Shown here one piece after another: positions 1 through 64,000 of a stretch of DNA of 64,000 nt. The stretch covers positions 2,872,501 through 2,936,500 of the forward strand of contig CP131056.1 of assembly GCA_030657355.1 (NCBI GenBank), read 5' to 3'. Source of the stretch: Radicibacter daui. GTDB taxonomy: Bacteria; Pseudomonadota; Alphaproteobacteria; Radicibacterales; Radicibacteraceae. The translations under genes were made by a program, and so were the position numbers. Within the stretch, counting starts at the first letter, position 1. The number at the start of each line of letters is the position of its first letter. The notes under the pieces were generated by a model, which was not told where the DNA came from, ran no database searches, and saw only the letters and a program-made list of their open reading frames with translations.

Positions 1-562
1 AGATGTAATAAACCCAGGGGATGTTGGGCAGCCGGCTCGCCGCCAGCCGGAAGATGGAGTGGAGCGACAGCGCCATCTCCACCTCGCGGCGGAAGCGGTC
101 GTCCAGTTGGCCGCCGCTATCCAGCCGGTCGAGCGCGCCGAGGCCGGTGAGATTGCCGATCTGCCCGGGCTCGTACCCCGCCGACCCCGGATCATCGAGC
201 TGGTAACCCTCATTATCCGGCGTCGGTCTGAGCGTGCGAAACAGGTCGCTGGGAGCGGCATAAGGCTGGCGGCTGCTGTACTGATCCTGCGCCACCTGCT
301 GCATCAGCTCCACGATCATGGTCGCGGTGCCGACGGAGGACATCAGCCGGCGGGAAATCACCTCGCCCTGGGTATGGGCCTGGGCATCGACTTCCGACAG
401 CCGCCGGTCGACCGACCACAGGGCGAAAGCCAGAGTGGCAAGCGCGGCCAGCACATAGAAGACGGCGAAGAAAGCGCCGCGCCGCCATCCGCCGCCCTTG
501 AGGGCTGCGGACGCTTCGGCCGCACCGATGGCGCCTGTTTCCTGCTGCGCACGATCCTGCAT
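1..562 (-). CDS. Membrane sensor protein, N-terminal part (cut by window edge)
   Basis: Reading the minus strand gives an open frame of about 187 residues running off the left edge. A stop lies in frame upstream of the chosen ATG at 562, so the N-terminus is complete. A basic stretch precedes one hydrophobic helix (about residues 30-48, FFAVFYVLAALATLAF), followed by an extracytoplasmic region ending in LPNIPWVYYI. That last motif is what I associate with periplasmic Cache-like sensor modules of diguanylate cyclases and histidine kinases. The output domain lies outside the window, so kinase, cyclase or chemoreceptor cannot be distinguished. Confidence 0.6.
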   Translation of the reverse strand, partial: MQDRAQQETGAIGAAEASAALKGGGWRRGAFFAVFYVLAALATLAFALWSVDRRLSEVDAQAHTQGEVISRRLMSSVGTATMIVELMQQVAQDQYSSRQPYAAPSDLFRTLRPTPDNEGYQLDDPGSAGYEPGQIGNLTGLGALDRLDSGGQLDDRFRREVEMALSLHSIFRLAASRLPNIPWVYYI

Positions 563-714
563 CTGGCCCCCGTCGGCCTGCCCGGCCCGTTTTTGAGGTC
601 GGCCAGTCCCGGCAACTCCCCGCTGCGGACCGGCCTGACCGTTACCGCTTCACGATAGGAAAAGCGCGAGGGACTGCAAAGAGGCGCCGTGATGAGGCGG
701 GTATGAAGCCCCGA

Positions 715-1362
715 TCAGGCCGCGGCCAGCAGGGCCGGCAGCATCTCCATGGCGCGGAAGGTCTGGGCCCCCTCGGCCGTCAGCGCCTCACGCGAGCCCG
801 GCACGGCGGCATAACCGAAAACCCTCATGCCAGCGGCAATGGCGGCGCGCACGCCCGGCACGCTGTCTTCCACCACGATGCAGTTCTGAGGGCTTGCCCC
901 CATGGCCTGTGCCGCATGCAGGAACAGGCCCGGATCGGGTTTCCAGGACCCCACCTCATAGGCGCTGAAGATGCGCCCTTCGCCGAAGAAGGGATAAAGC
1001 CCGGTCTTGCGCAGCGAGAGGCGGATTTTTTCCGGCGTGCCGTTGGAAGCAACGCAAAAGGGCAAGCCAATGGCGGCAAGCGCCCGGTCGATGCCCTCGA
1101 TCATCGTCAGCTCGGCCTGAAACAGCACATCGGAGCGGGAGCGATGGTTGGGCAGGAAATTTTCCGGCAGCGGACGGCCGAGCATGACCTCCAGATCGGC
1201 CAGCGTGTCGGCGAACTTCCAGCCGCGATATTTGACCTCCGTCTCATGCAGATCGAGCGTCAGGCCCAGTTCGCCGGCCTGCTCCACCAGCGCGCGTGTC
1301 GCCAGCAGTTCGCTATCCACCAGCACACCGTCACAATCGAAAATAACCAGCTCGAGACTCAT
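715..1362 (-). CDS. HAD-superfamily phosphatase (phosphoglycolate phosphatase / YieH-like)
   Basis: This 215-residue protein is a subfamily IA haloacid-dehalogenase hydrolase, a cytoplasmic Mg-dependent phosphatase of small sugar phosphates. Motif I is FDCDGVLVDSE near residues 8-18 with the two aspartates. Motif II is the serine of CVASNGT, the lysine lies in the GSWKPDP stretch, and the final acidic motif is VVEDSVPG. The DCDGVLVDS form is typical of 6-phosphogluconate phosphatase/YieH-type and beta-phosphoglucomutase-type members, so the substrate is not resolved. The ATG at 1362 starts just before the first strand. The next gene to the right is on the other strand and no operon is evident. 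Confidence 0.85.
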   Translation of the reverse strand: MSLELVIFDCDGVLVDSELLATRALVEQAGELGLTLDLHETEVKYRGWKFADTLADLEVMLGRPLPENFLPNHRSRSDVLFQAELTMIEGIDRALAAIGLPFCVASNGTPEKIRLSLRKTGLYPFFGEGRIFSAYEVGSWKPDPGLFLHAAQAMGASPQNCIVVEDSVPGVRAAIAAGMRVFGYAAVPGSREALTAEGAQTFRAMEMLPALLAAA

Positions 1363-1553
1363 GTTTTCCTTCGCCTACAACACAAAAGACGGCGGCCTGT
1401 GCCCCGCCTGCAATCGCTTGGGATAACCCGATTTGTTGCCGGCAGTGTGGCGCAGGGCACGGAAGCCTGTCAAAGTCGGCAGGCGTCATGGCAGCCCTGC
1501 GGGGATCATCCCGGCCAGCGCCAACAGTCAAAGAAGCGGAGCCTTGTGCTTTC

Positions 1554-2819
1554 ATGGAGCTTGATCTCGACTTTGTCCGTTCGCAGTTCCCGGCCTTTTC
1601 GGTGCCCTCGCTCAAGGGGCAGCATTTTTTTGAGAATGCCGGCGGCTCCTATACCTGCACGCAGGTGATCGGCCGGCTCGGCCGCTTCTATGACGAGACC
1701 AAGGTGCAGCCCTACGCCCCCTATGGCGCCTCGATGAAGGCCGGCCGGGCGATGGACGAAGCCTATGAGCGCCTTGCCGCCGCCCTTAATGTGGGCGAGG
1801 ACGAGGTGCATCTGGGCCCCTCCTCCAGCCAGAACACCTATGTGCTGGCACAGGCCTTCCGCCCGGTGCTGACAGCCGGCGACGAGATCGTCGTCACCAA
1901 CCAGGACCATGAGGCCAACAGCGGTGCCTGGCGGCGCCTTGCCGAGTTCGGCGTGGTGGTGCGCGAATGGCAGGTGGACCCGGATACCGGCCGGCTCGAC
2001 CCCAATGCGCTGGACGCGCTCCTGTCGGGGCGCACGAAGCTGGTCGCGATGCCGCACTGCTCCAACATCGTCGGCCACATCAATCCGGTGGCCGAGGTTG
2101 CCGCAAAAGTTCATGCCGCCGGGGCGGTGCTGGTGGTGGATGGTGTTTCCTATGCCCCGCACGGCCTGCCGGACGTCTCCGCCCTCGGCGCCGATATCTA
2201 TTTCTTCTCGCTCTACAAGACCTATGGGCCGCATCAGGGGCTGATGGTGGTGCGGCGCGAGCTGATGCAGCAGCTTGCCAACCAGAGCCACTGGTTCAAT
2301 GACGGCGAGGCGCACAAGCGCCTTGTGCCCGCCGGGCCCGACCATGCCCAGGTGGCCGCCGCCGCCGGCGTCGCCGATTATATCGACACGCTCTACCACC
2401 ATCATTTCGGCGGCAGCCCGGCCTTCCCCTCCCCGCACAATGGCAATGGCAGCGACGGTGTCGACGGCGCCGAACGTGCCCGGCAGGTGCACGGGCTGAT
2501 GCGGGCGCAGGAGGTGAAGCTGCTCACCCCGCTGCTGGAGTGGCTGCGCGGGCGCAACGGCATCCGCGTGCTGGGGCCGACGGTAGCGGAAGAACGGGCG
2601 CCAACAGTTGCCATCCACACCACGCGGCCTGCCGACCAGATTGCCGCCGCCCTTGGCGAACGCGGCGTCATGGCAAGCTACGGCCATTTTTATGCCCGCC
2701 GCCTTGTCGAGGCGCTGAAGGTACCAAGCGACCCCGGCGTGCTGCGCCTCTCCTTCGTGCACTACACCAATGACAAGGACATGGAAGCGCTGATGAAGGC
2801 GCTGGATGCCGAGCTGTAA
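1554..2819 (+). CDS. Cysteine desulfurase-like aminotransferase class V
   Basis: A 421-residue PLP-dependent fold-type I enzyme of the class V aminotransferase group, in the 'cysteine desulfurase-like' (TIGR01976) branch. The N-terminal ENAGGSY and the internal NQDHEANSG and VDGVSYAPHG segments bind PLP. The Schiff-base lysine is K222 in SLYKTYGPHQG. The true substrate is unknown for this branch. No suf or isc gene lies nearby, so a role in Fe-S assembly is not supported by context. The open frame extends 22 residues upstream, but the family N-terminus and composition favour the ATG at 1554 (MELDLDFVRSQFP). Confidence 0.8.
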   Translation: MELDLDFVRSQFPAFSVPSLKGQHFFENAGGSYTCTQVIGRLGRFYDETKVQPYAPYGASMKAGRAMDEAYERLAAALNVGEDEVHLGPSSSQNTYVLAQAFRPVLTAGDEIVVTNQDHEANSGAWRRLAEFGVVVREWQVDPDTGRLDPNALDALLSGRTKLVAMPHCSNIVGHINPVAEVAAKVHAAGAVLVVDGVSYAPHGLPDVSALGADIYFFSLYKTYGPHQGLMVVRRELMQQLANQSHWFNDGEAHKRLVPAGPDHAQVAAAAGVADYIDTLYHHHFGGSPAFPSPHNGNGSDGVDGAERARQVHGLMRAQEVKLLTPLLEWLRGRNGIRVLGPTVAEERAPTVAIHTTRPADQIAAALGERGVMASYGHFYARRLVEALKVPSDPGVLRLSFVHYTNDKDMEALMKALDAEL

Positions 2820-2837
2820 GGCACCAGCCCCGCAGCC

Positions 2838-3689
2838 TCAGCCGCCCAGCGCCGCCAGCAGCTGGTCCACCAGCCCCCGGTAGCGCGAGCCGAAAAGGCG
2901 ATAATGCACGATGGCCGGCCAGAGCCGGTAAAGGATGAGGCGCTCGCCCAGTCCCGGCTCCGGCGGCCCCATCCGCTCTGCATAAGCGGCAAAAAAAGCC
3001 GAGGGCGGGCTGTCGAACAGCCCCAGCATGGCGATGTCCACCTCGCCATGGCCGATATAGCTGGCCGGATCGACAAAGCCGCTGACCCGTCCCTCCGCCA
3101 CTACCACGTTGCCGCCCCACAGGTCGCCATGGAGCAGAGAGGGGCGCGGCTGGCGCGGCAGCCAGTCGGGCAGGCGCGAGACCAGTATCTCCAACCGGCG
3201 GGCCAAATCGGGCGGTAGATCATCGATGCCGGCCAGCAGGCGGTTTTCCGCCCAGAACCGGCACCAGTCCGGCTTCCAGCCATTATCGATGCCAAGGCGG
3301 CCATAGGCATAGTCCGCCTCCCAGCCATAAGGGCCGATGGCAAGCGCATCATCCGGCACCGGAGCCGGTGCGGCATGCAGCGTGCCCAAGGCATGACCCA
3401 GACTGGCCCAGGAGGCGGAAAGGCGCCCGCCATGGGGCAGCAGCCGCATGACCAGAATGCTCTCATCCGCCGCCAGAACCTGCGGGGCCGGTGCCCCGGT
3501 GGCGGCGATGGCGCGCAGCATGGCGGCCTCGGTCAACGGGGCGGGCCCGTTCTTGACCACCACCTCGGTGCCATCCCTCAACCAGACACGCAGCACCTGC
3601 GACAGGTCGCCGCCATGCATCACCTCGGCCCGTGCCGGCTCGCTGCCGGTCAACCGGCCCACCGCCCGGAGCAGTGCTGTCATCGGCAT
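2838..3689 (-). CDS. Fructosamine/ketosamine-3-kinase family protein
   Basis: A 283-residue kinase-fold protein of the fructosamine kinase family (protein deglycation, ATP-dependent phosphorylation of ketoamines). Recognisable parts are the nucleotide-binding lysine in VVVKNG, the catalytic HGDLWGGN (Brenner-type HxDxxxxN) and the metal-binding FVDPASYIGHGEVD. The frame is open further upstream, but the ATG at 3689 is preceded by an AGGAAGGG ribosome-binding site about nine bases away and matches the family start. It converges with the gene on its left and diverges from the GNAT gene on its right. Confidence 0.85.
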   Translation of the reverse strand: MPMTALLRAVGRLTGSEPARAEVMHGGDLSQVLRVWLRDGTEVVVKNGPAPLTEAAMLRAIAATGAPAPQVLAADESILVMRLLPHGGRLSASWASLGHALGTLHAAPAPVPDDALAIGPYGWEADYAYGRLGIDNGWKPDWCRFWAENRLLAGIDDLPPDLARRLEILVSRLPDWLPRQPRPSLLHGDLWGGNVVVAEGRVSGFVDPASYIGHGEVDIAMLGLFDSPPSAFFAAYAERMGPPEPGLGERLILYRLWPAIVHYRLFGSRYRGLVDQLLAALGG

Positions 3690-3847
3690 ATGGAACGGTC
3701 CCTTCCTGAGACGCCTTGTTCTGACTGCCCCGCTACCGGCACATTTGATGCCGACACTGGGACCAATCCGTCGATACCTTCGGTTGCGAAAGCCGTGCCC
3801 CCTCCGGGTGATACACCCAAAGATGGCAACAGTGCAAAGGCACCGCC

Positions 3848-4438
3848 ATGACCGAGATAATCCGAACTGCGCCGGTGGCCAGTGGTTCCTTGCTGCCAGA
3901 CTTCGAAACACCGCGCCTGATGCTGCGCGGACGCACGCTTGCCGACACCGATGCGTGCCTTGCCATGGACCATGAGCCGGACGTCACCCGCTTTGTCTCC
4001 GGCCCCTGGACCGATCCCGAGGCACACCGCGCCTTTATCGAAACCCGCACGCTGGGTCCCTGGCCGCAGGGCCATGGGTACTGGAGCATCCTGGAGCGCG
4101 CAGAGCCGGAAAACTTCCTTGGCTGGATCCTGCTGATCCCGGTCGCCGGCCAGGACAGTACCTCTGAAATCGGCTGGCGCCTGCGGCGCGAGGCCTGGGG
4201 CAACGGTTACGCCACCGAGGCGGCCGAACCGGTGATGCAGCACGCCCGGATGCTTGAAACCCTCGACGAGGTGATCGCGGAAATCTCTCCCGCCAATCGT
4301 GCCTCGATGCGCGTGGCCGAGAAACTGGGCATGAAGTCGCGCGGTTTTGCCGAGCTGCCCGGCGGCACGGCCCTGCGTTATGCCGCGCGTACGGGTTTCG
4401 ACGCCGGCTCGACAAGCGGCGCGGACGATCTTATCTAG
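3848..4438 (+). CDS. GNAT family N-acetyltransferase (RimJ/RimL type)
   Basis: A 196-residue acetyl-CoA-dependent N-acetyltransferase. The N-terminal FETPRLMLRG is the usual RimJ/RimL opening, followed by GWILLIP, the acetyl-CoA loop in RREAWGNGYATEAAEP, and the C-terminal ANRASMRVAEKLGMK. The substrate could be a ribosomal protein N-terminus or a small amine; nothing here decides it. The stop codon overlaps a degenerate BioR-like box, so the gene sits directly upstream of bioR but is probably transcribed separately. Confidence 0.85.
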   Translation: MTEIIRTAPVASGSLLPDFETPRLMLRGRTLADTDACLAMDHEPDVTRFVSGPWTDPEAHRAFIETRTLGPWPQGHGYWSILERAEPENFLGWILLIPVAGQDSTSEIGWRLRREAWGNGYATEAAEPVMQHARMLETLDEVIAEISPANRASMRVAEKLGMKSRGFAELPGGTALRYAARTGFDAGSTSGADDLI

Positions 4439-4440
4439 GA
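4431..4440 (+). promoter_or_regulatory. Degenerate BioR-like half box
   Basis: TTATCTAGGA shares its first seven bases with the BioR consensus TTATCTATAA and lies 14 bp before the perfect box. It overlaps the stop of the preceding gene. It may act as a weak second operator. Confidence 0.4.
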
Positions 4441-4444
4441 GAAA

Positions 4445-4454
4445 TTATCTATAA
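4445..4454 (+). promoter_or_regulatory. BioR operator upstream of bioR
   Basis: TTATCTATAA is an exact match to the published alphaproteobacterial BioR recognition motif (TTATMKATAA). It lies 17 bp before the bioR start, consistent with autorepression. Confidence 0.85.
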
Positions 4455-4471
4455 AACTGGCACCACCCCGC

Positions 4472-5146
4472 ATGACCACCACCTCCGCCAAGGAAGAAAC
4501 CCTCGCCGTGCGTATCAGCCGCATCCTTGCCGAGCGCATCGTCGCCGGCGAGATCGAGCCGGGCACGCGCCTGCGGCAAGACCATGTGGCAGAAGAGTTT
4601 GGTGCCAGCCACGTGCCGGTGCGCGAGGCTTTTCGCCGGCTGGAGGCGCAGGGCCTTGCCGTCAGCGAGCCGCGCCGGGGCGTGCGCGTCGCCTCCTTCG
4701 CCCTCAGCGAAGTTCGGGAAGTGGCGGAGATGCGGGCCGCGCTGGAAGTGCTGGCGCTGCGCCATGCCGCCCCGCACATCACCCCCGCCATTCTGGATGC
4801 AGCGGAAGAAGCCACCAAGGCCGGCGACAAATCCCGCGATGTGCGGGAATGGGAAGAAGCCAACCGGCGTTTTCACCGGCTGATCCTCACCCCCTGCAAC
4901 ATGCCCCGCCTTCTCGCCGCCATCGACGATCTGCATGCGGCAAGCGCCCGTTTCCTGTTCACCACCTGGCGCTCCAGCTGGGAAGCGCGCACCGACCATG
5001 ATCACCGGGCGATCCTTGCCGCCTTGCGGCAGGGCCAGGCCGATCAGGCGGCGGCCATTCTTGCCCGCCATGTGCAATGGATCGGCCAGCGGCCGGTCAA
5101 GACGCCGTCCGGCGCCACCCGCGACGCTTTTGCCATCGTCGGCTGA
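4472..5146 (+). CDS. bioR: BioR, GntR-family biotin repressor
   Basis: A 224-residue GntR/FadR-type regulator: a winged helix-turn-helix over residues 10-75 (IVAGEIEPGTRLRQ, ASHVPVREAFRRLEAQGL), then an FCD ligand domain with conserved HRLI and DHDHRAILAAL histidine motifs. Alphaproteobacterial BioR represses biotin synthesis and uptake genes through TTATCTATAA boxes. Exactly such boxes precede both this gene and the adjacent bioY, which makes the assignment much stronger than domain similarity alone. How BioR senses biotin status is inferred from the family. The ATG at 4472 fits the family start. Confidence 0.9.
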   Translation: MTTTSAKEETLAVRISRILAERIVAGEIEPGTRLRQDHVAEEFGASHVPVREAFRRLEAQGLAVSEPRRGVRVASFALSEVREVAEMRAALEVLALRHAAPHITPAILDAAEEATKAGDKSRDVREWEEANRRFHRLILTPCNMPRLLAAIDDLHAASARFLFTTWRSSWEARTDHDHRAILAALRQGQADQAAAILARHVQWIGQRPVKTPSGATRDAFAIVG

Positions 5147-5253
5147 CCTCCCGGCTCCCCTTTCCGCCTCCCTGAACTCCGCAGAAAACCTGGACTTTTG
5201 CAGGTTTCATCACCCGCGCCTTGCCTTGGCGAGGGAAATGTGGATTCAATAAT

Positions 5254-5263
5254 ATATAGATAG
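5254..5263 (-). promoter_or_regulatory. Second, imperfect BioR box before bioY
   Basis: ATATAGATAG matches the reverse-strand BioR consensus TTATAGATAA at eight of ten positions. It lies 16 bp from the perfect box, so paired operators are likely. Confidence 0.5.
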
Positions 5264-5269
5264 TAAAAA

Positions 5270-5279
5270 TTATCTATAA
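5270..5279 (+). promoter_or_regulatory. BioR operator upstream of bioY
   Basis: A perfect TTATCTATAA lies 21 bp before the bioY start, within an AT-rich promoter region in otherwise GC-rich DNA. It predicts biotin-responsive repression of bioY. Confidence 0.85.
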
Positions 5280-5300
5280 TTTTGAATTTGGAGTTTCGGA

Positions 5301-5879
5301 ATGTCCTTCCTTGAATCGCCGGTCCGTCCGGCTTCCAGCCCGCTTGGCCTTGATACCCGCTCGCGCCCGATGCAGGCGCTGGCCATCCTTGCCGGCACCG
5401 CACTGCTCGCCCTTGCCTCCTACATCTCGGTGCCGATGATCCCGGTGCCGGTAACGATGCAGACCTTTGCCGTCACGCTGATCGGCGCCTTGTTCGGCTG
5501 GCGCCTTGGCGCCGCCACCGTCATCGCCTGGCTCATGGAAGCGGCAGCCGGCCTGCCCGTGCTCTCCGGCGGTGCCGGCGGCCTTGCGCCGTTTGCCGGC
5601 CCGACGGCGGGTTATCTCTTTGCCTTTCCGCTCTGCGCCGCGCTGACCGGCTGGCTGGTTGAAAAGGGCTGGAACGGCCGCAAGGTGCTGCGCGCCTTCC
5701 TTGCCATGCTGGCCGGCAATGCCGCCTGCCTCGTGCTGGGCGCCCTGTGGCTCGCCGCCCTCATCGGACCGGCGAAGGCCATCGCGCTCGGCATCACACC
5801 CTTCATCGTCGGCGGCATCCTGAAGTCCGCCCTTGGCGCTGCCACGCTGAAGGCGCTGGCCCGCCGCAAGGCCGCCTGA
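5301..5879 (+). CDS. bioY: BioY biotin transporter (S component)
   Basis: A 192-residue integral membrane protein with about six hydrophobic helices. Family signatures are the PMIPVPVTMQTF segment near residues 45-56, GLPVLSGGAGG, and GPTAGYLFAFP. BioY binds biotin in the cytoplasmic membrane and works alone or with the ECF module BioMN. No bioM or bioN is adjacent here, so it may act alone or borrow an energising unit encoded elsewhere. It follows bioR with its own promoter and two BioR boxes. The downstream DUF1284 gene starts nine bases after it and is probably co-transcribed. Confidence 0.92.
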   Translation: MSFLESPVRPASSPLGLDTRSRPMQALAILAGTALLALASYISVPMIPVPVTMQTFAVTLIGALFGWRLGAATVIAWLMEAAAGLPVLSGGAGGLAPFAGPTAGYLFAFPLCAALTGWLVEKGWNGRKVLRAFLAMLAGNAACLVLGALWLAALIGPAKAIALGITPFIVGGILKSALGAATLKALARRKAA

Positions 5880-5887
5880 GGCAAGCC

Positions 5888-6316
5888 ATGACCGTCCGGC
5901 TCCGCCCGCATCATCTCCTGTGCCTGCTGACCTATGTCGGCAAGGGCTACAGCCCCGCCTTCACCGCGAACTATGACGCAGTGGCCGTGCGGCTCGCCAA
6001 AGGCGAGGAGATCCAGATCGTGGCGGGGCCGGATGATATCTGCGCGCCCTTGCTGGGCGAAGAAGACGCCCATTGCCGTCGGCAAAGCGTTATCCGGCGC
6101 GATGAGGCTGCCGCGGCGGACAATGGCCGGCTGCTGGGATTTGCGGTGACATCGGGCACCCGGTTGACGCTAGACGCCGGACGGCTCGCCCATCTGCGCT
6201 CGGCCTTCACCCAGGGCTTGTCCCGTAGTGCCTGCGCAGGCTGCGAATGGTCGGCTCTCTGCTCGCAGATTGCCGACAGCGGATATGAGGAAGCGCGGGT
6301 GAAGAAGACTTGCTGA
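5888..6316 (+). CDS. DUF1284 domain protein
   Basis: A 142-residue protein starting MTVRLRPHHLLCLLTYVGKGYS, the characteristic N-terminus of the DUF1284 family. It has conserved histidines near the start and cysteines at DDICAP, DAHCRR, and in a C-terminal cluster (ACAGCEWSALC) that could bind metal or an Fe-S cluster. The molecular function is not known. It begins nine bases after bioY, suggesting co-transcription under BioR control, although a biotin role is not established. The final residues VKKTC end just before a strong terminator. Confidence 0.75.
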   Translation: MTVRLRPHHLLCLLTYVGKGYSPAFTANYDAVAVRLAKGEEIQIVAGPDDICAPLLGEEDAHCRRQSVIRRDEAAAADNGRLLGFAVTSGTRLTLDAGRLAHLRSAFTQGLSRSACAGCEWSALCSQIADSGYEEARVKKTC

Positions 6317-6360
6317 CGGCAGCAGCTGCGGGGCCTGCATCCCCACCGGGCCTTCGGCCC

Positions 6361-6385
6361 ACCTCCCCGTTTCGGGGAGGTTTTT
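6361..6385 (+). terminator. Rho-independent terminator after bioY-DUF1284
   Basis: A nine-base-pair perfect stem (ACCTCCCCG/CGGGGAGGT) with a TTT loop is followed by a T run. Confidence 0.8.
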
Positions 6386-6405
6386 CAATAAATTAGCGCA
6401 ACCAT

Positions 6406-6453
6406 CCTCCCCCACCTCGTGGGGGAGGTGTCCGCGAAGCGGACGGAGGGGGA
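6406..6453. repeat. REP-like double hairpin
   Basis: CTCCCCCAC/GTGGGGGAG forms a nine-base-pair stem, followed at once by a second small stem TCCGC-gaa-GCGGA. Elements of this composition are common intergenic palindromes in alphaproteobacteria. A related GC-rich palindrome occurs near 58,247. Confidence 0.5.
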
Positions 6454-6493
6454 TGTAGGCTTTTCTGTTTGCCCGCTCCGTAAACCCACCTGG

Positions 6494-7138
6494 TTAACGC
6501 CGCACCGCCTCATACACCAGCCGCAGCCCCAGCACCGCCATCAGCCCGCCGGCCAGCCGGTCGATCACGCCCTTGGCATGCAGATAGGCCGCGCGCGGGC
6601 GGTGGGAGGAAAAGACCAGCGCGACCACGAGATACCACAGGGTCTCGACCGTAAAGACGCCCACCGGCACCAGCAGCACGCCGGCAAGCGGCATGTGGGC
6701 CGGCATCAACGCGGCAAACACACCGGCATAAACGATGGCCGCCTTGGGATTGCTGGTCTGGATCAGATAGGAAAGTCCGAAGACGCGCAGGAAGCTGGCC
6801 CTGCCGCGGGCAGTACCGCCCTCGTTCGCCGCCAGTGGCATCGCGGCGCTGCGCCAGATGTTCCAGCCGATCCAGGCGAGATAAAGCCCGCCCACACCCT
6901 TCAGCACGATATAGAGCGTGGGCACCTGCTGGATGACCACCTGCAACCCGGCCAGCGCCAGCGCCGCGAAGGTGACGCCGCCAAACCCCATGCCCAGCGC
7001 CGCTGCAACACCGTTCATGCGCGATCCGGCAATGGAAGTGCGGGCCACATGCAGGAAGCTGGGGCCGGGAATAATGGCGCCCATCAGGATGGCGCCCATG
7101 ATGCTGGAGATGACGAGCAGGATTTGAAGGGCGGTCAT
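6494..7138 (-). CDS. LysE-family amino-acid exporter (RhtB type)
   Basis: A 214-residue inner-membrane protein with six predicted helices. The motifs PGPSFLHVARTSIAGSR near residue 25 and the early GVAAALGMGFGG stretch are those of the LysE/RhtB superfamily, which exports amino acids or their derivatives. The substrate cannot be read from sequence. It is transcribed alone, convergent with the bioY operon. Confidence 0.88.
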   Translation of the reverse strand: MTALQILLVISSIMGAILMGAIIPGPSFLHVARTSIAGSRMNGVAAALGMGFGGVTFAALALAGLQVVIQQVPTLYIVLKGVGGLYLAWIGWNIWRSAAMPLAANEGGTARGRASFLRVFGLSYLIQTSNPKAAIVYAGVFAALMPAHMPLAGVLLVPVGVFTVETLWYLVVALVFSSHRPRAAYLHAKGVIDRLAGGLMAVLGLRLVYEAVRR

Positions 7139-7298
7139 GGCAAGGGCCTGGCTGCCAGCGGGCGCAGGCAGCGGCGCGGTATGCGCCCGAAACTCCCGCC
7201 GTTCATGGGAATGAAGGCCTGCGCCGCGCAGTCTACACCGGCAAACCGCCCGGGCAAGCTGGCGGCATCACAGTTTCCGGCGGGAGGTGAAGCGCGGC

Positions 7299-7526
7299 TT
7301 ACCCTTCGCCGGGTGCGCCCGGCCCGCCGCAGCCTGCCGTGGCCTCCGCCGCCTCTTCCGCATCCAGTTCGCCTTCCGGATCATCCACTGAAAGGCAGCC
7401 GGCCGCGCCCTGCGCCCCGGCCGCCGCGCCAATGCCGTTGCAGCAGGCGCCATGGACGACCGCCTTGAAGACGGTACCGGCAAGGCTCGCGACTTCATGT
7501 TGCAAATCGGAAATCAGATGGCTCAT
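7299..7526 (-). CDS. Small cysteine-containing protein of unknown function
   Basis: A 75-residue frame starting MSHLISDLQHEVASLAG, preceded by a strong AAGGAGG ribosome-binding site, which is the main evidence that it is expressed. It has an amphipathic N-terminal helix, a GACCNG motif near residue 30, an acidic middle (DDPEGELDAEEA) and a Gly/Pro-rich tail with another cysteine. I do not recognise the family. A shadow is possible, but the ribosome-binding site and spacing favour a real gene. Confidence 0.5.
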   Translation of the reverse strand: MSHLISDLQHEVASLAGTVFKAVVHGACCNGIGAAAGAQGAAGCLSVDDPEGELDAEEAAEATAGCGGPGAPGEG

Positions 7527-7588
7527 CGCCGCCTCCTTTCCCTGGCAAGGCCCGCCTCCCTCGCGGGACCACAACCCCTCACCTCAAG

Positions 7589-7604
7589 TGTGAACTCTAT
7601 CACA
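7589..7604. promoter_or_regulatory. CRP-like operator
   Basis: TGTGA-N6-TCACA is a perfect core palindrome, with flanking AA and TT also matching the extended E. coli CRP consensus. It lies 188 bp before the ABC transporter operon, and 63 bp from the start of the divergent small gene. Confidence 0.55.
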
Positions 7605-7791
7605 GTTTATACGGAAATTCGAGGTGGCGGGTTCCCGGCTGCGACAACGGGCCCCTCACGATTGTCATCGAACCGAAACCCGGGCGTCACCCGGCTGTTA
7701 TCTGGCTATGGCATGCAGGGTTCTTGCGAAGGGCTCTCAGCGACAGGGAGTGCGGGCCCCGCTTTTCTATTTTCTCCGCAAGGCCCCGCCG

Positions 7792-8898
7792 ATGTCCGAT
7801 CTCCGCCTCCACCAGCTCGGCAAGGATTATGGCAGCCGGGCCGCGCTGGAGGGGATATCGCTGACTGTCGGCTCCGGCGAATTCGTCGCCGTGCTCGGCC
7901 CGTCCGGCTGCGGCAAGACCACATTGCTGCGCCTCATCGCCGGATTTGAAACGGCGGATCGCGGCGAGATCAGCCTTGGCGAGCGCCGTGTTTCCGGCCC
8001 CGGCCTGCATGTGGCGCCGGAAAAACGCGGCGTCGGCATCGTGTTCCAGAACTATGCCCTGTGGCCACACATGAGCGTGGCCGAGAATATCGGTTACAGC
8101 CTCAAGGTGTCCGGCACGCCTGCCACCGAGCGTGCACAGCTTTGCGAGAGCGCGCTGGAGCTGGTGGGGCTTTCCGGCTTCGGCGCCCGCGCTCCGGCCG
8201 AGCTTTCCGGCGGGCAGCGCCAGCGCGTCGCCCTGGCGCGCTGCCTCGTCGCCCGGCCCTCCGTGCTGCTGCTGGATGAGCCGCTGGCCAATCTCGACGT
8301 CCATCTGCGCGCGGCGATGGAAGCGGAGTTTCACCGCCTGCACCGGACGACGGGCGCCACCATGCTCTACATCACCCATGACCAGGCAGAAGCGATGGCG
8401 CTTGCCACCCGCGTGGCGGTGATGGAGGGCGGGCACCTCATGCAGTTTGCCCCGCCGCGCACCCTTTACCGTGAGCCCGCAAGCGAGATGGTTGCCCGCT
8501 TCATCGGCAAGGGCCAGCTGCTGCCGGTGGAAGCCATCAGCCCGCTGGCGAGCGCCAGCACCAGCACAATGGCTGACCTCACTGTACTGGGTGTGCCGCA
8601 CCGGCTGCGCGCGCCCGCCGGCAGCGCCCGTGCCGGCGGCGCCGTCAGTTTTCACCCCGCCGATCTGGTGCCTGCCGCGCCGGATGAAGCCGGCTTTGCC
8701 GCCCGCATCACCACCCTCACCTATCGCGGCAGCCATCTGGAAGCCGAAGTCCGGCCCGAAGCGGCGCCGGACACCCCGCTCACCCTGCATCTGCCCGACG
8801 GCGCCGGCCACGAGGCTGGCGCTGCCCTGCGACTGCGGCTTGCCGATGGCTGGATCTTGCCGCCGGCCGGAGCCGCCACTCGGGCAGAAGCTGCATGA
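7792..8898 (+). CDS. ABC transporter ATP-binding protein (FbpC/PotA type)
   Basis: A 368-residue importer ATPase. It has Walker A GPSGCGKTT near residue 36, Q-loop FQNYALWPHMSV, signature LSGGQRQRVALARCL, Walker B VLLLDEPLANLD and the H-loop in YITHDQAEAMA. The C-terminal 130 residues form a TOBE-like regulatory domain. It energises the binding protein and permease encoded immediately downstream. The upstream open frame was rejected because the ATG at 7792 begins the standard ABC N-terminus. Confidence 0.92.
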   Translation: MSDLRLHQLGKDYGSRAALEGISLTVGSGEFVAVLGPSGCGKTTLLRLIAGFETADRGEISLGERRVSGPGLHVAPEKRGVGIVFQNYALWPHMSVAENIGYSLKVSGTPATERAQLCESALELVGLSGFGARAPAELSGGQRQRVALARCLVARPSVLLLDEPLANLDVHLRAAMEAEFHRLHRTTGATMLYITHDQAEAMALATRVAVMEGGHLMQFAPPRTLYREPASEMVARFIGKGQLLPVEAISPLASASTSTMADLTVLGVPHRLRAPAGSARAGGAVSFHPADLVPAAPDEAGFAARITTLTYRGSHLEAEVRPEAAPDTPLTLHLPDGAGHEAGAALRLRLADGWILPPAGAATRAEAA

Positions 8899-8954
8899 CA
8901 TCCCTTTTTCACTGCCAGACCGGGACTCATCCCATGAAACCGAGGAACAGCAGC

Positions 8955-9962
8955 ATGCGTCTTACCACCAGCCTTGCCGTCGCCCTCATCGCCGGGCCGA
9001 TGATCGGTGCTTTCGCCGGCAACATGGGCAATGCCCATGCCGGGGAGGCGAGCGGCACGCTCACTCTCTACACCTCGCAGACGCCGGAAATCGCCCAGAT
9101 GACGGTCGATGCCTTCCAGGCGAAACACCCGAAGGTGAGGGTGGAGTGGACCCGCAATGGCACCACCCAGCTGATGAATGTGCTGCAGACGGAAATCCTC
9201 GCCGGCGATCCCAAGCCCGACGTGCTGCTGGTGGCCGATACCATCAATCTCGGCTCGCTGAAGAAGCAGGGCCGGCTGATGGCCTATCCGGAGGCCCCCG
9301 TCGGCGCTTTCGACAAGAGCACCTATGACGCCGGCAAGATGATGTTCGGCACCAAGATCATCGCCACCGGCATCGGCTACAACACCGCCAATGCCAAACC
9401 GGTGAAGCGCTGGGCCGACCTGCTGGTGGACAGCAACAAAAGCGCGATTGCCGTGCCGAGCCCGCTTTATTCCGGCGCAGCGCTCTATCACCTGCACACC
9501 CTCACCGGCACCCCCGGCATCGGCTGGGCGTTCTATGAGGGCCTGAACAAGCTGGGCATCACGCCGGAAGGCGGCAACGGCCCGGCGCTGAAGGCGCTTG
9601 CCGGCGGCATGGCGAAATATGCCGTGCTGGTGGATGCCGACACGCTGCGCGCGAAGAAGGCCGGCTCGCCGGTTGACTTCATCTACCCGGAAGACGGCGT
9701 CTCCTTCATCACCGAGCCGGTCGCCATCCTCTCCACCGCGCACAACGTGCCGGCGGCCAAAGCCTTTGTCGATTTCCTGCTCAGCCATGACGGGCAGGAG
9801 CTGGTGGCAAAGCAGGGTTACCTGCCGCTCGACCCGAAGGTTGCTCCGCCCGAGGGTTTCCCCAAGCTCTCCGACATCAAGCTGCTGCCGCTCGATGCCG
9901 ACAAGGCCATCGATAACGATGCCGGCGTGCGTGAGCACTTCCAGCAGATTTTCGGCGGCTGA
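8955..9962 (+). CDS. Periplasmic substrate-binding protein (Fbp/AfuA-type)
   Basis: A 335-residue secreted solute-binding protein. The signal peptide (residues 1 to about 30) ends near NAHAGE; then TLTLYTSQTPE opens the type II binding fold shared by iron(III), hexose-phosphate (AfuA) and phosphonate binders. The tyrosine pair typical of ferric-binding proteins is not obvious near the C-terminus, so an organic, perhaps phosphorylated, ligand is at least as likely as Fe3+. ATG 8955 has a GAGGA site eight bases upstream; ATG 8934 and TTG/ATG starts further left are alternatives. It is the second gene of the importer operon. Confidence 0.85.
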   Translation: MRLTTSLAVALIAGPMIGAFAGNMGNAHAGEASGTLTLYTSQTPEIAQMTVDAFQAKHPKVRVEWTRNGTTQLMNVLQTEILAGDPKPDVLLVADTINLGSLKKQGRLMAYPEAPVGAFDKSTYDAGKMMFGTKIIATGIGYNTANAKPVKRWADLLVDSNKSAIAVPSPLYSGAALYHLHTLTGTPGIGWAFYEGLNKLGITPEGGNGPALKALAGGMAKYAVLVDADTLRAKKAGSPVDFIYPEDGVSFITEPVAILSTAHNVPAAKAFVDFLLSHDGQELVAKQGYLPLDPKVAPPEGFPKLSDIKLLPLDADKAIDNDAGVREHFQQIFGG

Positions 9963-9992
9963 CCCGAGCTGGCACCGGATAATAACAGCCCC

Positions 9993-11777
9993 ATGAGCGC
10001 GCTCAGCGAAGAGGCGGTCGCCAAAGGCAGGGAGCAGCGGCAGGCCATGCCGCTGTTCCACCGCTTTTTGCCGCGCTCCGCCACCGGCATCCTGCGTCCG
10101 CGAACCGAGACGCTGGTGCTGGGCGCGCTCCTTGTTTTTGTCGGTCTTCTCTCCCTCGCCCCCTTGCTGCGGCTGGTGGCAACCGCCCTTGCGCCGGCCG
10201 GCAACCTCGACCTTTCGCGGCTTGCAAGGCTGGTTGCCAGCACCCGTGTGGCGGAAGCGGCATGGAACACGGCGGAGGTTGCCCTTGCCTCCACCCTGCT
10301 GGCCGTCGCGCTCGGCACGGCAGCGGCGCTGGCCGTCTGCCTCAGCGACATGCGGGCCAAAACGGCCTGGGTCTTCGCCTTCATCCTGCCGCTGATGATT
10401 CCGCCGCAGGTAACCGCCCTTGCCTGGGTGCAGGCCCTTTCGCCCTCAAGCCTCGTCCTGCGTTTCCTGGGCATCGAGCTGCCTTTCGGCACCCGCCATC
10501 CGCTTTATTCCGAAGGCGGTATCGTGCTGCTGCTCGGCCTCTACAACACGCCACTGGTTTTTCTGGCCGTGCGCGCCAGCCTTGCCCGCCTGCCGGGGGA
10601 GCTGGTGGAAGCGGCGCGCGCTTCCGGCGCCGGTCCGCTGTTTGTGCTGCGCACGGTCGTGCTGCCGCTGGCGCGCGCCGGTGTTTTTGCCGGGGCGGCG
10701 CTGTCCTTCGTCTCCAGCGCCGGCAATTTCGGCATTCAGGCGCTGCTGGGTATTCCGGCGCGTTTTCCCACCCTCATCACCCTCATCTACCAACGCCTCA
10801 ATGCGCTCGGCCCCGGTGCGCTGCCGGATATGGCAGTGCTGTCGCTGCTGCTGGCCGCGCTCATTACCGCCGCGCTCATGCTTAATGGCTGGCTTGGCCG
10901 CCGGCACGACCAGCGGGTGGAAGGCACCGCCCGGCGGGTGGTGCTGCCGCTCGGACACTGGCGACGGCCGGCGGAACTATTCGCCTGGGTTTTTCTGGCG
11001 GCAACGCTGGTGCTGCCGCTTTCCGCCCTCTTTTCCACCTCGCTCGTCACCGGCTTCGGCCAGCCGCTGAGCCTCGACACCCTGACGCTTGCCAATTATG
11101 CGAGCGCGCTTTACCGGCAGGCCGCGATCCGGGAAGCCTTCTTCACCAGCCTCTGGATCAGCGCCGTAGCGGCGGCCACGCTGATGGCAGCCTCGCTGTT
11201 GCTCGGTTATTTCCTTACCTGGCACCGCAGCCTTGTGGTGCAGGCGCTGCAGATCACCTGCGAGCTGACCTATGCGTTGCCCGGCGTTGTCATCGCCATT
11301 GCCGCCATCCTGTTTTTCCTGCGCCCGCTGCCGCTGCTGGGCATCAGCCTCTATGGCACCGTCGGCATCATTCTCGCCGCCTATCTGGCAAGCCATCTGG
11401 CCGTTGCGCTGCGCCCGACGCTAAGCGGCCTTGCCCAGATCGACCGCTCGCTGGAAGAGGCGGCGCAGAGCGCCGGCGCCGGTTTCCTCACCCGCTTTCG
11501 CGACATCATCGCGCCGCTGGCAGCCCCTTCGGCGGCGGCCGGCGGCATTATCGTTTTCCTCAGCCTGCTCAATGAAATCCAGGTCTCCATCCTGCTGGTT
11601 TCCTCCGGGGCGCGAACCATCGGGCCGACTGTAGTGTTTCTTGAAGAAGGCGGCTCTTCCACGCTGGCCGCCGCCGTGGGCTGCCTGATGGTGGTCATCA
11701 TCCTCGCCCTGATGACGCTGGCCTCGCTGCTCTCGCGCTGGCTGCCCAAAGGCGTGCTGCCCTGGCAGGCGCACTAG
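9993..11777 (+). CDS. Fused ABC transporter permease (FbpB type)
   Basis: A 594-residue inner-membrane protein with about twelve hydrophobic helices arranged as two homologous permease halves. Each half carries the EAA-type coupling loop: ELVEAARASGAGPLFVLRTVVLP near residue 205 and SLEEAAQSAGAGFLTRFRDIIAP near residue 490. This two-in-one organisation is the FbpB/SfuB arrangement. It completes the importer with the two preceding genes and sits 30 bp after the binding protein. Confidence 0.9.
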   Translation: MSALSEEAVAKGREQRQAMPLFHRFLPRSATGILRPRTETLVLGALLVFVGLLSLAPLLRLVATALAPAGNLDLSRLARLVASTRVAEAAWNTAEVALASTLLAVALGTAAALAVCLSDMRAKTAWVFAFILPLMIPPQVTALAWVQALSPSSLVLRFLGIELPFGTRHPLYSEGGIVLLLGLYNTPLVFLAVRASLARLPGELVEAARASGAGPLFVLRTVVLPLARAGVFAGAALSFVSSAGNFGIQALLGIPARFPTLITLIYQRLNALGPGALPDMAVLSLLLAALITAALMLNGWLGRRHDQRVEGTARRVVLPLGHWRRPAELFAWVFLAATLVLPLSALFSTSLVTGFGQPLSLDTLTLANYASALYRQAAIREAFFTSLWISAVAAATLMAASLLLGYFLTWHRSLVVQALQITCELTYALPGVVIAIAAILFFLRPLPLLGISLYGTVGIILAAYLASHLAVALRPTLSGLAQIDRSLEEAAQSAGAGFLTRFRDIIAPLAAPSAAAGGIIVFLSLLNEIQVSILLVSSGARTIGPTVVFLEEGGSSTLAAAVGCLMVVIILALMTLASLLSRWLPKGVLPWQAH

Positions 11778-11896
11778 GGGGCAGGCGCACTGAGCCGCAA
11801 GCAAGGGGCAAACAAGATTGACCGTCGCCGCCCGCGTCGGTTCTCATCAACCTGCTGGCTGGGGCCGGCAACCGATACACCGGACCTGAAGAGACC

Positions 11897-13045
11897 ATGC
11901 CCGACAACAGCCTTTCCGCTCCCGCCACCACCCTTGGCGCTCAGGACAACAGCTGCCATGTGCGGGCGGTCAGCGGCCTTGGCGCCAAATCGCCGGCGGC
12001 CTTTCTGGTGGAGTATCGCGGCAAGCGGCTGCTGATGGATCTGGGCGCCGGGCCTGAGCCGGGCGTGCGGCCCGACCTGACCGGGCTCGGCCAGATCGAT
12101 GCCATCTGCCTCAGCCACGCCCATGGCGACCATGTCGGCGCGCTCGATGCCCGCGGCGACCATGGCAACCCGCCCGTCTGGGCCACGGCCGCCACATGGG
12201 GCCAGATCGACACCGCGCTGGTGCCGCAGGAGGCCCGCCGGCTGCTGCCGCTGAAGGGAAGCACGGAGGTGCTGGGCACCCCGGTGATGACCGGGCGCAC
12301 CGGCCACGCACCGGGCGGGGTGTGGCTGCATCTGCCGGGCGCCGGACGTGAAGGGGGCGGTTTTACCTATATGGGTGACTGGACGGTTGAGTCCGACCTC
12401 TTCCCCTTCGACATGCCGCCGCAGGCGGACTTCCTGATCGACGATGCTTCCTACGGCAACCGCGACCAGAGCCTTGCGGACCAGATCGGCGCACTGGCCG
12501 AGGCAGCAAGAGAAGGCGCCGTGCTGTGCGTGCCTGCTGCCGGTCGCGGGCCGGAGATGGCGCTGCGCCTTGCTGCACTGGGCCTCAGGCCCTTGCCCTG
12601 CCCGGTCATCCGCCGGGAGATCGAGGCGCTGGCAACTGACGACAGCGGCATCATCGACGCCGCGCCGCGTGCCGCCATGGCCGCCTTGCTGAAGGATGGC
12701 CAGCTGGCAGGCGGCGCACCGACGCCGCAGGATATCGTGATCACCACCGATGCCAATGCCGAGAGCGGCCTTGCCGCCGACCTGCTGGCCCGGCGGGAAG
12801 AAGGCTTCCGCTTCATCTTTACCGGCTACGTCCCGCCCGGCACACCGGCCGAACGGCTGGTGGCGGCAAAACAGGCGCTCTGGTGCGGCTGGAATGTGCA
12901 TCCGTGCCTTGGCGACATGCTTTGGCTTCAGCGGGAAATAAAACCGCGCTGGGTCATGCCGGCCTTCGTCAAACCCGCTTCCGCCAGCAAACTGGCAGAA
13001 GCGAGCCACGCCACCTTGCTCTGGGAGCCCGGCTTCCGGTTCTGA
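11897..13045 (+). CDS. MBL-fold metallo-hydrolase
   Basis: A 382-residue metallo-beta-lactamase-fold protein with the metal motif SHAHGDHVGAL near residues 71-82, a further histidine in GRTGHAPGG, and the bridging aspartate in YMGDWTVE. A C-terminal segment (residues 250-380, with VITTDANAESG and FIFTGYVPPGTPAERL) resembles the extra region of nuclease-like or phosphodiesterase MBL proteins. It follows the importer after 119 bp and precedes a phosphatase, so I infer it hydrolyses a phosphodiester or related ester brought in by the transporter. The exact reaction is unknown. Confidence 0.8.
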   Translation: MPDNSLSAPATTLGAQDNSCHVRAVSGLGAKSPAAFLVEYRGKRLLMDLGAGPEPGVRPDLTGLGQIDAICLSHAHGDHVGALDARGDHGNPPVWATAATWGQIDTALVPQEARRLLPLKGSTEVLGTPVMTGRTGHAPGGVWLHLPGAGREGGGFTYMGDWTVESDLFPFDMPPQADFLIDDASYGNRDQSLADQIGALAEAAREGAVLCVPAAGRGPEMALRLAALGLRPLPCPVIRREIEALATDDSGIIDAAPRAAMAALLKDGQLAGGAPTPQDIVITTDANAESGLAADLLARREEGFRFIFTGYVPPGTPAERLVAAKQALWCGWNVHPCLGDMLWLQREIKPRWVMPAFVKPASASKLAEASHATLLWEPGFRF

Positions 13046-13100
13046 GCCCCGCCGCGCCTGCCCTGTTTTCCACGTTCTTCAAGAGCCCCTGCCCAAGACC

Positions 13101-13736
13101 ATGAGCCTTTCCGTCCCCGATGCCCGCCTGCCTGCCGATTTCCTTTCCCTTGGTGAAAAGGCCCAGGATGCGCGGCCGATGCTGCTGCCGGTGATCCACG
13201 GGCTCGGCCCGCAGAAACTGGGGCTCTGGCTTGGCAACGCCCCGGCGGCGCTCGATGGCGGCGCCCTGCTGGAGCACGGCATCACCTCCACGCTCAACCT
13301 CGCCATCAACATCGATATTGCGCCGATGAGCCTGCCGGACGGCACCGCCGTGCGCCGCACCCATATCGGCCTGATCGACGGGCCGGGAAATCATCCGGCG
13401 CATCTGATGGCCGCCGTGCTGGCCCTGCACGGCATCCTTCATCAGGCAAGCCCGGGCAAGCCGCATTACCCGCCCCACCGCGCCGGCCATGTGCTGGTGC
13501 ATTGCCGCGGCGGGCGCAGCCGGTCGGTCACGGTGCTGGCGCTTTACCTGACACTCGCCGTGCCCTGCCGCTTCCCCACCTTCGGCACCGCACTCGACCA
13601 TCTGCGGGCCCTGCGCGGACTGGGTGAAGACCAGCCGCTGGCCTCGATGCTGGCGATGGCCGAAGGTCTGCTGGCAGATGGCAGCGTAAGAGGGCTCCTC
13701 GCGGGCAGCCCGACACCGCAGTGCGAGGCGCTATGA
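13101..13736 (+). CDS. Dual-specificity/tyrosine phosphatase-like protein
   Basis: A 211-residue protein with the Cys-X5-Arg catalytic loop VHCRGGRSRS near residues 134-143 and an upstream aspartate in LIDGPGNHP that could be the general acid. The N-terminal WLGNAPAALDGGALLEHGITSTLNL is typical of DSP-fold proteins. It lies 55 bp after the MBL hydrolase. In this context, removal of phosphate from a small imported molecule seems as likely as protein dephosphorylation; that is inference. Confidence 0.78.
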   Translation: MSLSVPDARLPADFLSLGEKAQDARPMLLPVIHGLGPQKLGLWLGNAPAALDGGALLEHGITSTLNLAINIDIAPMSLPDGTAVRRTHIGLIDGPGNHPAHLMAAVLALHGILHQASPGKPHYPPHRAGHVLVHCRGGRSRSVTVLALYLTLAVPCRFPTFGTALDHLRALRGLGEDQPLASMLAMAEGLLADGSVRGLLAGSPTPQCEAL

Positions 13737-13990
13737 CCGTCAAACGCATCATCACCAACATTGCTGCCGGTGATCTTGCTGCCGCCCGGCGCCGTGACAA
13801 CCGTCGTTCCTCCCGTGACAGGCAAAAACGTGCCTGCGACTGGGCGAAACCCCGGTTGTGACGCCGGCGCAGCGCACTTTGGCGGCGCCGTAATTGATCG
13901 AACACAAAGCCGACCAAGCAGTGGCCCCCGCGAAGCGCTCAAGAGCCCACCGAATGCCAACTGGCGCGAGACAGTTTAGAAAACCAGCCT

Positions 13991-16288
13991 CTACTCCACC
14001 GCGGCGAGAATGGTCGGATGGATTGAGAGCGGCTGATTCCTGTTATTTTTTATAACAGAAGAAAGGTACTGACGCTTATACCCACAGTCAAAAATGTACT
14101 TCGATTCGCCATTATTACGAATTCCGATACTCCCATTCCAGATCATAACATCGAGCAATCGAATAATATCTTCGTTAGACTTCATTTTCTTCTGGCAAAA
14201 GTAGACAAATTTATCTGGCGTTAAATCATCTCTCTGCTGCAAAAGCTCAAACAGAAATTCCGCACCCTCTGGCACCAGATCAACAATCTCCCGATCTAGA
14301 TCCTCAAGCACTTGCCAGCCGAGTTCCCTCAAAGCGGCAACGTAGTCATCTTCAGCTATTTTATTTCTGCCAAAGGTAATTGCACGGCGGCGAGCTATCT
14401 CAAAAAGACGAATAAGATATCTTGGCCGCATCATGCTGCCGTCGATGAGGAAGTCTAATACAGGCTTCCCCGACACGATTTGAACCGACGCCCTGCGCCA
14501 AATTTCATCCCAATCGTCGGTAAGATCGGAAACATTTCCGCTCAATCTCTGGACAAAAAGAGCGCGTAATAATTCACGATCTGACCATTCAAGACTAAAG
14601 ACTCCAAGCTTTCCGTAATCTGCCATGCCACGGACGAGAAATTCGTAGACGTCACTACGGACGAAAATTGCCCACCTAAAATCGAGGTGTTTCCTCCGAA
14701 ACTTTCTTGATATCTCCTGCATCGACTCCGTTAACCCAACTACGATGAGAGCGTCATCTTCGTTGAAGCCGCCCGGAGTCCAAAACCTGTCCAAGTTGTC
14801 AAACAGAAATAAAACAAACCCCTTTAACCTCAAATATTCCAAAATGCATTCGCGCAGCTCGCGGACATCCTTCAAATATATTATTTCCAGTACGGTTGAC
14901 GAATTCAGAGGATGCCTCTGATCAGAGTCGAGATGCGCAGCTTCAAATCTGTCAATTATATTCGAGGAAAGGCGCTTTAATCTTTCTGAGAAATCACCCT
15001 TCCCTGTATCAACTCGCGCTTCATATAAACGCTCAAGGGCTCTATACCCTTCGGTCAGCCGCGGATCGTGATATGCACGCCGCTCATCCTTCTCAAGAAT
15101 CTTGTAGGCTATCTCAAGCCAAAGCAAATACTCCCAAAAAGCTGCAATAACCTCTTTGCGGGCACCAAAACCAAGCTGATCAAGAATAAACTCCTTCATC
15201 TTAACCAGCTGATGCCCATCCGGTATAAGATCTATGACTATATTTTGCTTATTGTCATCAACCCGGCAAACGTCCCGGACCCTCAGAAATATTGCGGTTT
15301 TTCCGCTCCCCTTCCTGCCAACAAGAACATTGGCCGTACCATCAAGCGCCCGTTTATAAGCATCCGTTTCCAAAAAAATATCCGATAGAGAAGCAGCTTC
15401 GTTTTCTGCCACCGGATCACCACACGACAGACTTTCGAGAAAGTTTCCTTTCTTCTCGCGAATTTCGCTTAATTCATTTTGGTAGTCCGCAACCCTTATG
15501 CGAAATGCAGCCACCAATGCATCAAGGCCCTCTGGCGAGTCCCATCTATCCGCTTGATCTTCGAGATCAAGTGGAAGTGAAACCTGTTGATGGGCGATCA
15601 AGAGGGCGGGAATTCCATGACCTCGCGCTAGGCCAAAAATAAAGGAAGCCCTTTGGTTATTCCTGTCGGCCTCCGCATCATCTCTCGCGTCCCAAAAGAC
15701 GATGACGCCGTATGAGGACATAACCTGCTCATAAGCCTCGCTTGCATTAAGCCTGCTAATTTCCGACGGATTAAAGTTACGAAACCTGACACGAGCAATC
15801 TTTTTGACACCACTTGTAATACGAAGAGAAGTGTCGGTTGGCTTTGGAGGCTGCATCAAGAATACAGGCTGATCCTTGTTTTTATAAATCTTTGGCCAAT
15901 TCAGCGTAATATCAGCTTTCTTAAGCACCCCAGCCAAGGGCAGCACAAGGTCATAGGCGTCATGACCAAGGGAATCGAGCAATCCAATCGATTTTACATT
16001 CGTCCAATCAAGATGGGACGATCTTATTAAGCGAATTGGGCGCCCAAGACCAATCGCATAACCGATCTCATAAGTTACGTTGTGATTGACAATTGAAATG
16101 TCTCCCACAAAGGCATCCGCCTCATCGATCCAAGCCTCCACAGACCGAGAGATGGCGTGACCGCTTGTGTCCAGCCGTGACCATGGCTTTACCTTCCTCT
16201 GTGCCGTGGATGCGTCGTGGCAGGCCTTCTCAATAATGGATTTGTGATAATCATTTCCAGATGCATAGGCGACGAAAACGGAAGTCAC
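13991..16288 (-). CDS. NDT/TIR-like domains fused to Sll1717-type P-loop NTPase
   Basis: A 765-residue protein in DNA clearly more AT-rich than its neighbours. Residues 2-91 form a Rossmann-like domain (SVFVAYASGND, then ADAFVGDIS and NVTYEIGYAIG) whose Asp63 and Glu74 match the catalytic pattern of nucleoside deoxyribosyltransferases and related NAD-cleaving enzymes. Residues 164-236 look like a second copy (VIVFWDARDD, ASFIFGLARGHG) lacking the glutamate. Walker A GRKGSGKT is at 324-331 and Walker B VLFLFDNLDR at 492-501, with a helical C-terminal region, like Sll1717-family P-loop ATPases. GTG 16288 has an AGAGGG site; GTG 16315 is an alternative. A defence role is inferred from this architecture and its isolated position. 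Confidence 0.72.
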   Translation of the reverse strand: MTSVFVAYASGNDYHKSIIEKACHDASTAQRKVKPWSRLDTSGHAISRSVEAWIDEADAFVGDISIVNHNVTYEIGYAIGLGRPIRLIRSSHLDWTNVKSIGLLDSLGHDAYDLVLPLAGVLKKADITLNWPKIYKNKDQPVFLMQPPKPTDTSLRITSGVKKIARVRFRNFNPSEISRLNASEAYEQVMSSYGVIVFWDARDDAEADRNNQRASFIFGLARGHGIPALLIAHQQVSLPLDLEDQADRWDSPEGLDALVAAFRIRVADYQNELSEIREKKGNFLESLSCGDPVAENEAASLSDIFLETDAYKRALDGTANVLVGRKGSGKTAIFLRVRDVCRVDDNKQNIVIDLIPDGHQLVKMKEFILDQLGFGARKEVIAAFWEYLLWLEIAYKILEKDERRAYHDPRLTEGYRALERLYEARVDTGKGDFSERLKRLSSNIIDRFEAAHLDSDQRHPLNSSTVLEIIYLKDVRELRECILEYLRLKGFVLFLFDNLDRFWTPGGFNEDDALIVVGLTESMQEISRKFRRKHLDFRWAIFVRSDVYEFLVRGMADYGKLGVFSLEWSDRELLRALFVQRLSGNVSDLTDDWDEIWRRASVQIVSGKPVLDFLIDGSMMRPRYLIRLFEIARRRAITFGRNKIAEDDYVAALRELGWQVLEDLDREIVDLVPEGAEFLFELLQQRDDLTPDKFVYFCQKKMKSNEDIIRLLDVMIWNGSIGIRNNGESKYIFDCGYKRQYLSSVIKNNRNQPLSIHPTILAAVE

Positions 16289-16772
16289 GATGCCCTCTTT
16301 TATGCGTGCGTGCACCTCAGTATGGCATACACCGCTATCCGCTCAACATTTACGGACCGGACTTTCGAGTAAACTGCAAACGGCGACCGCTTTGTCCGTA
16401 GTTGATCATCATTAAGATGTAAAATTTACCTGTGACCATGTGAAGGCTGCACCACAGCCGCCCGACAACTACCTTTGGTATACACCGTTACGAGCGGCAG
16501 TGCGGACTTGATCAGCGGCCAAGCGATAGCAGAGATCCACTACCAAGCAACAAGATCGTTACCCATATGGATTAGATATTAGTGTACTTTTCCGGAAATC
16601 TCGAATAAACGCAGATATTAATTACATTTTCTGAAAATTTATTTGCCGGTCATTGTATATAAAAGCATGATAGCTCCATACGAATACGAAAGATGTTCGA
16701 GATTTCTGAAAAGCCTCCCCTAAAGGCGACTCACACCCCGTATTCAGACAACTTGGCAAGCCTCTGGGTAAG
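16289..16772. other. AT-rich intergenic region, no gene seen
   Basis: This 484 bp stretch lies between the NTPase start and the 3' end of metH. It should hold the promoter of the NTPase gene. I saw no tRNA, insertion-sequence end or long direct repeat. The base composition stays low up to about 16,750 and then returns abruptly to normal at metH, consistent with an inserted segment. Confidence 0.5.
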
Positions 16773-19424
<2,652 letters not shown>

Positions 19425-19427
19425 CGC

Positions 19428-20489
19428 TCACACAAGCTCAAAAGGTTCAAGGCCACTAAGACGCAGGCCGCGCGGCCGTGCGGGCACGGTGCGGGCACTT
19501 TCCGACTTCACGCCGTCGGCGATGGCGTGGATATGGTCCGGCGTGGTGCCGCAGCAGCCGCCGACGATGTTGACCAGCCCGTCATGCGCCCACTCATGCA
19601 GGTGATGGCCGGTCTGGTGCGGGGTCTCGTCGTAGCCGCCAAAGGCGTTGGGCAGGCCGGCATTGGGATAAACGCTGATGCGTGTATCGGCAACCCGCGC
19701 CAGCTCGGCCAGGAACGGGCGCATCTGCTCGGCGCCCAGCGCGCAATTGAAGCCGACGGAAAAAGGCTGCACATGCCGCACCGAGTTCCAGAACGCTTCC
19801 GGCGTCTGGCCGGAGAGCGTGCGGCCGGAAAGATCGGTGATGGTGCCGGAGATCATGACCGGCAGCTTGATATCCAGCGCCTCAAACACTTCCTCGATGG
19901 CAAAGAGCGCGGCCTTGGCATTGAGGGTATCGAAGATGGTCTCGACCAGCAGGATATCGGCGCCGCCTTCGATCAGCCCCTTCGCCGCCTCGGCATAGGC
20001 CCCGCGCAGCTCGTCAAAGCTCACATTGCGGTAACCGGGGTCATTCACATCCGGGCTGATGGAAGCGGTGCGGTTGGTGGGGCCAACGGCGCCCGCCACC
20101 CATTTGACGCTGCCCGGATGCGCGGCTTCCCACGCGTCGGCCGCCTCGCGCGCCACGCGGGCGCCCGCCACATTCATCTCATAGGCCACCGACTGCATCT
20201 GGTAGTCGGCCTGCGCGATGGTGGTGGAGGAAAAGGTGTTCGTCTCCAGAATATCCGCGCCGGCAGCCAGATACTGGCCGTGGATTTCGCGGATAATCTC
20301 CGGTTTGGTGATGGAGAGCAGGTCGTTGTTGCCCTTCACATCCACCGGCCAGTTCGCAAAACGCTCGCCGGCATAATCTTCCAGCTCCAGCTTGTAGCGC
20401 TGGATCATGGTGCCCATGGCGCCATCGATCACGAGGATACGGCGGTCGGCTTCCTGATAAAGGCGGGCAATACGTTCTGCACGGGTCAT
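19428..20489 (-). CDS. metH: Methionine synthase, homocysteine-binding module
   Basis: A 353-residue homocysteine S-methyltransferase domain: [12 protein letters not shown] near the N-terminus, and zinc ligands in [12 protein letters not shown] and the C-terminal [11 protein letters not shown]. It corresponds to module 1 of MetH and is encoded three bases before the second part. Standalone BHMT- or MmuM-like activity is conceivable, but the tight pairing argues for a split MetH. It follows metF by 69 bp, which contain a hairpin. Confidence 0.93.
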
Positions 20490-20513
20490 GGCAGCAACTC
20501 CGGCGCGGGAAGG

Positions 20514-20538
20514 CTCCGGCCGAGGGGGAAGGCCGGAG
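20514..20538. other. Intercistronic hairpin between metF and metH
   Basis: CTCCGGCC/GGCCGGAG makes a perfect eight-base-pair stem with a nine-base loop between the two coding regions and no T run. It may tune relative expression by RNA processing or partial termination. Confidence 0.45.
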
Positions 20539-20558
20539 AACGCGCGTTTCAGGGGAAT

Positions 20559-21422
20559 TCAGGCAGCTTCGTCAAGAGCGATGAGGCCAAGCTCGCGGCA
20601 CACATCAAGGGTCAGCGCCGCTCGGTTGAGGGTATAGAAGTGGAAGGCATCCACCCCCTCCTCCATCAGGCGGCGGCACATTTCCACGCACACGGCGCGC
20701 GCCACGGCCCGGTGCGCCCTGGCGTCGTCCTCCGTGCCGGCAAAACGCCGGTGCAGTTCATCCGGCACGCGCGCGCCGCACTGGGCGGCAAACTGCACGG
20801 CGCGGGTGAAATTGGCGATCGGCAGAATACCTGGCACGATCTCCGCCGTGATGCCCCGCGCCACGATCAGGTCGCGCCAGCGCAGGTAGGCATCGACATC
20901 GAAGAAGAACTGGGTGAGGCCGCGCGTACCGCCGGCATCGAACTTGGCCTTGAGATTGTCGAGATCGGCTTCCAGCGACGGTGAGTCCGGATGCTTTTCC
21001 GGATAGGCACCCACAGAAATCTCGAACTCGCCAATCCGGCGCAGGCCGCCGATCAGATCGGCAGCATTATTATACCCGCCCGGATGCGGCGTGTACTTGC
21101 CCTGACCCTGCGGCGGGTCTCCGCGCAGCGCCACGATATGGTTGATGCCGAGCGCCTGCCATTCGCGGGCAAGGGCATCCACCTCTTCCTTCGTGTGGCC
21201 AACGCAGGTGAGATGCGCTGCCGGCTTGAAGCGACCGCCGGCCATGATTTCGCGCACGATGCGGGTGGTACGGTCGCGGGTCGATCCGCCGGCGCCATAG
21301 GTCACCGAGACGAAACGCGGCTTGATCTTGCCGAGCTTCGTGAGCGCCTCCCAAAGTTCCTTCTCCGCCTCTTCCGTCTTGGGCGGAAAGAACTCGATGC
21401 TCAGCTTTGCCGTGCCGGCCAT
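20559..21422 (-). CDS. metF: 5,10-methylenetetrahydrofolate reductase
   Basis: A 287-residue FAD-dependent reductase that supplies methyl-tetrahydrofolate to the methionine synthase genes downstream. It shows the family opening SIEFFPPKTEEAE with the catalytic glutamate, FVSVTYGAGGSTR, HLTCVGHTKEE, ALRGDPPQGQG, and TQFFFDVDAYLRW. The C-terminal FYTLNRAALT is also diagnostic. ATG 21422 with a GGAG site is preferred; an in-frame TTG at 21455 would add eleven residues. It is the first gene of the metF-metH operon. Confidence 0.95.
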   Translation of the reverse strand: MAGTAKLSIEFFPPKTEEAEKELWEALTKLGKIKPRFVSVTYGAGGSTRDRTTRIVREIMAGGRFKPAAHLTCVGHTKEEVDALAREWQALGINHIVALRGDPPQGQGKYTPHPGGYNNAADLIGGLRRIGEFEISVGAYPEKHPDSPSLEADLDNLKAKFDAGGTRGLTQFFFDVDAYLRWRDLIVARGITAEIVPGILPIANFTRAVQFAAQCGARVPDELHRRFAGTEDDARAHRAVARAVCVEMCRRLMEEGVDAFHFYTLNRAALTLDVCRELGLIALDEAA

Positions 21423-21524
21423 GGCCGTAATCTCCGTCGCGCGCGGCCCTGTCAAAGTCTGGCCGCGGTGTGATGTAGCGTGCAGCGCCTGCCGATGCCA
21501 GCAAATCGCGACTGCCGCACATAT

Positions 21525-21540
21525 ATAAACATATCTTTAT
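21525..21540. promoter_or_regulatory. Palindrome upstream of metF
   Basis: ATAAA-c-ATAT-c-TTTAT is a near-perfect palindrome in an AT-rich island 103 bp before metF. It resembles operators of ArsR-type regulators that control methionine-cycle genes in alphaproteobacteria. No such regulator is encoded nearby. Confidence 0.5.
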
Positions 21541-21641
21541 GTCTTAATGCAATGGCTGGAAAGAGAGGGTGCCACCCGTTTTGGGAAGGACGAGCGGGTC
21601 AGGGCACTCCTCTCCCAAAGTGATGCGCCGAAGAGAAATCA

Positions 21642-22577
21642 TCAGGACGGCAGGCTTGCCGCCCCCATCAGCCTGCCGGCGGCGTCGGGGAGATAGTCCA
21701 GAAAGGCACGCACCGCGGGATTGGCGCGGCGGCTCGCCGGCCACAGGACCGTGATGGCATCCCGCACCACCGCAAAGTCCGCAAGGACTGGAACGAGTTC
21801 CCCCCTTGCCACATAGGGCGCGGCGATAAAAGAGGCGCTGATTCCGATACCGCCGCCGGCAATCAGGGTCGCCAGCACCGCTTCTCCGGCATCCACCACG
21901 ACGCTCGAGGCAGGCAGAATTTCGATCTCGCGCTCCCCCACCCGGAACGGCCAGCGAAAAAGCTGGCCGCTGCTCTGATATCTCAGATTGACCGTTTCGT
22001 GGGATGCCAGCTCCTCCGGATGCCCCGGGACACCGCGCGCAGCCAGATAGGAAGGCGCGGCGAAAGCGCAAAGCCGCATCGGGGCAAGCCGGCGGAACAA
22101 CAGGCGGGAATCCGCCAGTTCCCCGATACGGACCGCGATATCGATGCCCTGTTCGGCGATATCCACCAGGCGATCATCGAGCCGCAGGTCGATTGTTACC
22201 TTCGGATAAAGCGCGCGAAAGGCCGGCAAAGCCGGCGCGATCAGATGGAGCCCGACAGGCAGCGAGGCCGCGATCCGCAAGGGGCCTGCCGGTTCGTCGC
22301 GCACGGCTTTTGCCGCCTGCTCGATTTCCTCGGCATCCTGCAGCAGCCGCAGCGCCCGTTCATGCAATTCCCTGCCTTCCGGGGTCAGGGTCAGCGAGCG
22401 GGTGGTTCGGGTAAAAAGCGAAACGCCCAGTTGCTGCTCAAGACGTTGAACGCTCTTGCTCACAGCCGAGGGCGATATGGCAAGCGATCGCGCTGCTGCC
22501 GTAAAGCTGCCCAGCGCCCCGGCACGCGCAAAGGCGATCAGCCCGGTCAGGCGTTCCAATGCCATTTGTTCCTTCAT
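21642..22577 (-). CDS. LysR-family transcriptional regulator
   Basis: A 311-residue LysR regulator. The N-terminal helix-turn-helix ([29 protein letters not shown], residues 22-50) is followed by a substrate-binding domain ([31 protein letters not shown]). It is divergent from a quinone-oxidoreductase-like gene, with about 90 bp of AT-rich shared promoter, so that gene is its most likely target. Confidence 0.88.
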
Positions 22578-22669
22578 GGCATTATTAAATTAAAAACGAG
22601 CGCAATTATCAATCCACACGCAGCACCTTAGACCGATAGCCGGTTCACACGCCCGCTATGGAGGTTCTT

Positions 22670-23704
22670 GTGCGTGAGATGATGAAAGCTGTCCGGCTGC
22701 ATTCTTTTGGCGGCCCCGAGGTGCTGGTCTATGAGGACGCACCGAAGCCGCAGATCAAGGCGGGCGAGGTTCTCGTCCGCGTCCACGCCATCGGCCTCAA
22801 CCCGCCGGACTGGTATCTGCGCGACGGTTACAAAATGCTTCCGCCAGAGTGGCAGCCGGAAATTCGCCTGCCGGCCATTCCCGGAACGGATATCTCGGGC
22901 ACCGTCGCTGCGGTTGCCGGGGATGTGCAGGGTTTCGTCGTCGGCGACGCCGTCTACGCCATGGTCCGCTTCCCTGCCGGTCTGGCGGGCGAAAGCAGCG
23001 CCTATGCCGACTATGTGGCCGTCCCGGCATCGGAACTGGCCCGCAAACCTGCCGGAATCGACCATGTACATGCCGCGGCGGCACCGATGTCGCTGCTGAC
23101 GGCCTGGCAGTTTCTGATCGACCCCGGACATGATGCACCAAACCCGCTGCAACCCGCCCGGCATAGGCCTGTTCCCCTTGAAGGCAGGACCGTGCTGGTC
23201 AATGGCGCGGCAGGCGGCGTTGGCCATCTGGCGGTGCAGTTGGCCAAATGGCGCGGGGCGCGGGTGATTGCGGTCGCCTCGGCCGGCCACGAGGCCTTCC
23301 TGCGGGATATCGGCGCCGATGAGTTCGTCGATTATGGCAGCACGCCCCCTGAGGATATCCTCCGCGACCTTGATCTCGTCATCGACACGGTGGGAGGTCC
23401 CGCGGCCGGCCGCTTCCTGCGCACGCTGAAACGGGGCGGCGCGCTGTTTCCGGTTTTCCCTCTGGGCTTCAACGGCAGCGAGGAAGCCGGGCAGCGCGGG
23501 GTTACCATCTCCACCACGCAGGTTCGCTCCAGCGGGGCCCAGCTGGCCGAGATCGCACCGCTTCTGGACAAGGGCACGATCCGTCTCGGGATCGACAGCC
23601 GCTTTCCCCTCGCCGAAGCGCGCCGGGCCCACGAGCGTGCCGCTGCCGGCCATATCCGGGGCAAGATCGTGCTCATTGTGATGCCGGAAGGGAACGCCGG
23701 ATGA
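22670..23704 (+). CDS. Zinc-free MDR NADP-dependent oxidoreductase (quinone reductase-like)
   Basis: A 344-residue medium-chain dehydrogenase/reductase. The GroES-like N-terminal part has the typical MKAVRLHSFGGPEVLVYE opening and GTDISGTVAAV. The Rossmann part carries VLVNGAAGGVGHLAVQLAK near residue 178. The catalytic-zinc cysteine/histidine set is absent, so it belongs with quinone oxidoreductases and enoyl reductases. GTG 22670 has GGAGG five bases upstream; ATG 22679 or 22682 is nearer the family start and remains possible. The stop overlaps the next gene's ATG. Confidence 0.85.
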   Translation: MREMMKAVRLHSFGGPEVLVYEDAPKPQIKAGEVLVRVHAIGLNPPDWYLRDGYKMLPPEWQPEIRLPAIPGTDISGTVAAVAGDVQGFVVGDAVYAMVRFPAGLAGESSAYADYVAVPASELARKPAGIDHVHAAAAPMSLLTAWQFLIDPGHDAPNPLQPARHRPVPLEGRTVLVNGAAGGVGHLAVQLAKWRGARVIAVASAGHEAFLRDIGADEFVDYGSTPPEDILRDLDLVIDTVGGPAAGRFLRTLKRGGALFPVFPLGFNGSEEAGQRGVTISTTQVRSSGAQLAEIAPLLDKGTIRLGIDSRFPLAEARRAHERAAAGHIRGKIVLIVMPEGNAG

Positions 23705-24189
23705 GCCCCGCAGCCAAACTCCCGCACGGCAGCGTGGAATGGTTCGAGATGGTCGGCAGGGTGATGTGCGAGGCAGCCTCGCAGGCCAACCTGCCGCCAG
23801 ACCTGAACTGGTCGCTCGTGGAGCGTTACAGCGACGGCACAAAGCTTCCGAACGGGCGCCTGCAGGGCCTGCGGTTTGATCTTGTCGCAAGCAAACCGGT
23901 GTTCCGGGCAGGCGTGGATATTGACGAGCAGGGCGATGTCACAATCGAGGTAAGCGCCGCCGTCGCCCACGTCCTGAACCGGCTTCCCCTTGCCGATCCG
24001 GCCTATGCCCTGACCTACAATCGGGCTCTTGATCTGGGTGACATCCGGATAACGGGAGATCTGTCTTCGATGGCCGGCTGGCTCGCGGCAGCCCACGATC
24101 CCATCGTAGAGCGTACAGGCGAGGCCTCCGGCGAGGGGGGGACGCCCCCTGAGGCGGGATGGCGGAGCCGGTGCGACCTTTCAGCCTGA
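23701..24189 (+). CDS. Hypothetical protein, possibly SCP2-like lipid-binding fold
   Basis: A 162-residue protein that overlaps the oxidoreductase stop by four bases (ATGA), so the two are translationally coupled. The middle (FDLVASKPVFRAGVDIDEQGDVTIEVS, then LDLGDIRITGDLSSMAGWL) has the strand-and-helix order and the 'I-x-GD' feature of SCP2 sterol-carrier-like domains. Similarity is weak and there is no family match I am sure of. The last 25 residues look disordered. A role as substrate carrier or partner of the oxidoreductase is inference. Confidence 0.6.
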   Translation: MSPAAKLPHGSVEWFEMVGRVMCEAASQANLPPDLNWSLVERYSDGTKLPNGRLQGLRFDLVASKPVFRAGVDIDEQGDVTIEVSAAVAHVLNRLPLADPAYALTYNRALDLGDIRITGDLSSMAGWLAAAHDPIVERTGEASGEGGTPPEAGWRSRCDLSA

Positions 24190-24227
24190 ACCACATCGCC
24201 CCGGCTTCACGCCATCCCCGACCCAGC

Positions 24228-24884
24228 CTAGCCCGCTATACCCGGCACAGGCGTATTGAGCAGCTGCTGCTCCCACAGGTAAGCGATACCGCTGCCGCCG
24301 GCATGCTGCGTGATCACTTCGGTCAATGCGGCAGCCTGCTCGGCCCGGGCCCAGTCGCGCTGCCATTCAGCGGCCACCGCAAGCCAGGTCATCATATTTG
24401 CCCCGGCCGCAATCATGCGCTTGATGGCAACGTCATGCGCCTCGACCGAGACACCGCCGCACGCATCGGTGACAACGGTCACACCCCAGCCTTCACCCAG
24501 AGCCTGGATTGTGGGCATCGCCACGCACACCTCGGTCCAGAGGCCGGCAATGATCAGCTGCTTGCGGCCGGTTGCCTTGACGGCATCGACGACCTTTTGA
24601 TCTTCCCACGTGTTGATGAAGGTCCGGTCGATCACCTCCTGACCGGGGAAGACCTCGGTGATCTGCGGAAACAGAAGGCCGCCACGCGCGGCGATGACCG
24701 TGGTGAGGATTGTGGGAACACCAAAGGCCCTGGCGGCCTTTGCCAGACCCGCCGTATTGTTGATCACCATCTGGGGTTCGTGGCTGTTCACATTCGCGAG
24801 CTGGTAGGGCTGGTGGTCAATCAGCACCAGCACTGAGTCTTCGGGGCGAAGAAGCGAAGCGAGGCCATTACGAAACGTCATCAT
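24228..24884 (-). CDS. Isochorismatase-family hydrolase (YcaC-like)
   Basis: A 218-residue cysteine hydrolase of the isochorismatase fold. Visible features are the catalytic aspartate in VLVLIDHQPYQ, the lysine region after TFINTWEDQKVV, and the nucleophile cysteine in GLWTEVCVAMPTIQAL. YcaC-type enzymes lack a settled substrate. ATG 24884 with AAGGA fits the family start; ATG 24902 is possible, and the longer frame upstream is not conserved-looking. It diverges from a LysR regulator, probably its controller. Confidence 0.88.
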   Translation of the reverse strand: MMTFRNGLASLLRPEDSVLVLIDHQPYQLANVNSHEPQMVINNTAGLAKAARAFGVPTILTTVIAARGGLLFPQITEVFPGQEVIDRTFINTWEDQKVVDAVKATGRKQLIIAGLWTEVCVAMPTIQALGEGWGVTVVTDACGGVSVEAHDVAIKRMIAAGANMMTWLAVAAEWQRDWARAEQAAALTEVITQHAGGSGIAYLWEQQLLNTPVPGIAG

Positions 24885-25032
24885 CAAATCCTTTGCTGCC
24901 ATTGTATCCGCCACAGGGCTTGCGGAGACAGGCGCCGACGGCGCGTTGTCCGGGCAGACTCTTGCCGTTCCCCTATCCGGCGCGGTAGACCCCATAGCTG
25001 ACAAGCTGTGTCGCGCATTGGGGAACGCAGAT

Positions 25033-25929
25033 TTGGATATCGAAGAGCTGCGCACATTCGTGGAAGTCGCTGACGCCGGAGGGTTGAGCCCAGCCGCGCG
25101 ACGGCTCGGCGTCTCCAAGTCGATCGTCAGCCGGCGGCTCGCACGGCTTGAAGCCGACCTCGGCGTTCAGCTGCTTGCCAGAACGACCCGCGGCGCCGCC
25201 CTGACCGAAGCCGGCACCACCTTCAGGGACCATGCCGCCAAGGTCTGCGCCGAAATCGATGTCGCCAGGGAGACGATCCTGCCGGCGGGCGAGCTTCGCG
25301 GCCGGCTGCGCGTTGCAGCGCCACTCTCGTTCGGGCCGACCCATTTTGCCGCCGTGTTCGCGGAGCTGGCGCGCCGCCACCCTCATCTGCAGGTTCACAC
25401 CTGTTACACGGACCGTTTCGTCGATCTCATCGCGGAAGGTTACGATTGCGCCATCCGCCTTGGTCACCTGCAGGATTCCAACCTGGTGGCAAGACGCGTC
25501 GGCCCGATCTACGGAAAGCTGGTTGCGAGCCCGGCCTATATTGAAGCGCAGGGCGCACCGGAGACCCCCGATGAGCTGCTGACCCATCAGGCTGTCATGC
25601 AGGGTACCGAGACCTGGCAGTTCATGGACGGCGAAAGTGTGGTCACCCTCCACCCGCAAGGATACTTCAAGGCAGATAACGGGATGGCTCTGGTGGCTGC
25701 CGCCCTGGCGGGACTGGGGGTCGCCTACCTCCCTGAAGGGCTCATTCACGAGCACCTTGCCTCGGGCGCACTGGTGGAGGTGATGAAGCGCTACCCGATC
25801 CGGCCGGCGGGCATCTTTGTCGTTCGCCCACCGGGGCCACATCCGGCGCGCAAGATACGCGTTCTCACCGAGATGCTGATTGCCTGCTTCGACGCCGCGC
25901 CAGAGGTGGTGGGCAAGGCATCCGGCTGA
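25033..25929 (+). CDS. LysR-family transcriptional regulator
   Basis: A 298-residue LysR regulator: IEELRTFVEVADAGGLSPAARRLGVSKS is the DNA-binding region, followed by a ligand domain with FGPTHFAAVFAELARRHP and AGLGVAYLPEG. TTG 25033 matches the usual 'MDIEELRTFV' family start and follows a GGGGA sequence; an upstream TTG at 24946 opens the same frame. It is divergent from the YcaC-like hydrolase across about 150 bp and probably regulates it. Confidence 0.87.
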   Translation: MDIEELRTFVEVADAGGLSPAARRLGVSKSIVSRRLARLEADLGVQLLARTTRGAALTEAGTTFRDHAAKVCAEIDVARETILPAGELRGRLRVAAPLSFGPTHFAAVFAELARRHPHLQVHTCYTDRFVDLIAEGYDCAIRLGHLQDSNLVARRVGPIYGKLVASPAYIEAQGAPETPDELLTHQAVMQGTETWQFMDGESVVTLHPQGYFKADNGMALVAAALAGLGVAYLPEGLIHEHLASGALVEVMKRYPIRPAGIFVVRPPGPHPARKIRVLTEMLIACFDAAPEVVGKASG

Positions 25930-25968
25930 ACCGGGAACGCGATATCCCTGCTGCTGACGGCGGCCGGA

Positions 25969-26565
25969 TCACGACACAGAGCTGCCCCCTCCCGGTTGCC
26001 AGAGCGGCTCCGCACCGGGCGGATTGGCAGCGCGGGCCAGCACGAACAGAAGGTCCGACAGCCTGTTCACATATTCAAGGGCGGCAGGATTGACGGTTTC
26101 CGCCCTTGCAAGGGCCGCGACCGCCCTTTCCGCGCGGCGGCAGACTGTGCGGGCGACATGCAGCTGGGCGGCAAGGCGGGTGCCGCCGGGCAGGATGAAG
26201 GAGGTGAGCGGCGGCAAGGCTTCATTGACCCGGTCAATCCAGGCTTCCAGCGCCGTTACCTGATCGGGCCGGATGCGCAGGCGCGACTTGCGGGGTGCCT
26301 CCCCTTCCGCCCTCTCTTCTGAGGACTGGGGCACGCACAGATCGGCGCCAAGGTCGAAGAGATCATTTTGAAGGCGGGAAAGATCGGCCACGAATGCCGC
26401 GTCCGCAGCCGCCTCGCAGATCGCAAGGCCGAGCACCGCATTCAGCTCGTCGATGTCGCCATAAGCGGCAACACGCAAACTGTCCTTGGCCACGCGGCTG
26501 CCATCGCCAAGGCTGGTCTCGCCCCGGTCGCCGCCACGGGTATAGATACGGTCGAGCCTGACCAT
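25969..26565 (-). CDS. Cob(I)alamin adenosyltransferase, PduO type
   Basis: A 198-residue ATP:cob(I)alamin adenosyltransferase. The N-terminal RIYTRGGDRGETSLGDGSRV forms the ATP site; DELNAVLG follows, then the catalytic-region motifs LPGGTRLAAQLHVARTVCRRAER and NRLSDLLFVLAR. It converts cob(I)alamin to adenosylcobalamin, fitting a B12-using organism with cobalamin-dependent MetH. ATG 26565 has a GGAGG site; longer starts are unlikely. Confidence 0.93.
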   Translation of the reverse strand: MVRLDRIYTRGGDRGETSLGDGSRVAKDSLRVAAYGDIDELNAVLGLAICEAAADAAFVADLSRLQNDLFDLGADLCVPQSSEERAEGEAPRKSRLRIRPDQVTALEAWIDRVNEALPPLTSFILPGGTRLAAQLHVARTVCRRAERAVAALARAETVNPAALEYVNRLSDLLFVLARAANPPGAEPLWQPGGGSSVS

Positions 26566-26701
26566 GCTGCCCTCCTGCCCTGCCCCACACTGCGGGAGCC
26601 TGCCTGTCAAAGGGCCGTGGTCGCAGATAAGGCAGGGCCGGGCAAGAGCCGGCAGGATTTTCAACGGCCGTCAGGCAGTGCCGGCCAGCACCGCGGCTGG
26701 G

Positions 26702-27475
26702 TCAGCGGGCCTCGCCGATCCAGTCGATACCCTGCTTTCGCACCTCGCCAAGCCCGTCGAAGCAACGCAGGGCGTGGTAACCTTGGAAATTATCGTCCAG
26801 CCGGGTCACGAAATAGGGCCGGTCGTTATGCACCACCAGCTTGACGGCACAGTAGGCCGGCGGCACGCCCTCCAGCCGCGCCCCGGCCCGCCATTCCGAC
26901 GGCGAGAGGAACGAGGTGCCCCAGATGCCCAGCCGGGCGGTACGGGCCTTGTCCTCGCCATCGGCATAAGAAGGATCGGCGCTCGCCGTCACCACGGCAT
27001 GGCCGGCGGCAACCTGCATCAGGCCCAGATCGCGCCCGCCGGCATAACAAAGCACGGAGCCGGCCGTCGCCGGCTGGCATTCCAGCCCGCCACCGCTCAC
27101 AGCCACCAGCTTGCGCAGCGCATAAGCCGACTCAAGCCCGCACTCGCGCATCTGCCCGCCGACACGGCAGGTCTGCCCCAGTTCAGGCGCATCGATGCCG
27201 GCAAGGCGCAGCGGCACGCCGTTGAGCGCAATGGTGTCGCCATCCAGCACGGTCACTGGCAGTGCGGCCGCTGCCGGAGCTGCCGCAGGGCTTGCTGCAT
27301 CTCGTCCGCCGACACCGGCCGTCAGGGCTGCCGCTGCAACAACGGCAAGCCCGGCCAGCACCAGCGCGGCGGTGCGCAAGGGATGCGACTGTTTTGTCGG
27401 CCGCGCACCCGGAAGGTCCATGCCCGCGGGGTGCCGGGCCGGTGCCACAAGTCCTGGCACCATATTTCTGGCCAT
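26702..27475 (-). CDS. Membrane-anchored thermonuclease-family protein
   Basis: A 257-residue protein with an N-terminal hydrophobic helix (residues 35-54, AALVLAGLAVVAAAALTAGV) and a staphylococcal-nuclease-like OB-fold domain: VLDGDTIALNGVPLRLAGIDAPE, then DKARTARLGIWGTSF. The arginine and aspartate of the first motif are kept, while the central catalytic Glu/Arg region (ADPSYADGEDKART) is altered relative to classical nucleases. Several cysteines suggest disulfides in the periplasm. Nuclease activity is likely but not certain. Confidence 0.8.
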   Translation of the reverse strand: MARNMVPGLVAPARHPAGMDLPGARPTKQSHPLRTAALVLAGLAVVAAAALTAGVGGRDAASPAAAPAAAALPVTVLDGDTIALNGVPLRLAGIDAPELGQTCRVGGQMRECGLESAYALRKLVAVSGGGLECQPATAGSVLCYAGGRDLGLMQVAAGHAVVTASADPSYADGEDKARTARLGIWGTSFLSPSEWRAGARLEGVPPAYCAVKLVVHNDRPYFVTRLDDNFQGYHALRCFDGLGEVRKQGIDWIGEAR

Positions 27476-27781
27476 CGTCTCTCGCCTCTTCCGGACCGGG
27501 CAGCGGAACGCTCTCCGTACATGCCGGCCCTGCCGGCAGCACTCGGGGCTTCCGGCGAGCCTCCATCAAAGACGGGCGCTTTGGCGGATTTGGGGCGGGT
27601 TTGTGGAATTAGCGCCTTGCACGGGGCCGGCTTACCCCTGGTCCAGCACGGTCTGCCGGCAGGGATAAAGGGCGCGGCAAAAGCCGAAAGCATGTTGACG
27701 CCAAAGGCTTTCTCTGTACGTCATCCGGCAGGTCACGGCCGCCAGACGCCCGCCCGGGCAATAAGGCGATTTCAGGACGCC
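27476..27781. other. Intergenic region, no gene seen
   Basis: This 306 bp divergent spacer between the nuclease-like gene and trkH should contain both promoters. I found no convincing palindrome or small gene. Reading frames run through it only because of high GC. Confidence 0.4.
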
Positions 27782-29239
27782 ATGCTTAACAGAACCAGAC
27801 CCATTCTCTTCCTGCTCGGCATTCTCTGGACCTCGCTTGCCCTGATGATGGTGATACCGGCGCTGGCCGATCTCGCCACCGGGCAGCGCGACTGGAAGAG
27901 CTTTGGCGTTTCGGCCGGCGTCACGCTCTATTTCGGTCTCGTGCTGGTTTTCGCCAACCGCAGCGGCAGCGACGGTGCGCGCCTCGATGCGCGGCAGGCC
28001 TTCTGGTTCACCGCCGCCTCGTGGCTGTCGGTATCGCTCATCGGCGCCCTGCCCTTCCGCTTCGGCGGCCATCTGCCGACCATGGCGGATTCCGTGTTCG
28101 AAACCGTCTCGGCGCTCACCACCACCGGCTCCACCGTGATGGTCGGGCTTGATGCCAAACCGGCGGGCATCCTGCTGTGGCGCGCTCTTTTGCAGTGGTA
28201 TGGCGGTATCGGCATCATCATGGTGTCGATTGCGCTGCTGCCCCTCATGCGGGTGGGCGGCATGCAGATCTTCCAGATCGCCAGCATCGACCAGCAGGAC
28301 AAGGTGCGCCCGCGTGCCGCGCAGATCGCGGCGGCAACGCTGCTGGTCTATACCGGCCTCACCGCCCTTTCCGCCATCGCGCTCGGCATTGCCGGCATGA
28401 CGCCGTTCGACGCCATCTGCCATGCGATGACGGCCATCGCCACCGGCGGCTTTGCCAATTACGACGCCTCCATCGGCCACTATCACAGCTTCGCCATCGA
28501 GCTGGTGCTGATCGTGACCATGCTGCTCGGCGCCACCACCTTCGTGCTTTATCTGCGGGTGCTCTCCGGCGAACCGATGGCGCTGTGGCGGGACGGCCAG
28601 CTCAGGCTGATGATCGGCATTACGGCGGCCGCCAGCGTGGCGATTGCCGCTTATGCCACCGTGCACAAGGGCATCGAGCCGCTGACGGCACTGAGAGACA
28701 GCGTGTTTTCCGTCGTCTCCGTCATCACCACGACAGGCTTCGTGACCGCGGACTACACCACCTGGGGGCCGTTCGTGATCCTCATCATGTTCGCCATCAC
28801 CTTTGTCGGCGGCAGCTCGGGATCGACGGCGGGCGGCCTCAAGATGTTCCGCCTGATTGCGCTCTACCGCATCACCCGCGCCAACCTGCACCGCATGATC
28901 TATCCGCGCGCGGTGGAAGTGCCGCATTATGCCGACCGCATGATCTCGCCGGAGGTCGCCAACTCGCTGCTGGGTTTCGTCACACTGTGGGTGGGCACCT
29001 GGGCCGCACTTTCCATAGGCCTTTCGGCCACCGGGCTCGACATGGTGACGGCGCTTTCCGGCTCGGCCACGGCACTCGCCAATGTCGGCCCCGGCATGGG
29101 GGACGTCATCGGCCCGGCCGGCAATTTCGCGCCGCTGCCGCTCAGCGCCAAATGGATGCTGTCGGCCGGCATGCTGCTCGGCCGCCTTGAACTCACGACG
29201 CTGCTGGTGTTCCTGCATCCCGGCATCTGGCGGGCCTGA
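27782..29239 (+). CDS. trkH: TrkH-family potassium uptake protein
   Basis: A 485-residue K+ transporter subunit with four repeated helix-loop-helix units. The selectivity-loop sequences are visible: SALTTTGSTVM, MTAIATGGFAN, SVITTTGFVTADY and SATALANVGPG. It normally works with the NAD-binding TrkA, which is not encoded here. The upstream frame is open for hundreds of codons, but ATG 27782 is immediately followed by the first membrane helix. Confidence 0.92.
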   Translation: MLNRTRPILFLLGILWTSLALMMVIPALADLATGQRDWKSFGVSAGVTLYFGLVLVFANRSGSDGARLDARQAFWFTAASWLSVSLIGALPFRFGGHLPTMADSVFETVSALTTTGSTVMVGLDAKPAGILLWRALLQWYGGIGIIMVSIALLPLMRVGGMQIFQIASIDQQDKVRPRAAQIAAATLLVYTGLTALSAIALGIAGMTPFDAICHAMTAIATGGFANYDASIGHYHSFAIELVLIVTMLLGATTFVLYLRVLSGEPMALWRDGQLRLMIGITAAASVAIAAYATVHKGIEPLTALRDSVFSVVSVITTTGFVTADYTTWGPFVILIMFAITFVGGSSGSTAGGLKMFRLIALYRITRANLHRMIYPRAVEVPHYADRMISPEVANSLLGFVTLWVGTWAALSIGLSATGLDMVTALSGSATALANVGPGMGDVIGPAGNFAPLPLSAKWMLSAGMLLGRLELTTLLVFLHPGIWRA

Positions 29240-29267
29240 GCCCGGCCGGAAACCGCCCCGGACAAAC

Positions 29268-29966
29268 TCAGGAAGCGCGCTCTTCCCGCTTGAGCGCGCG
29301 GAAGAAACGGGCCGGCGATGGCAGGTCCGGCAGGAAGCGCTTCAAGTGGCTGGTATCGGGCGTGTAGCTCAGCACCTTTGCTGCCGTGCCGCCGATCTTC
29401 AGCACATCGGCAATGCGCCGGTCGAGGAACTGCCAGCTGTCGGCATGGCCTTCGCTGGCATCGTCCAGCCAGTAGAGCGTGGTGGAGGTGATGACACCCG
29501 CCAGCAGCGCCCGCTTGGTATAGTGGTTGAAGTCCGTTGCCGTATCGCCGGCGAGCCACCAGATGGCGTCGCAGCTTTTCCACACCAGCTTTGAGGCAAG
29601 CGGCGCATTGAAAGGCAGCGCAAGGCGGGCAAAGGCAGCGCGCAGGGCATCCTTGTGCGGTTCCAGCACCTCCAGCCTCGTGCGCACGGCCAGCGCCACG
29701 CGCTGGCGCACCTTCAAGGCGGCGAGATCGTTGCCTTCCAGCTGGCCGATCATCTTGCGGTCGGCCCAGTCGCTGAAATGGGCAATCATGTCGATGGCGC
29801 CAGCGGGGAATTCGGCGAGCGCGGCTTCTGCCGGGCGGCCGGAGGCCACGGCCCCTTCCATCATCGCCTTCTCACTCCAGCCATCGAACAGCACATTCGG
29901 CAGCGTCGCTTCCAGAATGGCATCGCGTTCGGCTTCAGCCAGCTTGTCCAGATCGAGTTCGGCCAT
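29268..29966 (-). CDS. coq9: COQ9-family ubiquinone biosynthesis protein
   Basis: A 232-residue COQ9 homologue that binds lipid and assists the hydroxylation steps of ubiquinone synthesis. Family features are the TetR-like N-terminal helices (ILEATLPNVLFDGWSEKAM), HFSDWADRKM, and the C-terminal SCDAIWWLAGDTATDFNHYTKR with LYWLDD. The start four bases after def's stop indicates an operon with peptide deformylase; the long frame upstream is the shadow of def. Confidence 0.92.
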   Translation of the reverse strand: MAELDLDKLAEAERDAILEATLPNVLFDGWSEKAMMEGAVASGRPAEAALAEFPAGAIDMIAHFSDWADRKMIGQLEGNDLAALKVRQRVALAVRTRLEVLEPHKDALRAAFARLALPFNAPLASKLVWKSCDAIWWLAGDTATDFNHYTKRALLAGVITSTTLYWLDDASEGHADSWQFLDRRIADVLKIGGTAAKVLSYTPDTSHLKRFLPDLPSPARFFRALKREERAS

Positions 29967-29970
29967 GATG

Positions 29971-30552
29971 TCACTCTCCCTTGTCGCCATCCGCCAGGCC
30001 GGCGTTCTGCACGGCGGACGGAGCCAGATGATGGTGCCACTCCTCCATATAGGTAAGAGAGGCAAAATCCTCCATCCGGTCGATATAGAGCACGCCATCG
30101 AGATGATCGACCTCATGCTGCAGCACGCGGGCATGAAATCCGCTGGCGATGCCTTCGACCGGCTTTCCTTCAACATCAACGCCGCTGAAGCGCACGCTGT
30201 TCCAGCGCGGCACGATACCGCGCAGGCCCGGCATGGAAAGGCAGCCCTCCCAGCCGGCCACCACCTCGTCCCCTACCGGCTCCAGCACCGGGTTGATGAG
30301 GGCGCGCGGCGCCTCCAGCCCGCTGTCCGGTGCCGCTTCCCCCGCCTGCCGGGCTGCCGGCACCCGGTACACGATGATGCGGCGGGCAAGGCCGATCTGC
30401 GGCGCGGCAAGGCCGACTCCGCTCTCCGCGCCCATCGTCTCGATCATGTCGGCGACCAGTGCGGGCAGATCTTCGGAGGGAATCCGGGCCTCTTCCGCCG
30501 CCCTTTGCCGCAAAACCGGATGTCCCATACGCACGATTGGCAACTGAGCCAT
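29971..30552 (-). CDS. def: Peptide deformylase
   Basis: A 193-residue Fe2+ hydrolase that removes the formyl group from nascent proteins. All three motifs are present: GVGLAAPQIG near residue 46, EGCLSMPG and HEVDHLDG, with the metal-binding Cys and two His and the catalytic Glu. It starts MAQLPIVRMGHPVLR. It is divergent from rpsU and followed by coq9. No fmt is adjacent. Confidence 0.95.
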   Translation of the reverse strand: MAQLPIVRMGHPVLRQRAAEEARIPSEDLPALVADMIETMGAESGVGLAAPQIGLARRIIVYRVPAARQAGEAAPDSGLEAPRALINPVLEPVGDEVVAGWEGCLSMPGLRGIVPRWNSVRFSGVDVEGKPVEGIASGFHARVLQHEVDHLDGVLYIDRMEDFASLTYMEEWHHHLAPSAVQNAGLADGDKGE

Positions 30553-30883
30553 GCCTGTCCCTCATCAAACCCACCACATATGGCGGCAACCTGCCGATTT
30601 TCGGCGAAAATCTTGGATTTGGCAGCCTTTTTTCGCCCCTCCCGCCTTGTGCTTGGCAAGGGCCGGCGCTATTTTACGCCCACGTGGAAAGGAGGGCTCC
30701 TCCTTCCCTCAGGAAATTCGTTGCCTCTCGTGTATGCGTCGTGCTAAACGCCGCCGCTACGCGATGGGGCTTTTTGCAAGAGAAAAGCCTTGGGCCGGAT
30801 GGCATGCCGCCGGCCTTTAGCCAGCCACCCCAAGGGGCCCGTCCAGTTGGAGGACAAAGGCCCCTCAAGGTCCAGTCGAAGGA
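30553..30883. other. Divergent def/rpsU leader region
   Basis: 331 bp without a gene. It contains the probable rpsU promoter at 30,647-30,675 and a roughly 210-base rpsU leader, long enough to hold structured regulatory RNA, although no known motif was recognised. Confidence 0.45.
30647..30675 (+). promoter_or_regulatory. Candidate sigma-70-type promoter of rpsU
   Basis: TTGTGC and TATTTT are separated by 17 bp, upstream of the rpsU leader. The match is good for a GC-rich alphaproteobacterium but untested. Confidence 0.45.
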
Positions 30884-31099
30884 GTGAGGAAGATAGTTCA
30901 GGTACTCGTTCGCGATAACAACGTCGACCAGGCGTTGCGCGCTCTGAAGAAGAAGATGCAGCGCGAAGGCATCTTCCGTGAGATGAAGCTCCGCCGGAAC
31001 TACGAAAAGCCGTCTGAGAAGAAGGCTCGTGAGAAGGCTGAAGCCGTGCGCCGCGTGCGCAAGCTGCTTCGCAAGCGCCTGGACCGCGAGGGCTACTGA
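30884..31099 (+). CDS. rpsU: 30S ribosomal protein S21
   Basis: A 71-residue S21 with the conserved [18 protein letters not shown] and [20 protein letters not shown] segments, ending in an Arg/Lys-rich tail. The start is unusual. GTG 30884 gives MRKIVQVLV, but its GGAG overlaps the codon itself. An AUA at 30893 (M/I-VQVLV) would sit at ideal distance from GAAGGAG and match the family N-terminus. It is transcribed alone and ends in a strong terminator. Confidence 0.93.
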
Positions 31100-31190
31100 G
31101 CCTTACCCAAGGCGGGCCGTTTTGTCCAAAGCGGCCCTCTTGAGCCCCGCGCGACAGCGATCCCGGCCCGCCGGGATGCCGACACAAACA

Positions 31191-31222
31191 AAAGCCCGCC
31201 GATTTTTCGGCGGGCTTTTGTT
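31191..31222. terminator. Bidirectional terminator between rpsU and purK
   Basis: AAAGCCCGCCGA/TCGGCGGGCTTT is a 12-base-pair stem with a TTTT loop and T runs on both strands, serving the convergent rpsU and purEK. Confidence 0.9.
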
Positions 31223-31255
31223 GTTGCCTGTGCAAGGCAGAAAGGATGGGCCGGC

Positions 31256-32362
31256 CTAGCCGGCACCTCCCTCGATGCCCATGAAGTTCACATGGCCCAT
31301 CTTGCGGCCCGGCTTGGCCTCGCTCTTGCCGTAGAGATGCACCCGGGCGCCCGGCTTCTTCATCAGCTCCGGCACCTTGAGGATGTCGTCCCCCAGCAGG
31401 TTCTTCATCACGCAGGGGCGCAGAATGTCGGTTGAGCCCAGTGCGTGGCCGCTGACCGCGCGCACCAGCTGCTCGAACTGGTCGGTCACCGCGCCATCCA
31501 TGCTCCAGTGCCCGCTGTTATGCGGGCGCGGCGCCATCTCGTTGACGAGCACGTGCCCGTCCGCGGTCACGAACATCTCGATGGCGAGCAGGCCGGCAAA
31601 ATCGGCAAAACCGGCCACAACGGCAGCGGCCACCCGCCGCGCCTCTTCCGCCACACGCGGATCGATGGCTGCCGGAACGTGCGTTTCGTCGAGGATATGG
31701 TTGGCGTGGCGGTTCTCCACCACCGGGAAGCTCACCACCTGCCCGTCCCGCCCGCGCGCAACGATGACCGACACCTCGCAGGTGAAGTTCACGAAGCCTT
31801 CGAGAATGGCATCGTCGGTCTTGAGGCTTCCCCAGATTGCAGCCAGATCACTGTCGGCCCAGAGCTTCGCCTGCCCCTTGCCGTCATAGCCAAAGCGGCA
31901 GGTCTTGAGCACGCAGGGGCTGCCGATCTCGGCAACCGCGGCCCTCAGCTCTTCCAGAGAGCGCACGGCGCGATAGGGGGCCGTCTCAGCGCCCTGCGCC
32001 TTCACAAAATCCTTCTCCAGCACCCGGTGCTGGGTGATCGAGAGCACCGAGGCGCCGGGCATCACCGGCACGCGCGCTTCCAGAAAGGAAAGAGCCGCCG
32101 CCGGCACATTTTCAAATTCCAGCGTCACCACATCGACGCTATCGGCAAAAGCCGCCAGCGCGGCTTCATCGTCCCATTCAGCGCGCGTGGCAAAGGCGCT
32201 GACTTCCGCCGCCGGGCTTTCCGCCTCGGGATGGAAGATATGGCAGCGATAGCCGAGTCGAGCGGCCGCCAGCGCCGTCATGCGGCCAAGCTGCCCGCCG
32301 CCCAGAATGCCGATAACGGAATTAGCCTTGAGCGGCAGCAGCTGCCGGTGCGCGCTGCTCAT
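31256..32362 (-). CDS. purK: 5-(carboxyamino)imidazole ribonucleotide synthase
   Basis: A 368-residue ATP-grasp enzyme of purine synthesis (AIR + bicarbonate + ATP to N5-CAIR). It has the N-terminal [12 protein letters not shown] loop, the ATP-grasp segment [15 protein letters not shown] and the metal-site motif [15 protein letters not shown]. It overlaps purE by four bases (ATGA), so the two consecutive pathway steps are co-translated. Confidence 0.96.
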
Positions 32363-32859
32363 TCCGGCTTCTCCGCCACGCTTTCGGTCTGGCGGGCGCG
32401 GAAGGCATCAAGCCGTTCAGCCAGCGCCGGGTCATTCAGGGCCAGCACGGAGGCGGAGATGAGCGCGGCGTTGATGGCGCCGGCCTTGCCGATAGCCAGC
32501 GTGCCGACCGGCACGCCGCCCGGCATCTGCACGATGGAAAGCAGGCTGTCCCAGCCGGAAAGCGCCTTCGATTCGACTGGAACGCCGAAAACCGGCAACG
32601 GCGTCATCGAAGCAACCATGCCCGGCAGGTGTGCGGCGCCGCCGGCACCGGCGATGATGGTCTTGAAGCCGAGGCCGCGTGCCGACTTGGCAAATTCCAC
32701 CAGCCGGTCCGGCGTGCGGTGGGCGGAGACGATGCGTGCCTCATAGGGCACACCCAGCTCCTCCAGCACGCGGGCGGCATGTTCCATCGTCGGCCAGTCG
32801 GACTGGCTTCCCATGACGATAGCGACCAGAGGGGCGTTTTGCGGGCTTGCTTCGGACAT
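32359..32859 (-). CDS. purE: N5-carboxyaminoimidazole ribonucleotide mutase
   Basis: A 166-residue class I PurE converting N5-CAIR to CAIR. It contains [12 protein letters not shown] at the N-terminus, [10 protein letters not shown] with the catalytic histidine region, and [12 protein letters not shown]. It is the upstream gene of the purEK pair. Confidence 0.96.
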
Positions 32860-32960
32860 CGGGTTTCCTGGTTACCAAGGGCCTCTTTCGGGGCGGCTTT
32901 TCAAAATGAAGGTCCGGGGGCAAGGAAGCGAAAGCATTCCAGCCGGCCTCGGGATGGTCA

Positions 32961-32998
32961 AAAGATCAAAGCGCCCGGCGGATGGCACGGGCGCTTCA
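32961..32998 (-). terminator. Terminator of the DUF465 gene
   Basis: AAGCGCCC/GGGCGCTT stem, followed on the minus strand by a TTTGATCTTTTG tract. Confidence 0.6.
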
Positions 32999-33003
32999 GC
33001 GGA

Positions 33004-33204
33004 TCACGCGATGATATCGGGCAAGAGTTCGCTTTCGATGCGCAGGATATGGTCGCGCAGCAAAAGCTTGCGCTTCTTGAGACGCTGCAGCTGGAGCTGA
33101 TCGAAAGCCGACCCGTCAGACAGGCGCTGGATAATTTCATCCAGATCACGGTGTTCGATCTTCAACGCCTGCAATTTTTCCCGCAGGATGTCCTGGTCGA
33201 TCAT
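33004..33204 (-). CDS. DUF465 (YdcH) family small protein
   Basis: A 66-residue, largely helical, charged protein with the family core LRDHILRIESE and repeated leucines giving an antiparallel coiled-coil hairpin. YdcH/DUF465 proteins are widespread in proteobacteria and of unknown function. It is transcribed alone, divergent from pfkA. Confidence 0.85.
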   Translation of the reverse strand: MIDQDILREKLQALKIEHRDLDEIIQRLSDGSAFDQLQLQRLKKRKLLLRDHILRIESELLPDIIA

Positions 33205-33481
33205 TGCTGCCGTTCGAGCCCTTGAGGCCGCGCCCTGAAAACGGGCGGTGAGGCGCTGTTCTGAAAAGGGACCTGCTTATACATCAGGAAAGGAGCTGCT
33301 GTGTAGCGCTTCTGTTGTGGTTGGCAGGCCGTCTTCGAAAATCTTCCAATGCTTGCGTTTTTGGACCTTCGGACACTTGCGGTTATAAACTATTTAGGGC
33401 AAGACTGGCGCCGAATTGGAAAGGCCCCATCCCCCTTCCGGGGCCGGATAACGCTCTCTTTCGATGATGAGGAATACCGCC

Positions 33482-34585
33482 ATGGCGGACAAGCGTATCG
33501 GCATTCTGACCAGCGGCGGCGACTGCGCCGGCCTCAACGCGGTGGTACGGGCCGCCGTGCACCGCGCGCGCCTCACCTATGGCTGGAAGATCTTCGGCAT
33601 CGAGGACGGCACCGTTGGCGTGCTGGAGCGTCCGCTGCGTTTCCAGGAGCTTGACGTCAACACCTTCGACGGCCGTCTGCTGCGCGAAGGCGGCACTTTC
33701 CTCGGCACCACCAACAAGGGCAATCCGTTTGCCTATCCGATGCCGGACGGCACGCTGAAGGACCGTTCGATGGAGATCGTCGACGGCTTCCGCATGCTGA
33801 AGCTCGATGCGCTCATCGTCATCGGCGGCGACGGCAGCCAGGCCATCGTGCGCAAGATCTGCCAGCAGGGCGATATCAAGATCGTCGGCATCCCCAAAAC
33901 CATCGACAATGATGTCGGCGCGACCGAATTCTCCGTCGGCTTCCAGTCCGCCGTGAACGTGGCGACCGAGGCGCTCGATCGCCTGCAGCCGACCGCCGCT
34001 TCCCACCAGCGTGTGATGGTGGTTGAGGTGATGGGCCGCGACGCCGGCCACATCGCCCTCAACTCCGGCATCGCCGGCGGCGCTGACGCCATCCTCATCC
34101 CGGAAATCCCCGTCGACCTGCAGCTGGTTGCCGACCACATCAAGGCGATCCGCCGCGGTGGCCGTAACTTCTCGCTCGTCGTCGTCGCCGAATCCGTGAC
34201 CGACAAAGAAGGCAACGCTTTCAAGCAGGCTCTTTCCGGCGGCGAGATGCGGTATGGCGGCGTCGGTGCCTATGTCGGCGCCAAGCTCTCCGAGATGACC
34301 GGTGCCGAAACCCGCGTGACCGTGCTGGGCCACGTGCAGCGCGGCGGCTCGCCCACCCCGCTCGACCGCGTCATCGCCACCGCCTTCGGTGTGCATGCCG
34401 TGGACCTTATCGCGCAGGAGAAGTTCGACCGCATGGTCGTGTGGCGTAACCGCGAAGTGCAGGATGTCTTCATCGAAGACGCCATCAAGGAATATGGCGC
34501 CGTTGACGTGGATGGCCCGCTGGTGCGTGCCGGCCGCGGCGTCGGCGTGTGCTTCGGCGACCAGCCGGTGAAGTGGCTGAGCTGA
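33482..34585 (+). CDS. 6-phosphofructokinase (group III type)
   Basis: A 367-residue phosphofructokinase for the fructose-6-phosphate to fructose-1,6-bisphosphate step. The N-terminal GILTSGGDCAGLNAVVR, VIGGDGSQ, the catalytic PKTIDNDV, MGRDAGH and GHVQRGGSPTP are all present. The phosphoryl-donor site carries Gly in GGDGS (ATP-like) but Lys in PKTIDND (PPi-like), the mixed pair seen in some actinobacterial enzymes. ATP use is favoured, not proven. ATG 33482 has an AGGA site; ATG 33464 would add six residues. Confidence 0.92.
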   Translation: MADKRIGILTSGGDCAGLNAVVRAAVHRARLTYGWKIFGIEDGTVGVLERPLRFQELDVNTFDGRLLREGGTFLGTTNKGNPFAYPMPDGTLKDRSMEIVDGFRMLKLDALIVIGGDGSQAIVRKICQQGDIKIVGIPKTIDNDVGATEFSVGFQSAVNVATEALDRLQPTAASHQRVMVVEVMGRDAGHIALNSGIAGGADAILIPEIPVDLQLVADHIKAIRRGGRNFSLVVVAESVTDKEGNAFKQALSGGEMRYGGVGAYVGAKLSEMTGAETRVTVLGHVQRGGSPTPLDRVIATAFGVHAVDLIAQEKFDRMVVWRNREVQDVFIEDAIKEYGAVDVDGPLVRAGRGVGVCFGDQPVKWLS

Positions 34586-35121
34586 TCTCTCCTTCGGGAA
34601 CAGGACCGGGCACGCCCGGCTCCGCCCCGTCGCTCTGGGCCTTCTCGCTGGAGGTCTATGGCAAACCGGGCGTGGCCGAGGCGTGCCTTTTTCTTCAAAG
34701 CCGCCACGGTGCGGATGTAAACCTGCTGCTGTGGGCAGCCTTTCTCGGCGCCCGCTGCAATCACACCCTGACGCAGGAAGAGCGCCGGCGCGCCGAAGAA
34801 ACCGTTGCCGAATGGCATGACGAGATCGTACGCGGCCTGCGCGCGCTGCGCACCCGCCTCAAGAGCGGCCCCGGCCCGGCCCCCTCCCCCGCCAGCGAAA
34901 AGCTGCGCAGCGGCATCAAGGCACTGGAGCTGGAAGCCGAACGGCTGGAACAGGAAGAGCTGCAAAAGCTCTGCCTGTGGCCGGATCAAACCGGCACCGC
35001 AGAGCTGGCCTTCGCCAATCTCCTTATGATGCTGCCGGGCCGGGCAAGTGACGAAGACAAGGCCGCGATGCGAGCCATCGCCGAAGCGGCGACCCTGCCG
35101 CCTTCCCGCAGGCCCGCCTGA
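34573..35121 (+). CDS. TIGR02444/DUF2390 family protein
   Basis: A 182-residue helical protein whose LWAFSLEVYGKPGVAEACLFLQ and DVNLLLWAAFLGA are diagnostic of the TIGR02444 family (function unknown). GTG 34573 gives MAELISPSG and overlaps the pfkA stop by 13 bases; GTG 34549 is an alternative. Overlap upstream and a one-base overlap with the peroxiredoxin downstream make a three-gene operon. Confidence 0.82.
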   Translation: MAELISPSGTGPGTPGSAPSLWAFSLEVYGKPGVAEACLFLQSRHGADVNLLLWAAFLGARCNHTLTQEERRRAEETVAEWHDEIVRGLRALRTRLKSGPGPAPSPASEKLRSGIKALELEAERLEQEELQKLCLWPDQTGTAELAFANLLMMLPGRASDEDKAAMRAIAEAATLPPSRRPA

Positions 35122-35678
35122 TGGCGATCGCAAGCCCTCCAACGCCGGCCATCCCGGTGAATGACGGCAAGGCCCGCCACCTTACCGGCCTTCACATGCC
35201 GCCCATCGCCCTGCCCGCTACCGACGGCAGCAGCGTCAATCTTGCGGCGCTTGAGGGACTGACCGTTCTCTATGCCTATCCGCGCACCAGCCCGGCGGAT
35301 GGCGCTGCACTCGACGGCTGGGATGCCATTCCGGGAGCGCGCGGCTGCACCCCGCAATCCTGCGCCTTCCGCGACCATTTCGTCGAACTGAAGCAGCTTG
35401 GCGTCAGCCACTTGTTCGGCTTGTCGACCCAGCACACCGACTATCAGAAGGAAGCCGCAGACCGGCTTCATCTGCCCTTTCCGCTGCTGTCCGACAGCAA
35501 CCTCGCCCTCGCCAGAGCCCTCGACCTGCCGCTCTTCAGCGCCGCCGGCCTTACACTCCTGAAGCGCCTGACCCTGATCATCGAGAACGGGCGTATAGAG
35601 AAGGTGTTTTATCCGGTCTTTCCGCCGGAGCGGAACGCGCCGGATGTGATTGCCTGTCTTGCCAGTCGCAAGGGCTGA
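35121..35678 (+). CDS. Peroxiredoxin (BCP/PrxQ-like)
   Basis: A 185-residue thioredoxin-fold peroxidase with the peroxidatic cysteine in GARGCTPQSCAFRDH; a second cysteine five residues on is the PrxQ resolving pattern. It opens with HMPPIALPATDGSSVNL, the normal AhpC/TSA start. The 'YPRTSPADG' loop before the active site is typical of a proteobacterial subgroup. It is the third gene of the pfkA operon. Confidence 0.87.
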   Translation: MAIASPPTPAIPVNDGKARHLTGLHMPPIALPATDGSSVNLAALEGLTVLYAYPRTSPADGAALDGWDAIPGARGCTPQSCAFRDHFVELKQLGVSHLFGLSTQHTDYQKEAADRLHLPFPLLSDSNLALARALDLPLFSAAGLTLLKRLTLIIENGRIEKVFYPVFPPERNAPDVIACLASRKG

Positions 35679-35712
35679 GACAGATTTAACGCTCTGAAAG
35701 AAAAGAGTTCCG

Positions 35713-36261
35713 ATGCACCGCAGCGGACATTGCGTCGTCCTTTCCGGCTGTTCCGGCGGCGGCAAATCAACCTTGCTGGCAGAACTGGCCGGACGGGGTT
35801 TTGCAACGGTGGAAGAGCCGGGACGCCGGATCGTCAAGGACGAGATGGCAAGTGGCGGCAGCGCCTTGCCCTGGATCGACATGATCGCCTTCGCCCGCCG
35901 CGCGCTTGATCTGGCGACTGCCGACCGAACCGCCGTCGAAGGCAAAGCCGGACCAGTTTTCTTTGATCGCGGCTGGGTTGATGCCGCCGGCGCTCTGGAA
36001 CATTTCGCCGGGGAGCCTGCGGAAGAGACGGCAAAAACAGCGCCGCCCTATTGCTCCACCGTTTTCATGACGCCGCCCTGGTTGGAGATTTATGCCGGCG
36101 ATACACAACGCCGGCACGGGTTCGACGAGGCGGTGGCGGAGCATGAGCGCCTGATGCAGCTTTATCCACGGCTTGGCTACACGCCCGTCCTGCTGCCGAA
36201 AACCGCCGTCCCGGACCGGGCAGACTTCATCCTCGCGCGGCTGAAGATCACCGCCCCTTGA
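35713..36261 (+). CDS. AAA-type P-loop ATPase (AAA_28-like)
   Basis: A 182-residue kinase-like P-loop protein: Walker A LSGCSGGGKSTL at residues 10-21, then VEEPGRRIV, and VFFDRGWVDAAG as the Walker B/DR region. It resembles predicted nucleoside- or adenylyl-kinase-like AAA_28 proteins. The substrate is unknown. It begins 35 bp after the peroxiredoxin and 35 bp before the helicase. Confidence 0.8.
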   Translation: MHRSGHCVVLSGCSGGGKSTLLAELAGRGFATVEEPGRRIVKDEMASGGSALPWIDMIAFARRALDLATADRTAVEGKAGPVFFDRGWVDAAGALEHFAGEPAEETAKTAPPYCSTVFMTPPWLEIYAGDTQRRHGFDEAVAEHERLMQLYPRLGYTPVLLPKTAVPDRADFILARLKITAP

Positions 36262-36295
36262 CCATTGCCGGAAGCACGGCGGAGATAGGGGCAGA

Positions 36296-38785
36296 ATGAG
36301 CATGCCCCCTTCCCCGACCCTGCCCCCCAACTTCACCGGCTGGTTTTCCAGCCGGGGCTGGGCGCCGCATGCGCACCAGCTGGCGATGCTGGCCGCGGCG
36401 GAAGCCGGCGAGGATGCGCTGCTGGTGGCGCCAACCGGCGGCGGCAAGACGCTTGCGGGTTTTCTGGCGAGCCTTGTGGAGCTGGCGGAGCGCCCCCGGC
36501 CGGGCCTCCATACACTCTATATTTCACCGTTGAAGGCGCTGGCCGTCGATATCCAGCGCAACCTGCAAAGCCCGATTGCCGAGTTGCGCCTGCCGATCCG
36601 GGCAGAGACGCGCACCGGCGACACCCCGCCCAACCGGCGCCAGCGCCAGCGACGCGATCCGCCCAATATCCTGATGACGACGCCGGAGAGCCTCGCGCTG
36701 CTGCTGAGCCATGAGGATTCCCACAAGCTCTTCGGCGGCCTGCGCTGCATCATCCTTGATGAGCTGCACGCGCTGGTGGACAGCAAACGCGGCGAGCTTT
36801 TGTCCCTTGGCCTCGCCCGTCTCTCCCGCCTTGCGCCGAACTGCCGGCGCGTCGGGCTCTCCGCAACCGTAAAGGATATCCCGGCCCTCGCCCGCTGGCT
36901 GTCGAAGGATGCCACCGGCGCTGGCGTGCGCCTCGTCAAGGGCAGCTCCGGCAAGGCGCCGCAGATCGATATTCTCGTGCCCAGTGAAGGTTTGCCCTGG
37001 GGCGGGCATATGGGCTTCCAGTCCCTGCCCGATATCTACAAGCGCCTCAAGGCCACCACCGGCACCGCCATCCTCTTCGTCAACACGCGCGCACAGGCGG
37101 AGCTGATCTTTCAGGAGCTGTGGCGGATCAATGAAGATGGCCTCGCCATCGCGCTCCACCATGGCAGCCTTGCCGTCGAGCAGCGGCGCAAGGTGGAAGC
37201 CGCCATGTCGGCCGGAGCGCTGCGCGCCGTCGTCGCTACCTCCTCGCTTGATCTCGGTATCGACTGGGGTGCGGTCGATCTCGTCATCCAGATCGGCGCG
37301 CCCAAGGGCGTGAGTCGCCTCTTGCAGCGTATCGGCCGCTCCAACCACCGTTTCGATGCCCCGTCCGTCGCCGTGCTCGCCCCGGCCAACCGGTTCGAGG
37401 TGCTGGAGTGCGAGGCTGCTATCGGCGCCATCCGGGCGAAGGAGCTGGATGGCGAACCGCCAGGCCCCGGCGGGCTGGATGTACTCGCCCAACACATAAT
37501 CGGCATGGCCTGCGCCGGTGCCTTTCTTGGCGAGGAGCTCTTTACCGAAATCCGCCGGGCGGCACCCTACTCGGCGCTCAGCCGGCAGGATTTCGAGGCG
37601 GTGCTGGATTTCGTCGCCACCGGCGGTTACGCCCTCAGCGCCTATGAGCGGTTTGCCAAACTCTCCCGCGATGAAGAGGGGCGCTACCGCATTGCCAACA
37701 AGCGCCTCGCCCTCTCCTACCGGCTCAATGTCGGCACCATCGTGGAAGAGCCGCTGATCAAGGTGCGGCTCAAGAACGGGCGCACGCTGGGAGAGGTGGA
37801 GGAATATTTCATCAACGGCCTTGCTCCCGGCGATACCTTCCTCTTTGCCGGGCAGCTGCTCACCTTTGCCGGTATCCGCGAGCATGATGCGCTCTGCATC
37901 AAGGGCGGCGGACAGGACCCGAAGGTGCCGGTCTATGCCGGCGGCCGACTGCCGCTGACGACGGACCTGTCGCAGCGCGTGCGCCAGATCCTCGCCGATC
38001 CCGGTGCCTGGCCACATCTGCCGGAAGAGGTGTGGGAGTGGCTGCGCCAGCAGCATTACCGCTCCGTGCTGCCCAAGGCGGACAGCCTGCTGATAGAGAG
38101 CTTTCCCCAACGCAACCGTGAATTTCTCGTCGCCTACTGCTTTGAAGGCCGCAACGCCCACCAGACGCTCGGCATGCTGCTGACCCGCCGCATGGAGCGT
38201 ATGGGGCTGGGGCCGCTGGGTTTTGTGGCGACCGACTATGTCATCGCCATCTGGTCGGTGAAGGCGCCCAATGCGCAGCAGACCCGCGAGCTGTTTGATG
38301 AGGACATGCTGGGCGATGACCTTGAGGCCTGGATGGCGGAAAGCTCCATGCTGCGCCGGGCCTTCCGCAACGTCGCCCTCATCGCCGGCCTTATCGAGCG
38401 CCGGCATACCGGGGACGAAAAGAAAACCGGCCGGCAGGTCACTTTCTCCAGTGACCTTATCTACGACACGCTGCGCAGCCACGACCCCGGCCATATCCTG
38501 CTGCGGGCCACACGGCAGGACGCCGCGCGCGGCCTGACCGACATCCGCCGGCTGGGCGAGGCGCTGAAACGCGCGCGTGGGCACATCACCTTCCGCCGGC
38601 TGGAGCGCATCTCTCCCCTCGCCGTGCCTATCCTGCTGGAGATTGGACGCGAGCAGGTTTACGGCTCTGCCCTTGATGATTTGCTGGCAGAAGCGGCGAA
38701 TGAACTGGTGGAAGCGGCCATGCCGGACCTCGCCCCCAAGCAGCACAATGGGGACGAGGGCCGGCAGCACAGCCTGAGGCTTTAA
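36296..38785 (+). CDS. Ligase-associated DNA damage response DEXH-box helicase
   Basis: An 829-residue Lhr-type superfamily 2 helicase, the helicase of the four-protein ligase-associated set. It has motif I VAPTGGGKTLAGF near residue 43, motif Ia YISPLKALA, motif II LDELHALV, motif III LSATV, motif IV TAILFVNTRAQAE, motifs V/VI SSLDLGIDWG and QRIGRSNHR, and the Lhr winged-helix and C-terminal domain. All catalytic motifs are intact. In most genomes it adjoins the ligase, exonuclease and PdeM; here the neighbours on its right are unrelated genes. Confidence 0.93.
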   Translation: MSMPPSPTLPPNFTGWFSSRGWAPHAHQLAMLAAAEAGEDALLVAPTGGGKTLAGFLASLVELAERPRPGLHTLYISPLKALAVDIQRNLQSPIAELRLPIRAETRTGDTPPNRRQRQRRDPPNILMTTPESLALLLSHEDSHKLFGGLRCIILDELHALVDSKRGELLSLGLARLSRLAPNCRRVGLSATVKDIPALARWLSKDATGAGVRLVKGSSGKAPQIDILVPSEGLPWGGHMGFQSLPDIYKRLKATTGTAILFVNTRAQAELIFQELWRINEDGLAIALHHGSLAVEQRRKVEAAMSAGALRAVVATSSLDLGIDWGAVDLVIQIGAPKGVSRLLQRIGRSNHRFDAPSVAVLAPANRFEVLECEAAIGAIRAKELDGEPPGPGGLDVLAQHIIGMACAGAFLGEELFTEIRRAAPYSALSRQDFEAVLDFVATGGYALSAYERFAKLSRDEEGRYRIANKRLALSYRLNVGTIVEEPLIKVRLKNGRTLGEVEEYFINGLAPGDTFLFAGQLLTFAGIREHDALCIKGGGQDPKVPVYAGGRLPLTTDLSQRVRQILADPGAWPHLPEEVWEWLRQQHYRSVLPKADSLLIESFPQRNREFLVAYCFEGRNAHQTLGMLLTRRMERMGLGPLGFVATDYVIAIWSVKAPNAQQTRELFDEDMLGDDLEAWMAESSMLRRAFRNVALIAGLIERRHTGDEKKTGRQVTFSSDLIYDTLRSHDPGHILLRATRQDAARGLTDIRRLGEALKRARGHITFRRLERISPLAVPILLEIGREQVYGSALDDLLAEAANELVEAAMPDLAPKQHNGDEGRQHSLRL

Positions 38786-38793
38786 AGACGGGG

Positions 38794-39828
38794 TTACTTC
38801 GCGGTCGTACGAATGTAAGTCTTGGTCTCGGGGTCGTAGATCCACTCGAGATAAGCATCGAGCATCACATGGGCGGTGCTGAAGGCGCCTTCGTCATAGT
38901 GATAGACCTCGACCTCTCCGGTCAGCGGGTTCCACTCTCCCATGACGTTGATCTTCACGTCTTTTTCCTGCGACGAACAGTTCAGATAGAACTTTTTGCC
39001 GCGGATCGTGGTCTCAATGCACTCGTACTGCTTGGACTGCTTTTCCGTCAGGATATCGATATCGACGGTGCGGCGTGTCACCGAAATTTGCATCGCCAGC
39101 TGCTGCTTGCCGCGATAGGTCTGCGCCACATGACTGGCCGCCTTGACCTTGTTGAGCACGGTCGATTCATCCATCAGCATCCAGCTGCTCTTGGTGATCG
39201 CCTGATTCCGCTCGAACCGCTCCACCGCTTCGGCGATGGAATTCTTCTTTGACAGGTTGGCGCTTTTCAGCAGGTGGTCTGTCTTGAACTTGCTGGTGAC
39301 CTTGAATTTGAGAGGGTTAGCCTTCACCAGCAACCCAAAGGCCATCGGCGCCGAAATTTTGACTGTCTGGGTGGGGCCGTCACTGGATTTGACCGCCTTC
39401 TTCATCTGCTCAAGCGCTCCTTTGAGCGCATCCTTCACCACCTTGTCGAACCAGTCCGACAGATACTTTTCCTGCTTTTCCTTGAAGTCGTCACAGAAGT
39501 TCTGCCATTGCTCTGCTTCCCAGCTCAAGGTGTCCTTCCTGGACTTCAGATAAGCGGTGTAGTTCTGGTCGGTGACATCGCGCATCTCGCTCAGGATATC
39601 GCGCGCATACTGATCAAAGGTCTGGTCGATCAGGAGCTTGAAGGCGTCGCCGCCGCAGCGGTCATATTCCTGCTTCTTGATATGCTTGACGCCTTCCAGC
39701 ACCAGCACCGCCTTGCCAGGCAGCTTGTAACTGTACTGTTCGTCAAAATCGATGTCTGGGTGCAACCCTCTGGGATGCGATACGCGGTGCTGAAAACGTG
39801 TTTTGTACTCGGTGATAAATTTCACCAT
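38794..39828 (-). CDS. Unknown lysine-rich protein
   Basis: A 344-residue soluble protein I do not recognise. It is rich in Lys, Asp and aromatic residues, with helical stretches (residues 60-145), a Ser/Thr/Lys-rich middle and a C-terminal part ending YLEWIYDPETKTYI. It has no signal peptide or membrane helix. DNA of this gene is less GC-rich than both flanks and it is oriented against the helicase, eight bases from its stop. That suggests insertion between helicase and PdeM. It may be recently acquired; no function is assigned. Confidence 0.7.
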   Translation of the reverse strand: MVKFITEYKTRFQHRVSHPRGLHPDIDFDEQYSYKLPGKAVLVLEGVKHIKKQEYDRCGGDAFKLLIDQTFDQYARDILSEMRDVTDQNYTAYLKSRKDTLSWEAEQWQNFCDDFKEKQEKYLSDWFDKVVKDALKGALEQMKKAVKSSDGPTQTVKISAPMAFGLLVKANPLKFKVTSKFKTDHLLKSANLSKKNSIAEAVERFERNQAITKSSWMLMDESTVLNKVKAASHVAQTYRGKQQLAMQISVTRRTVDIDILTEKQSKQYECIETTIRGKKFYLNCSSQEKDVKINVMGEWNPLTGEVEVYHYDEGAFSTAHVMLDAYLEWIYDPETKTYIRTTAK

Positions 39829-39937
39829 TTCTCGTCACCCCCCGGGTCAGAGACAGACCGGCACAGTTCCGGACGGGGCGGATGCTACCATAGTTAGAAA
39901 GTTTGGAGGAAAAATCGGCTGCGACCGCGGGTTCCCC

Positions 39938-40654
39938 TCAATTGTCCTCATCCACCTCGGGCGGCGGCAGGTCGAGAGCGGGACGGTGGCGGCGGTGATA
40001 GTTGAGGCGCAGGGCGTCAACCAGCAGCACGATGGGCAGCGTGATGAGCACGGCGAAGATGGTGTCGCTCAGGAACTGCGCCCCCACGGCCATGCGCAGG
40101 AAAGAGACGACAAGGCCGGTTACCAGCAGATAGAGCGACCAGCCGAGCCGCTTGCCGGGCGGAAACAGCAGCACGATGGCGGCCACCGAGACGATGAAGG
40201 CGACATCGCCGGCAATGAAGGAGCAGTTGCTGCTGCACTGGTCCGCCGGTACCCAGGCCGGGGTAAAGCTGGCGTCGCCGCCAAAAAGCGCAAGATCCCG
40301 CGGTCGCGCCCGGCCCCACAGGCCCTTGAAAATAACGTTGGCGACCAGCGCATTGGCCAGCACCATCGAGGCCACCGCCGCCGGCACATCCCAGAAGCGC
40401 AGCCCCTGCCGGTACCGCAGAACCAGCGCGATGAGCGGCAGCAGGGCCAGCACCAGCAGCAGGGGCCGGCGATACTCGTCGAAAAAATCGCTCAGCGGAT
40501 TGCTGGCAAATACCCAGCCATGCCGGCCCATGAAGTGGTTGGCCACCTGAACATCAAGCCAGGGATCGAGGAAGAAGAGCTGCGCCACCACCGCGGCAGC
40601 CACGATGATCCACAAAACACCCCACAGCCGAATGATCACGCCCTGGTTGTTCAT
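39938..40654 (-). CDS. PAP2-superfamily membrane protein with altered catalytic motifs
   Basis: A 238-residue protein with about six membrane helices and the PAP2 phosphatase layout. Motif C1 is intact (K110...R117-P118). C2 reads NCSFIAGD where SGH is expected (Asp150 replaces His). C3 reads R187...Gln193...Asp197, so the nucleophilic histidine is replaced by Gln. Family members dephosphorylate lipids such as undecaprenyl pyrophosphate or lipid A. This one may have lost that activity or use another mechanism. Confidence 0.78.
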   Translation of the reverse strand: MNNQGVIIRLWGVLWIIVAAAVVAQLFFLDPWLDVQVANHFMGRHGWVFASNPLSDFFDEYRRPLLLVLALLPLIALVLRYRQGLRFWDVPAAVASMVLANALVANVIFKGLWGRARPRDLALFGGDASFTPAWVPADQCSSNCSFIAGDVAFIVSVAAIVLLFPPGKRLGWSLYLLVTGLVVSFLRMAVGAQFLSDTIFAVLITLPIVLLVDALRLNYHRRHRPALDLPPPEVDEDN

Positions 40655-40832
40655 GGCTCCCTTTCCACCGGCAGTGCGGCGCCGCCTCCTGCCGTCCTGC
40701 CGCCTGTCTTACAGCCAAATGTGCGGACGAAAAAGCCTCTTGGCCGCCGGCAGCCCAATCTGCTGCACCGGGTCTTTTGCCCCCGTGCCCACACCGCTAT
40801 GCTCCCGGAAATTCCCCGGCATCTTTCAGGGC

Positions 40833-41558
40833 ATGGACAGGCAAATGAGCATCGCGGGCACCGGCATTGCCGCCGGAGCCAATCTCCATCTGGGCGCCGA
40901 AGCCTTTGTTGCCCTGCAGGGCGGCGCGCTGTGGCATCCGGCCCGCACGGCGTTGCTGGTTGCCGACCTGCACCTCGAAAAAGGCACCAGCTTTGCCCGC
41001 GCCGGCCATCTGCTGCCCCCTTACGACACCCGCGCCACGCTCACCCGCCTCAAGGCCCTGATCGACCGGCTGCAGCCGCAAGCGGTCTATTGCCTTGGCG
41101 ACTCCCTGCACGACCGGCGCGCCGCCGACAGGCTTCTGGCGCCTGATCGTGCCTTGCTGGACGAACTCATGGCCCACGGCGGCTGGTGCTGGATTACCGG
41201 CAACCACGACCCCGATCTGCCAGACTGGCTAAAGGGGGAGCGCGTGGCCGAAGCCCGCCTCGGCGATATCGTGCTGCGGCACGAACCTTCGGCCGCGCTT
41301 GGCGGTATGGAGCTGGAAATCGCCGGACATCTGCATCCCAAGGCAACGGTGCCGCTGCGGGGCACCGCTATCAGCGGGCGCTGCTTCATCGAGAACGGCC
41401 GCCGCCTCGTGCTGCCGGCCTTCGGGCAATATACCGGCGGGCTCAATGTGTTTGCCGACCCGTTCCGGGCCCTGTTTGCCACACGCTTTCACGCCCATGT
41501 CATCGGGCGGGAGCGGCTGTTTACCTTTCCAAGCGACAGGCTGGCCCGCGCGGCATGA
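40833..41558 (+). CDS. pdeM: Ligase-associated phosphoesterase PdeM
   Basis: A 241-residue calcineurin-like metallophosphoesterase: VADLHLEKG with the first metal ligands, CLGDSLHD, ITGNHDPD, and the GHLHPKA histidine pair, all intact. PdeM is the endonuclease/phosphoesterase of the ligase-associated damage response. The two candidate ATGs at 40833 and 40845 both fit. It lies 2 kb beyond the helicase and directly before the photolyase gene, forming a local DNA-repair pair. Confidence 0.9.
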   Translation: MDRQMSIAGTGIAAGANLHLGAEAFVALQGGALWHPARTALLVADLHLEKGTSFARAGHLLPPYDTRATLTRLKALIDRLQPQAVYCLGDSLHDRRAADRLLAPDRALLDELMAHGGWCWITGNHDPDLPDWLKGERVAEARLGDIVLRHEPSAALGGMELEIAGHLHPKATVPLRGTAISGRCFIENGRRLVLPAFGQYTGGLNVFADPFRALFATRFHAHVIGRERLFTFPSDRLARAA

Positions 41559-41653
41559 GACGCTCCGGCTCCGGAAGACAAGGCGGTGATCTGCCGCTTT
41601 GCCCGCACCGTACCAGCAAGAGAGTTTCCAACCCGCCCGAGCCCTGATTGCCC

Positions 41654-43087
41654 ATGACCAGCACGGACCTGACCCTTATCTGGCTGCGCCAGGATCTGCG
41701 CCTTGCCGACAACCCCGCCCTGCTGGCCGCCGGCAACGCACCGGTCATCCCGGTCTATATCCTGGAGCCAGAGGGGGAAGACCCGCATTATCCCGGCGCG
41801 GCTGCCCGCTGGTGGCTGGAAGGCAGCCTCAGGGCCGTTGCCACAGCCCTGGAAGCCCGTGGCAGCCGGCTGATCCTGCGCCGGGGCAAACCGGGTGACA
41901 TGCTGGACGCCCTCATTGCCGAAACCGGCGCAACCCGGGTGTTGTGGAACCGCTGTTACGATCCCGTCTCCATCGCACGGGACAGTGCCATCAAGGCAGC
42001 ACTCAGCGCCCGGGGCATCGCTGCCCAGAGCTTCAACGGCTCCCTTCTGCATGAGCCCTGGGAACTGAAGCCGGCAACAGGCGGTCATTTCCGCGTCTTC
42101 ACACCCTTCAGCAAGGCCGCGCTAAAGCGGGGTGAACCCTTCAAGCCCGCCCCGGCTCCGACGCACCTTTCCGCCCCGGCCGAGTGGCCCGGAAGCGAAG
42201 ACCTTGCCGACTGGGGCCTGACCCCCACCCGGCCGGACTGGGCGGGTGGTTTCCGTGCGCGCTGGATACCGGGAGAGGCGGAAGCAAGCCGCCGGCTGGA
42301 GCAGTTTCTGAAGGACGGGATCGGCGCTTATGCCGACAGGCGCGACAGACCGGATATTGCCGGCGCCACCTCCTGCCTCTCGCCCTATCTGCATGCCGGC
42401 AATCTCAGCCCGCGGCAGGTGTGGCACGAATTGCGGCGCGCCAGTGCTGGCAAGGCTGATAGCCAGGGTGCCGACAAGTTCGCCAGCGAGCTCCTGTGGC
42501 GGGAGTTCTGTTACCACCAGCTCTATCACAATCCGGGGCTGCGCGAGGCGCCGCTCGATGCCCGCTACCGGCACTTTCCCTGGCGCGAGGATGCAGCGGC
42601 GCTCACGCGCTGGCAACGCGGGCAGACCGGCATTCCCATCGTCGATGCCGGTATGCGCGAGCTCTGGGTCACCGGCTTCATGCACAACCGGGTGCGGATG
42701 ATAGCCGCCTCCTTTCTGGTCAAGCATCTGCTACAGCCCTGGCAGACCGGGCGGGCCTGGTTTGAGGACACGCTGGTGGATGCCGACCTTGCCAGCAACT
42801 CGGCAAGCTGGCAGTGGGTCGCCGGCTGCGGTGCCGATGCCGCGCCCTATTTCCGCATCTTCAACCCCGTGCTGCAGGGTGAAAAATTCGATCCCGACGG
42901 CGCCTATGTGCGCCGCTGGGTACCGGAACTGGCCGCGCTGCCGGCTGCCTGGATCCACAAACCCTGGCTCGCCCCGCCAGCCGTCGCACCGGCAAGGGCA
43001 GCCTATCCCGCACCGCTGGTGGACCTTGCCAGTGGGCGCCAGCGGGCGCTGGATGCCTTTGCGTCGCTCAAGCAGCAACAAAACTAA
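41654..43087 (+). CDS. phrB: Deoxyribodipyrimidine photolyase
   Basis: A 477-residue class I CPD photolyase. The antenna domain starts IWLRQDLRLADNPAL. The FAD domain includes ELLWREFCYHQLYHN, TGIPIVDAGMRELWVTGFMHNRVRM, FLVKHLLQPWQTG and DADLASNSASWQWVAGCG. It repairs UV pyrimidine dimers using light. ATG 41654 is chosen; the TTG six bases upstream is less likely. Its position 95 bp after pdeM may allow co-transcription. Confidence 0.95.
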   Translation: MTSTDLTLIWLRQDLRLADNPALLAAGNAPVIPVYILEPEGEDPHYPGAAARWWLEGSLRAVATALEARGSRLILRRGKPGDMLDALIAETGATRVLWNRCYDPVSIARDSAIKAALSARGIAAQSFNGSLLHEPWELKPATGGHFRVFTPFSKAALKRGEPFKPAPAPTHLSAPAEWPGSEDLADWGLTPTRPDWAGGFRARWIPGEAEASRRLEQFLKDGIGAYADRRDRPDIAGATSCLSPYLHAGNLSPRQVWHELRRASAGKADSQGADKFASELLWREFCYHQLYHNPGLREAPLDARYRHFPWREDAAALTRWQRGQTGIPIVDAGMRELWVTGFMHNRVRMIAASFLVKHLLQPWQTGRAWFEDTLVDADLASNSASWQWVAGCGADAAPYFRIFNPVLQGEKFDPDGAYVRRWVPELAALPAAWIHKPWLAPPAVAPARAAYPAPLVDLASGRQRALDAFASLKQQQN

Positions 43088-43272
43088 ATATCCGGCGCGG
43101 TTGCGGCCAACAGCCTGCCTCAAAAGCGGCCAAGTCGCCCCTTAGGCCTGCGGCGCAGCAGCTGAGGGCATAATATCTGCTGTCCATGCCGGGGCTGAAT
43201 CCGGCATGCTGGAAGGCGTGCCCTCCGGATGCCACCAGCCACCGCCGGCACAGAACAGAAGAGGAAACGGGA

Positions 43273-45138
43273 TTGCCAGAGGCACCGCTGCGCCGCCTGA
43301 GCCGGCTCAGAAGATTTTTCCCGCGCCGCCGCCGTGGCAGCGTGTCGCTGCGCTATACGCTGATCACCCGCATCGCCGGGCTGATGATCACCGCCCTCGG
43401 TCTCGTGCTCGGTCTCGGCCTCGTCAGCGGCCTCAGCAATACCGACAGCCTGCTGCGCCAGCAGGCACAACTCATCCTCGACAAGCAGGCCGCCGCGGTC
43501 AATGCGGTGATGACCCCGATCGAAGCCGAGGCACAGTGGCTCGCCCGCCAGGTGGCGGAGGGCACGCTCGATGTCAACGACCGGGATGAAATGGTGGCGG
43601 CCCTGCGCGCAGCGACGGCAGGAACCCCCCAGGCACTGGGCGTCGGTGTCATCTTCGAAAACCGCCACCTGATCAAGGTGGAGCGGGAAGGTGCAGAGGT
43701 GCAGGAAGAGGACCTGTCGCGCGAGACGAAGGTCACACGCATGCTTGAGGAAGAACGCGCCGGCAAGGGCGGGCACTGGGCCGAGCCGGTGGTGGTGGCA
43801 AGCGAAGGCCAGACCCTGCTCAACTACCGCATTCCACTCCTCAAGGACGACAGGTTCCTGGGTGTTTTGATGATCGGCCTTTCGGTTGCCGATATCTCCC
43901 GCCAGCTGACCTTCGAGAACGACGTGCAGGGTATCACCAGTTTCGTGCTCTACGGGCGCGACCGCGTGGTTATCCACCCCGCCCTCTCCGACTGGCGGCC
44001 GGTGGACAAGCACACACCAGCACTGCCGCGAGCCCGCGATATCGGAGACCCCGTGCTGGCCCAGTGGGCCGAGCATCCCGACAAGGTGCATGACGAGGGC
44101 ATGGTGGCAGGCGGCAACACGCATCTCTATTCGCTGCGTGTCCCCGGTGAAGGCAGTTATGTCATGCTAACCCGCTCGGAAACGCGCTTCGGCGTCGTGC
44201 CCTGGACCATCGGCGCCCATATGAGCATCGACCTCGTCGCCCGCGAGATGCAGCGCCTGCGCTGGGCCGCGATGACCGGCCTGGTCGTCGTCGTCATCGC
44301 CATCCTTGTGGCGCTGGCCTTCGGCCGCAAACTTGCCCTGCCGACACTGCGCCTCGCCCGCGCTGCCCGGCAGGTGCAGGAAGGGGAATTCGCCACCATC
44401 GCACCCCTGCCCGGTGACACCGTGCGCGAATTCGACGATGCGGCGCGTGCCTTCAACCTCATGGTGCGCGGCCTGCGCGAGCGCGAGCAGATCCGCGATC
44501 TCTTCGGCAAATACCTGCCGGAGGCGGTGGCCACCGCCCTGCTCAAGGATGGCGGCGAGATGACACCGATCAGCACCGAAGCAACGGTGCTGTTCTGCGA
44601 TCTCGAAGGCTTCACCACCCTTTCCGAGCAGCTTGCGCCGCCCGAGATCGTGACCATGCTGAATGAATATTTCTCCACCCTCGTCGAGGTACTGGAGCAG
44701 CATGGCGGCGTCGTCACCCAGTTCCAGGGCGATGCCATCCTCGCCACCTTCAACGTGCCGCTACCGTCGGAAAAACATGCCGAATGCGCCATCAGCGCGG
44801 CGCGCGATATTCTGGAAGAGGTCAAGCGGCGGCGCTTTGCCGGCCACCGGCTTGGCTGCCGCATCGGCATCTGCACCGGCCAACTGATGGCCGGCGCCGT
44901 CGGCGCCAGCGGCCGGCTTTCCTATACCGTGCATGGCGACGCGGTAAATGTCGCCGCACGGCTTGAGCAGATGAACAAGGAATGCGGCACCAGCCTGCTG
45001 GTGTCCGCCCGGACGGCTGAACTGGTGGGGTATGAGGGGCTGGTCGGGCTGCCGGAGCGCAGCATTCGCGGCCGGCAGGAGAGCATGCGCCTCTATACGG
45101 TGGCGCCGGCGATCAAGGTGGTGGCGGCAAACGGCTGA
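43273..45138 (+). CDS. Membrane class III adenylate/guanylate cyclase with Cache-like sensor and HAMP
   Basis: A 621-residue protein: a basic N-terminus, a membrane helix near residues 30-55, a periplasmic Cache-like domain (about 60-310; LNYRIPLLKDDRFLGVLMIG), a second helix, a HAMP linker, and a C-terminal cyclase domain. The metal aspartates are D443 in FCDLEGFTTLSEQ and D487 in FQGDAI, and the transition-state motif is YTVHGDAVNVAARLE; all are conserved. TTG 43273 has an AGAGGA site; ATG 43186 gives 29 poor-looking extra residues. It makes cAMP or cGMP in response to an unknown external signal. Confidence 0.88.
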   Translation: MPEAPLRRLSRLRRFFPRRRRGSVSLRYTLITRIAGLMITALGLVLGLGLVSGLSNTDSLLRQQAQLILDKQAAAVNAVMTPIEAEAQWLARQVAEGTLDVNDRDEMVAALRAATAGTPQALGVGVIFENRHLIKVEREGAEVQEEDLSRETKVTRMLEEERAGKGGHWAEPVVVASEGQTLLNYRIPLLKDDRFLGVLMIGLSVADISRQLTFENDVQGITSFVLYGRDRVVIHPALSDWRPVDKHTPALPRARDIGDPVLAQWAEHPDKVHDEGMVAGGNTHLYSLRVPGEGSYVMLTRSETRFGVVPWTIGAHMSIDLVAREMQRLRWAAMTGLVVVVIAILVALAFGRKLALPTLRLARAARQVQEGEFATIAPLPGDTVREFDDAARAFNLMVRGLREREQIRDLFGKYLPEAVATALLKDGGEMTPISTEATVLFCDLEGFTTLSEQLAPPEIVTMLNEYFSTLVEVLEQHGGVVTQFQGDAILATFNVPLPSEKHAECAISAARDILEEVKRRRFAGHRLGCRIGICTGQLMAGAVGASGRLSYTVHGDAVNVAARLEQMNKECGTSLLVSARTAELVGYEGLVGLPERSIRGRQESMRLYTVAPAIKVVAANG

Positions 45139-45146
45139 AGGGCGCG

Positions 45147-45692
45147 TTACTGCCGGGGCGGCCAGTCGCCCTGCCAGCGATAGACCTCGCAGCGCGGACT
45201 GTCGGCATTGCGGAACAGGTAGACCTGATCCCTCTCGGCCACCTTATTGGTATCAATGAGATTACTGCCGATTTTTGCTGCCCCGAGCGTTGCCGGCTTT
45301 ACCTCGTCGACGAACTTGACCTGCCACAACCCCTGCACCTGTTCCTCGAACAGCCCCTGACGGCAAAGGCGCGTCAGATCGCGATCAAAGCTGCCGGCAT
45401 TGGTGTAGGGCCCGATAAGCCGGGCGACGACACGCGGTTTGATCGTCGGCACGAAGGGGTGTGACCAGGGTGCCGGCAGCACGAAGCCGGGGATACCCTG
45501 CTGCTGCCCCTCGTCCGGCGCCACCTGCCGGGGATTTGCCGGATAACCGCCCTGCGGCTCGTTGACCGGCGGCGGGTCAGTGGAAGGCCCGGCGGCCCGG
45601 GCGGACAAGACCGGAGCGGCAGCCAGCAGCAGGGCAACGAGCCCGCCCCGCACACCAGCCAACGTCCTTCCCCGCGCCAACCCGCCTGTCAT
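45147..45692 (-). CDS. Secreted or envelope protein of unknown function
   Basis: A 181-residue protein with a signal peptide (residues 1 to about 33, GLVALLLAAAPVLSARA) and then a Pro-rich linker. The globular C-terminal part contains SFDRDLTRLCRQGLFEEQVQGLWQVKF and ends CEVYRWQGDWPP. Two cysteines could pair. I do not recognise it. It converges on the cyclase gene. The start at ATG 45692 is chosen because longer frames lack a coherent signal peptide. Confidence 0.6.
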   Translation of the reverse strand: MTGGLARGRTLAGVRGGLVALLLAAAPVLSARAAGPSTDPPPVNEPQGGYPANPRQVAPDEGQQQGIPGFVLPAPWSHPFVPTIKPRVVARLIGPYTNAGSFDRDLTRLCRQGLFEEQVQGLWQVKFVDEVKPATLGAAKIGSNLIDTNKVAERDQVYLFRNADSPRCEVYRWQGDWPPRQ

Positions 45693-45747
45693 ACCCTTCA
45701 AAGCGTCCCTTCTGCCCGCCGGAAAACCCGGCAAAAGGCATGATAAC

Positions 45748-45789
45748 GCAACAAGGGGCGCAAGATGAAATTCTCGCGCCCCTTGTTGC
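45748..45789. terminator. Long perfect hairpin between two minus-strand genes
   Basis: GCAACAAGGGGCGC/GCGCCCCTTGTTGC forms a 14-base-pair perfect stem with a 14-base loop, downstream of the 45832 gene. It is probably its terminator. Confidence 0.6.
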
Positions 45790-45831
45790 AATCAAACGAG
45801 CCCGCAAAAGCAGGTGGAAGGCGGTTTGGGT

Positions 45832-46437
45832 TCAGCCGCCGGGGCGACGGCTCAGCTGCGAGGCGCGGCGGCTGCGCACCATGCCCCACAGGGTAAAGAG
45901 CACGATGGCAACCAGCAGCGTGGCAAGGCCGCTGCGGGCATCGAGCGCCGCGGAGGGCGCCTCAACGACTTTCTTTCCGCTGGTCACGAGTGCGCCGGCC
46001 GCCGCGGCGAGTGGCAGGATGCCCGTTGCCGGCTTGGCGGCAACCGCAGCCGGGGTTGCAACCGGGGCAGGGTTGGCGCCAGACTGAAGCTGCGCGGCAA
46101 GATCGGCGATCTGCTGGTTGCGGCGGGAAAGCTGGTCTTTCAGCTCCTCCACCTGGCCGGCGAGAAAACGCTGCTCCTTAAGCGCGGCATCAAGCCGTGC
46201 CTGTAACTCGGCGGCAGAGGCCATAGAGACAGGTTCGGCGACAACAGGTGCAGCCACCGCGGTGTCAGCTTTGGCGAGCGGAGGGAGAATGGTGCTGGCG
46301 GCAAGAAAAGCGAGGGCAGCAAGAGCAACAATGCGCAAGGCAAAGGCTGCTGCCGGTCGCCGCCAGAAGGGCCGCGGGGGCGCGGCGTCAAACCTTCCAG
46401 ACATGGCGAAACTTTGGCCCGTGTGGTTTGCGGTCAT
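45832..46437 (-). CDS. Membrane-anchored coiled-coil protein, unknown function
   Basis: A 201-residue protein with a hydrophobic segment near residues 34-55, a coiled coil (residues 75-115, AELQARLDAALKEQ and QVEELKDQLSRRNQQ), an Ala/Pro-rich linker and a second membrane helix near the end (LATLLVAIVLFTLWGMV). It looks like a small envelope-spanning or division/secretion accessory protein. No family is recognised. ATG 46404 is an alternative start. Confidence 0.6.
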   Translation of the reverse strand: MTANHTGQSFAMSGRFDAAPPRPFWRRPAAAFALRIVALAALAFLAASTILPPLAKADTAVAAPVVAEPVSMASAAELQARLDAALKEQRFLAGQVEELKDQLSRRNQQIADLAAQLQSGANPAPVATPAAVAAKPATGILPLAAAAGALVTSGKKVVEAPSAALDARSGLATLLVAIVLFTLWGMVRSRRASQLSRRPGG

Positions 46438-46463
46438 TTCCGAAAAATCGCATAAAATTACTT

Positions 46464-48050
46464 TTAATCTGTTAACGCGCCGATTTGCACCAGACTGTCC
46501 GCCGCCTGCGGCAGAAAGTCCCAGTCGAGCGAGAGCAAAACCGGCTCGCTCAAAGTGAAGCCGCAGCGCCGCCGCGGTGCCGGTTCTGCCGACTGGAAAG
46601 CCAGCGTGCCGCCTAGGCCGGGCCCCAGCGAGCGCACCGGGCCAAACTTCTCAACCGTATGAGCTCTCGCCCATGCTTCCAGCGCCTGTCTTACCGGTTT
46701 TTCCGGCGGGGCGGCCACCCGGCAAACCGGCACCAGCGTGCCGTCTCTATCCCGACCGGCAAAGGTCAGTTCCAGCGCGCCATTGGCCGGATCGCGCTGG
46801 AGATAAAGGAGGGCGAGCCGGGTCGTCAGCGGATCATGCGGCCAGTCAACCCAGCCCGGCCCTCCATCCGGTCCGGCACTGCCATAGCCCGCTGTCGGAT
46901 GCTTCAGCATCAGCCCACGATGCCCGGCAGAGCGCGCCTGCCGGCGCAGGGCAGCGACGGAAGCCGCATCCGGAAGAGTAAATTGCCCGGCAATCTCCAC
47001 CGGCCCTTCCCCCAACGCACGCCCCCAGGCCTCCAGCCGCTGCCGGCGCCCGGCAAAGGGCAGCGCGCGCAAATCATCACCCTGCCAAAGCAGGTCAAAA
47101 GCCACAAAAGACACCGGCGCTTCGGCGAGCAGGGCGGCATTGGGCCGGGCACGGGCAAGCCGGCGCTGAATGGCGGCCAGATCACCACCGCCGCCAGTCC
47201 TGACGATAAGAAGCCCTTCGACAACACTCTCCGCACCCTGGAGCGGTAGCGCCTGAAGCTCCGGAAACCGGGGGGCCACATCCTCTCCGCTCATCAAATG
47301 CAGCCGGGGGGCGCCGCCCTCGCCGGCAAGGCGCAGCTGCGCGCGGATACCCGCCAGCTTCCACTCGGCGACATAACCACCGGCAACCACCCAAGCTTCC
47401 CCTGCCGGCGGCGCGGCGGCGCGCATCGGCTCGATCAGGCCGACCGGCCGGTTGCCGGCCGGCGACGGCCCCCGCCCTTCCAGCCAGGCAAAGAAGGGAA
47501 CAAAAGGCGGTTCCAGCGCGCTCCAGATCGCACGGATGTCTGCAGCGCTCCGCAAAGGCGCCAGCAGCGCCAGCGCTTCCTGCAACAGCTCAGGCGTCAC
47601 ACCAACCGGCGGCGGCGCGCCCAGCCGCAGAAGCACCCGCCGCGCGCCTGCCGGCAACCGGTCGAGCAGCGCTTCCAGCACAGAAAGCTGTCCTTCAGAC
47701 CCGGTCGCCGCGTCGGCTAACAGAGAAAGACAGTCGGCGAGGCCCGGCGCCGAAGAAGTGTCATCGCCGGCGCTCTGCGGCCTTTCCCAGCCAAGGGCAA
47801 CGGCCTCCGCCAGATCGCCGACATGTTCATGCGCCAGCGCCAGCAGCACCGGATCAAGCCGGCGCGCTGCGAGGCGGCGGATCAGTGGGGCCGTGGGTGG
47901 CTTGACCGGCGCACGCCGCGCCAGCAAGGCCAGCGCCCAGCCCCGGTCCGGATCGGGCGTTGCCGCAAAATAAGCAACCAGATGACGCCGGCGCGCTTCG
48001 GCGGAGGGGGCCAGCACCAGCGCCTCCAGCAAGCGGGTAAAGGCAATCAT
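46464..48050 (-). CDS. Ligase-associated ATP-dependent DNA ligase, catalytically degenerate
   Basis: A 528-residue protein of normal length for the damage-response ligase family (TIGR04120). It keeps the nucleophile Lys231 and Arg236 in EWKLAGIR, but the KxDG aspartate is Ala233. The SRTG-type arginine is Met253, the DGE glutamate is Leu280, the motif IV EG glutamate is Arg378, and motif V WxKWK has become WVDWP (residues 400-404). The C-terminal RFPR...RWDK motif VI is also lost. The frame is intact, so this looks like a pseudo-ligase, perhaps structural. It overlaps the exonuclease stop by four bases (ATGA). Confidence 0.85.
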   Translation of the reverse strand: MIAFTRLLEALVLAPSAEARRRHLVAYFAATPDPDRGWALALLARRAPVKPPTAPLIRRLAARRLDPVLLALAHEHVGDLAEAVALGWERPQSAGDDTSSAPGLADCLSLLADAATGSEGQLSVLEALLDRLPAGARRVLLRLGAPPPVGVTPELLQEALALLAPLRSAADIRAIWSALEPPFVPFFAWLEGRGPSPAGNRPVGLIEPMRAAAPPAGEAWVVAGGYVAEWKLAGIRAQLRLAGEGGAPRLHLMSGEDVAPRFPELQALPLQGAESVVEGLLIVRTGGGGDLAAIQRRLARARPNAALLAEAPVSFVAFDLLWQGDDLRALPFAGRRQRLEAWGRALGEGPVEIAGQFTLPDAASVAALRRQARSAGHRGLMLKHPTAGYGSAGPDGGPGWVDWPHDPLTTRLALLYLQRDPANGALELTFAGRDRDGTLVPVCRVAAPPEKPVRQALEAWARAHTVEKFGPVRSLGPGLGGTLAFQSAEPAPRRRCGFTLSEPVLLSLDWDFLPQAADSLVQIGALTD

Positions 48051-49129
48051 GCGTCGCCCTCCCCCGCCTCGGCCTTCTCGTCTTCCCCATCGGAATAACC
48101 GACAAGGCTGAGGGCCCGCGCCTCGATCCCGCGCTGGCGCGCGAAATGGATGAGCGCGGCTTCCTCGCCATGCGTTACCCAGAGCCGCTCGCAACCGGTC
48201 TCCACAATGGTTTGGCGCAGTTCGTCCCAATCGGCATGGTCGGAGATGACAAGCGCCAGCTCCGCCCCCTGCTGGGTTGCCCGCTTGCGCACGCGCACCC
48301 AGCCCGAGGCAACCGCCCGTACCGGCTCAGGCAGGGCAGCGAGCCAGCCCTCGGCCGATGCGTTGGGTGGTGCCAGTAACACTTCGCCGGCAAGCTCGGC
48401 CGGCCGGGCATCGGCCAGCAGCCTGAGCTCACCAAGATCGATCCCGACGCTTTGATAGAGCGCGCACATTTCCCACAGCGCCTGATGCACCCAGATCGGC
48501 CGCTCATGGCCGGCAAGCCGGAGCAGGCGGATAACCCGCTGCGCCTTGCCAAGGCTGTAGGCACCAACCAGATGCGCCCGCTCTGGAAAGAGGGTGAGCG
48601 ATGCCAGCAGCCGGCCAATCTCCGCTTCTGCCGGCGGATGGCGATAGACCGGCAGGCCGAAGGTCGCCTCGGTCACGAAGGTGTGGCAAGGCACCAGTTC
48701 GAAGGGGGCACAGGTCGGGTCCGCCGCGCGTTTATAATCGCCGGAGACGACCACGACCTCCCCCTGCCACTCCAGCCGCACCTGCGCACTGCCCAGCACA
48801 TGGCCGGCCGGATGCAGGCTGATGCGGACCCCGCCGACAGTCACGCTCTCGCCGGAGGCCAGCGCCTGACCGGATTTGGGCTTCACCTTGCGCACGCCCA
48901 TGACGGCAAGCGTTTCCGGCGTTGCCAGCACATGCCTGTGACCGCCGCGAGCATGGTCCGAGTGGCCGTGGGTTACGATGGCACGTTCCGCCACGCGCAT
49001 CGGGTCAATATAAAGGCCGGCCGGCTCGACATAGAGGCCGACAGGCGTCGGATAGATCCAGCGCGCCGGGTCACGCCCGGCAAGCCTTGCGATCCCATAG
49101 TCGCCCGTTGCTGCCGCCTGCTGCTTCAA
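48047..49129 (-). CDS. Ligase-associated MBL-fold DNA exonuclease
   Basis: A 360-residue metallo-beta-lactamase/beta-CASP nuclease: THGHSDHARGG metal motif near residue 53, LHPAGHVLGSAQV, VVSGDYKRAADPTCAPFE, AYSLGKAQR and VISDHADW. All are normal for the exonuclease partner of the ligase set, unlike the ligase itself. TTG 49129 starts the protein, with an AAGG upstream. It forms a two-gene operon with the ligase. Confidence 0.92.
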   Translation of the reverse strand: MKQQAAATGDYGIARLAGRDPARWIYPTPVGLYVEPAGLYIDPMRVAERAIVTHGHSDHARGGHRHVLATPETLAVMGVRKVKPKSGQALASGESVTVGGVRISLHPAGHVLGSAQVRLEWQGEVVVVSGDYKRAADPTCAPFELVPCHTFVTEATFGLPVYRHPPAEAEIGRLLASLTLFPERAHLVGAYSLGKAQRVIRLLRLAGHERPIWVHQALWEMCALYQSVGIDLGELRLLADARPAELAGEVLLAPPNASAEGWLAALPEPVRAVASGWVRVRKRATQQGAELALVISDHADWDELRQTIVETGCERLWVTHGEEAALIHFARQRGIEARALSLVGYSDGEDEKAEAGEGDA

Positions 49130-49250
49130 ACGCCTTCCACCGGATTTTTGTCTTCCCTGCCCCCGGCCATGGCGTAGTAGCTTGGCGCGGCGGGGCGCTC
49201 CCGCCCCTTCTGTTCACGCTTCGTTCAAGCCCCTGTCAAGAGCCTTTACC

Positions 49251-50210
49251 ATGCCGCATCCGGCCGACCCGGCCCGTTCTGCCTTCCGGCACAGCCTTGC
49301 CTGCATCGGCGCTGCCAACATCGACCGCAAGCTGATGCTGCTGGGTCCGGCCATCCCCGCCACCACCAATGCCTGCCGCATCACCACCACCGATGGCGGT
49401 GTGGCGCGCAACGTGGCGGAGAATGCGGCGCGGCTGGGAGCAGAGGTCGCCTTCTTCTCTCGCCTCGGCCAGGAAAACGAAGCGGACGGCCTGCTGGCGC
49501 GCCTTGCGGAGGCCGGGGTCGACGTGGCACCCGTGCTGCGCATCGCCGGGGCGGCAACGGCCTCCTACAACGCAGTGCTCGACCATGAGGGCGAGCTGGT
49601 CATCGCCCCCTCCGATATGACGATCTATGACGGCTGGAGCGCAGCGGAATGCGAAGCCGCGCTGCCGGCCCTCGCCCGCCATAAGCTGTGGCTCATGGAC
49701 ACCAACGCGCCGGAAGCCACCTTGCGCTGGCTGGTGCATAACCGGCCGCAGGATGTCTCCCTTATCGCCAACGGTGCCTCGCTCACCAAGATGGCGCGCC
49801 TCCTCACCTTCCTGGAAGGCATCGACCTCGTCTTCTGCAACCGCGACGAGGCCGGTGCGCTGATCGGCAAGCCGCTGAAGGGCGCCGGCGATCTGCGCAG
49901 CTATGGCGACTGGCTGCTCGACAGCGGGGTTGGCGCCGGGGTGGTGACCTGGGGCAAGGAAGGCGCCTGGCTTATCGACCGGCAGGGCACCCGCCTGCTA
50001 CCGGCCCCGAAAGCAAAGGTGGTGGACGTGACCGGTGCCGGCGACAGCCTGGTGGCGGGCGCTCTCGTCAGCCTTGCGCGGGGCGATACGCTGGAAAATG
50101 CCGTACGCTTCGGCCAGGCGCTCGCCTCCCTGACGGTTGAGGCGGAAAAGTCCGTGCGGGACGACCTGACGCTCGCCGACGTCGCAGCGCGTATGGCAAT
50201 CGCGCCCTGA
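49251..50210 (+). CDS. psuK: PfkB-family kinase, probable pseudouridine kinase
   Basis: A 319-residue ribokinase-fold enzyme. It has the N-terminal GAANIDRKLMLLGP, the GGVARNVAENAARLGAEVAF sugar-binding segment and the C-terminal VVDVTGAGDSLVAGALVSLARG with the catalytic Asp. The DNA order with pseudouridine-5'-phosphate glycosidase 96 bp downstream identifies the substrate as pseudouridine: PsuK phosphorylates it and PsuG splits the product into uracil and ribose-5-phosphate. ATG 49251 is preferred over the upstream TTG. Confidence 0.9.
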   Translation: MPHPADPARSAFRHSLACIGAANIDRKLMLLGPAIPATTNACRITTTDGGVARNVAENAARLGAEVAFFSRLGQENEADGLLARLAEAGVDVAPVLRIAGAATASYNAVLDHEGELVIAPSDMTIYDGWSAAECEAALPALARHKLWLMDTNAPEATLRWLVHNRPQDVSLIANGASLTKMARLLTFLEGIDLVFCNRDEAGALIGKPLKGAGDLRSYGDWLLDSGVGAGVVTWGKEGAWLIDRQGTRLLPAPKAKVVDVTGAGDSLVAGALVSLARGDTLENAVRFGQALASLTVEAEKSVRDDLTLADVAARMAIAP

Positions 50211-50306
50211 CGGGCCGTTCATTCCTGCCTTGGCGCTGCCTTGACTTGACCGCAGCATGCCGCCCGCGTAAGCCCACGTGATCCCCCGTTGAAAGACAAG
50301 CTGAAG

Positions 50307-51281
50307 ATGGCCGCAGCCATGCCTGATTTCCTTTCGATCCATCCTGAAGTCGTCCGCGCCCTGCAGAAGCACGAACCCGTCGTGGCGCTGGAATCGACCA
50401 TCATCAGCCATGGCATGCCCTACCCGCGCAATCTGGAGACGGCAAAGGCTGTCGAAGAGGCGATCCGGGCGGAAGGCGCCGTGCCGGCGACCATCGCCGT
50501 GCTCGACGGGCGCATCCGCGTTGGCCTCAGCGATGAGGATCTGGAGCTGCTGGCCAGCGAAAAGGATGTGATGAAGCTGAGCCGGCGCGACCTGCCGGTG
50601 GCGCTGGCCCAGAAGCGCCATGGCGCCACCACGGTTGCCGCCACCATGATCTGCGCGCGCATGGCAGGCATCAGCGTCTTTGCCACTGGCGGCATCGGCG
50701 GTGTGCATCGTGGTGCGGAAGAAAGTTTCGACATCTCCGCCGATCTTGAAGAGCTGGCCCGCACCTCCGTGGCCGTGGTCTGCGCTGGTGCCAAGTCGAT
50801 CCTCGACCTGCCCAAGACGCTGGAAGTGCTGGAGACGCGCGGCGTGCCGGTGATGGGTTACGGCACTGACGAATTGCCGGCCTTCTACCTGCGCGAAAGC
50901 GGCCTCAAGCTCAATTGCCGTGCCGATACGCCGGAAGAAGCCGCCGCGATTTTGCAAACCAAGTGGCAGCTTGGCCTTGAGGGCGGCGTCGTGATCGCCA
51001 ACCCCATTCCGGCCGAACATGCCCTGCCGGCAGACGAGATCAACAAGGCCATCGAGGCCGCGCTGGCCGACGCTGAAAAGCAGGGCATCAAGGGCAAGGA
51101 CGCCACGCCGTTCCTGCTCTCCCGCATGGAAGAGCTGACCAAGGGCCGCAGCCTTGCTGCCAATATCGAGCTGGTGCTCAACAACGCCCGCACCGGCGCC
51201 CGGATCGCAAAAGCCTTTGCCGCCCTGCGGGAACCGCCGCTGCCGGCGCGTGCACCGCATCGGCCGGGTTATTTCGCCTGA
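50307..51281 (+). CDS. psuG: Pseudouridine-5'-phosphate glycosidase
   Basis: A 324-residue Mn-dependent lyase cleaving pseudouridine-5'-phosphate. Family motifs are ALESTIISHGMPYP with the catalytic Glu, KLSRRDLPVALAQKRHGATTVAATM (catalytic Lys), FATGGIGGVHRGAE, VVCAGAKSILDLPKTLE and NPIPAEHA. ATG 50307 is chosen; TTG 50289 would add six residues. It works with the psuK product to salvage pseudouridine. A terminator follows. Confidence 0.95.
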   Translation: MAAAMPDFLSIHPEVVRALQKHEPVVALESTIISHGMPYPRNLETAKAVEEAIRAEGAVPATIAVLDGRIRVGLSDEDLELLASEKDVMKLSRRDLPVALAQKRHGATTVAATMICARMAGISVFATGGIGGVHRGAEESFDISADLEELARTSVAVVCAGAKSILDLPKTLEVLETRGVPVMGYGTDELPAFYLRESGLKLNCRADTPEEAAAILQTKWQLGLEGGVVIANPIPAEHALPADEINKAIEAALADAEKQGIKGKDATPFLLSRMEELTKGRSLAANIELVLNNARTGARIAKAFAALREPPLPARAPHRPGYFA

Positions 51282-51308
51282 CCGGCGGATAGCAGCCCTC
51301 ACCTCAAC

Positions 51309-51340
51309 AAGGCGGCTCCTGCAAGGGTGCCGCCTTTGTT
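51309..51340 (+). terminator. Terminator after psuG
   Basis: AAGGCGGC/GCCGCCTT stem followed by TGTT, a modest T tract. Confidence 0.5.
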
Positions 51341-51374
51341 CATTCAGCGACAGCCGCCCCCTTAAGAGGCGCCG

Positions 51375-51962
51375 ATGTTCATCCTCCCGCAGACCGCCCG
51401 CTTCGAGCAGATCGTCAAGAAAAGCCGGTTTCTGGCCATCGCAATCCCGGTGGAAAACGAGGACGAGGCCAAACGGCGAATCGCGGCGCATTCGACGGCG
51501 GATGCCAACCATAATTGCTGGGCCTGGCGGCTTGGCCAGGCTTATCGCTTTTCTGATGACGGCGAGCCCGGCGGCACCGCCGGCAAACCCATCCTTGCCG
51601 CCATCGAAGGCCAGCAGGTGGACAAGGTGGCCGTGGTGGTCACGCGCTGGTTTGGCGGCGTGCTGCTCGGCACCGGCGGGCTGGTGCGGGCCTATGGCGG
51701 TACGGCGGCCGCCTGCCTCAGGGCAGCCGAACTTGTCCCCTTCACCCCGACGGTACTGGCGACGGCAGAACTTGGCTTTTCCGATCTCGCGCTTGTCAAG
51801 GCACGGCTGGCCGCCATCCCGGATGTGCGGCTTGTCAGCGAAGATTTCACCGCCACCGGTGCCAGTCTGACCCTGCAGGTGCCAGAAGCGGAACTGGAAG
51901 CTCTCTCCCGGCTGGTAAGCGACCTCACCAGCGGCCGGACGATGGTGAAGGCCGCCGGCTGA
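51375..51962 (+). CDS. IMPACT/YigZ family protein
   Basis: A 195-residue protein with the UPF0029/IMPACT N-terminal domain: FEQIVKKSRFLAIA, ANHNCWAWRLG, RFSDDGEPGGTAGKPIL and TRWFGGVLLGTGGLVRAYGG, followed by a smaller C-terminal ferredoxin-like domain. The fold resembles EF-G domain IV. A role in translation or RNA binding has been proposed for the family but the bacterial function is not settled. Confidence 0.92.
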   Translation: MFILPQTARFEQIVKKSRFLAIAIPVENEDEAKRRIAAHSTADANHNCWAWRLGQAYRFSDDGEPGGTAGKPILAAIEGQQVDKVAVVVTRWFGGVLLGTGGLVRAYGGTAAACLRAAELVPFTPTVLATAELGFSDLALVKARLAAIPDVRLVSEDFTATGASLTLQVPEAELEALSRLVSDLTSGRTMVKAAG

Positions 51963-52437
51963 CGAAAGCGTCCGTTCTGCCCGTACGACAGGCTGCGCTA
52001 TTGCGGCCCCTGCTGCGACTCGTTCGCCGGTTCCCGCCACTTCAGCACGCGCCAATCAGCACCGCCGCATAACCGATGATGCGCCGCAGCACAAAAAAGC
52101 GGCACCCAATCTTGGAATATAATAGCCGCACTTATCGGTCTATGCACAGCCGCGCAGGAATGGGGAGAAAGATAGAGATCCCACCTGCATGAAAATCTGG
52201 AATCAGATTGCCCCTGCACAGCTTTTCATTATTCTAAAATATCCTAAAATTTTATAATATTGACCATGTATACTTAATATACATCATTATTTCATAATTA
52301 TTACAAGCCATTTCAGCAATAAAATCTGGCCCAATGTGAACCAACCCGATTGTGCAGCCGCGAAGGCAGGCATAGGGTCCCGCGCATCCAAAAGATTTAC
52401 CGACGCTCTCTGGATTAACGACGACGGACATTCGCCA
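51963..52437. other. AT-rich regulatory region upstream of the chemoreceptor
   Basis: 475 bp without a supported gene, becoming markedly AT-rich between about 52,200 and 52,320. It includes a perfect palindrome at 52,266-52,284. It probably contains the receptor's promoter and could bind AT-preferring nucleoid proteins. Confidence 0.5.
52266..52284. promoter_or_regulatory. Perfect inverted repeat upstream of the chemoreceptor
   Basis: ATGTATA-cttaa-TATACAT has seven-base-pair arms, in the AT-rich promoter region. It is a candidate operator for an unidentified regulator. Confidence 0.5.
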
Positions 52438-54675
52438 ATGTTGGACGATACCGCTCTGGGTGGCCGGCTGCAGGAAGTCCTGGACGATGCCTCCGAAGTG
52501 CTTGCAACGCCTGCCGACACCGAAGGCCAGGGCGATGATGGCATGCCGGACGAAAAGGCCGCGGGCCGCAAGCGCCGCCTCGCCGGCATCGCCCCGCGCC
52601 TCATCGGCTCTTTCGTCATTGTCGCGCTGCTGACGGTGGTGGCCGGCGCGGTTGCCATCTTCTCCATCGGTCGCCTTGGCGACAATATCGACCAGCTGAC
52701 CCATCGCCAGGCCCCGCTGGTAAGGGCTGCCATGAGCGCCGCCAACGCCACCACCCGGGTGGTGGCCGCTGCCCCGGCTCTCGTCAGTTCCGCGACTGCC
52801 GACGATGTGCAGCAGCAGGCTGCCAGCCTCAGCGCCCTTGTCGGCACGGCCCGCAAGAGCGTGGAAGAGCTGAGTCGCCTTGAAGGCCAGAGCGACAACG
52901 TCAAGGCAATGCAGGAAAAACTGGATGCGCTCGACAGCACACTCGGCCAGATGGCCAATGTGCGTGCCGGCGTCATCATGCTCAACGATCAGGTCACCAG
53001 CCGCTTTGCCGAAGCGCAGGCCGCCTATGGCAAGCTCGACGAAGCGCTGGCCCCGTTGATCGAAAAAGCTTCCACCGATCTCGCGATCAGCCTTTCCGGG
53101 GCGATCAGCGCCGGCAAGCCGCAGGCCGAGGTGGAAACGCTGCTGAAGAACGGACTTGAGAAGCTGCAGGGCCTTGAAGGCCTCAAGACCAGCCTTGGCG
53201 CCATGGTCGGGCAGCTCGCCACCGCCGCCGGCACCGGCGACGATGCCGCCAACAGCACCGCTGAAAGCGCCTTTGAGGATCTCAGCTTCTCCATCCCCTC
53301 CAAGGTCGTGCCGCAGGAACTTGCCGACACCTACCGCGAGTTCGCCTCCGTCGGCATGGCAAGCGAGAAGCCCAGCCTGTTTGCCGTACGGCAGCAGACA
53401 CTCGTCACCAACATGATCGTCCGCTCGATGATGGATCAGGTGACCTCCGGCGCGGCCGAACTCTCCGCCATCGTGGACCAGGAAGTGGCCGCGGCCGATG
53501 CCGCCATGCATGAGGCCAGCGCCCGGTCGGCCACGCTGTCCACCCAGTTGCGCTGGTTGATGGCCGCGCTGGTCGTCACCTCCATCGTCATCGCCGCGCT
53601 GATCGCCTGGCTCTACGTGTCGCGCAACCTCGTGGCGACGCTGGCCTATCTCAACCAGCTGATGCGCAAGCTGGCGGAAGGCGACAACAGCGTCGAGGTG
53701 GGCGCCACCCATCGCGGCGACGAAATCGGCGAGATGGCGCGCTCGGTGCTCGTCTTCAAGGAACATGCGCTGAAGGTGGAAGAGCTGCATCGCGAGCAGG
53801 AAGAGCAGCAGCAGCGCGCAGAACAGGAAAAGGCCGCAACTCTCGCCGCTCTCGCCAATCGTTTCGAGCAGACGGTGCGCGGCGCCGTGCGCGAGGTTGG
53901 CAGTGCTGCCAATGATCTGGACGATACTGCCCGTCACCTCACCGATGCGGCCCGCCGCTCCGCCGAACAGACCAGCAGCATCGCCGCGGCCACCGCGCAG
54001 GCCAGCGCCAATGTTCAGACGGTCGCTGCCGCAGCAGAAGAACTCTCCACCTCCATCGGCGATATCTCCCGCGAGGTCAGCCGCTCCGGCGCGATTGCCC
54101 ACCGGGCGGTCGAGGAAGCGGAAAAGACCGACCAGACCGTGCAGGGCCTTGCCGAAGCGGCCCGCCGCATCGGCGAAGTGGTGACGCTGATCAGCGCCAT
54201 TGCCGAACAGACCAACCTGCTGGCGCTCAACGCCACCATCGAGGCGGCGCGCGCGGGTGAAGCGGGGCGTGGCTTTGCCGTGGTGGCACAGGAGGTCAAA
54301 AACCTTGCCGGCCAGACGGCCCGCGCGACCGAAGAGATTGCCCAGCAGATCGGTGGCATCCAGTCCAGCACGGCCGAAGCGGTCACCGCGATCCAGACCA
54401 TTCGCAGCGTGATCTCCGAGATCGACACCATTGCCGGCGGTGTCACCCACAGTGTCGAGCAGCAGACGGCTGCCACCGGCGAGATCGCCCGCAACTCCGT
54501 GAGTGCCGCCGACGGCACCTCACAGGTAACCGCCGGCATCAGCAGCGTGGCCGCCACCGTCGAGCAGACCGGCGCCACCACCCGTGAAGTGCTGGACGCC
54601 GCTGAGCGCCTCAACATGCTGGCCGCCCAGCTCGACGGCAGCGTCGACGAGTTCCTGGCGCAGATCAGGGCGTAA
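52438..54675 (+). CDS. Methyl-accepting chemotaxis protein
   Basis: A 745-residue receptor: a cytoplasmic N-tail, a first membrane helix near residues 55-78, a long helical periplasmic sensor (about 80-375) with a TorS-like four-helix-bundle look, a second helix near 380-400, a HAMP domain, and the signalling domain. The hairpin tip has [28 protein letters not shown] with a following [16 protein letters not shown]. Ala/Glu-rich heptads flank the tip. The ligand is unknown. ATG 52438 is preferred; GTG 52336 opens the same frame. A strong terminator follows. Confidence 0.92.
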
Positions 54676-54690
54676 AAGAGCCCCAAAACA

Positions 54691-54725
54691 AAAAGCCCCC
54701 GGCTGCTGCCGGGGGCTTTTTGTTT
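54691..54725. terminator. Bidirectional terminator between chemoreceptor and pncB genes
   Basis: AAAAGCCCCCGGC/GCCGGGGGCTTTT perfect stem, TGCT loop, T runs on both sides, between convergent genes. Confidence 0.9.
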
Positions 54726-54737
54726 GAGTGCTTCGGC

Positions 54738-55898
54738 TTACCGCCGGAACAGGAACTCGCGGCCGAGCTTCACGCGCTCGACGCCGTCATATTCGATGAC
54801 GTCGGCGGTGGCGTAGGTCTCGTTCCAGTTTTCCGGCAGGAAGGAGCCGGTGCCGATAACATCGATCGGCGCCTCGGCTTCCGCCATCATATGGCACTTG
54901 GCCGGGCTGAAACCGGACGACGCGACGATGCGAGCATTGGGATACCCCGCCTCATCCAGCGCCTCACGCAGGCGCCAGATGGCGGCCGCACTGACGCCGG
55001 GACCGACCAGATGCGCCAGCTCGCTCGGCGTACGGTAACCGCGGATGGCACCCGGCACATGACGCTCCAGCACCGCATAGGACTGCGCCGGGTCGAGCGC
55101 TTCAAGGAAGCGGCTGCCCGGCGTGTCGATGCGCACGGAAAGGCGGCCGGCGGCCGCCAGCTGCGGGAAGCGTGCGCATACGGCAAGGCTGTCGGTAATC
55201 TCCTGGCCAAAATAATCGACCAGCACCGTCAGGTTCTGCTCCGGATGCGTCTCATGGAACATCTCGGCGGCACGCACGGTCGAGCCGGCATAACCGATGA
55301 GGGCATGCGGCATGGTGCCGAAGCCCTCCTTGTGGCCGAAATAATGCGCCGTGGCGTCGGTAGCATTGCCGATGAAGCCGAGCGCCCCCACCTTGCGGCG
55401 CGCCCGCTCGGAGCCGACGCTGGCGGCATAGGCCATGATGTCGGCCATCTCGGCGCCGGCGCAGTGGCGCGCATCCATGGCAAGGAAAGCGACCTTCGGC
55501 AGGTCGGTGCACATCATCGCCGCGTTATAGGCGGCAACGCAGGCAGGGCCGAGCTTTTGCAGCAGCAGCGTCTCGGTATCGGCAAGGTGATAGAAGGAGC
55601 CGGTGAGGTAGAACATCGGCTCGCCGGCGCCCACCCACTTGCCTTCGGGGTAACGCAGATCGACGTCGATCTTGACCCCGCGCTCGGCGGCGACCGAGGT
55701 CAGCCATTCCAGCGCCAGACGCGGCGCGGAGACGACCGGTCGGCGCATGAAGACGGCGTAGGTGACCTTACAATCCCCGAAGCGGCCAACGACCTGCTTG
55801 GTGCGGTCGAAATACTTGTCCGTCCAGCGGTGCACCTCGCCGGGGCTCGGATAGGAAGCGGCGGAGGTGGTGAAAGCGGGCAGGTGTCCGTCATCCAT
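54738..55898 (-). CDS. pncB: Nicotinate phosphoribosyltransferase
   Basis: A 386-residue type II phosphoribosyltransferase of the NAPRTase/QPRTase fold. It has an N-terminal DKYFDRTKQVV, the substrate region AMDARHCAGAEMADIMAYAASVGS, FGTMPHALIGYAG, VLVDYFGQE and RIDTPG, then the PRPP-binding IVASSGF and IDVIGTGSFLP. It makes nicotinate mononucleotide in NAD salvage. Its length is shorter than that of E. coli PncB, matching an alphaproteobacterial subgroup. Confidence 0.85.
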   Translation of the reverse strand: MDDGHLPAFTTSAASYPSPGEVHRWTDKYFDRTKQVVGRFGDCKVTYAVFMRRPVVSAPRLALEWLTSVAAERGVKIDVDLRYPEGKWVGAGEPMFYLTGSFYHLADTETLLLQKLGPACVAAYNAAMMCTDLPKVAFLAMDARHCAGAEMADIMAYAASVGSERARRKVGALGFIGNATDATAHYFGHKEGFGTMPHALIGYAGSTVRAAEMFHETHPEQNLTVLVDYFGQEITDSLAVCARFPQLAAAGRLSVRIDTPGSRFLEALDPAQSYAVLERHVPGAIRGYRTPSELAHLVGPGVSAAAIWRLREALDEAGYPNARIVASSGFSPAKCHMMAEAEAPIDVIGTGSFLPENWNETYATADVIEYDGVERVKLGREFLFRR

Positions 55899-56017
55899 GG
55901 CGTTTGCTCGGATGGTTGGTGGCGACGCGCATCAAGGCATGGACGATGCCGGAGGTGCCCGGGATACCGACCTGCCTTCTTATAATTATGGTTCTGCTGG
56001 CGGAGGTTGGTCAGGTC

Positions 56018-56042
56018 GGGGCCGGGTACAAGACCCGGCCCC
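56018..56042. terminator. GC-rich hairpin after DAHP synthase
   Basis: GGGGCCGGGT/ACCCGGCCCC makes a perfect ten-base-pair stem with a five-base loop just beyond the DAHP synthase stop. No T tract follows, so intrinsic termination is uncertain. Confidence 0.45.
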
Positions 56043-56056
56043 GCCGCCTCGTCTGG

Positions 56057-57442
56057 TTATTGCGCTGCTGCGGCAGCGGCCTGCTGGGCGGAACGGGCCT
56101 GCTTCAGCCAGTCTGCCAGCTCAAAGGAAAGTTCCAGCGCCTGCGCCGCATTGAGGCGCGGGTCGCAGTAGGTGTGGTAACGATCCGACAGGCTGCCTTC
56201 GGTCACGGCATTGGCCGCACCGCCAAGGCACTCGGTCACTTCCTGTCCGGTCAGTTCCAGATGCACGCCGCCGGCATAGGTGCCTTCGGCCTGATGCACC
56301 GCCATGAAGCGCTTGACCTCGTGCAGGATGCGCTCCAGCGGGCGCGTCTTGTAACCGGTCGCAGACTTGATGGTGTTGCCATGCATCGGGTCGCACGACC
56401 ACACGACGTTGAAGCCCTCGCGCTGCACGGTGCGGATGAGGCGCGGCAGGTTATCGTCCACCTTGTCATAGCCCATGCGCACGATGAGCGTGAGCCGGCC
56501 CGGCTCGTTGGCCGGGTTCAGGGTGTTGACGAGGCGGATGAGGTCTTCATCCGTCAGCGACGGGCCGCATTTGAGGCCAAGCGGGTTGTGCACGCCGCGC
56601 AGGAACTCGACATGGGCATGGTCCGGCTGGCGGGTACGGTCGCCGATCCACAGGAAGTGAGCGGAGCAGTCATACCAGTTGCCCGAGGTGCTATCGACGC
56701 GGGTCAGCGCCTGCTCGTAACCGAGCAGCAGGGCCTCGTGGCTGGTATAGAAGTCCGTCTCGCGGATCTGCGGGGCGGTAGTGGCGTTGAGGCCGCAGGC
56801 CTGCATGAAGGCGAGCGTCTGGTCCAACTGGTTGGCCAGTTCCTCGTACTTCTTGGCCTCGGGGCTGTCCTCGAAGAACTTCAGCGTCCACTGATGCACC
56901 TTGTGCAGGTCGGCATAACCGCCCTGGGCAAAGGCACGCAGCAGGTTGAGCTTGGAGGCCGAGTGGAAATAGGCGGTCTCGAGGCGCGCCGGGTCGGGCT
57001 CGCGCGAGACGGCATCAAAGGCATAACCATTGATGATGTCGCCGCGATAGGCCGGCAGCTCGATATCGCCGATCTTCTCGACATTGCTGGAGCGCGGCTT
57101 GGCGTACTGTCCGGCGATCCGGCCAACTTTCACCACCGGGGTCTGGCCACCGAAGGTGAGCACAACCGCCATCTGCAGCAGCACGCGGAAAGTGTCACGG
57201 ATGATGTTGGGGCGGAAATCCTCGAAGCTTTCGGCGCAGTCGCCGCCCTGCAGCAAAAACGCCTTGCCGGCGGCTACATCGGCCAGATCACGCTTGAGCT
57301 GACGCGCCTCACCCGCAAAAACCAGCGGAGGATAGCTTGCCAGACGCTCTTCGACCTGCTGGAGCAGGGCCTGGTCCCGATATTCCGGGACCTGCTGAAT
57401 GGGCTTGCTGCGCCAGCTCTGCGGGCTCCACCGCTCGCTCAT
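56057..57442 (-). CDS. Class II 3-deoxy-7-phosphoheptulonate synthase
   Basis: A 461-residue plant-type (class II) DAHP synthase, the first step of aromatic amino acid synthesis from PEP and erythrose-4-phosphate. It starts [17 protein letters not shown]; the metal and substrate motifs follow in [61 protein letters not shown] and [18 protein letters not shown]. It is transcribed alone. Feedback control cannot be read from the sequence. Confidence 0.95.
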
Positions 57443-57870
57443 GGCTTCATTCCTTCGCTCGGGATGCCGCGTCGGCCCATATTTCAGCAGCCGGCGGCCG
57501 ATACCCTCTTTAATCTGTTACCGGGACGCCCCGATGACATCCCCTGATCGCCCTTCACGCCGATTTTATCGGCCAAAGGGCTAGGAGTGATAGCTCCTTC
57601 GCCGGTACGAATCTATCAAAATCCCGGCCTCCGACGCAAAATCCGCAGCCAAATGCCAAGTGCCGCACACTCCTGCAAGAAGCCGTCCGATCCCGGCGCT
57701 AAATCGAGAAGCTCTCGCGGCTCATCAACTTCTGTTGATCCAAGGTGACTTCGGACGGCGGACAGGTCAGCCTATAACAGTCTCAGGCGATCCGCTCCGG
57801 CGCCGTCTCCCGCCTCACCAGGCAATGCTGCCGCGGGGGGCAACATTAAACGACAGGGACTTTGACCATC
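57443..57870. other. Divergent promoter region between DAHP synthase and bufferin operon
   Basis: 428 bp without a supported gene. It must contain both promoters. I looked for an obvious ECF-sigma motif pair upstream of the bufferin precursor and did not see a convincing one. Confidence 0.4.
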
Positions 57871-58167
57871 ATGAGCAAGATGCAGGATCTCACCCGCCTT
57901 TCCCTCGCCGCTGCCATGGCCGGCGCCTTCTCGCTGGCGGTTGTTGCCACCACCACCGAAGCGCACGCCGCCGGCAAGGAAAAGTGTTACGGCATCTCCA
58001 AGGCCGGTGAAAACGACTGTGCCAACAATGCCGGAACCCACAGCTGCGCTGGCCAGTCCAAGGAAAACTTCTCCGGCGCCGACTGGAAGGCCGTAGATGC
58101 CGGCACCTGCGAAGGCATGCACGGCAAGCTGATGCCGTTCGATGGCATGAACACGATGATGAAGTAA
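57871..58167 (+). CDS. bufA: Bufferin precursor (DUF2282, BUF_82 family)
   Basis: A 98-residue exported peptide precursor: a signal peptide to about residue 34 ([20 protein letters not shown]), then a Cys-containing core with four cysteines in KCYG, NDCA, HSCAGQ and GTCEG. This is the DUF2282 precursor of bufferins, RiPPs whose core cysteines are modified by an MNIO (DUF692) enzyme and that bind copper. Modification enzyme genes lie immediately downstream. ATG 57871 is preferred to TTG 57862. Confidence 0.9.
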
Positions 58168-58372
58168 GCACCGGCTTTTCCTCCCGGTACTTGCCGGCGA
58201 ACCCGAAAGGGTCGCCGGACCGGCGCGGCCAGCCTTCCGCCAGAGCCACCCCCTCCCCCGCGACGTGCGGGAGGGTGGCCGCCCGGTCATCCAGGCCCTC
58301 CACGACAAGAATAACGGCCCAGGGTCAGCTATACTGGGCCAGACGATCCGAGGGCGATCCCAAGAGGTCAGC
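58168..58372. other. Spacer with hairpins between bufA and bufB
   Basis: The 205 bp spacer contains a GC-rich imperfect palindrome (about 58,247-58,281; GCCACCC.../...GGGTGGC) and a smaller GGCGAACCC-type hairpin near 58,196. It is probably an attenuating or mRNA-stabilising structure that keeps the precursor in excess over the enzymes. Confidence 0.45.
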
Positions 58373-59299
58373 ATGGCAGTTTCCGCTTCCCCGCCTTTCA
58401 AACGGGACCGCATCCCCGAGCGCGCCGGCATTGGCCTGCGCCACAGCCATGTAGATGATTTTCTGGACGGGTCGCCCGCGACCGGCTGGCTTGAAATCCA
58501 TACCGAGAACTATCTCGGCGCCGGGGGTCCGCGCCTGCGGGCACTGGAAGATATTCGCGCGCGCTATCCGCTGAGCTGCCACGGCGTCGGCCTGTCGCTG
58601 GGATCGGCCGAAGGGCTGGACCCGGAAGCCATAACCCGCCGCAAGGCACTGATCGACCGGCTGGAGCCGGGCCTCGTCAGCGAGCATGTCGCCTGGTCAA
58701 CCCAGGGCGGCGCCTATCTCAACGACCTGCTGCCGCTGCCTTATACGGAAGAGACGCTGGCCGTCATCTGCCGCAACATCGTGCAGTTCCAGGAAGCTCT
58801 CGGTCGCCGCATTCTGGTAGAAAACCCCTCCACCTACGTTGCCTTCGACCAGTCGACGATCCCCGAAGCCGAATTCATGGCCGAGATTGCGCTGCGTACC
58901 GGCTGCGGCCTGCTGCTGGACGTCAATAACGTGGAAGTGACCGGCCATAATCACGGGCTCGACACCGCGCGCTGGATCGACACCGTGCTGGATCGCGTGC
59001 CGGCCGGTACGGTTGGCGAAATCCACGTTGCCGGCCACTTCATCGCCGAGCTGCCGGAAGAAACCGTGCTGATCGACGATCACGGCTCGCCGGTAACGGA
59101 TGCGGTCTGGCTGCTGCTGGAGCGCGCGCTCTCCCGCCTTGGGCCCACTCCCATTCTGGTAGAGTGGGATACCCGCATTCCCGAACTGCCGGTGCTGATG
59201 GCCGAGGCTGAAAAGGCCGAACGTATCATGCAGCGCGTCGCCTCGCGGGCTGCGCCAAGGGCCATGTCGGGGGCCGGAGCGATGCGCCATGCTGGCTGA
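58373..59299 (+). CDS. bufB: Bufferin-modifying MNIO enzyme (DUF692)
   Basis: A 308-residue multinuclear non-heme iron-dependent oxidase. The TIM-barrel metal ligands are visible in [70 protein letters not shown] and LVEWDT. Members oxidise core-peptide cysteines to heterocyclic or thioamide groups. ATG 58373 has an AGAGG site; the longer frame upstream is unlikely. Its 3' end overlaps bufC by 11 bases. Confidence 0.93.
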
Positions 59300-60068
59300 G
59301 CTGCAGGCAGCCTTCGCCCGCACGCTGCTTTCCGCCGATACGCCGCAGGCCGAATGTGTCGGCGCCGGCGAAGGTTCCCGCGCCGATGCACGGCTTGCCA
59401 TCTATCGCAACAATGTCATCGGCTCGCTGGCGGGCGTGCTGGCGGCGGCCTTTCCGCTGACACACAAGCTGATGGGCGAGGATAACTGGCTGGCGATGGC
59501 CGCCGATTTCATCCGCGCCCACCCGCCCCGTGAAGCCCATCTGCTGGTCTATGGCAGCGAGCTGCCGGCTTTTCTGGCGGCCGGGCTTTCCGAAGGCGGT
59601 CGCGATCCGGGTTTTCTGCCCGATCTTGCCCGACTGGAATGGGCGCGGGTGGAAGCCTATCACGCGGCCGACGGCGATCCTGTTCTGCCGGCCGTTCTCG
59701 CCGAACTGCCGCAGGACCGCCTTCCTGACCTCAAACTCGTGCCCCACCCCTCACTGCGCCTCATCACCAGCCGCTGGCCGGTCGAGGCCATCTGGCAGGC
59801 GGCGGCAGCCGGAGAGGATGTTCGCCCGCTGCTCGGCGCGGCCGGGCAGGCCCTGCTCGTCCTGCGCCCGGTGGCAAAGGTAGAGACGCGCCTGCTGTCG
59901 CCGGGAGAATTCACCTTCCTGCGCACGCTGGCCGATGGTCAGTCCCTCGGCGCCGCCGCCATGGCCGCGTTTGAGGCCGAAGCCGGCTTTGGCCTGCAGG
60001 AAGCGCTCGTCACTCACCTTGCCGGCGGGGTTTTCACCGGCTTTACCCTTGCGGAAGAAACTCCATGA
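59289..60068 (+). CDS. bufC: DUF2063 partner protein of bufferin biosynthesis
   Basis: A 259-residue protein with the DUF2063 N-terminal domain ([50 protein letters not shown]) and a C-terminal part likely to recognise the precursor. In bufferin systems it partners the MNIO enzyme. It overlaps bufB by 11 bases and the DoxX gene by four, so translation is coupled. Confidence 0.9.
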
Positions 60069-60577
60069 CCCTTGCCCGGCTTTCCGAGTGCCGTCATGCC
60101 ACCACAGCCGCCGCGCTCTACCGCAAGGCCGCCGGCCTGCTGGAGACCTGCCTGACGCCTGTCGCGCTGCTGGTCGCCCGCCTGTGGCTGTTCGATGTGT
60201 TCTTCAGCGCCGGCCGGGCCCGCATTCTCAACTGGCAGGGGCAAATCTTCCTCTTTACCGACTATCACCCGCTGCCGCTGTTGCCGCCGGTGCTGTGGGC
60301 GGTGATGACGACAACGGGCGAACTTACCCTGTCCTGCCTCGCCTTCATCGGCCTTGCAGGGCGCTTTGCCGGCGCCGGCCTCCTGGCCATGACCATGGTC
60401 ATCCAGTTCTATCTCGGCGTCTTCCTCCAGAGCGATCTGGCGGACAAGAGCGAGTTCTACCGGCCGGAGCATTATCTCTGGATGATCCTGGAGCTGTTCC
60501 TCATCGCGCGCGGCGCCGGCTTCTTCTCGGCCGACGAATTTCTGCGCCGCAAGGTGGTGCCGCACCTCGGCCTGTGA
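60065..60577 (+). CDS. DoxX-family membrane protein of the bufferin operon
   Basis: A 170-residue protein with four membrane helices and DoxX features (VARLWLFDVFFSAGRARILNW, MTTTGELTLSCLAFIGLAGRF, MVIQFYLGVFLQSD). DoxX proteins often end such MNIO operons; the exact role is not known. It overlaps bufC by four bases and is followed by a terminator. Confidence 0.88.
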   Translation: MTLARLSECRHATTAAALYRKAAGLLETCLTPVALLVARLWLFDVFFSAGRARILNWQGQIFLFTDYHPLPLLPPVLWAVMTTTGELTLSCLAFIGLAGRFAGAGLLAMTMVIQFYLGVFLQSDLADKSEFYRPEHYLWMILELFLIARGAGFFSADEFLRRKVVPHLGL

Positions 60578-60596
60578 ACCATCCATCCGGCAAAGA

Positions 60597-60630
60597 AAAA
60601 CGGCGCCCGTTATGGGGCGCCGTTTTGTTT
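60597..60630 (+). terminator. Terminator of the bufferin operon
   Basis: CGGCGCCC/GGGCGCCG stem with a six-base loop, flanked by an A run and TTTTGTTT, so it can also serve the convergent glutathione reductase gene. Confidence 0.85.
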
Positions 60631-60655
60631 AGTAAGACCCTTTGGGCCAGCAGCC

Positions 60656-62035
60656 TTATTCCGCCGCCTTTGCTACTTCCGGGTCCGGCAGCTTGTCGCG
60701 CATCAGCACAAATTCTTCTGCCGTTGACGGATGCAGGGCAATGGTGCGGTCCAGCTGCTGCTTGGTGAGGCCGTTGACGACGGCAACGCCCAGCGTCTGG
60801 ATGATTTCCGGCGCATCCGGGCCCACCATGTGGGCACCGAGCAGGCGCTGGCTTGCCCGGTCCACCACCAGCTTCATCAGGCAGCGCTCGTCACGCCCGG
60901 CCAGAATGTTGCGCATGGGGCGGAACTCGGTGCGATAGATATCGACCGCGCCATATTTCTCGCGCGCAGCTTCCTCGCCAAGGCCGACCACGCCAATCGG
61001 CGGAAGGGTGAAGACCGCATGCGGAATATTCTCGTGGCTGATCGCCATCGGGTTGCCGTGATACTCGGTTTCCACGAAGGCCCGCGCCTCGGCGATGGCA
61101 ACCGGCGTCAGCGCCACGCGGTCGGTCACATCGCCCACGGCCCAGATGTTGGAAACGCTGGTACGGCTGAACTCGTCGACCGGCACGGCGCCTGCCTTGT
61201 CCGGCGTGATGCCGACAGCTTCAAGCCCGATACCATCGGTATTGGGTTTGCGGCCGGTCGCCGCCATCACCAGATCGGCCTCGAAAGTACGGCCATCGGC
61301 GGCATGCAACGTGTACCCGAAGGCGGTCTTTTCCAGCTTTGCCGGATGCACGCCGGAGACCTGCGTGATGCCGCGCTTGGAAAGCTCTTTGGTAATGAAG
61401 CCGCGCACGTCGCCGTCAAAACCGCGCAGCGGCAGGTCGGCGCGGTAAAGCTGCGTCACCTCGGCGCCAAGCCCCTTGAAGATGCCGGCGAATTCGCAGG
61501 CGATATAACCGCCGCCGACGATGAGGATGCGCCTCGGCAGGCTTTCCAGATGCAGCGCCTCGTTCGAGGTGATGAAATGTTCCTTGCCCTCGATATCCGG
61601 CACAACCGGGCGGCCGCCGGTGGCAATCAGGATGCGCTTTGTGGTGTAGCGCTTGCCGGCCACCTCGACGGTATGGGCATCGATGAGCTTGCCGCGCCCT
61701 TCGAACACATGAACACCGGCCCGCTCCAGCATGCCGATATAGATGCCGTTGAGCCGGTCGATTTCCTTGTCCTTGGCGGAGATCAGCTTTTCCCAGTCGA
61801 AGGAGACATTGTCGACCGACCAGCCATAACCGGCACTGTCGGTAATCGCGTCGCCGATCTGGGCGGAGTAGACGAGCAGCTTCTTGGGCACGCAGCCCCG
61901 GATCACGCAGGTGCCGCCAATGCGGTAATCCTCGCAGATGCCGACCTTGATGCCGGTAACCGCGGCGCGGCGGCTGGCGGCAACACCGCCGGAACCGGCA
62001 CCGATGGTGAAGAGATCGAAATCATACTCGGTCAT
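60656..62035 (-). CDS. gor: Glutathione-disulfide reductase
   Basis: A 459-residue FAD/NADPH disulfide reductase. It has the FAD motif TIGAGSGGVAASRRAA, redox pair GGTCVIRGCVPKK, NADPH motif VGGGYIACEFAGIFKG, the second FAD contact IWAVGDVTD and the C-terminal catalytic HPSTAEEF. ATG 62035 gives the family start MTEYDFDLFTIG; the 22-residue extension is not conserved-looking. It keeps glutathione reduced, useful alongside copper handling by the neighbouring operon. Confidence 0.95.
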   Translation of the reverse strand: MTEYDFDLFTIGAGSGGVAASRRAAVTGIKVGICEDYRIGGTCVIRGCVPKKLLVYSAQIGDAITDSAGYGWSVDNVSFDWEKLISAKDKEIDRLNGIYIGMLERAGVHVFEGRGKLIDAHTVEVAGKRYTTKRILIATGGRPVVPDIEGKEHFITSNEALHLESLPRRILIVGGGYIACEFAGIFKGLGAEVTQLYRADLPLRGFDGDVRGFITKELSKRGITQVSGVHPAKLEKTAFGYTLHAADGRTFEADLVMAATGRKPNTDGIGLEAVGITPDKAGAVPVDEFSRTSVSNIWAVGDVTDRVALTPVAIAEARAFVETEYHGNPMAISHENIPHAVFTLPPIGVVGLGEEAAREKYGAVDIYRTEFRPMRNILAGRDERCLMKLVVDRASQRLLGAHMVGPDAPEIIQTLGVAVVNGLTKQQLDRTIALHPSTAEEFVLMRDKLPDPEVAKAAE

Positions 62036-62191
62036 CAAAAAGCGCTCCTGCCCACGCAAGGGCGGCCCGCCGTCAGCGGCGGGCCGATCCCCTTTTTCCA
62101 ATGGGCCAGACCATACAGTCTGGGAGCGCCCCTGTCAGGGTTCAAGCTCACATGCGGGCATGTGAGAAGCCGCTCACGCCGGGACCGCGCC

Positions 62192-62365
62192 TCAGACGGG
62201 CGGGCGACCGCGCAGCGCCTGGGCAAGCAGGCTGACGACCAGCAGCACCAGGAAGATGACGAAGAGCAGCTTGGCGATACTGGCGGACGCAGCGGCAATG
62301 CCGAAGAAGCCGAAGGCACCGGAAATGATCGCCAGGATGAAGAAGACAAGCGCCCAGTAAAGCAT
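62192..62365 (-). CDS. DUF1328 small membrane protein
   Basis: A 57-residue protein starting [20 protein letters not shown] and continuing [20 protein letters not shown], an exact family-type DUF1328 (YtjA-like) sequence with two membrane helices. An AAGGAAGGA site lies before the ATG. The function is unknown, although such proteins are often stress-induced. It is shorter than many gene callers' cut-off. Confidence 0.92.
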
Positions 62366-62474
62366 GATAAAGGATTCCTTCCTTCAGGTATCGTTGGCGG
62401 TTCGTTATCGTGGCGGCCATCGGACCACCGACGTTCTGTCAATAAAAACTTCGCCCCATACTCGAAGGTTCCTT

Positions 62475-63818
62475 ATGCATACGATGGAATGGTCCCGGCT
62501 GCTTGATGCCTCCCGCCTGATGGAAGTACCGCGCCCGGAAGCAGAGGGCAGCAAGGCGCCGCTGCGCGACCCCGGCCGCACGCCGTTCCAGACCGACCTT
62601 GACCGCATCGTGTTTTCCTCGGCCTTCCGCCGCCTGCAGGACAAGACACAGGTGCATCCGCTGGCCGACAGCGACTATGTGCGCAAGCGCCTGACCCACA
62701 GCATCGAGGTCTCCTCCGTCGGCCGCTCCATCGCGACCGCCATCGGCGCCCATGTGCTGGAGAAAAATCCCGCGCTGGAGAAGCAGGTGCAGGCCGCCGA
62801 TTTCGGCTATATCGTGCAGGCCGCTTGCCTTGCCCACGACATCGGCAACCCGCCCTTCGGCCATGGCGGCGAGGAAGCCCTGCAGGAGTGGTTTGCCCGC
62901 ACACCCGAAGCCCTCGCCGGCCTCAGTGACCAGCAGCAGGCGGACTTCAAAAAGTTCGAGGGCAATGCCCAGGGCTTTCGCCTGCTCACCCGGCACGAGA
63001 TGTACCGGGAAAAGGGTGGCTTGCGCCTCACCTACGCCACGCTCGGCGCCTTCACCAAATATCCGCGTGCCGCCGACCGCCTCAAGGACGGATATATCGG
63101 CGCCAAGAAACACGGCTTCTTCGAAAACGAGAACGGCTTCTTCGCCGAGGTTGCGGAGGCGCTGGGCCTCATCGAACGCGCGCCCGGCAGCTGGGCGCGT
63201 CACCCACTGGCCTTCGTCATGGAGGCGGCGGACGACATCTGTTACGGCGTCATCGACCTTGAGGACGGGTATCATCAGGGCATGCTCGGTTTTGCCGAGA
63301 CACGCGACGCGCTGGATGCCATCGCCGGGGTCAGGAAGGATTATCTCGCCGACCTTGATGAGGTCGACATCATCCAGCGCCTGCGCGCAACCGCCATCAG
63401 CAAGCTGATCGAAGACGCGGTCGAGACCTTCCGCGCCAGCGAGCAGGAAATCCTTGAAGGCCGGTTTTCAACCGCTCTGGTCGAGGCCGGCAAATGGGCG
63501 GACGCCCACAAGGCACTCAGCATCCTTGCCCGCCGCCGCATCTTCGACAGCCGCGCCGTAATGGCGCGCGAGAGCGCCGGCTTTGCCGTCCTGCAAGGGC
63601 TGATGGATGCCTTCTGGCCGCTCGTGGCCCGCTGGGAAAAGGCCGGCTGGGACGGCAGCACTCTCAAGGGTGGCGCCCGGCGCCTGTGGACCCTCGCCGG
63701 CACACCGAAGGCGGCCAGTCGCTATGAGGCCCTGCTCTGCCTCACCGACCATATCTCCGGCCTCACCGACCGGGCAGCGCTGACACTCTACCAGCAGCTC
63801 AAGGGGATTTCGCTCTAA
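62475..63818 (+). CDS. dgt: Deoxyguanosinetriphosphate triphosphohydrolase
   Basis: A 447-residue HD-domain dNTPase that hydrolyses dGTP to deoxyguanosine and triphosphate. It has RDPGRTPFQTDLDRIVFSSAFRRLQDKTQV, the first metal histidine in LTHSIEVSSVGR, ACLAHDIGNPPFGHGGE with the HD pair, and AADDICYGVIDLEDG. ATG 62475 has a GAAGG site; ATG 62484 is possible. Some members protect against phage by dNTP depletion, but ordinary housekeeping is the default view. Confidence 0.93.
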   Translation: MHTMEWSRLLDASRLMEVPRPEAEGSKAPLRDPGRTPFQTDLDRIVFSSAFRRLQDKTQVHPLADSDYVRKRLTHSIEVSSVGRSIATAIGAHVLEKNPALEKQVQAADFGYIVQAACLAHDIGNPPFGHGGEEALQEWFARTPEALAGLSDQQQADFKKFEGNAQGFRLLTRHEMYREKGGLRLTYATLGAFTKYPRAADRLKDGYIGAKKHGFFENENGFFAEVAEALGLIERAPGSWARHPLAFVMEAADDICYGVIDLEDGYHQGMLGFAETRDALDAIAGVRKDYLADLDEVDIIQRLRATAISKLIEDAVETFRASEQEILEGRFSTALVEAGKWADAHKALSILARRRIFDSRAVMARESAGFAVLQGLMDAFWPLVARWEKAGWDGSTLKGGARRLWTLAGTPKAASRYEALLCLTDHISGLTDRAALTLYQQLKGISL

Positions 63819-63830
63819 GGTCCGTCATCC

Positions 63831-64000
63831 TTACCATTTAAGGGTCTCTGCGCACTCTTGCCTCAGCTTGTCTCCCTTGCCGTCGGTGCGTCCGGCAATG
63901 TCCGAGCAGGACCGCAGGGCGAGCTTGAAAAGGAAATCAAAATCCTGGGGCTCGAGCCTGATGTCCCGGCGGGCCTGAGGCTCTCCGACCTCCCCGATCA
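63831..64000 (-). CDS. C-terminal end of an unidentified protein (cut by window edge)
   Basis: The minus strand reads 56 residues to a TAA at 63831: the C-terminus includes FDFLFKLALRSCSDIAGRT and ends RQECAETLKW. It has two cysteines and charged helices. Too little is visible to name a family. Confidence 0.5.
   Translation of the reverse strand, partial: IGEVGEPQARRDIRLEPQDFDFLFKLALRSCSDIAGRTDGKGDKLRQECAETLKW

Follow-up and report, generated by a model that had tools for sequence, protein, structure and literature searches.

A candidate single-gene defence protein joining an NDT/TIR-superfamily domain to an Sll1717-family NTPase in Radicibacter daui

Introduction

Two published defence systems, retron-Eco1 and DUF4062, deplete NAD+. 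The former is associated with NAD+ hydrolysis in the title of a cited work and is counted among NAD+-depleting systems in PMC12774641. Retron effectors of an NDT-like type have also been described (PMC12548924). In the case of DUF4062, a TIR/NDT-like domain acting as an NADase is found adjoining NACHT ATPases (PMC13174449). An active-site tyrosine is common to NDT, DNPH1, and some ThsB proteins and is absent in NADase TIRs (PMC11204291). Among NTPases of the Sll1717 type, the point of reference is DS-41 of DefensePredictor, which belongs to a set of 42 systems shown to lower plating or plaque size in E. coli (PMC13092281).

The present analysis concerns one gene in a 64,000-nucleotide stretch of contig CP131056.1 of Radicibacter daui (hereafter, the window). 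A first-pass annotation had proposed this gene as a candidate single-gene defence system built of two parts, an NDT/TIR-like domain and an Sll1717-like NTPase. Both named domains are present; a further domain (residues ~137-285) had been missed. In the open-licence literature, no description was found of this architecture, in which an NDT/TIR domain, an NDT-like domain, and an Sll1717 NTPase follow one another.

The Gene and Its Locus

The candidate defence gene (13991-16288, minus strand) occurs as a single copy in the genome and encodes 765 aa from a GTG start codon at 16288, in agreement with the earlier gene call. This GTG is preceded by AGAGGG, which resembles a ribosome-binding site, and is favoured over a longer start (GTG 16315) because close homologues (L002, L003, L011, and L013) start at exactly the same residue (MTSVFVAY).

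The gene has a GC content of 0.465 and a GC3 of 0.477, compared with a GC3 of 0.78-0.84 in its neighbours, which bears out its description as AT-rich and unlike its surroundings. Together with 484 bp of upstream DNA (GC 0.45) it forms a low-GC, apparently acquired segment (13991-16772), flanked by metH, encoding methionine synthase (16773-19424, minus strand), and by a phosphatase-like gene (13101-13736, plus strand). Repeat searches at the ends of the segment returned short or imperfect repeats only, none of which clearly marks an insertion. No further sizeable, non-overlapping ORF lies between 13737 and 16772, a promoter and terminator scan of the locus gave background levels, and an Rfam search of the locus was empty. 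The surroundings of the gene in the window are housekeeping in character (metH, MTHFR, and transporters) and contain no defence island.

Two other features of the window deserve mention. Methionine synthase is encoded by two neighbouring ORFs 3 bases apart (16773-19424 and 19428-20489, minus strand), the second of which, judged by eye, corresponds to the homocysteine-methyltransferase part. A second low-GC patch holds a 344-aa ORF (38794-39828, minus strand, GC 0.536) without a Pfam match.

Domain Architecture

Residues 1-136 (15881-16288, minus strand) constitute domain A, a putative glycohydrolase effector of the NDT/TIR superfamily, as indicated by matches to PF05014, CAP12-PCTIR_TIR, PDLC00733, and DNPH1/Rcl. 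The window protein itself matches NDT (PF05014) weakly, with an E-value of 6e-4 and 20.3-22.9 bits, under the gathering cut-off of 28.8, and the match recurs in 47 of 48 aligned family members (E up to 1; best 2.3e-7). The Pfam model CAP12-PCTIR_TIR, which represents the TIR domains of CAP12/Pycsar, is matched by 26 of the 48. The PADLOC TIR effector PDLC00733 is matched by 45/48 members (best 1.2e-7), the window protein being without a match at E 0.1. When a domain A profile was compared with the PDB, the DNPH1/Rcl N-glycosidases were nearest (E 1.6e-6), with NDT reached at E 0.2-0.6 only.

Across 68 homologues, Glu74, Asn68, and Asn70 are each found in 68/68, Asp63 and Trp36 each in 67/68, and Tyr8, at the end of strand 1, in 62/68. 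Glu74 (codon 16067-16069, minus strand) is aligned with the glutamate in the YELG motif of DNPH1, in keeping with the YExG pattern of NDT/DNPH1, and is the putative catalytic nucleophile, a role that we take the DNPH1 Glu to play. Classic NDT/DNPH1 enzymes have a second catalytic acid, presumably Rcl Asp69 / NDT Asp72, 24-26 residues before the Glu. Its equivalent here is position 50, which is Val or Ile in 66/68 homologues; the PDB rows of the DNPH1/Rcl alignment include variants at Rcl Asp69. Thus, the earlier assignment of domain A to the NDT/TIR superfamily stands, as does its emphasis on Glu74, but Asp63, despite its conservation, does not occupy the second-acid position. On account of the missing acid, domain A lies, as far as its sequence allows a placement, nearer to an NDT/TIR intermediate than to a standard NDT, and the protein ought not to be classed with the NDT enzymes; classic NDT membership is ruled out by this absence together with the sub-threshold PF05014 score. 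Without the second acid, catalysis by domain A is not guaranteed.

The domain that had been overlooked, domain B, spans residues 134-286 (about 137-285; 15431-15889, minus strand). No relative was found for it in Pfam, where nothing rose above noise, or in the PDB. The hhalign comparison of domains A and B gave a probability of 34 and an E-value of 4e-4 over the active-site motif, pairing Asn68 with the conserved Asn211 and Glu74 with Ile217. Other conserved residues of domain B are R170, E176, R179, R213, G219, D241, and D244. The likeliest, though unproven, reading is that domain B is a degenerate NDT-like copy lacking the putative catalytic Glu, and its role may be regulatory or nucleotide-sensing.

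Residues 286-765 (13994-15433, minus strand) form domain C, a P-loop NTPase of the Sll1717 family. The HMM search suggested in the first-pass annotation supported this assignment strongly: NCBIfam NF047389 (ATPase_Sll1717) matches with an E-value of 3.3e-80 and scores 270 bits where 75 would suffice, over positions 2-451 of its 454. Walker A (GRKGSGKT, residues 324-331; 15296-15319, minus strand) is near-invariant across homologues, and within Walker B (VLFLFDNLDR, residues 492-501; 14786-14815, minus strand) D497 and D500 are invariant. Both motifs, like Asp63 and Glu74, had been placed correctly beforehand. A sequence search found no relative of domain C with a solved structure.

Sll1717 NTPases and the Link to DS-41

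The window protein reaches 29.7 bits with the DS41_1_antiphage model (NF053860), over 59 residues only, compared with a cut-off of 370. In another genome (G431), a single 504-aa ORF of the DS-41_1 type, carried identically by loci L128 and L138, exceeds the cut-offs of two models, Sll1717 (112.5 bits vs 75) and DS41_1_antiphage (396 bits vs 370). Since DS-41 restricts phage and the G431 ORF passes both models, at least one branch of the Sll1717 NTPases is antiphage. This branch is distant from that of the window protein, as a profile of the window family's NTPase domain barely detects the 504-aa DS-41 ORF (E 0.0015).

Elsewhere, Sll1717 members stand alone or carry other extensions. For example, one group (L126 and L130) has a ParA/CbiA-like N-terminal region. 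In the F-plasmid Sll1717 protein and in L113, a C-terminal segment contains FDAKN / WECKN, judged by eye to be typical of PD-(D/E)XK nucleases; Pfam did not confirm a nuclease in this segment. The F-plasmid gene (L111:3965-6061; plasmid F NC_002483, 4303-6399) is annotated as hypothetical and encodes an Sll1717-type NTPase with the C-terminal (D/E)xK nuclease-like motif. Next to it lie genes for a Tn3-family transposase and a recombinase; a Serratia plasmid (L137) shows the same arrangement. The F-plasmid gene is a candidate for defence cargo of a classic transposon.

Distribution and Genomic Neighbourhood

Relatives of the protein are patchily distributed and often mobile. A contig scan returned 335 stretches encoding a relative, from which 80 loci were kept, and in the class sample a relative was found in 2/385 genomes at E 1e-30. 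Full-length homologues were traced to eight or nine phyla; the rows of the tree comprise Pseudomonadota, Acidobacteriota, Bacteroidota, Thermodesulfobacteriota, Melainabacteria, Cyanobacteriota, Verrucomicrobiota, Myxococcota, and Spirochaetota, the last on a plasmid. The window protein falls into a supported group of eight (100*) with Sphingomonadales and Rhizobiales, plasmid copies included. The homologue from Sphingomonas (L011) shares 70% identity with it. Thirteen plasmid records carry a near-full-length relative, among them Ensifer (65% identity) and Mesorhizobium (67%), and integrases adjoin homologues in several loci. The copy number was one in 22/23 genomes checked. A few copies look broken, with one stop in L038 and split genes in L071 and L087, which may reflect decay or assembly error. 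The gene in the window is, judging from its sequence, horizontally acquired.

As the first-pass annotation had noted for the window, the gene stands alone: no conserved partner gene was found across the homologue loci, and the neighbour group that recurs most widely, at 5 loci, is recombinase-like. That annotation had also suggested looking for defence-island enrichment around homologues. For this comparison, the six nearest suitable ORFs at 23 loci were taken blind to content, giving 138 proteins from crude ORF calls; the controls were 133 proteins from 20 regions of those contigs lying at least about 95 kb away from the match. At E 1e-15, PADLOC returned 14 families in the 138 neighbours and 2 in the 133 controls. 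The 14 families include NucC, ThsB, a type II methyltransferase, a type IV restriction enzyme, and PD-Lambda-2, and because several of the models were probably hit by one and the same protein (NucC twice, ThsB twice), the contrast at the protein level is smaller than at the family level. Compared with the controls, the surroundings of homologues are richer in defence genes. A further 119 proteins, examined as a second set, yielded 117 PADLOC families, including DISARM, type I and IIG restriction-modification, AbiD, and PDC candidates, a figure not relied on here because many models are redundant and 19 of the proteins were added by hand. The homologues thus do not always lie in housekeeping contexts, the arrangement that had been named as speaking against a defence role.

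Some individual neighbours were also recorded. A ThsB-type TIR gene and a SLATT_3/SLATT_1 membrane gene lie beside three homologues (L021:12571-15216, L023:12570-15224, and L013:12459-13742), accompanied in L021 by a TPR-S gene. They probably form a separate defence module, and their restriction to these three homologues rules them out as a general partner module. In L016, a 670-aa gene without a Pfam match (12553-14565) adjoins the homologue. A gene of the octameric membrane protein family (8xMP; L009:12303-12902) lies 44 bases from a distant Leptolyngbya homologue, and a gene related to it is found near L062.

Proposed Function and Alternative Explanations

On balance, the protein is probably a self-contained, horizontally acquired abortive-infection protein, directed against phages or mobile elements, in which an NTPase would switch on a nucleotide- or NAD+-type glycohydrolase. 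That it is probably a self-contained phage-defence protein follows from the scatter of its relatives across bacteria, often among anti-virus genes. The original proposal of a single-gene defence system is thus upheld in its domains, solitary organisation, horizontal acquisition, and enrichment of defence genes nearby, and is amended with regard to Asp63 and to the overlooked domain B; the effector domain appears closer to an NDT/TIR intermediate than to a classic NDT. In the proposed mechanism, the ATP-binding NTPase would hold the protein inactive until the NTPase and/or domain B senses a sign of infection, which would trigger a conformational or oligomeric change. Domain A, thereby released, would cleave an N-glycosidic bond via Glu74, most likely in NAD+ and otherwise in a (deoxy)nucleotide, and the infected cell would cease to support the phage. 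NAD+ is favoured as the substrate owing to the TIR-type matches and the published NAD+-depleting systems.

The main rival to NAD+ is a deoxynucleotide substrate or a signalling product. According to this explanation, which retains a defence role but is distinctly less likely, domain A is not an NADase; rather, its chemistry would resemble that of DNPH1/NDT or ThsB. It would either cleave (deoxy)nucleotides, so that the dNTP pool is drained, or produce a nucleotide signal to which another effector responds. The nearest solved structures are DNPH1 deoxynucleotide N-hydrolases, and Tyr8 is a possible counterpart of the active-site tyrosine of NDT, DNPH1, and some ThsB proteins. However, the acid corresponding to Rcl Asp69 / NDT Asp72 is absent, and there is no conserved partner gene to receive a signal.

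Departing further from the preferred reading, the protein could be an NTPase of mobile elements that is ORC/CDC6-like and associated with DNA or plasmids; domains A and B would then serve as nucleotide sensors only, and any phage phenotype would be indirect. Weak Pfam ORC-CDC6-like matches within the family, frequent plasmid location, and the many Sll1717 proteins too short for an extra domain are consistent with such a role. The invariance of the catalytic-type Glu and Asn residues of domain A and the identification of one Sll1717 member as DS-41 by a curated model argue against it, and it is considered unlikely. Least probable is that an ATPase has been fused to an ordinary enzyme of metabolism or salvage. 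NDT and DNPH1 act in salvage or nucleotide clean-up, and the neighbourhood in the window is metabolic, but the patchy occurrence and alien composition of the gene disfavour a housekeeping salvage enzyme, as do its plasmid-borne relatives and their variable contexts, which include defence genes; a metabolic operon conserved in most homologues was not seen.

Returning to an abortive-infection protein, a broader and more tentative extension, on the doubtful side of even, can be put forward. The protein may represent a widespread and as yet undescribed family of one-protein immune systems: an Sll1717 NTPase would control tandem NDT/TIR domains, one catalytic and one degenerate, and the degenerate copy would detect a nucleotide that signals infection. 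The Sll1717 NTPases may be general, exchangeable switches for different effectors, such as NDT/TIR and nuclease-like domains. If true, this would add an immune family that is compact, encoded by one gene, broadly distributed, and independent of any partner, and it would tie the poorly understood Sll1717 NTPases, including the validated antiphage DS-41, to glycoside-cleaving effectors.

Comparison with Known Systems

Retron-Eco1 is likened to the window protein by its description as an NAD+-hydrolysing defence system; unlike a retron, the window locus (13737-16772) contains neither a reverse transcriptase ORF nor a retron RNA. In DUF4062 / Swarozyc, a TIR/NDT-like NADase domain is likewise present, in some proteins next to an ATPase (PMC13174449), but the window family has no DUF4062 match and its NTPase belongs to a different family. 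The Pycsar/CBASS TIR effectors share a superfamily with domain A, with PADLOC TIR effector matches in 45/48 members, though not in the window protein at E 0.1, and would probably cleave the same type of bond. They differ in that no conserved cyclase gene adjoins the window family and an NTPase on the same chain replaces the cyclic-nucleotide sensor.

With NDT/DNPH1 (PF05014), matched by 47/48 members, the protein has in common the active-site motif with its Glu; it is set apart by a sub-threshold score, by Val/Ile in place of the second acid, and by fusion to an NTPase. As for DS-41 (NF053860), the DS-41_1-type ORF, at 504 aa, is too short for two NDT-like domains, and the window protein scores far under the cut-off of that model (30 vs 370 bits). 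Among the Sll1717 ATPases (NF047389) as a whole, the NTPase domain of the window protein is a full, well-scoring member.

Follow-up and report, generated by a model that had tools for sequence, protein, structure and literature searches.

The window analysed here, a stretch of 64,000 nucleotides from Radicibacter daui, carries a complete repair module of ligase, exonuclease, Lhr-Core helicase and PdeM, which meets the linkage criterion for TIGR04120. On the forward strand lie the Lhr-Core-type ligase-associated DEXH helicase (36296..38785; TIGR04121, 1112 bits), with its Walker A and DELH motifs intact, and the PdeM metallophosphoesterase endonuclease (40605..41558; TIGR04123, 207 bits), whose match begins only at residue 97, so that its true start is probably downstream. 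The reverse strand encodes the ligase-associated MBL/beta-CASP exonuclease (48047..49129; TIGR04122, 430 bits), with all active-site motifs intact, and the ligase gene itself (46464..48050). The stop codon of the exonuclease overlaps the start codon of the ligase in an ATGA (48047..48050, minus strand; junction GACGCATGATTGCC), from which translational coupling is inferred. The exonuclease-ligase-Lhr-PdeM cluster is widespread, and its job is unknown (PMC10140301).

The module (36296-49129) extends over 13 kb in two separated parts, with some of its genes inverted: on the plus strand, the helicase and PdeM genes face the ligase-exonuclease pair on the minus strand, an order absent from the other loci that we read. 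Between the helicase and PdeM genes lies a 344-amino acid open reading frame (38794-39828, minus strand) with no Pfam match and a G+C content of 0.56 against about 0.65, likely an acquired gene that split the cluster. A gene of the photolyase/cryptochrome family directly follows PdeM (41648-43087, plus strand), so that several DNA repair genes are clustered here.

Of special interest is the product of the minus-strand gene 46464-48050, hereafter P0001. Its frame of 528 amino acids is open and without internal stops, and encodes a full-length ATP-dependent DNA ligase of the TIGR04120 type with DNA-binding, nucleotidyltransferase and OB domains, in which the catalytic motifs are degenerate. TIGR04120 describes the cisplatin damage response ATP-dependent DNA ligase (LigB-type) and has a curated cut-off of 400 bits. 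In a profile search, residues 3-524 of P0001 matched positions 2-523 of the 526 in the profile, thus meeting the expectation of full-length co-linear homology; its score of 297 bits, however, misses the whole-protein threshold. Intact full-length relatives mostly reach 600-840 bits in the 387 alphaproteobacterial genomes surveyed, and in a phylum-wide survey the gene in our window was the only listed full-length match under the cut-off.

We mapped the catalytic residues by aligning P0001 with 147 intact TIGR04120 members. In motif I (47352..47360, minus strand, as are all the motifs that follow) K231 is kept (AAG) and D233 is replaced by alanine (GCG); in motif Ia (47292..47294) the arginine R253 is a methionine; in motif III (47211..47216) G279 is kept and E280 is a leucine; in motif IV (46902..46919) E378 is an arginine, with lysine 383 kept; and in motif V (46839..46853) WxKWK has become WVDWP (K402 to D, K404 to P). 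The motif VI region (46515..46574) reads RRRCGFTLSEPVLLSLDWDF in place of RHKSGxAMRFPRxxRxRWDK, with R501 replaced by S, R504 by V, R509 by D and K512 by F. Each of the lost residues is 99-100% conserved among the intact members. R236, G234, R493, G497, P503 and D511 are also retained. The assignment of Leu280 to the motif III glutamate hinges on a one-residue gap in P0001, and no alignment restored the D-G-E triad of this motif.

Only two of the 12 core catalytic columns (about 99.9% conserved in the 147 intact relatives) are kept in P0001, namely K231 and K383, against 67 of 118 other near-invariant columns (Fisher p=0.008), which indicates that loss is concentrated on catalysis. With two of 12 core residues, P0001 fails the test for active ATP-dependent ligases, which is intact nucleotidyltransferase motifs. 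A sequencing error or frameshift can be rejected because most of the changed codons differ by two or three nucleotides each, there is no stop codon, and homologous losses occur in other genomes. We thus consider it very likely, indeed close to certain, that P0001 is a pseudoenzyme, with the loss of adenylylation and nick sealing inferred from its sequence.

A preliminary description of the gene, made without database searches, had reported the catalytic losses at Ala233, Met253, Leu280, Arg378 and WVDWP, and these held in the alignment, Leu280 with the above caveat. Its statement that only the lysine was spared held in part, since K383 of motif IV survives as well, and motif VI, described as gone, is degenerate and not absent. 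Two of the outcomes that would have refuted it, intact catalytic residues elsewhere and sequencing errors, both came out against, which confirms the observation. Its claims of a 528-residue open frame and a preserved surrounding fold were borne out by the frame, the profile match and a structural model. This AlphaFold2 model, built with an alignment of intact relatives, reached a pLDDT of 89, and meets the expectation of a ligase fold: the PDB structures that matched it best, along its entire length, were DNA ligases from archaea and humans, ligase IV among them. From its sequence alone, P0001 gave no confident fold (pLDDT 36); the model thus leans on the family alignment and shows compatibility with the fold, without being independent proof of it.

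The domains of P0001 are unequally conserved. Its DNA-binding domain keeps 23 of 35 near-invariant residues (29-30 of 35 in two other dead-ligase lineages described below, genus g213 and genome G284), and the net charge of this domain shows no shift towards acidity relative to intact ligases. The OB domain keeps 19 of 48, suggesting that this part may be decaying, and has a net charge of -2 against a mean of +5, a loss of positive charge that argues against full encirclement of DNA.

P0001 is not alone. The low-scoring members of the TIGR04120 survey proved to be dead ligases too, and 11 more genomes, from five other alphaproteobacterial families, carry ligases of the same kind. The preliminary description had proposed looking for shared changes in relatives; no close relative is available, and these families provide the comparable catalytic losses. 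In genus g213 (family f80; five species) the motif I lysine is replaced by Q or L and the aspartate by S, P or Q, and motifs III, IV, V and VI are degenerate, whereas the ligases of its sister genus, g80, are intact. The remaining dead-ligase genomes are G066, G115, three of family f161 (G284, G783, G784) and two of family f239 (G779, G780). The motif I lysine is lost in most of these other lineages, and only L184 (G780) also keeps it. L184 retains both K and D of motif I with most else lost, while its sister L185 (G779) lacks these two as well; the pair appears to capture a stepwise decay of catalysis, which makes the K231 of P0001 weak evidence for residual activity. The most diverged copy, L179 (5813-7351, minus strand), scores about 100 bits, has no Pfam match and has changed all 12 core catalytic columns; it still occupies the ligase position, adjoining the exonuclease, helicase and PdeM genes. 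Across the six families the dead ligases remain full length despite deep divergence. Four of them, L150 (G284), L182 (G784), L183 (G783) and L184 (G780), score above the NCBIfam TIGR04120 cut-off and would be named functional ligases by annotation. Our search of the open-access literature, which did not extend to subscription papers, turned up no earlier description of a DNA pseudo-ligase occurring in nature.

How many times catalysis was lost could not be resolved (one to about six independent inactivations), because of long branches. In a ligase tree computed without the motif columns the dead copies grouped together (99, then 97), and these same copies have the longest branches; when placed in the tree one at a time, they were scattered. 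The exonuclease tree gave three to five changes in bootstraps and a minimum of two is required by the helicase tree, while a constrained single dead-ligase clade was not rejected on the exonuclease tree with an earlier, smaller set (p-AU 0.88). A single ancestral pseudo-ligase clade is thus unsupported by the exonuclease, the helicase or the one-at-a-time placements, and several independent inactivations are likely, but a single one is not excluded. Gene order was rejected as a sign of common origin, since the divergent pdeM-hel / exo-lig order is common in intact clusters too.

Purifying selection continued after catalytic loss in two other dead-ligase genera. In g213 the dead ligase has an omega of about 0.31, with 0.29-0.39 in four bootstrapped pairs (confidence intervals between 0.24 and 0.60), measured at unsaturated dS (0.10-0.52), and all three domains taken separately are at or below about 0.40. 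The dead ligase of f161 gave 0.18 (CI 0.14-0.23). For comparison, omega is 0.23-0.33 for the g213 exonuclease, 0.07-0.19 for its helicase and 0.05-0.09 for the intact ligases of g80; constraint thus acts on dead ligases, though more weakly than on living ones. For P0001 itself dN/dS is unmeasurable, as the available relatives share only its class and none is close. Its end branch in the ligase tree is 2.6-2.7, against medians of 0.42-0.58. The exonuclease, too, evolves somewhat faster in these lineages: its end branches measure 0.6-1.4 in G066, G115 and the genome of P0001, whereas the median lies near 0.3-0.4.

The ligase protein is tied to the exonuclease. Of the 387 alphaproteobacterial genomes surveyed, 112 have the exonuclease, and precisely these 112 have the ligase protein, intact or dead (dead in six), so that the exonuclease seems to need the ligase protein and not ligation. 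The exonuclease adjoins the ligase in every dead-ligase locus read, and its active-site motifs are intact in all the dead-ligase genomes examined. Among the control genomes, Caulobacter vibrioides alone passed the family cut-off for the exonuclease. Two genomes of family f35, G034 (L152) and G240 (L153), retain no more of the ligase than a short C-terminal piece each, in open frames of 201 and 137 amino acids, respectively, without adjoining cluster genes; in the 387-genome survey no exonuclease match was found in G034, and G240 is not among the listed matches. These pieces are either remnants or a reused OB domain.

In our preferred reading, held with moderate confidence (probability about 0.6), P0001 is a pseudo-ligase that the exonuclease/Lhr-Core/PdeM repair module keeps as a subunit for DNA binding or docking, without any catalytic role. 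P0001 would have lost nucleotidyl transfer and nick sealing and been kept as a full-length folded subunit, whose body may still bind DNA ends or nicks, may dock and position the beta-CASP exonuclease, or both. Docking is inferred, without interaction data. Final sealing would fall to the NAD+-dependent LigA; apart from it and P0001, no ligase was found in this genome. A PF01068 search of the genome yielded no second ATP-dependent ligase, and takeover by such an enzyme was rejected on this ground. That dead ligases always lie beside an intact exonuclease suggests a structural repair job independent of ligation. Docking is further supported by natural exonuclease-ligase fusions, in which the nuclease is N-terminal to the ligase DNA-binding domain (PMC10140301), and by the precedent of ligase IV, whose DNA-binding domain binds the beta-CASP nuclease Artemis (PMC3664939). 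Against a simple version of this reading stand the poorly kept OB domain of P0001 with its lost positive charge, and the faster exonuclease of these lineages. The preliminary description had likewise proposed a pseudo-ligase under selection, perhaps acting as a scaffold for the exonuclease and helicase while another ligase does the joining. Selection is supported by omega in the other dead-ligase genera and by the 112/112 coincidence with the exonuclease, not by dN/dS of P0001; the scaffold remains an inference, without binding data; and joining by another ligase is consistent with the presence of LigA.

One alternative is that the gene is simply decaying, ligation having become dispensable and constraint relaxed, and that the frame is still open merely through coupling to the exonuclease or because little time has passed. 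The faster evolution of the dead ligases, as in the long end branch of P0001, their raised omega relative to intact ligases, and the bare C-terminal remnants of G034 and G240 would fit such a process. We nonetheless consider it unlikely: omega is well under 1 in two dead-ligase genera, in six families full length has persisted through deep divergence, no surveyed genome has the exonuclease without the ligase protein, and it is the catalytic columns that are preferentially lost. Also unlikely is a sealing-incompetent binder of nicks or DNA ends that acts alone, for example in end protection or in restraining the exonuclease, without forming a complex with it. The well-kept DNA-binding domain, with no added acidity, and the constant pairing of the two genes agree with this possibility, but physical association is favoured by the natural fusions and by the overlap of the two genes, and the charge of the OB domain speaks against full encirclement of DNA. 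Finally, an atypical enzyme, in which the motif I and motif IV lysines support an altered nucleotidyl-transfer or AMP-binding reaction, is very unlikely: K231, R236, G234, G279 and K383 are indeed kept and there are known pseudoenzymes whose catalytic residues have migrated (PMC10211241), but in motifs III, IV, V and VI other residues stand in place of the conserved acidic and basic ones, and the lysine itself is gone in most other dead-ligase lineages.

The retention of P0001 as a non-catalytic subunit can be extended to a bolder reading, which we hold to be somewhat less likely than not: that, across a broad range of Alphaproteobacteria, the ligase of the LigB cluster serves the beta-CASP exonuclease mainly as a structural subunit, with ligation repeatedly discarded while the protein itself stayed obligatory. 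Such a ligase would be nature's parallel to what ligase IV does without catalysis, and would have arisen several times. Natural dead ligases separate ligation from all other roles of the ligase protein; going by them, catalysis should be dispensable and the exonuclease should need the protein. The structural role of ligase IV can be compared with these natural cases.

Among known systems, P0001 most resembles the TIGR04120/LigB ligases of the same cluster in length, three-domain fold, gene neighbours and whole-protein identity (30-39%), and differs from them in the replacement of 10 of 12 core catalytic residues and in its score under the curated cut-off. Human ligase IV shares with P0001 the fold (VIA Z 23-24 to LigIV structures) and a beta-CASP nuclease partner. 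Both Artemis and the bacterial exonuclease belong to the MBL/beta-CASP nucleases. Lig4 without catalytic activity continues to promote repair, apparently by recruiting another ligase, so that catalysis is dispensable for part of its repair function, as in our reading of P0001 (PMC9638927, PMC11754673). Unlike P0001, ligase IV is an active enzyme whose inactive forms were engineered, and no involvement of Ku or XRCC4 has been shown for P0001. The partner interface also differs: the bacterial exonuclease is too short to include a counterpart of the Artemis epitope (residues 485-495), so that the two interfaces must differ in detail. ImuB of the ImuA-ImuB-DnaE2 module, inactive according to PMC3765255, is likewise a bacterial repair enzyme without catalysis that a damage-response module has retained; its fold is unrelated, and in its case an active polymerase stands beside the inactive paralog, whereas here it is the cluster's own ligase that is inactive. 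In the CPSF-100/CPSF-73 pair (PMC10211241) a dead enzyme also partners an active beta-CASP nuclease, but the dead partner there is a homologue of the nuclease, and here it is a ligase.
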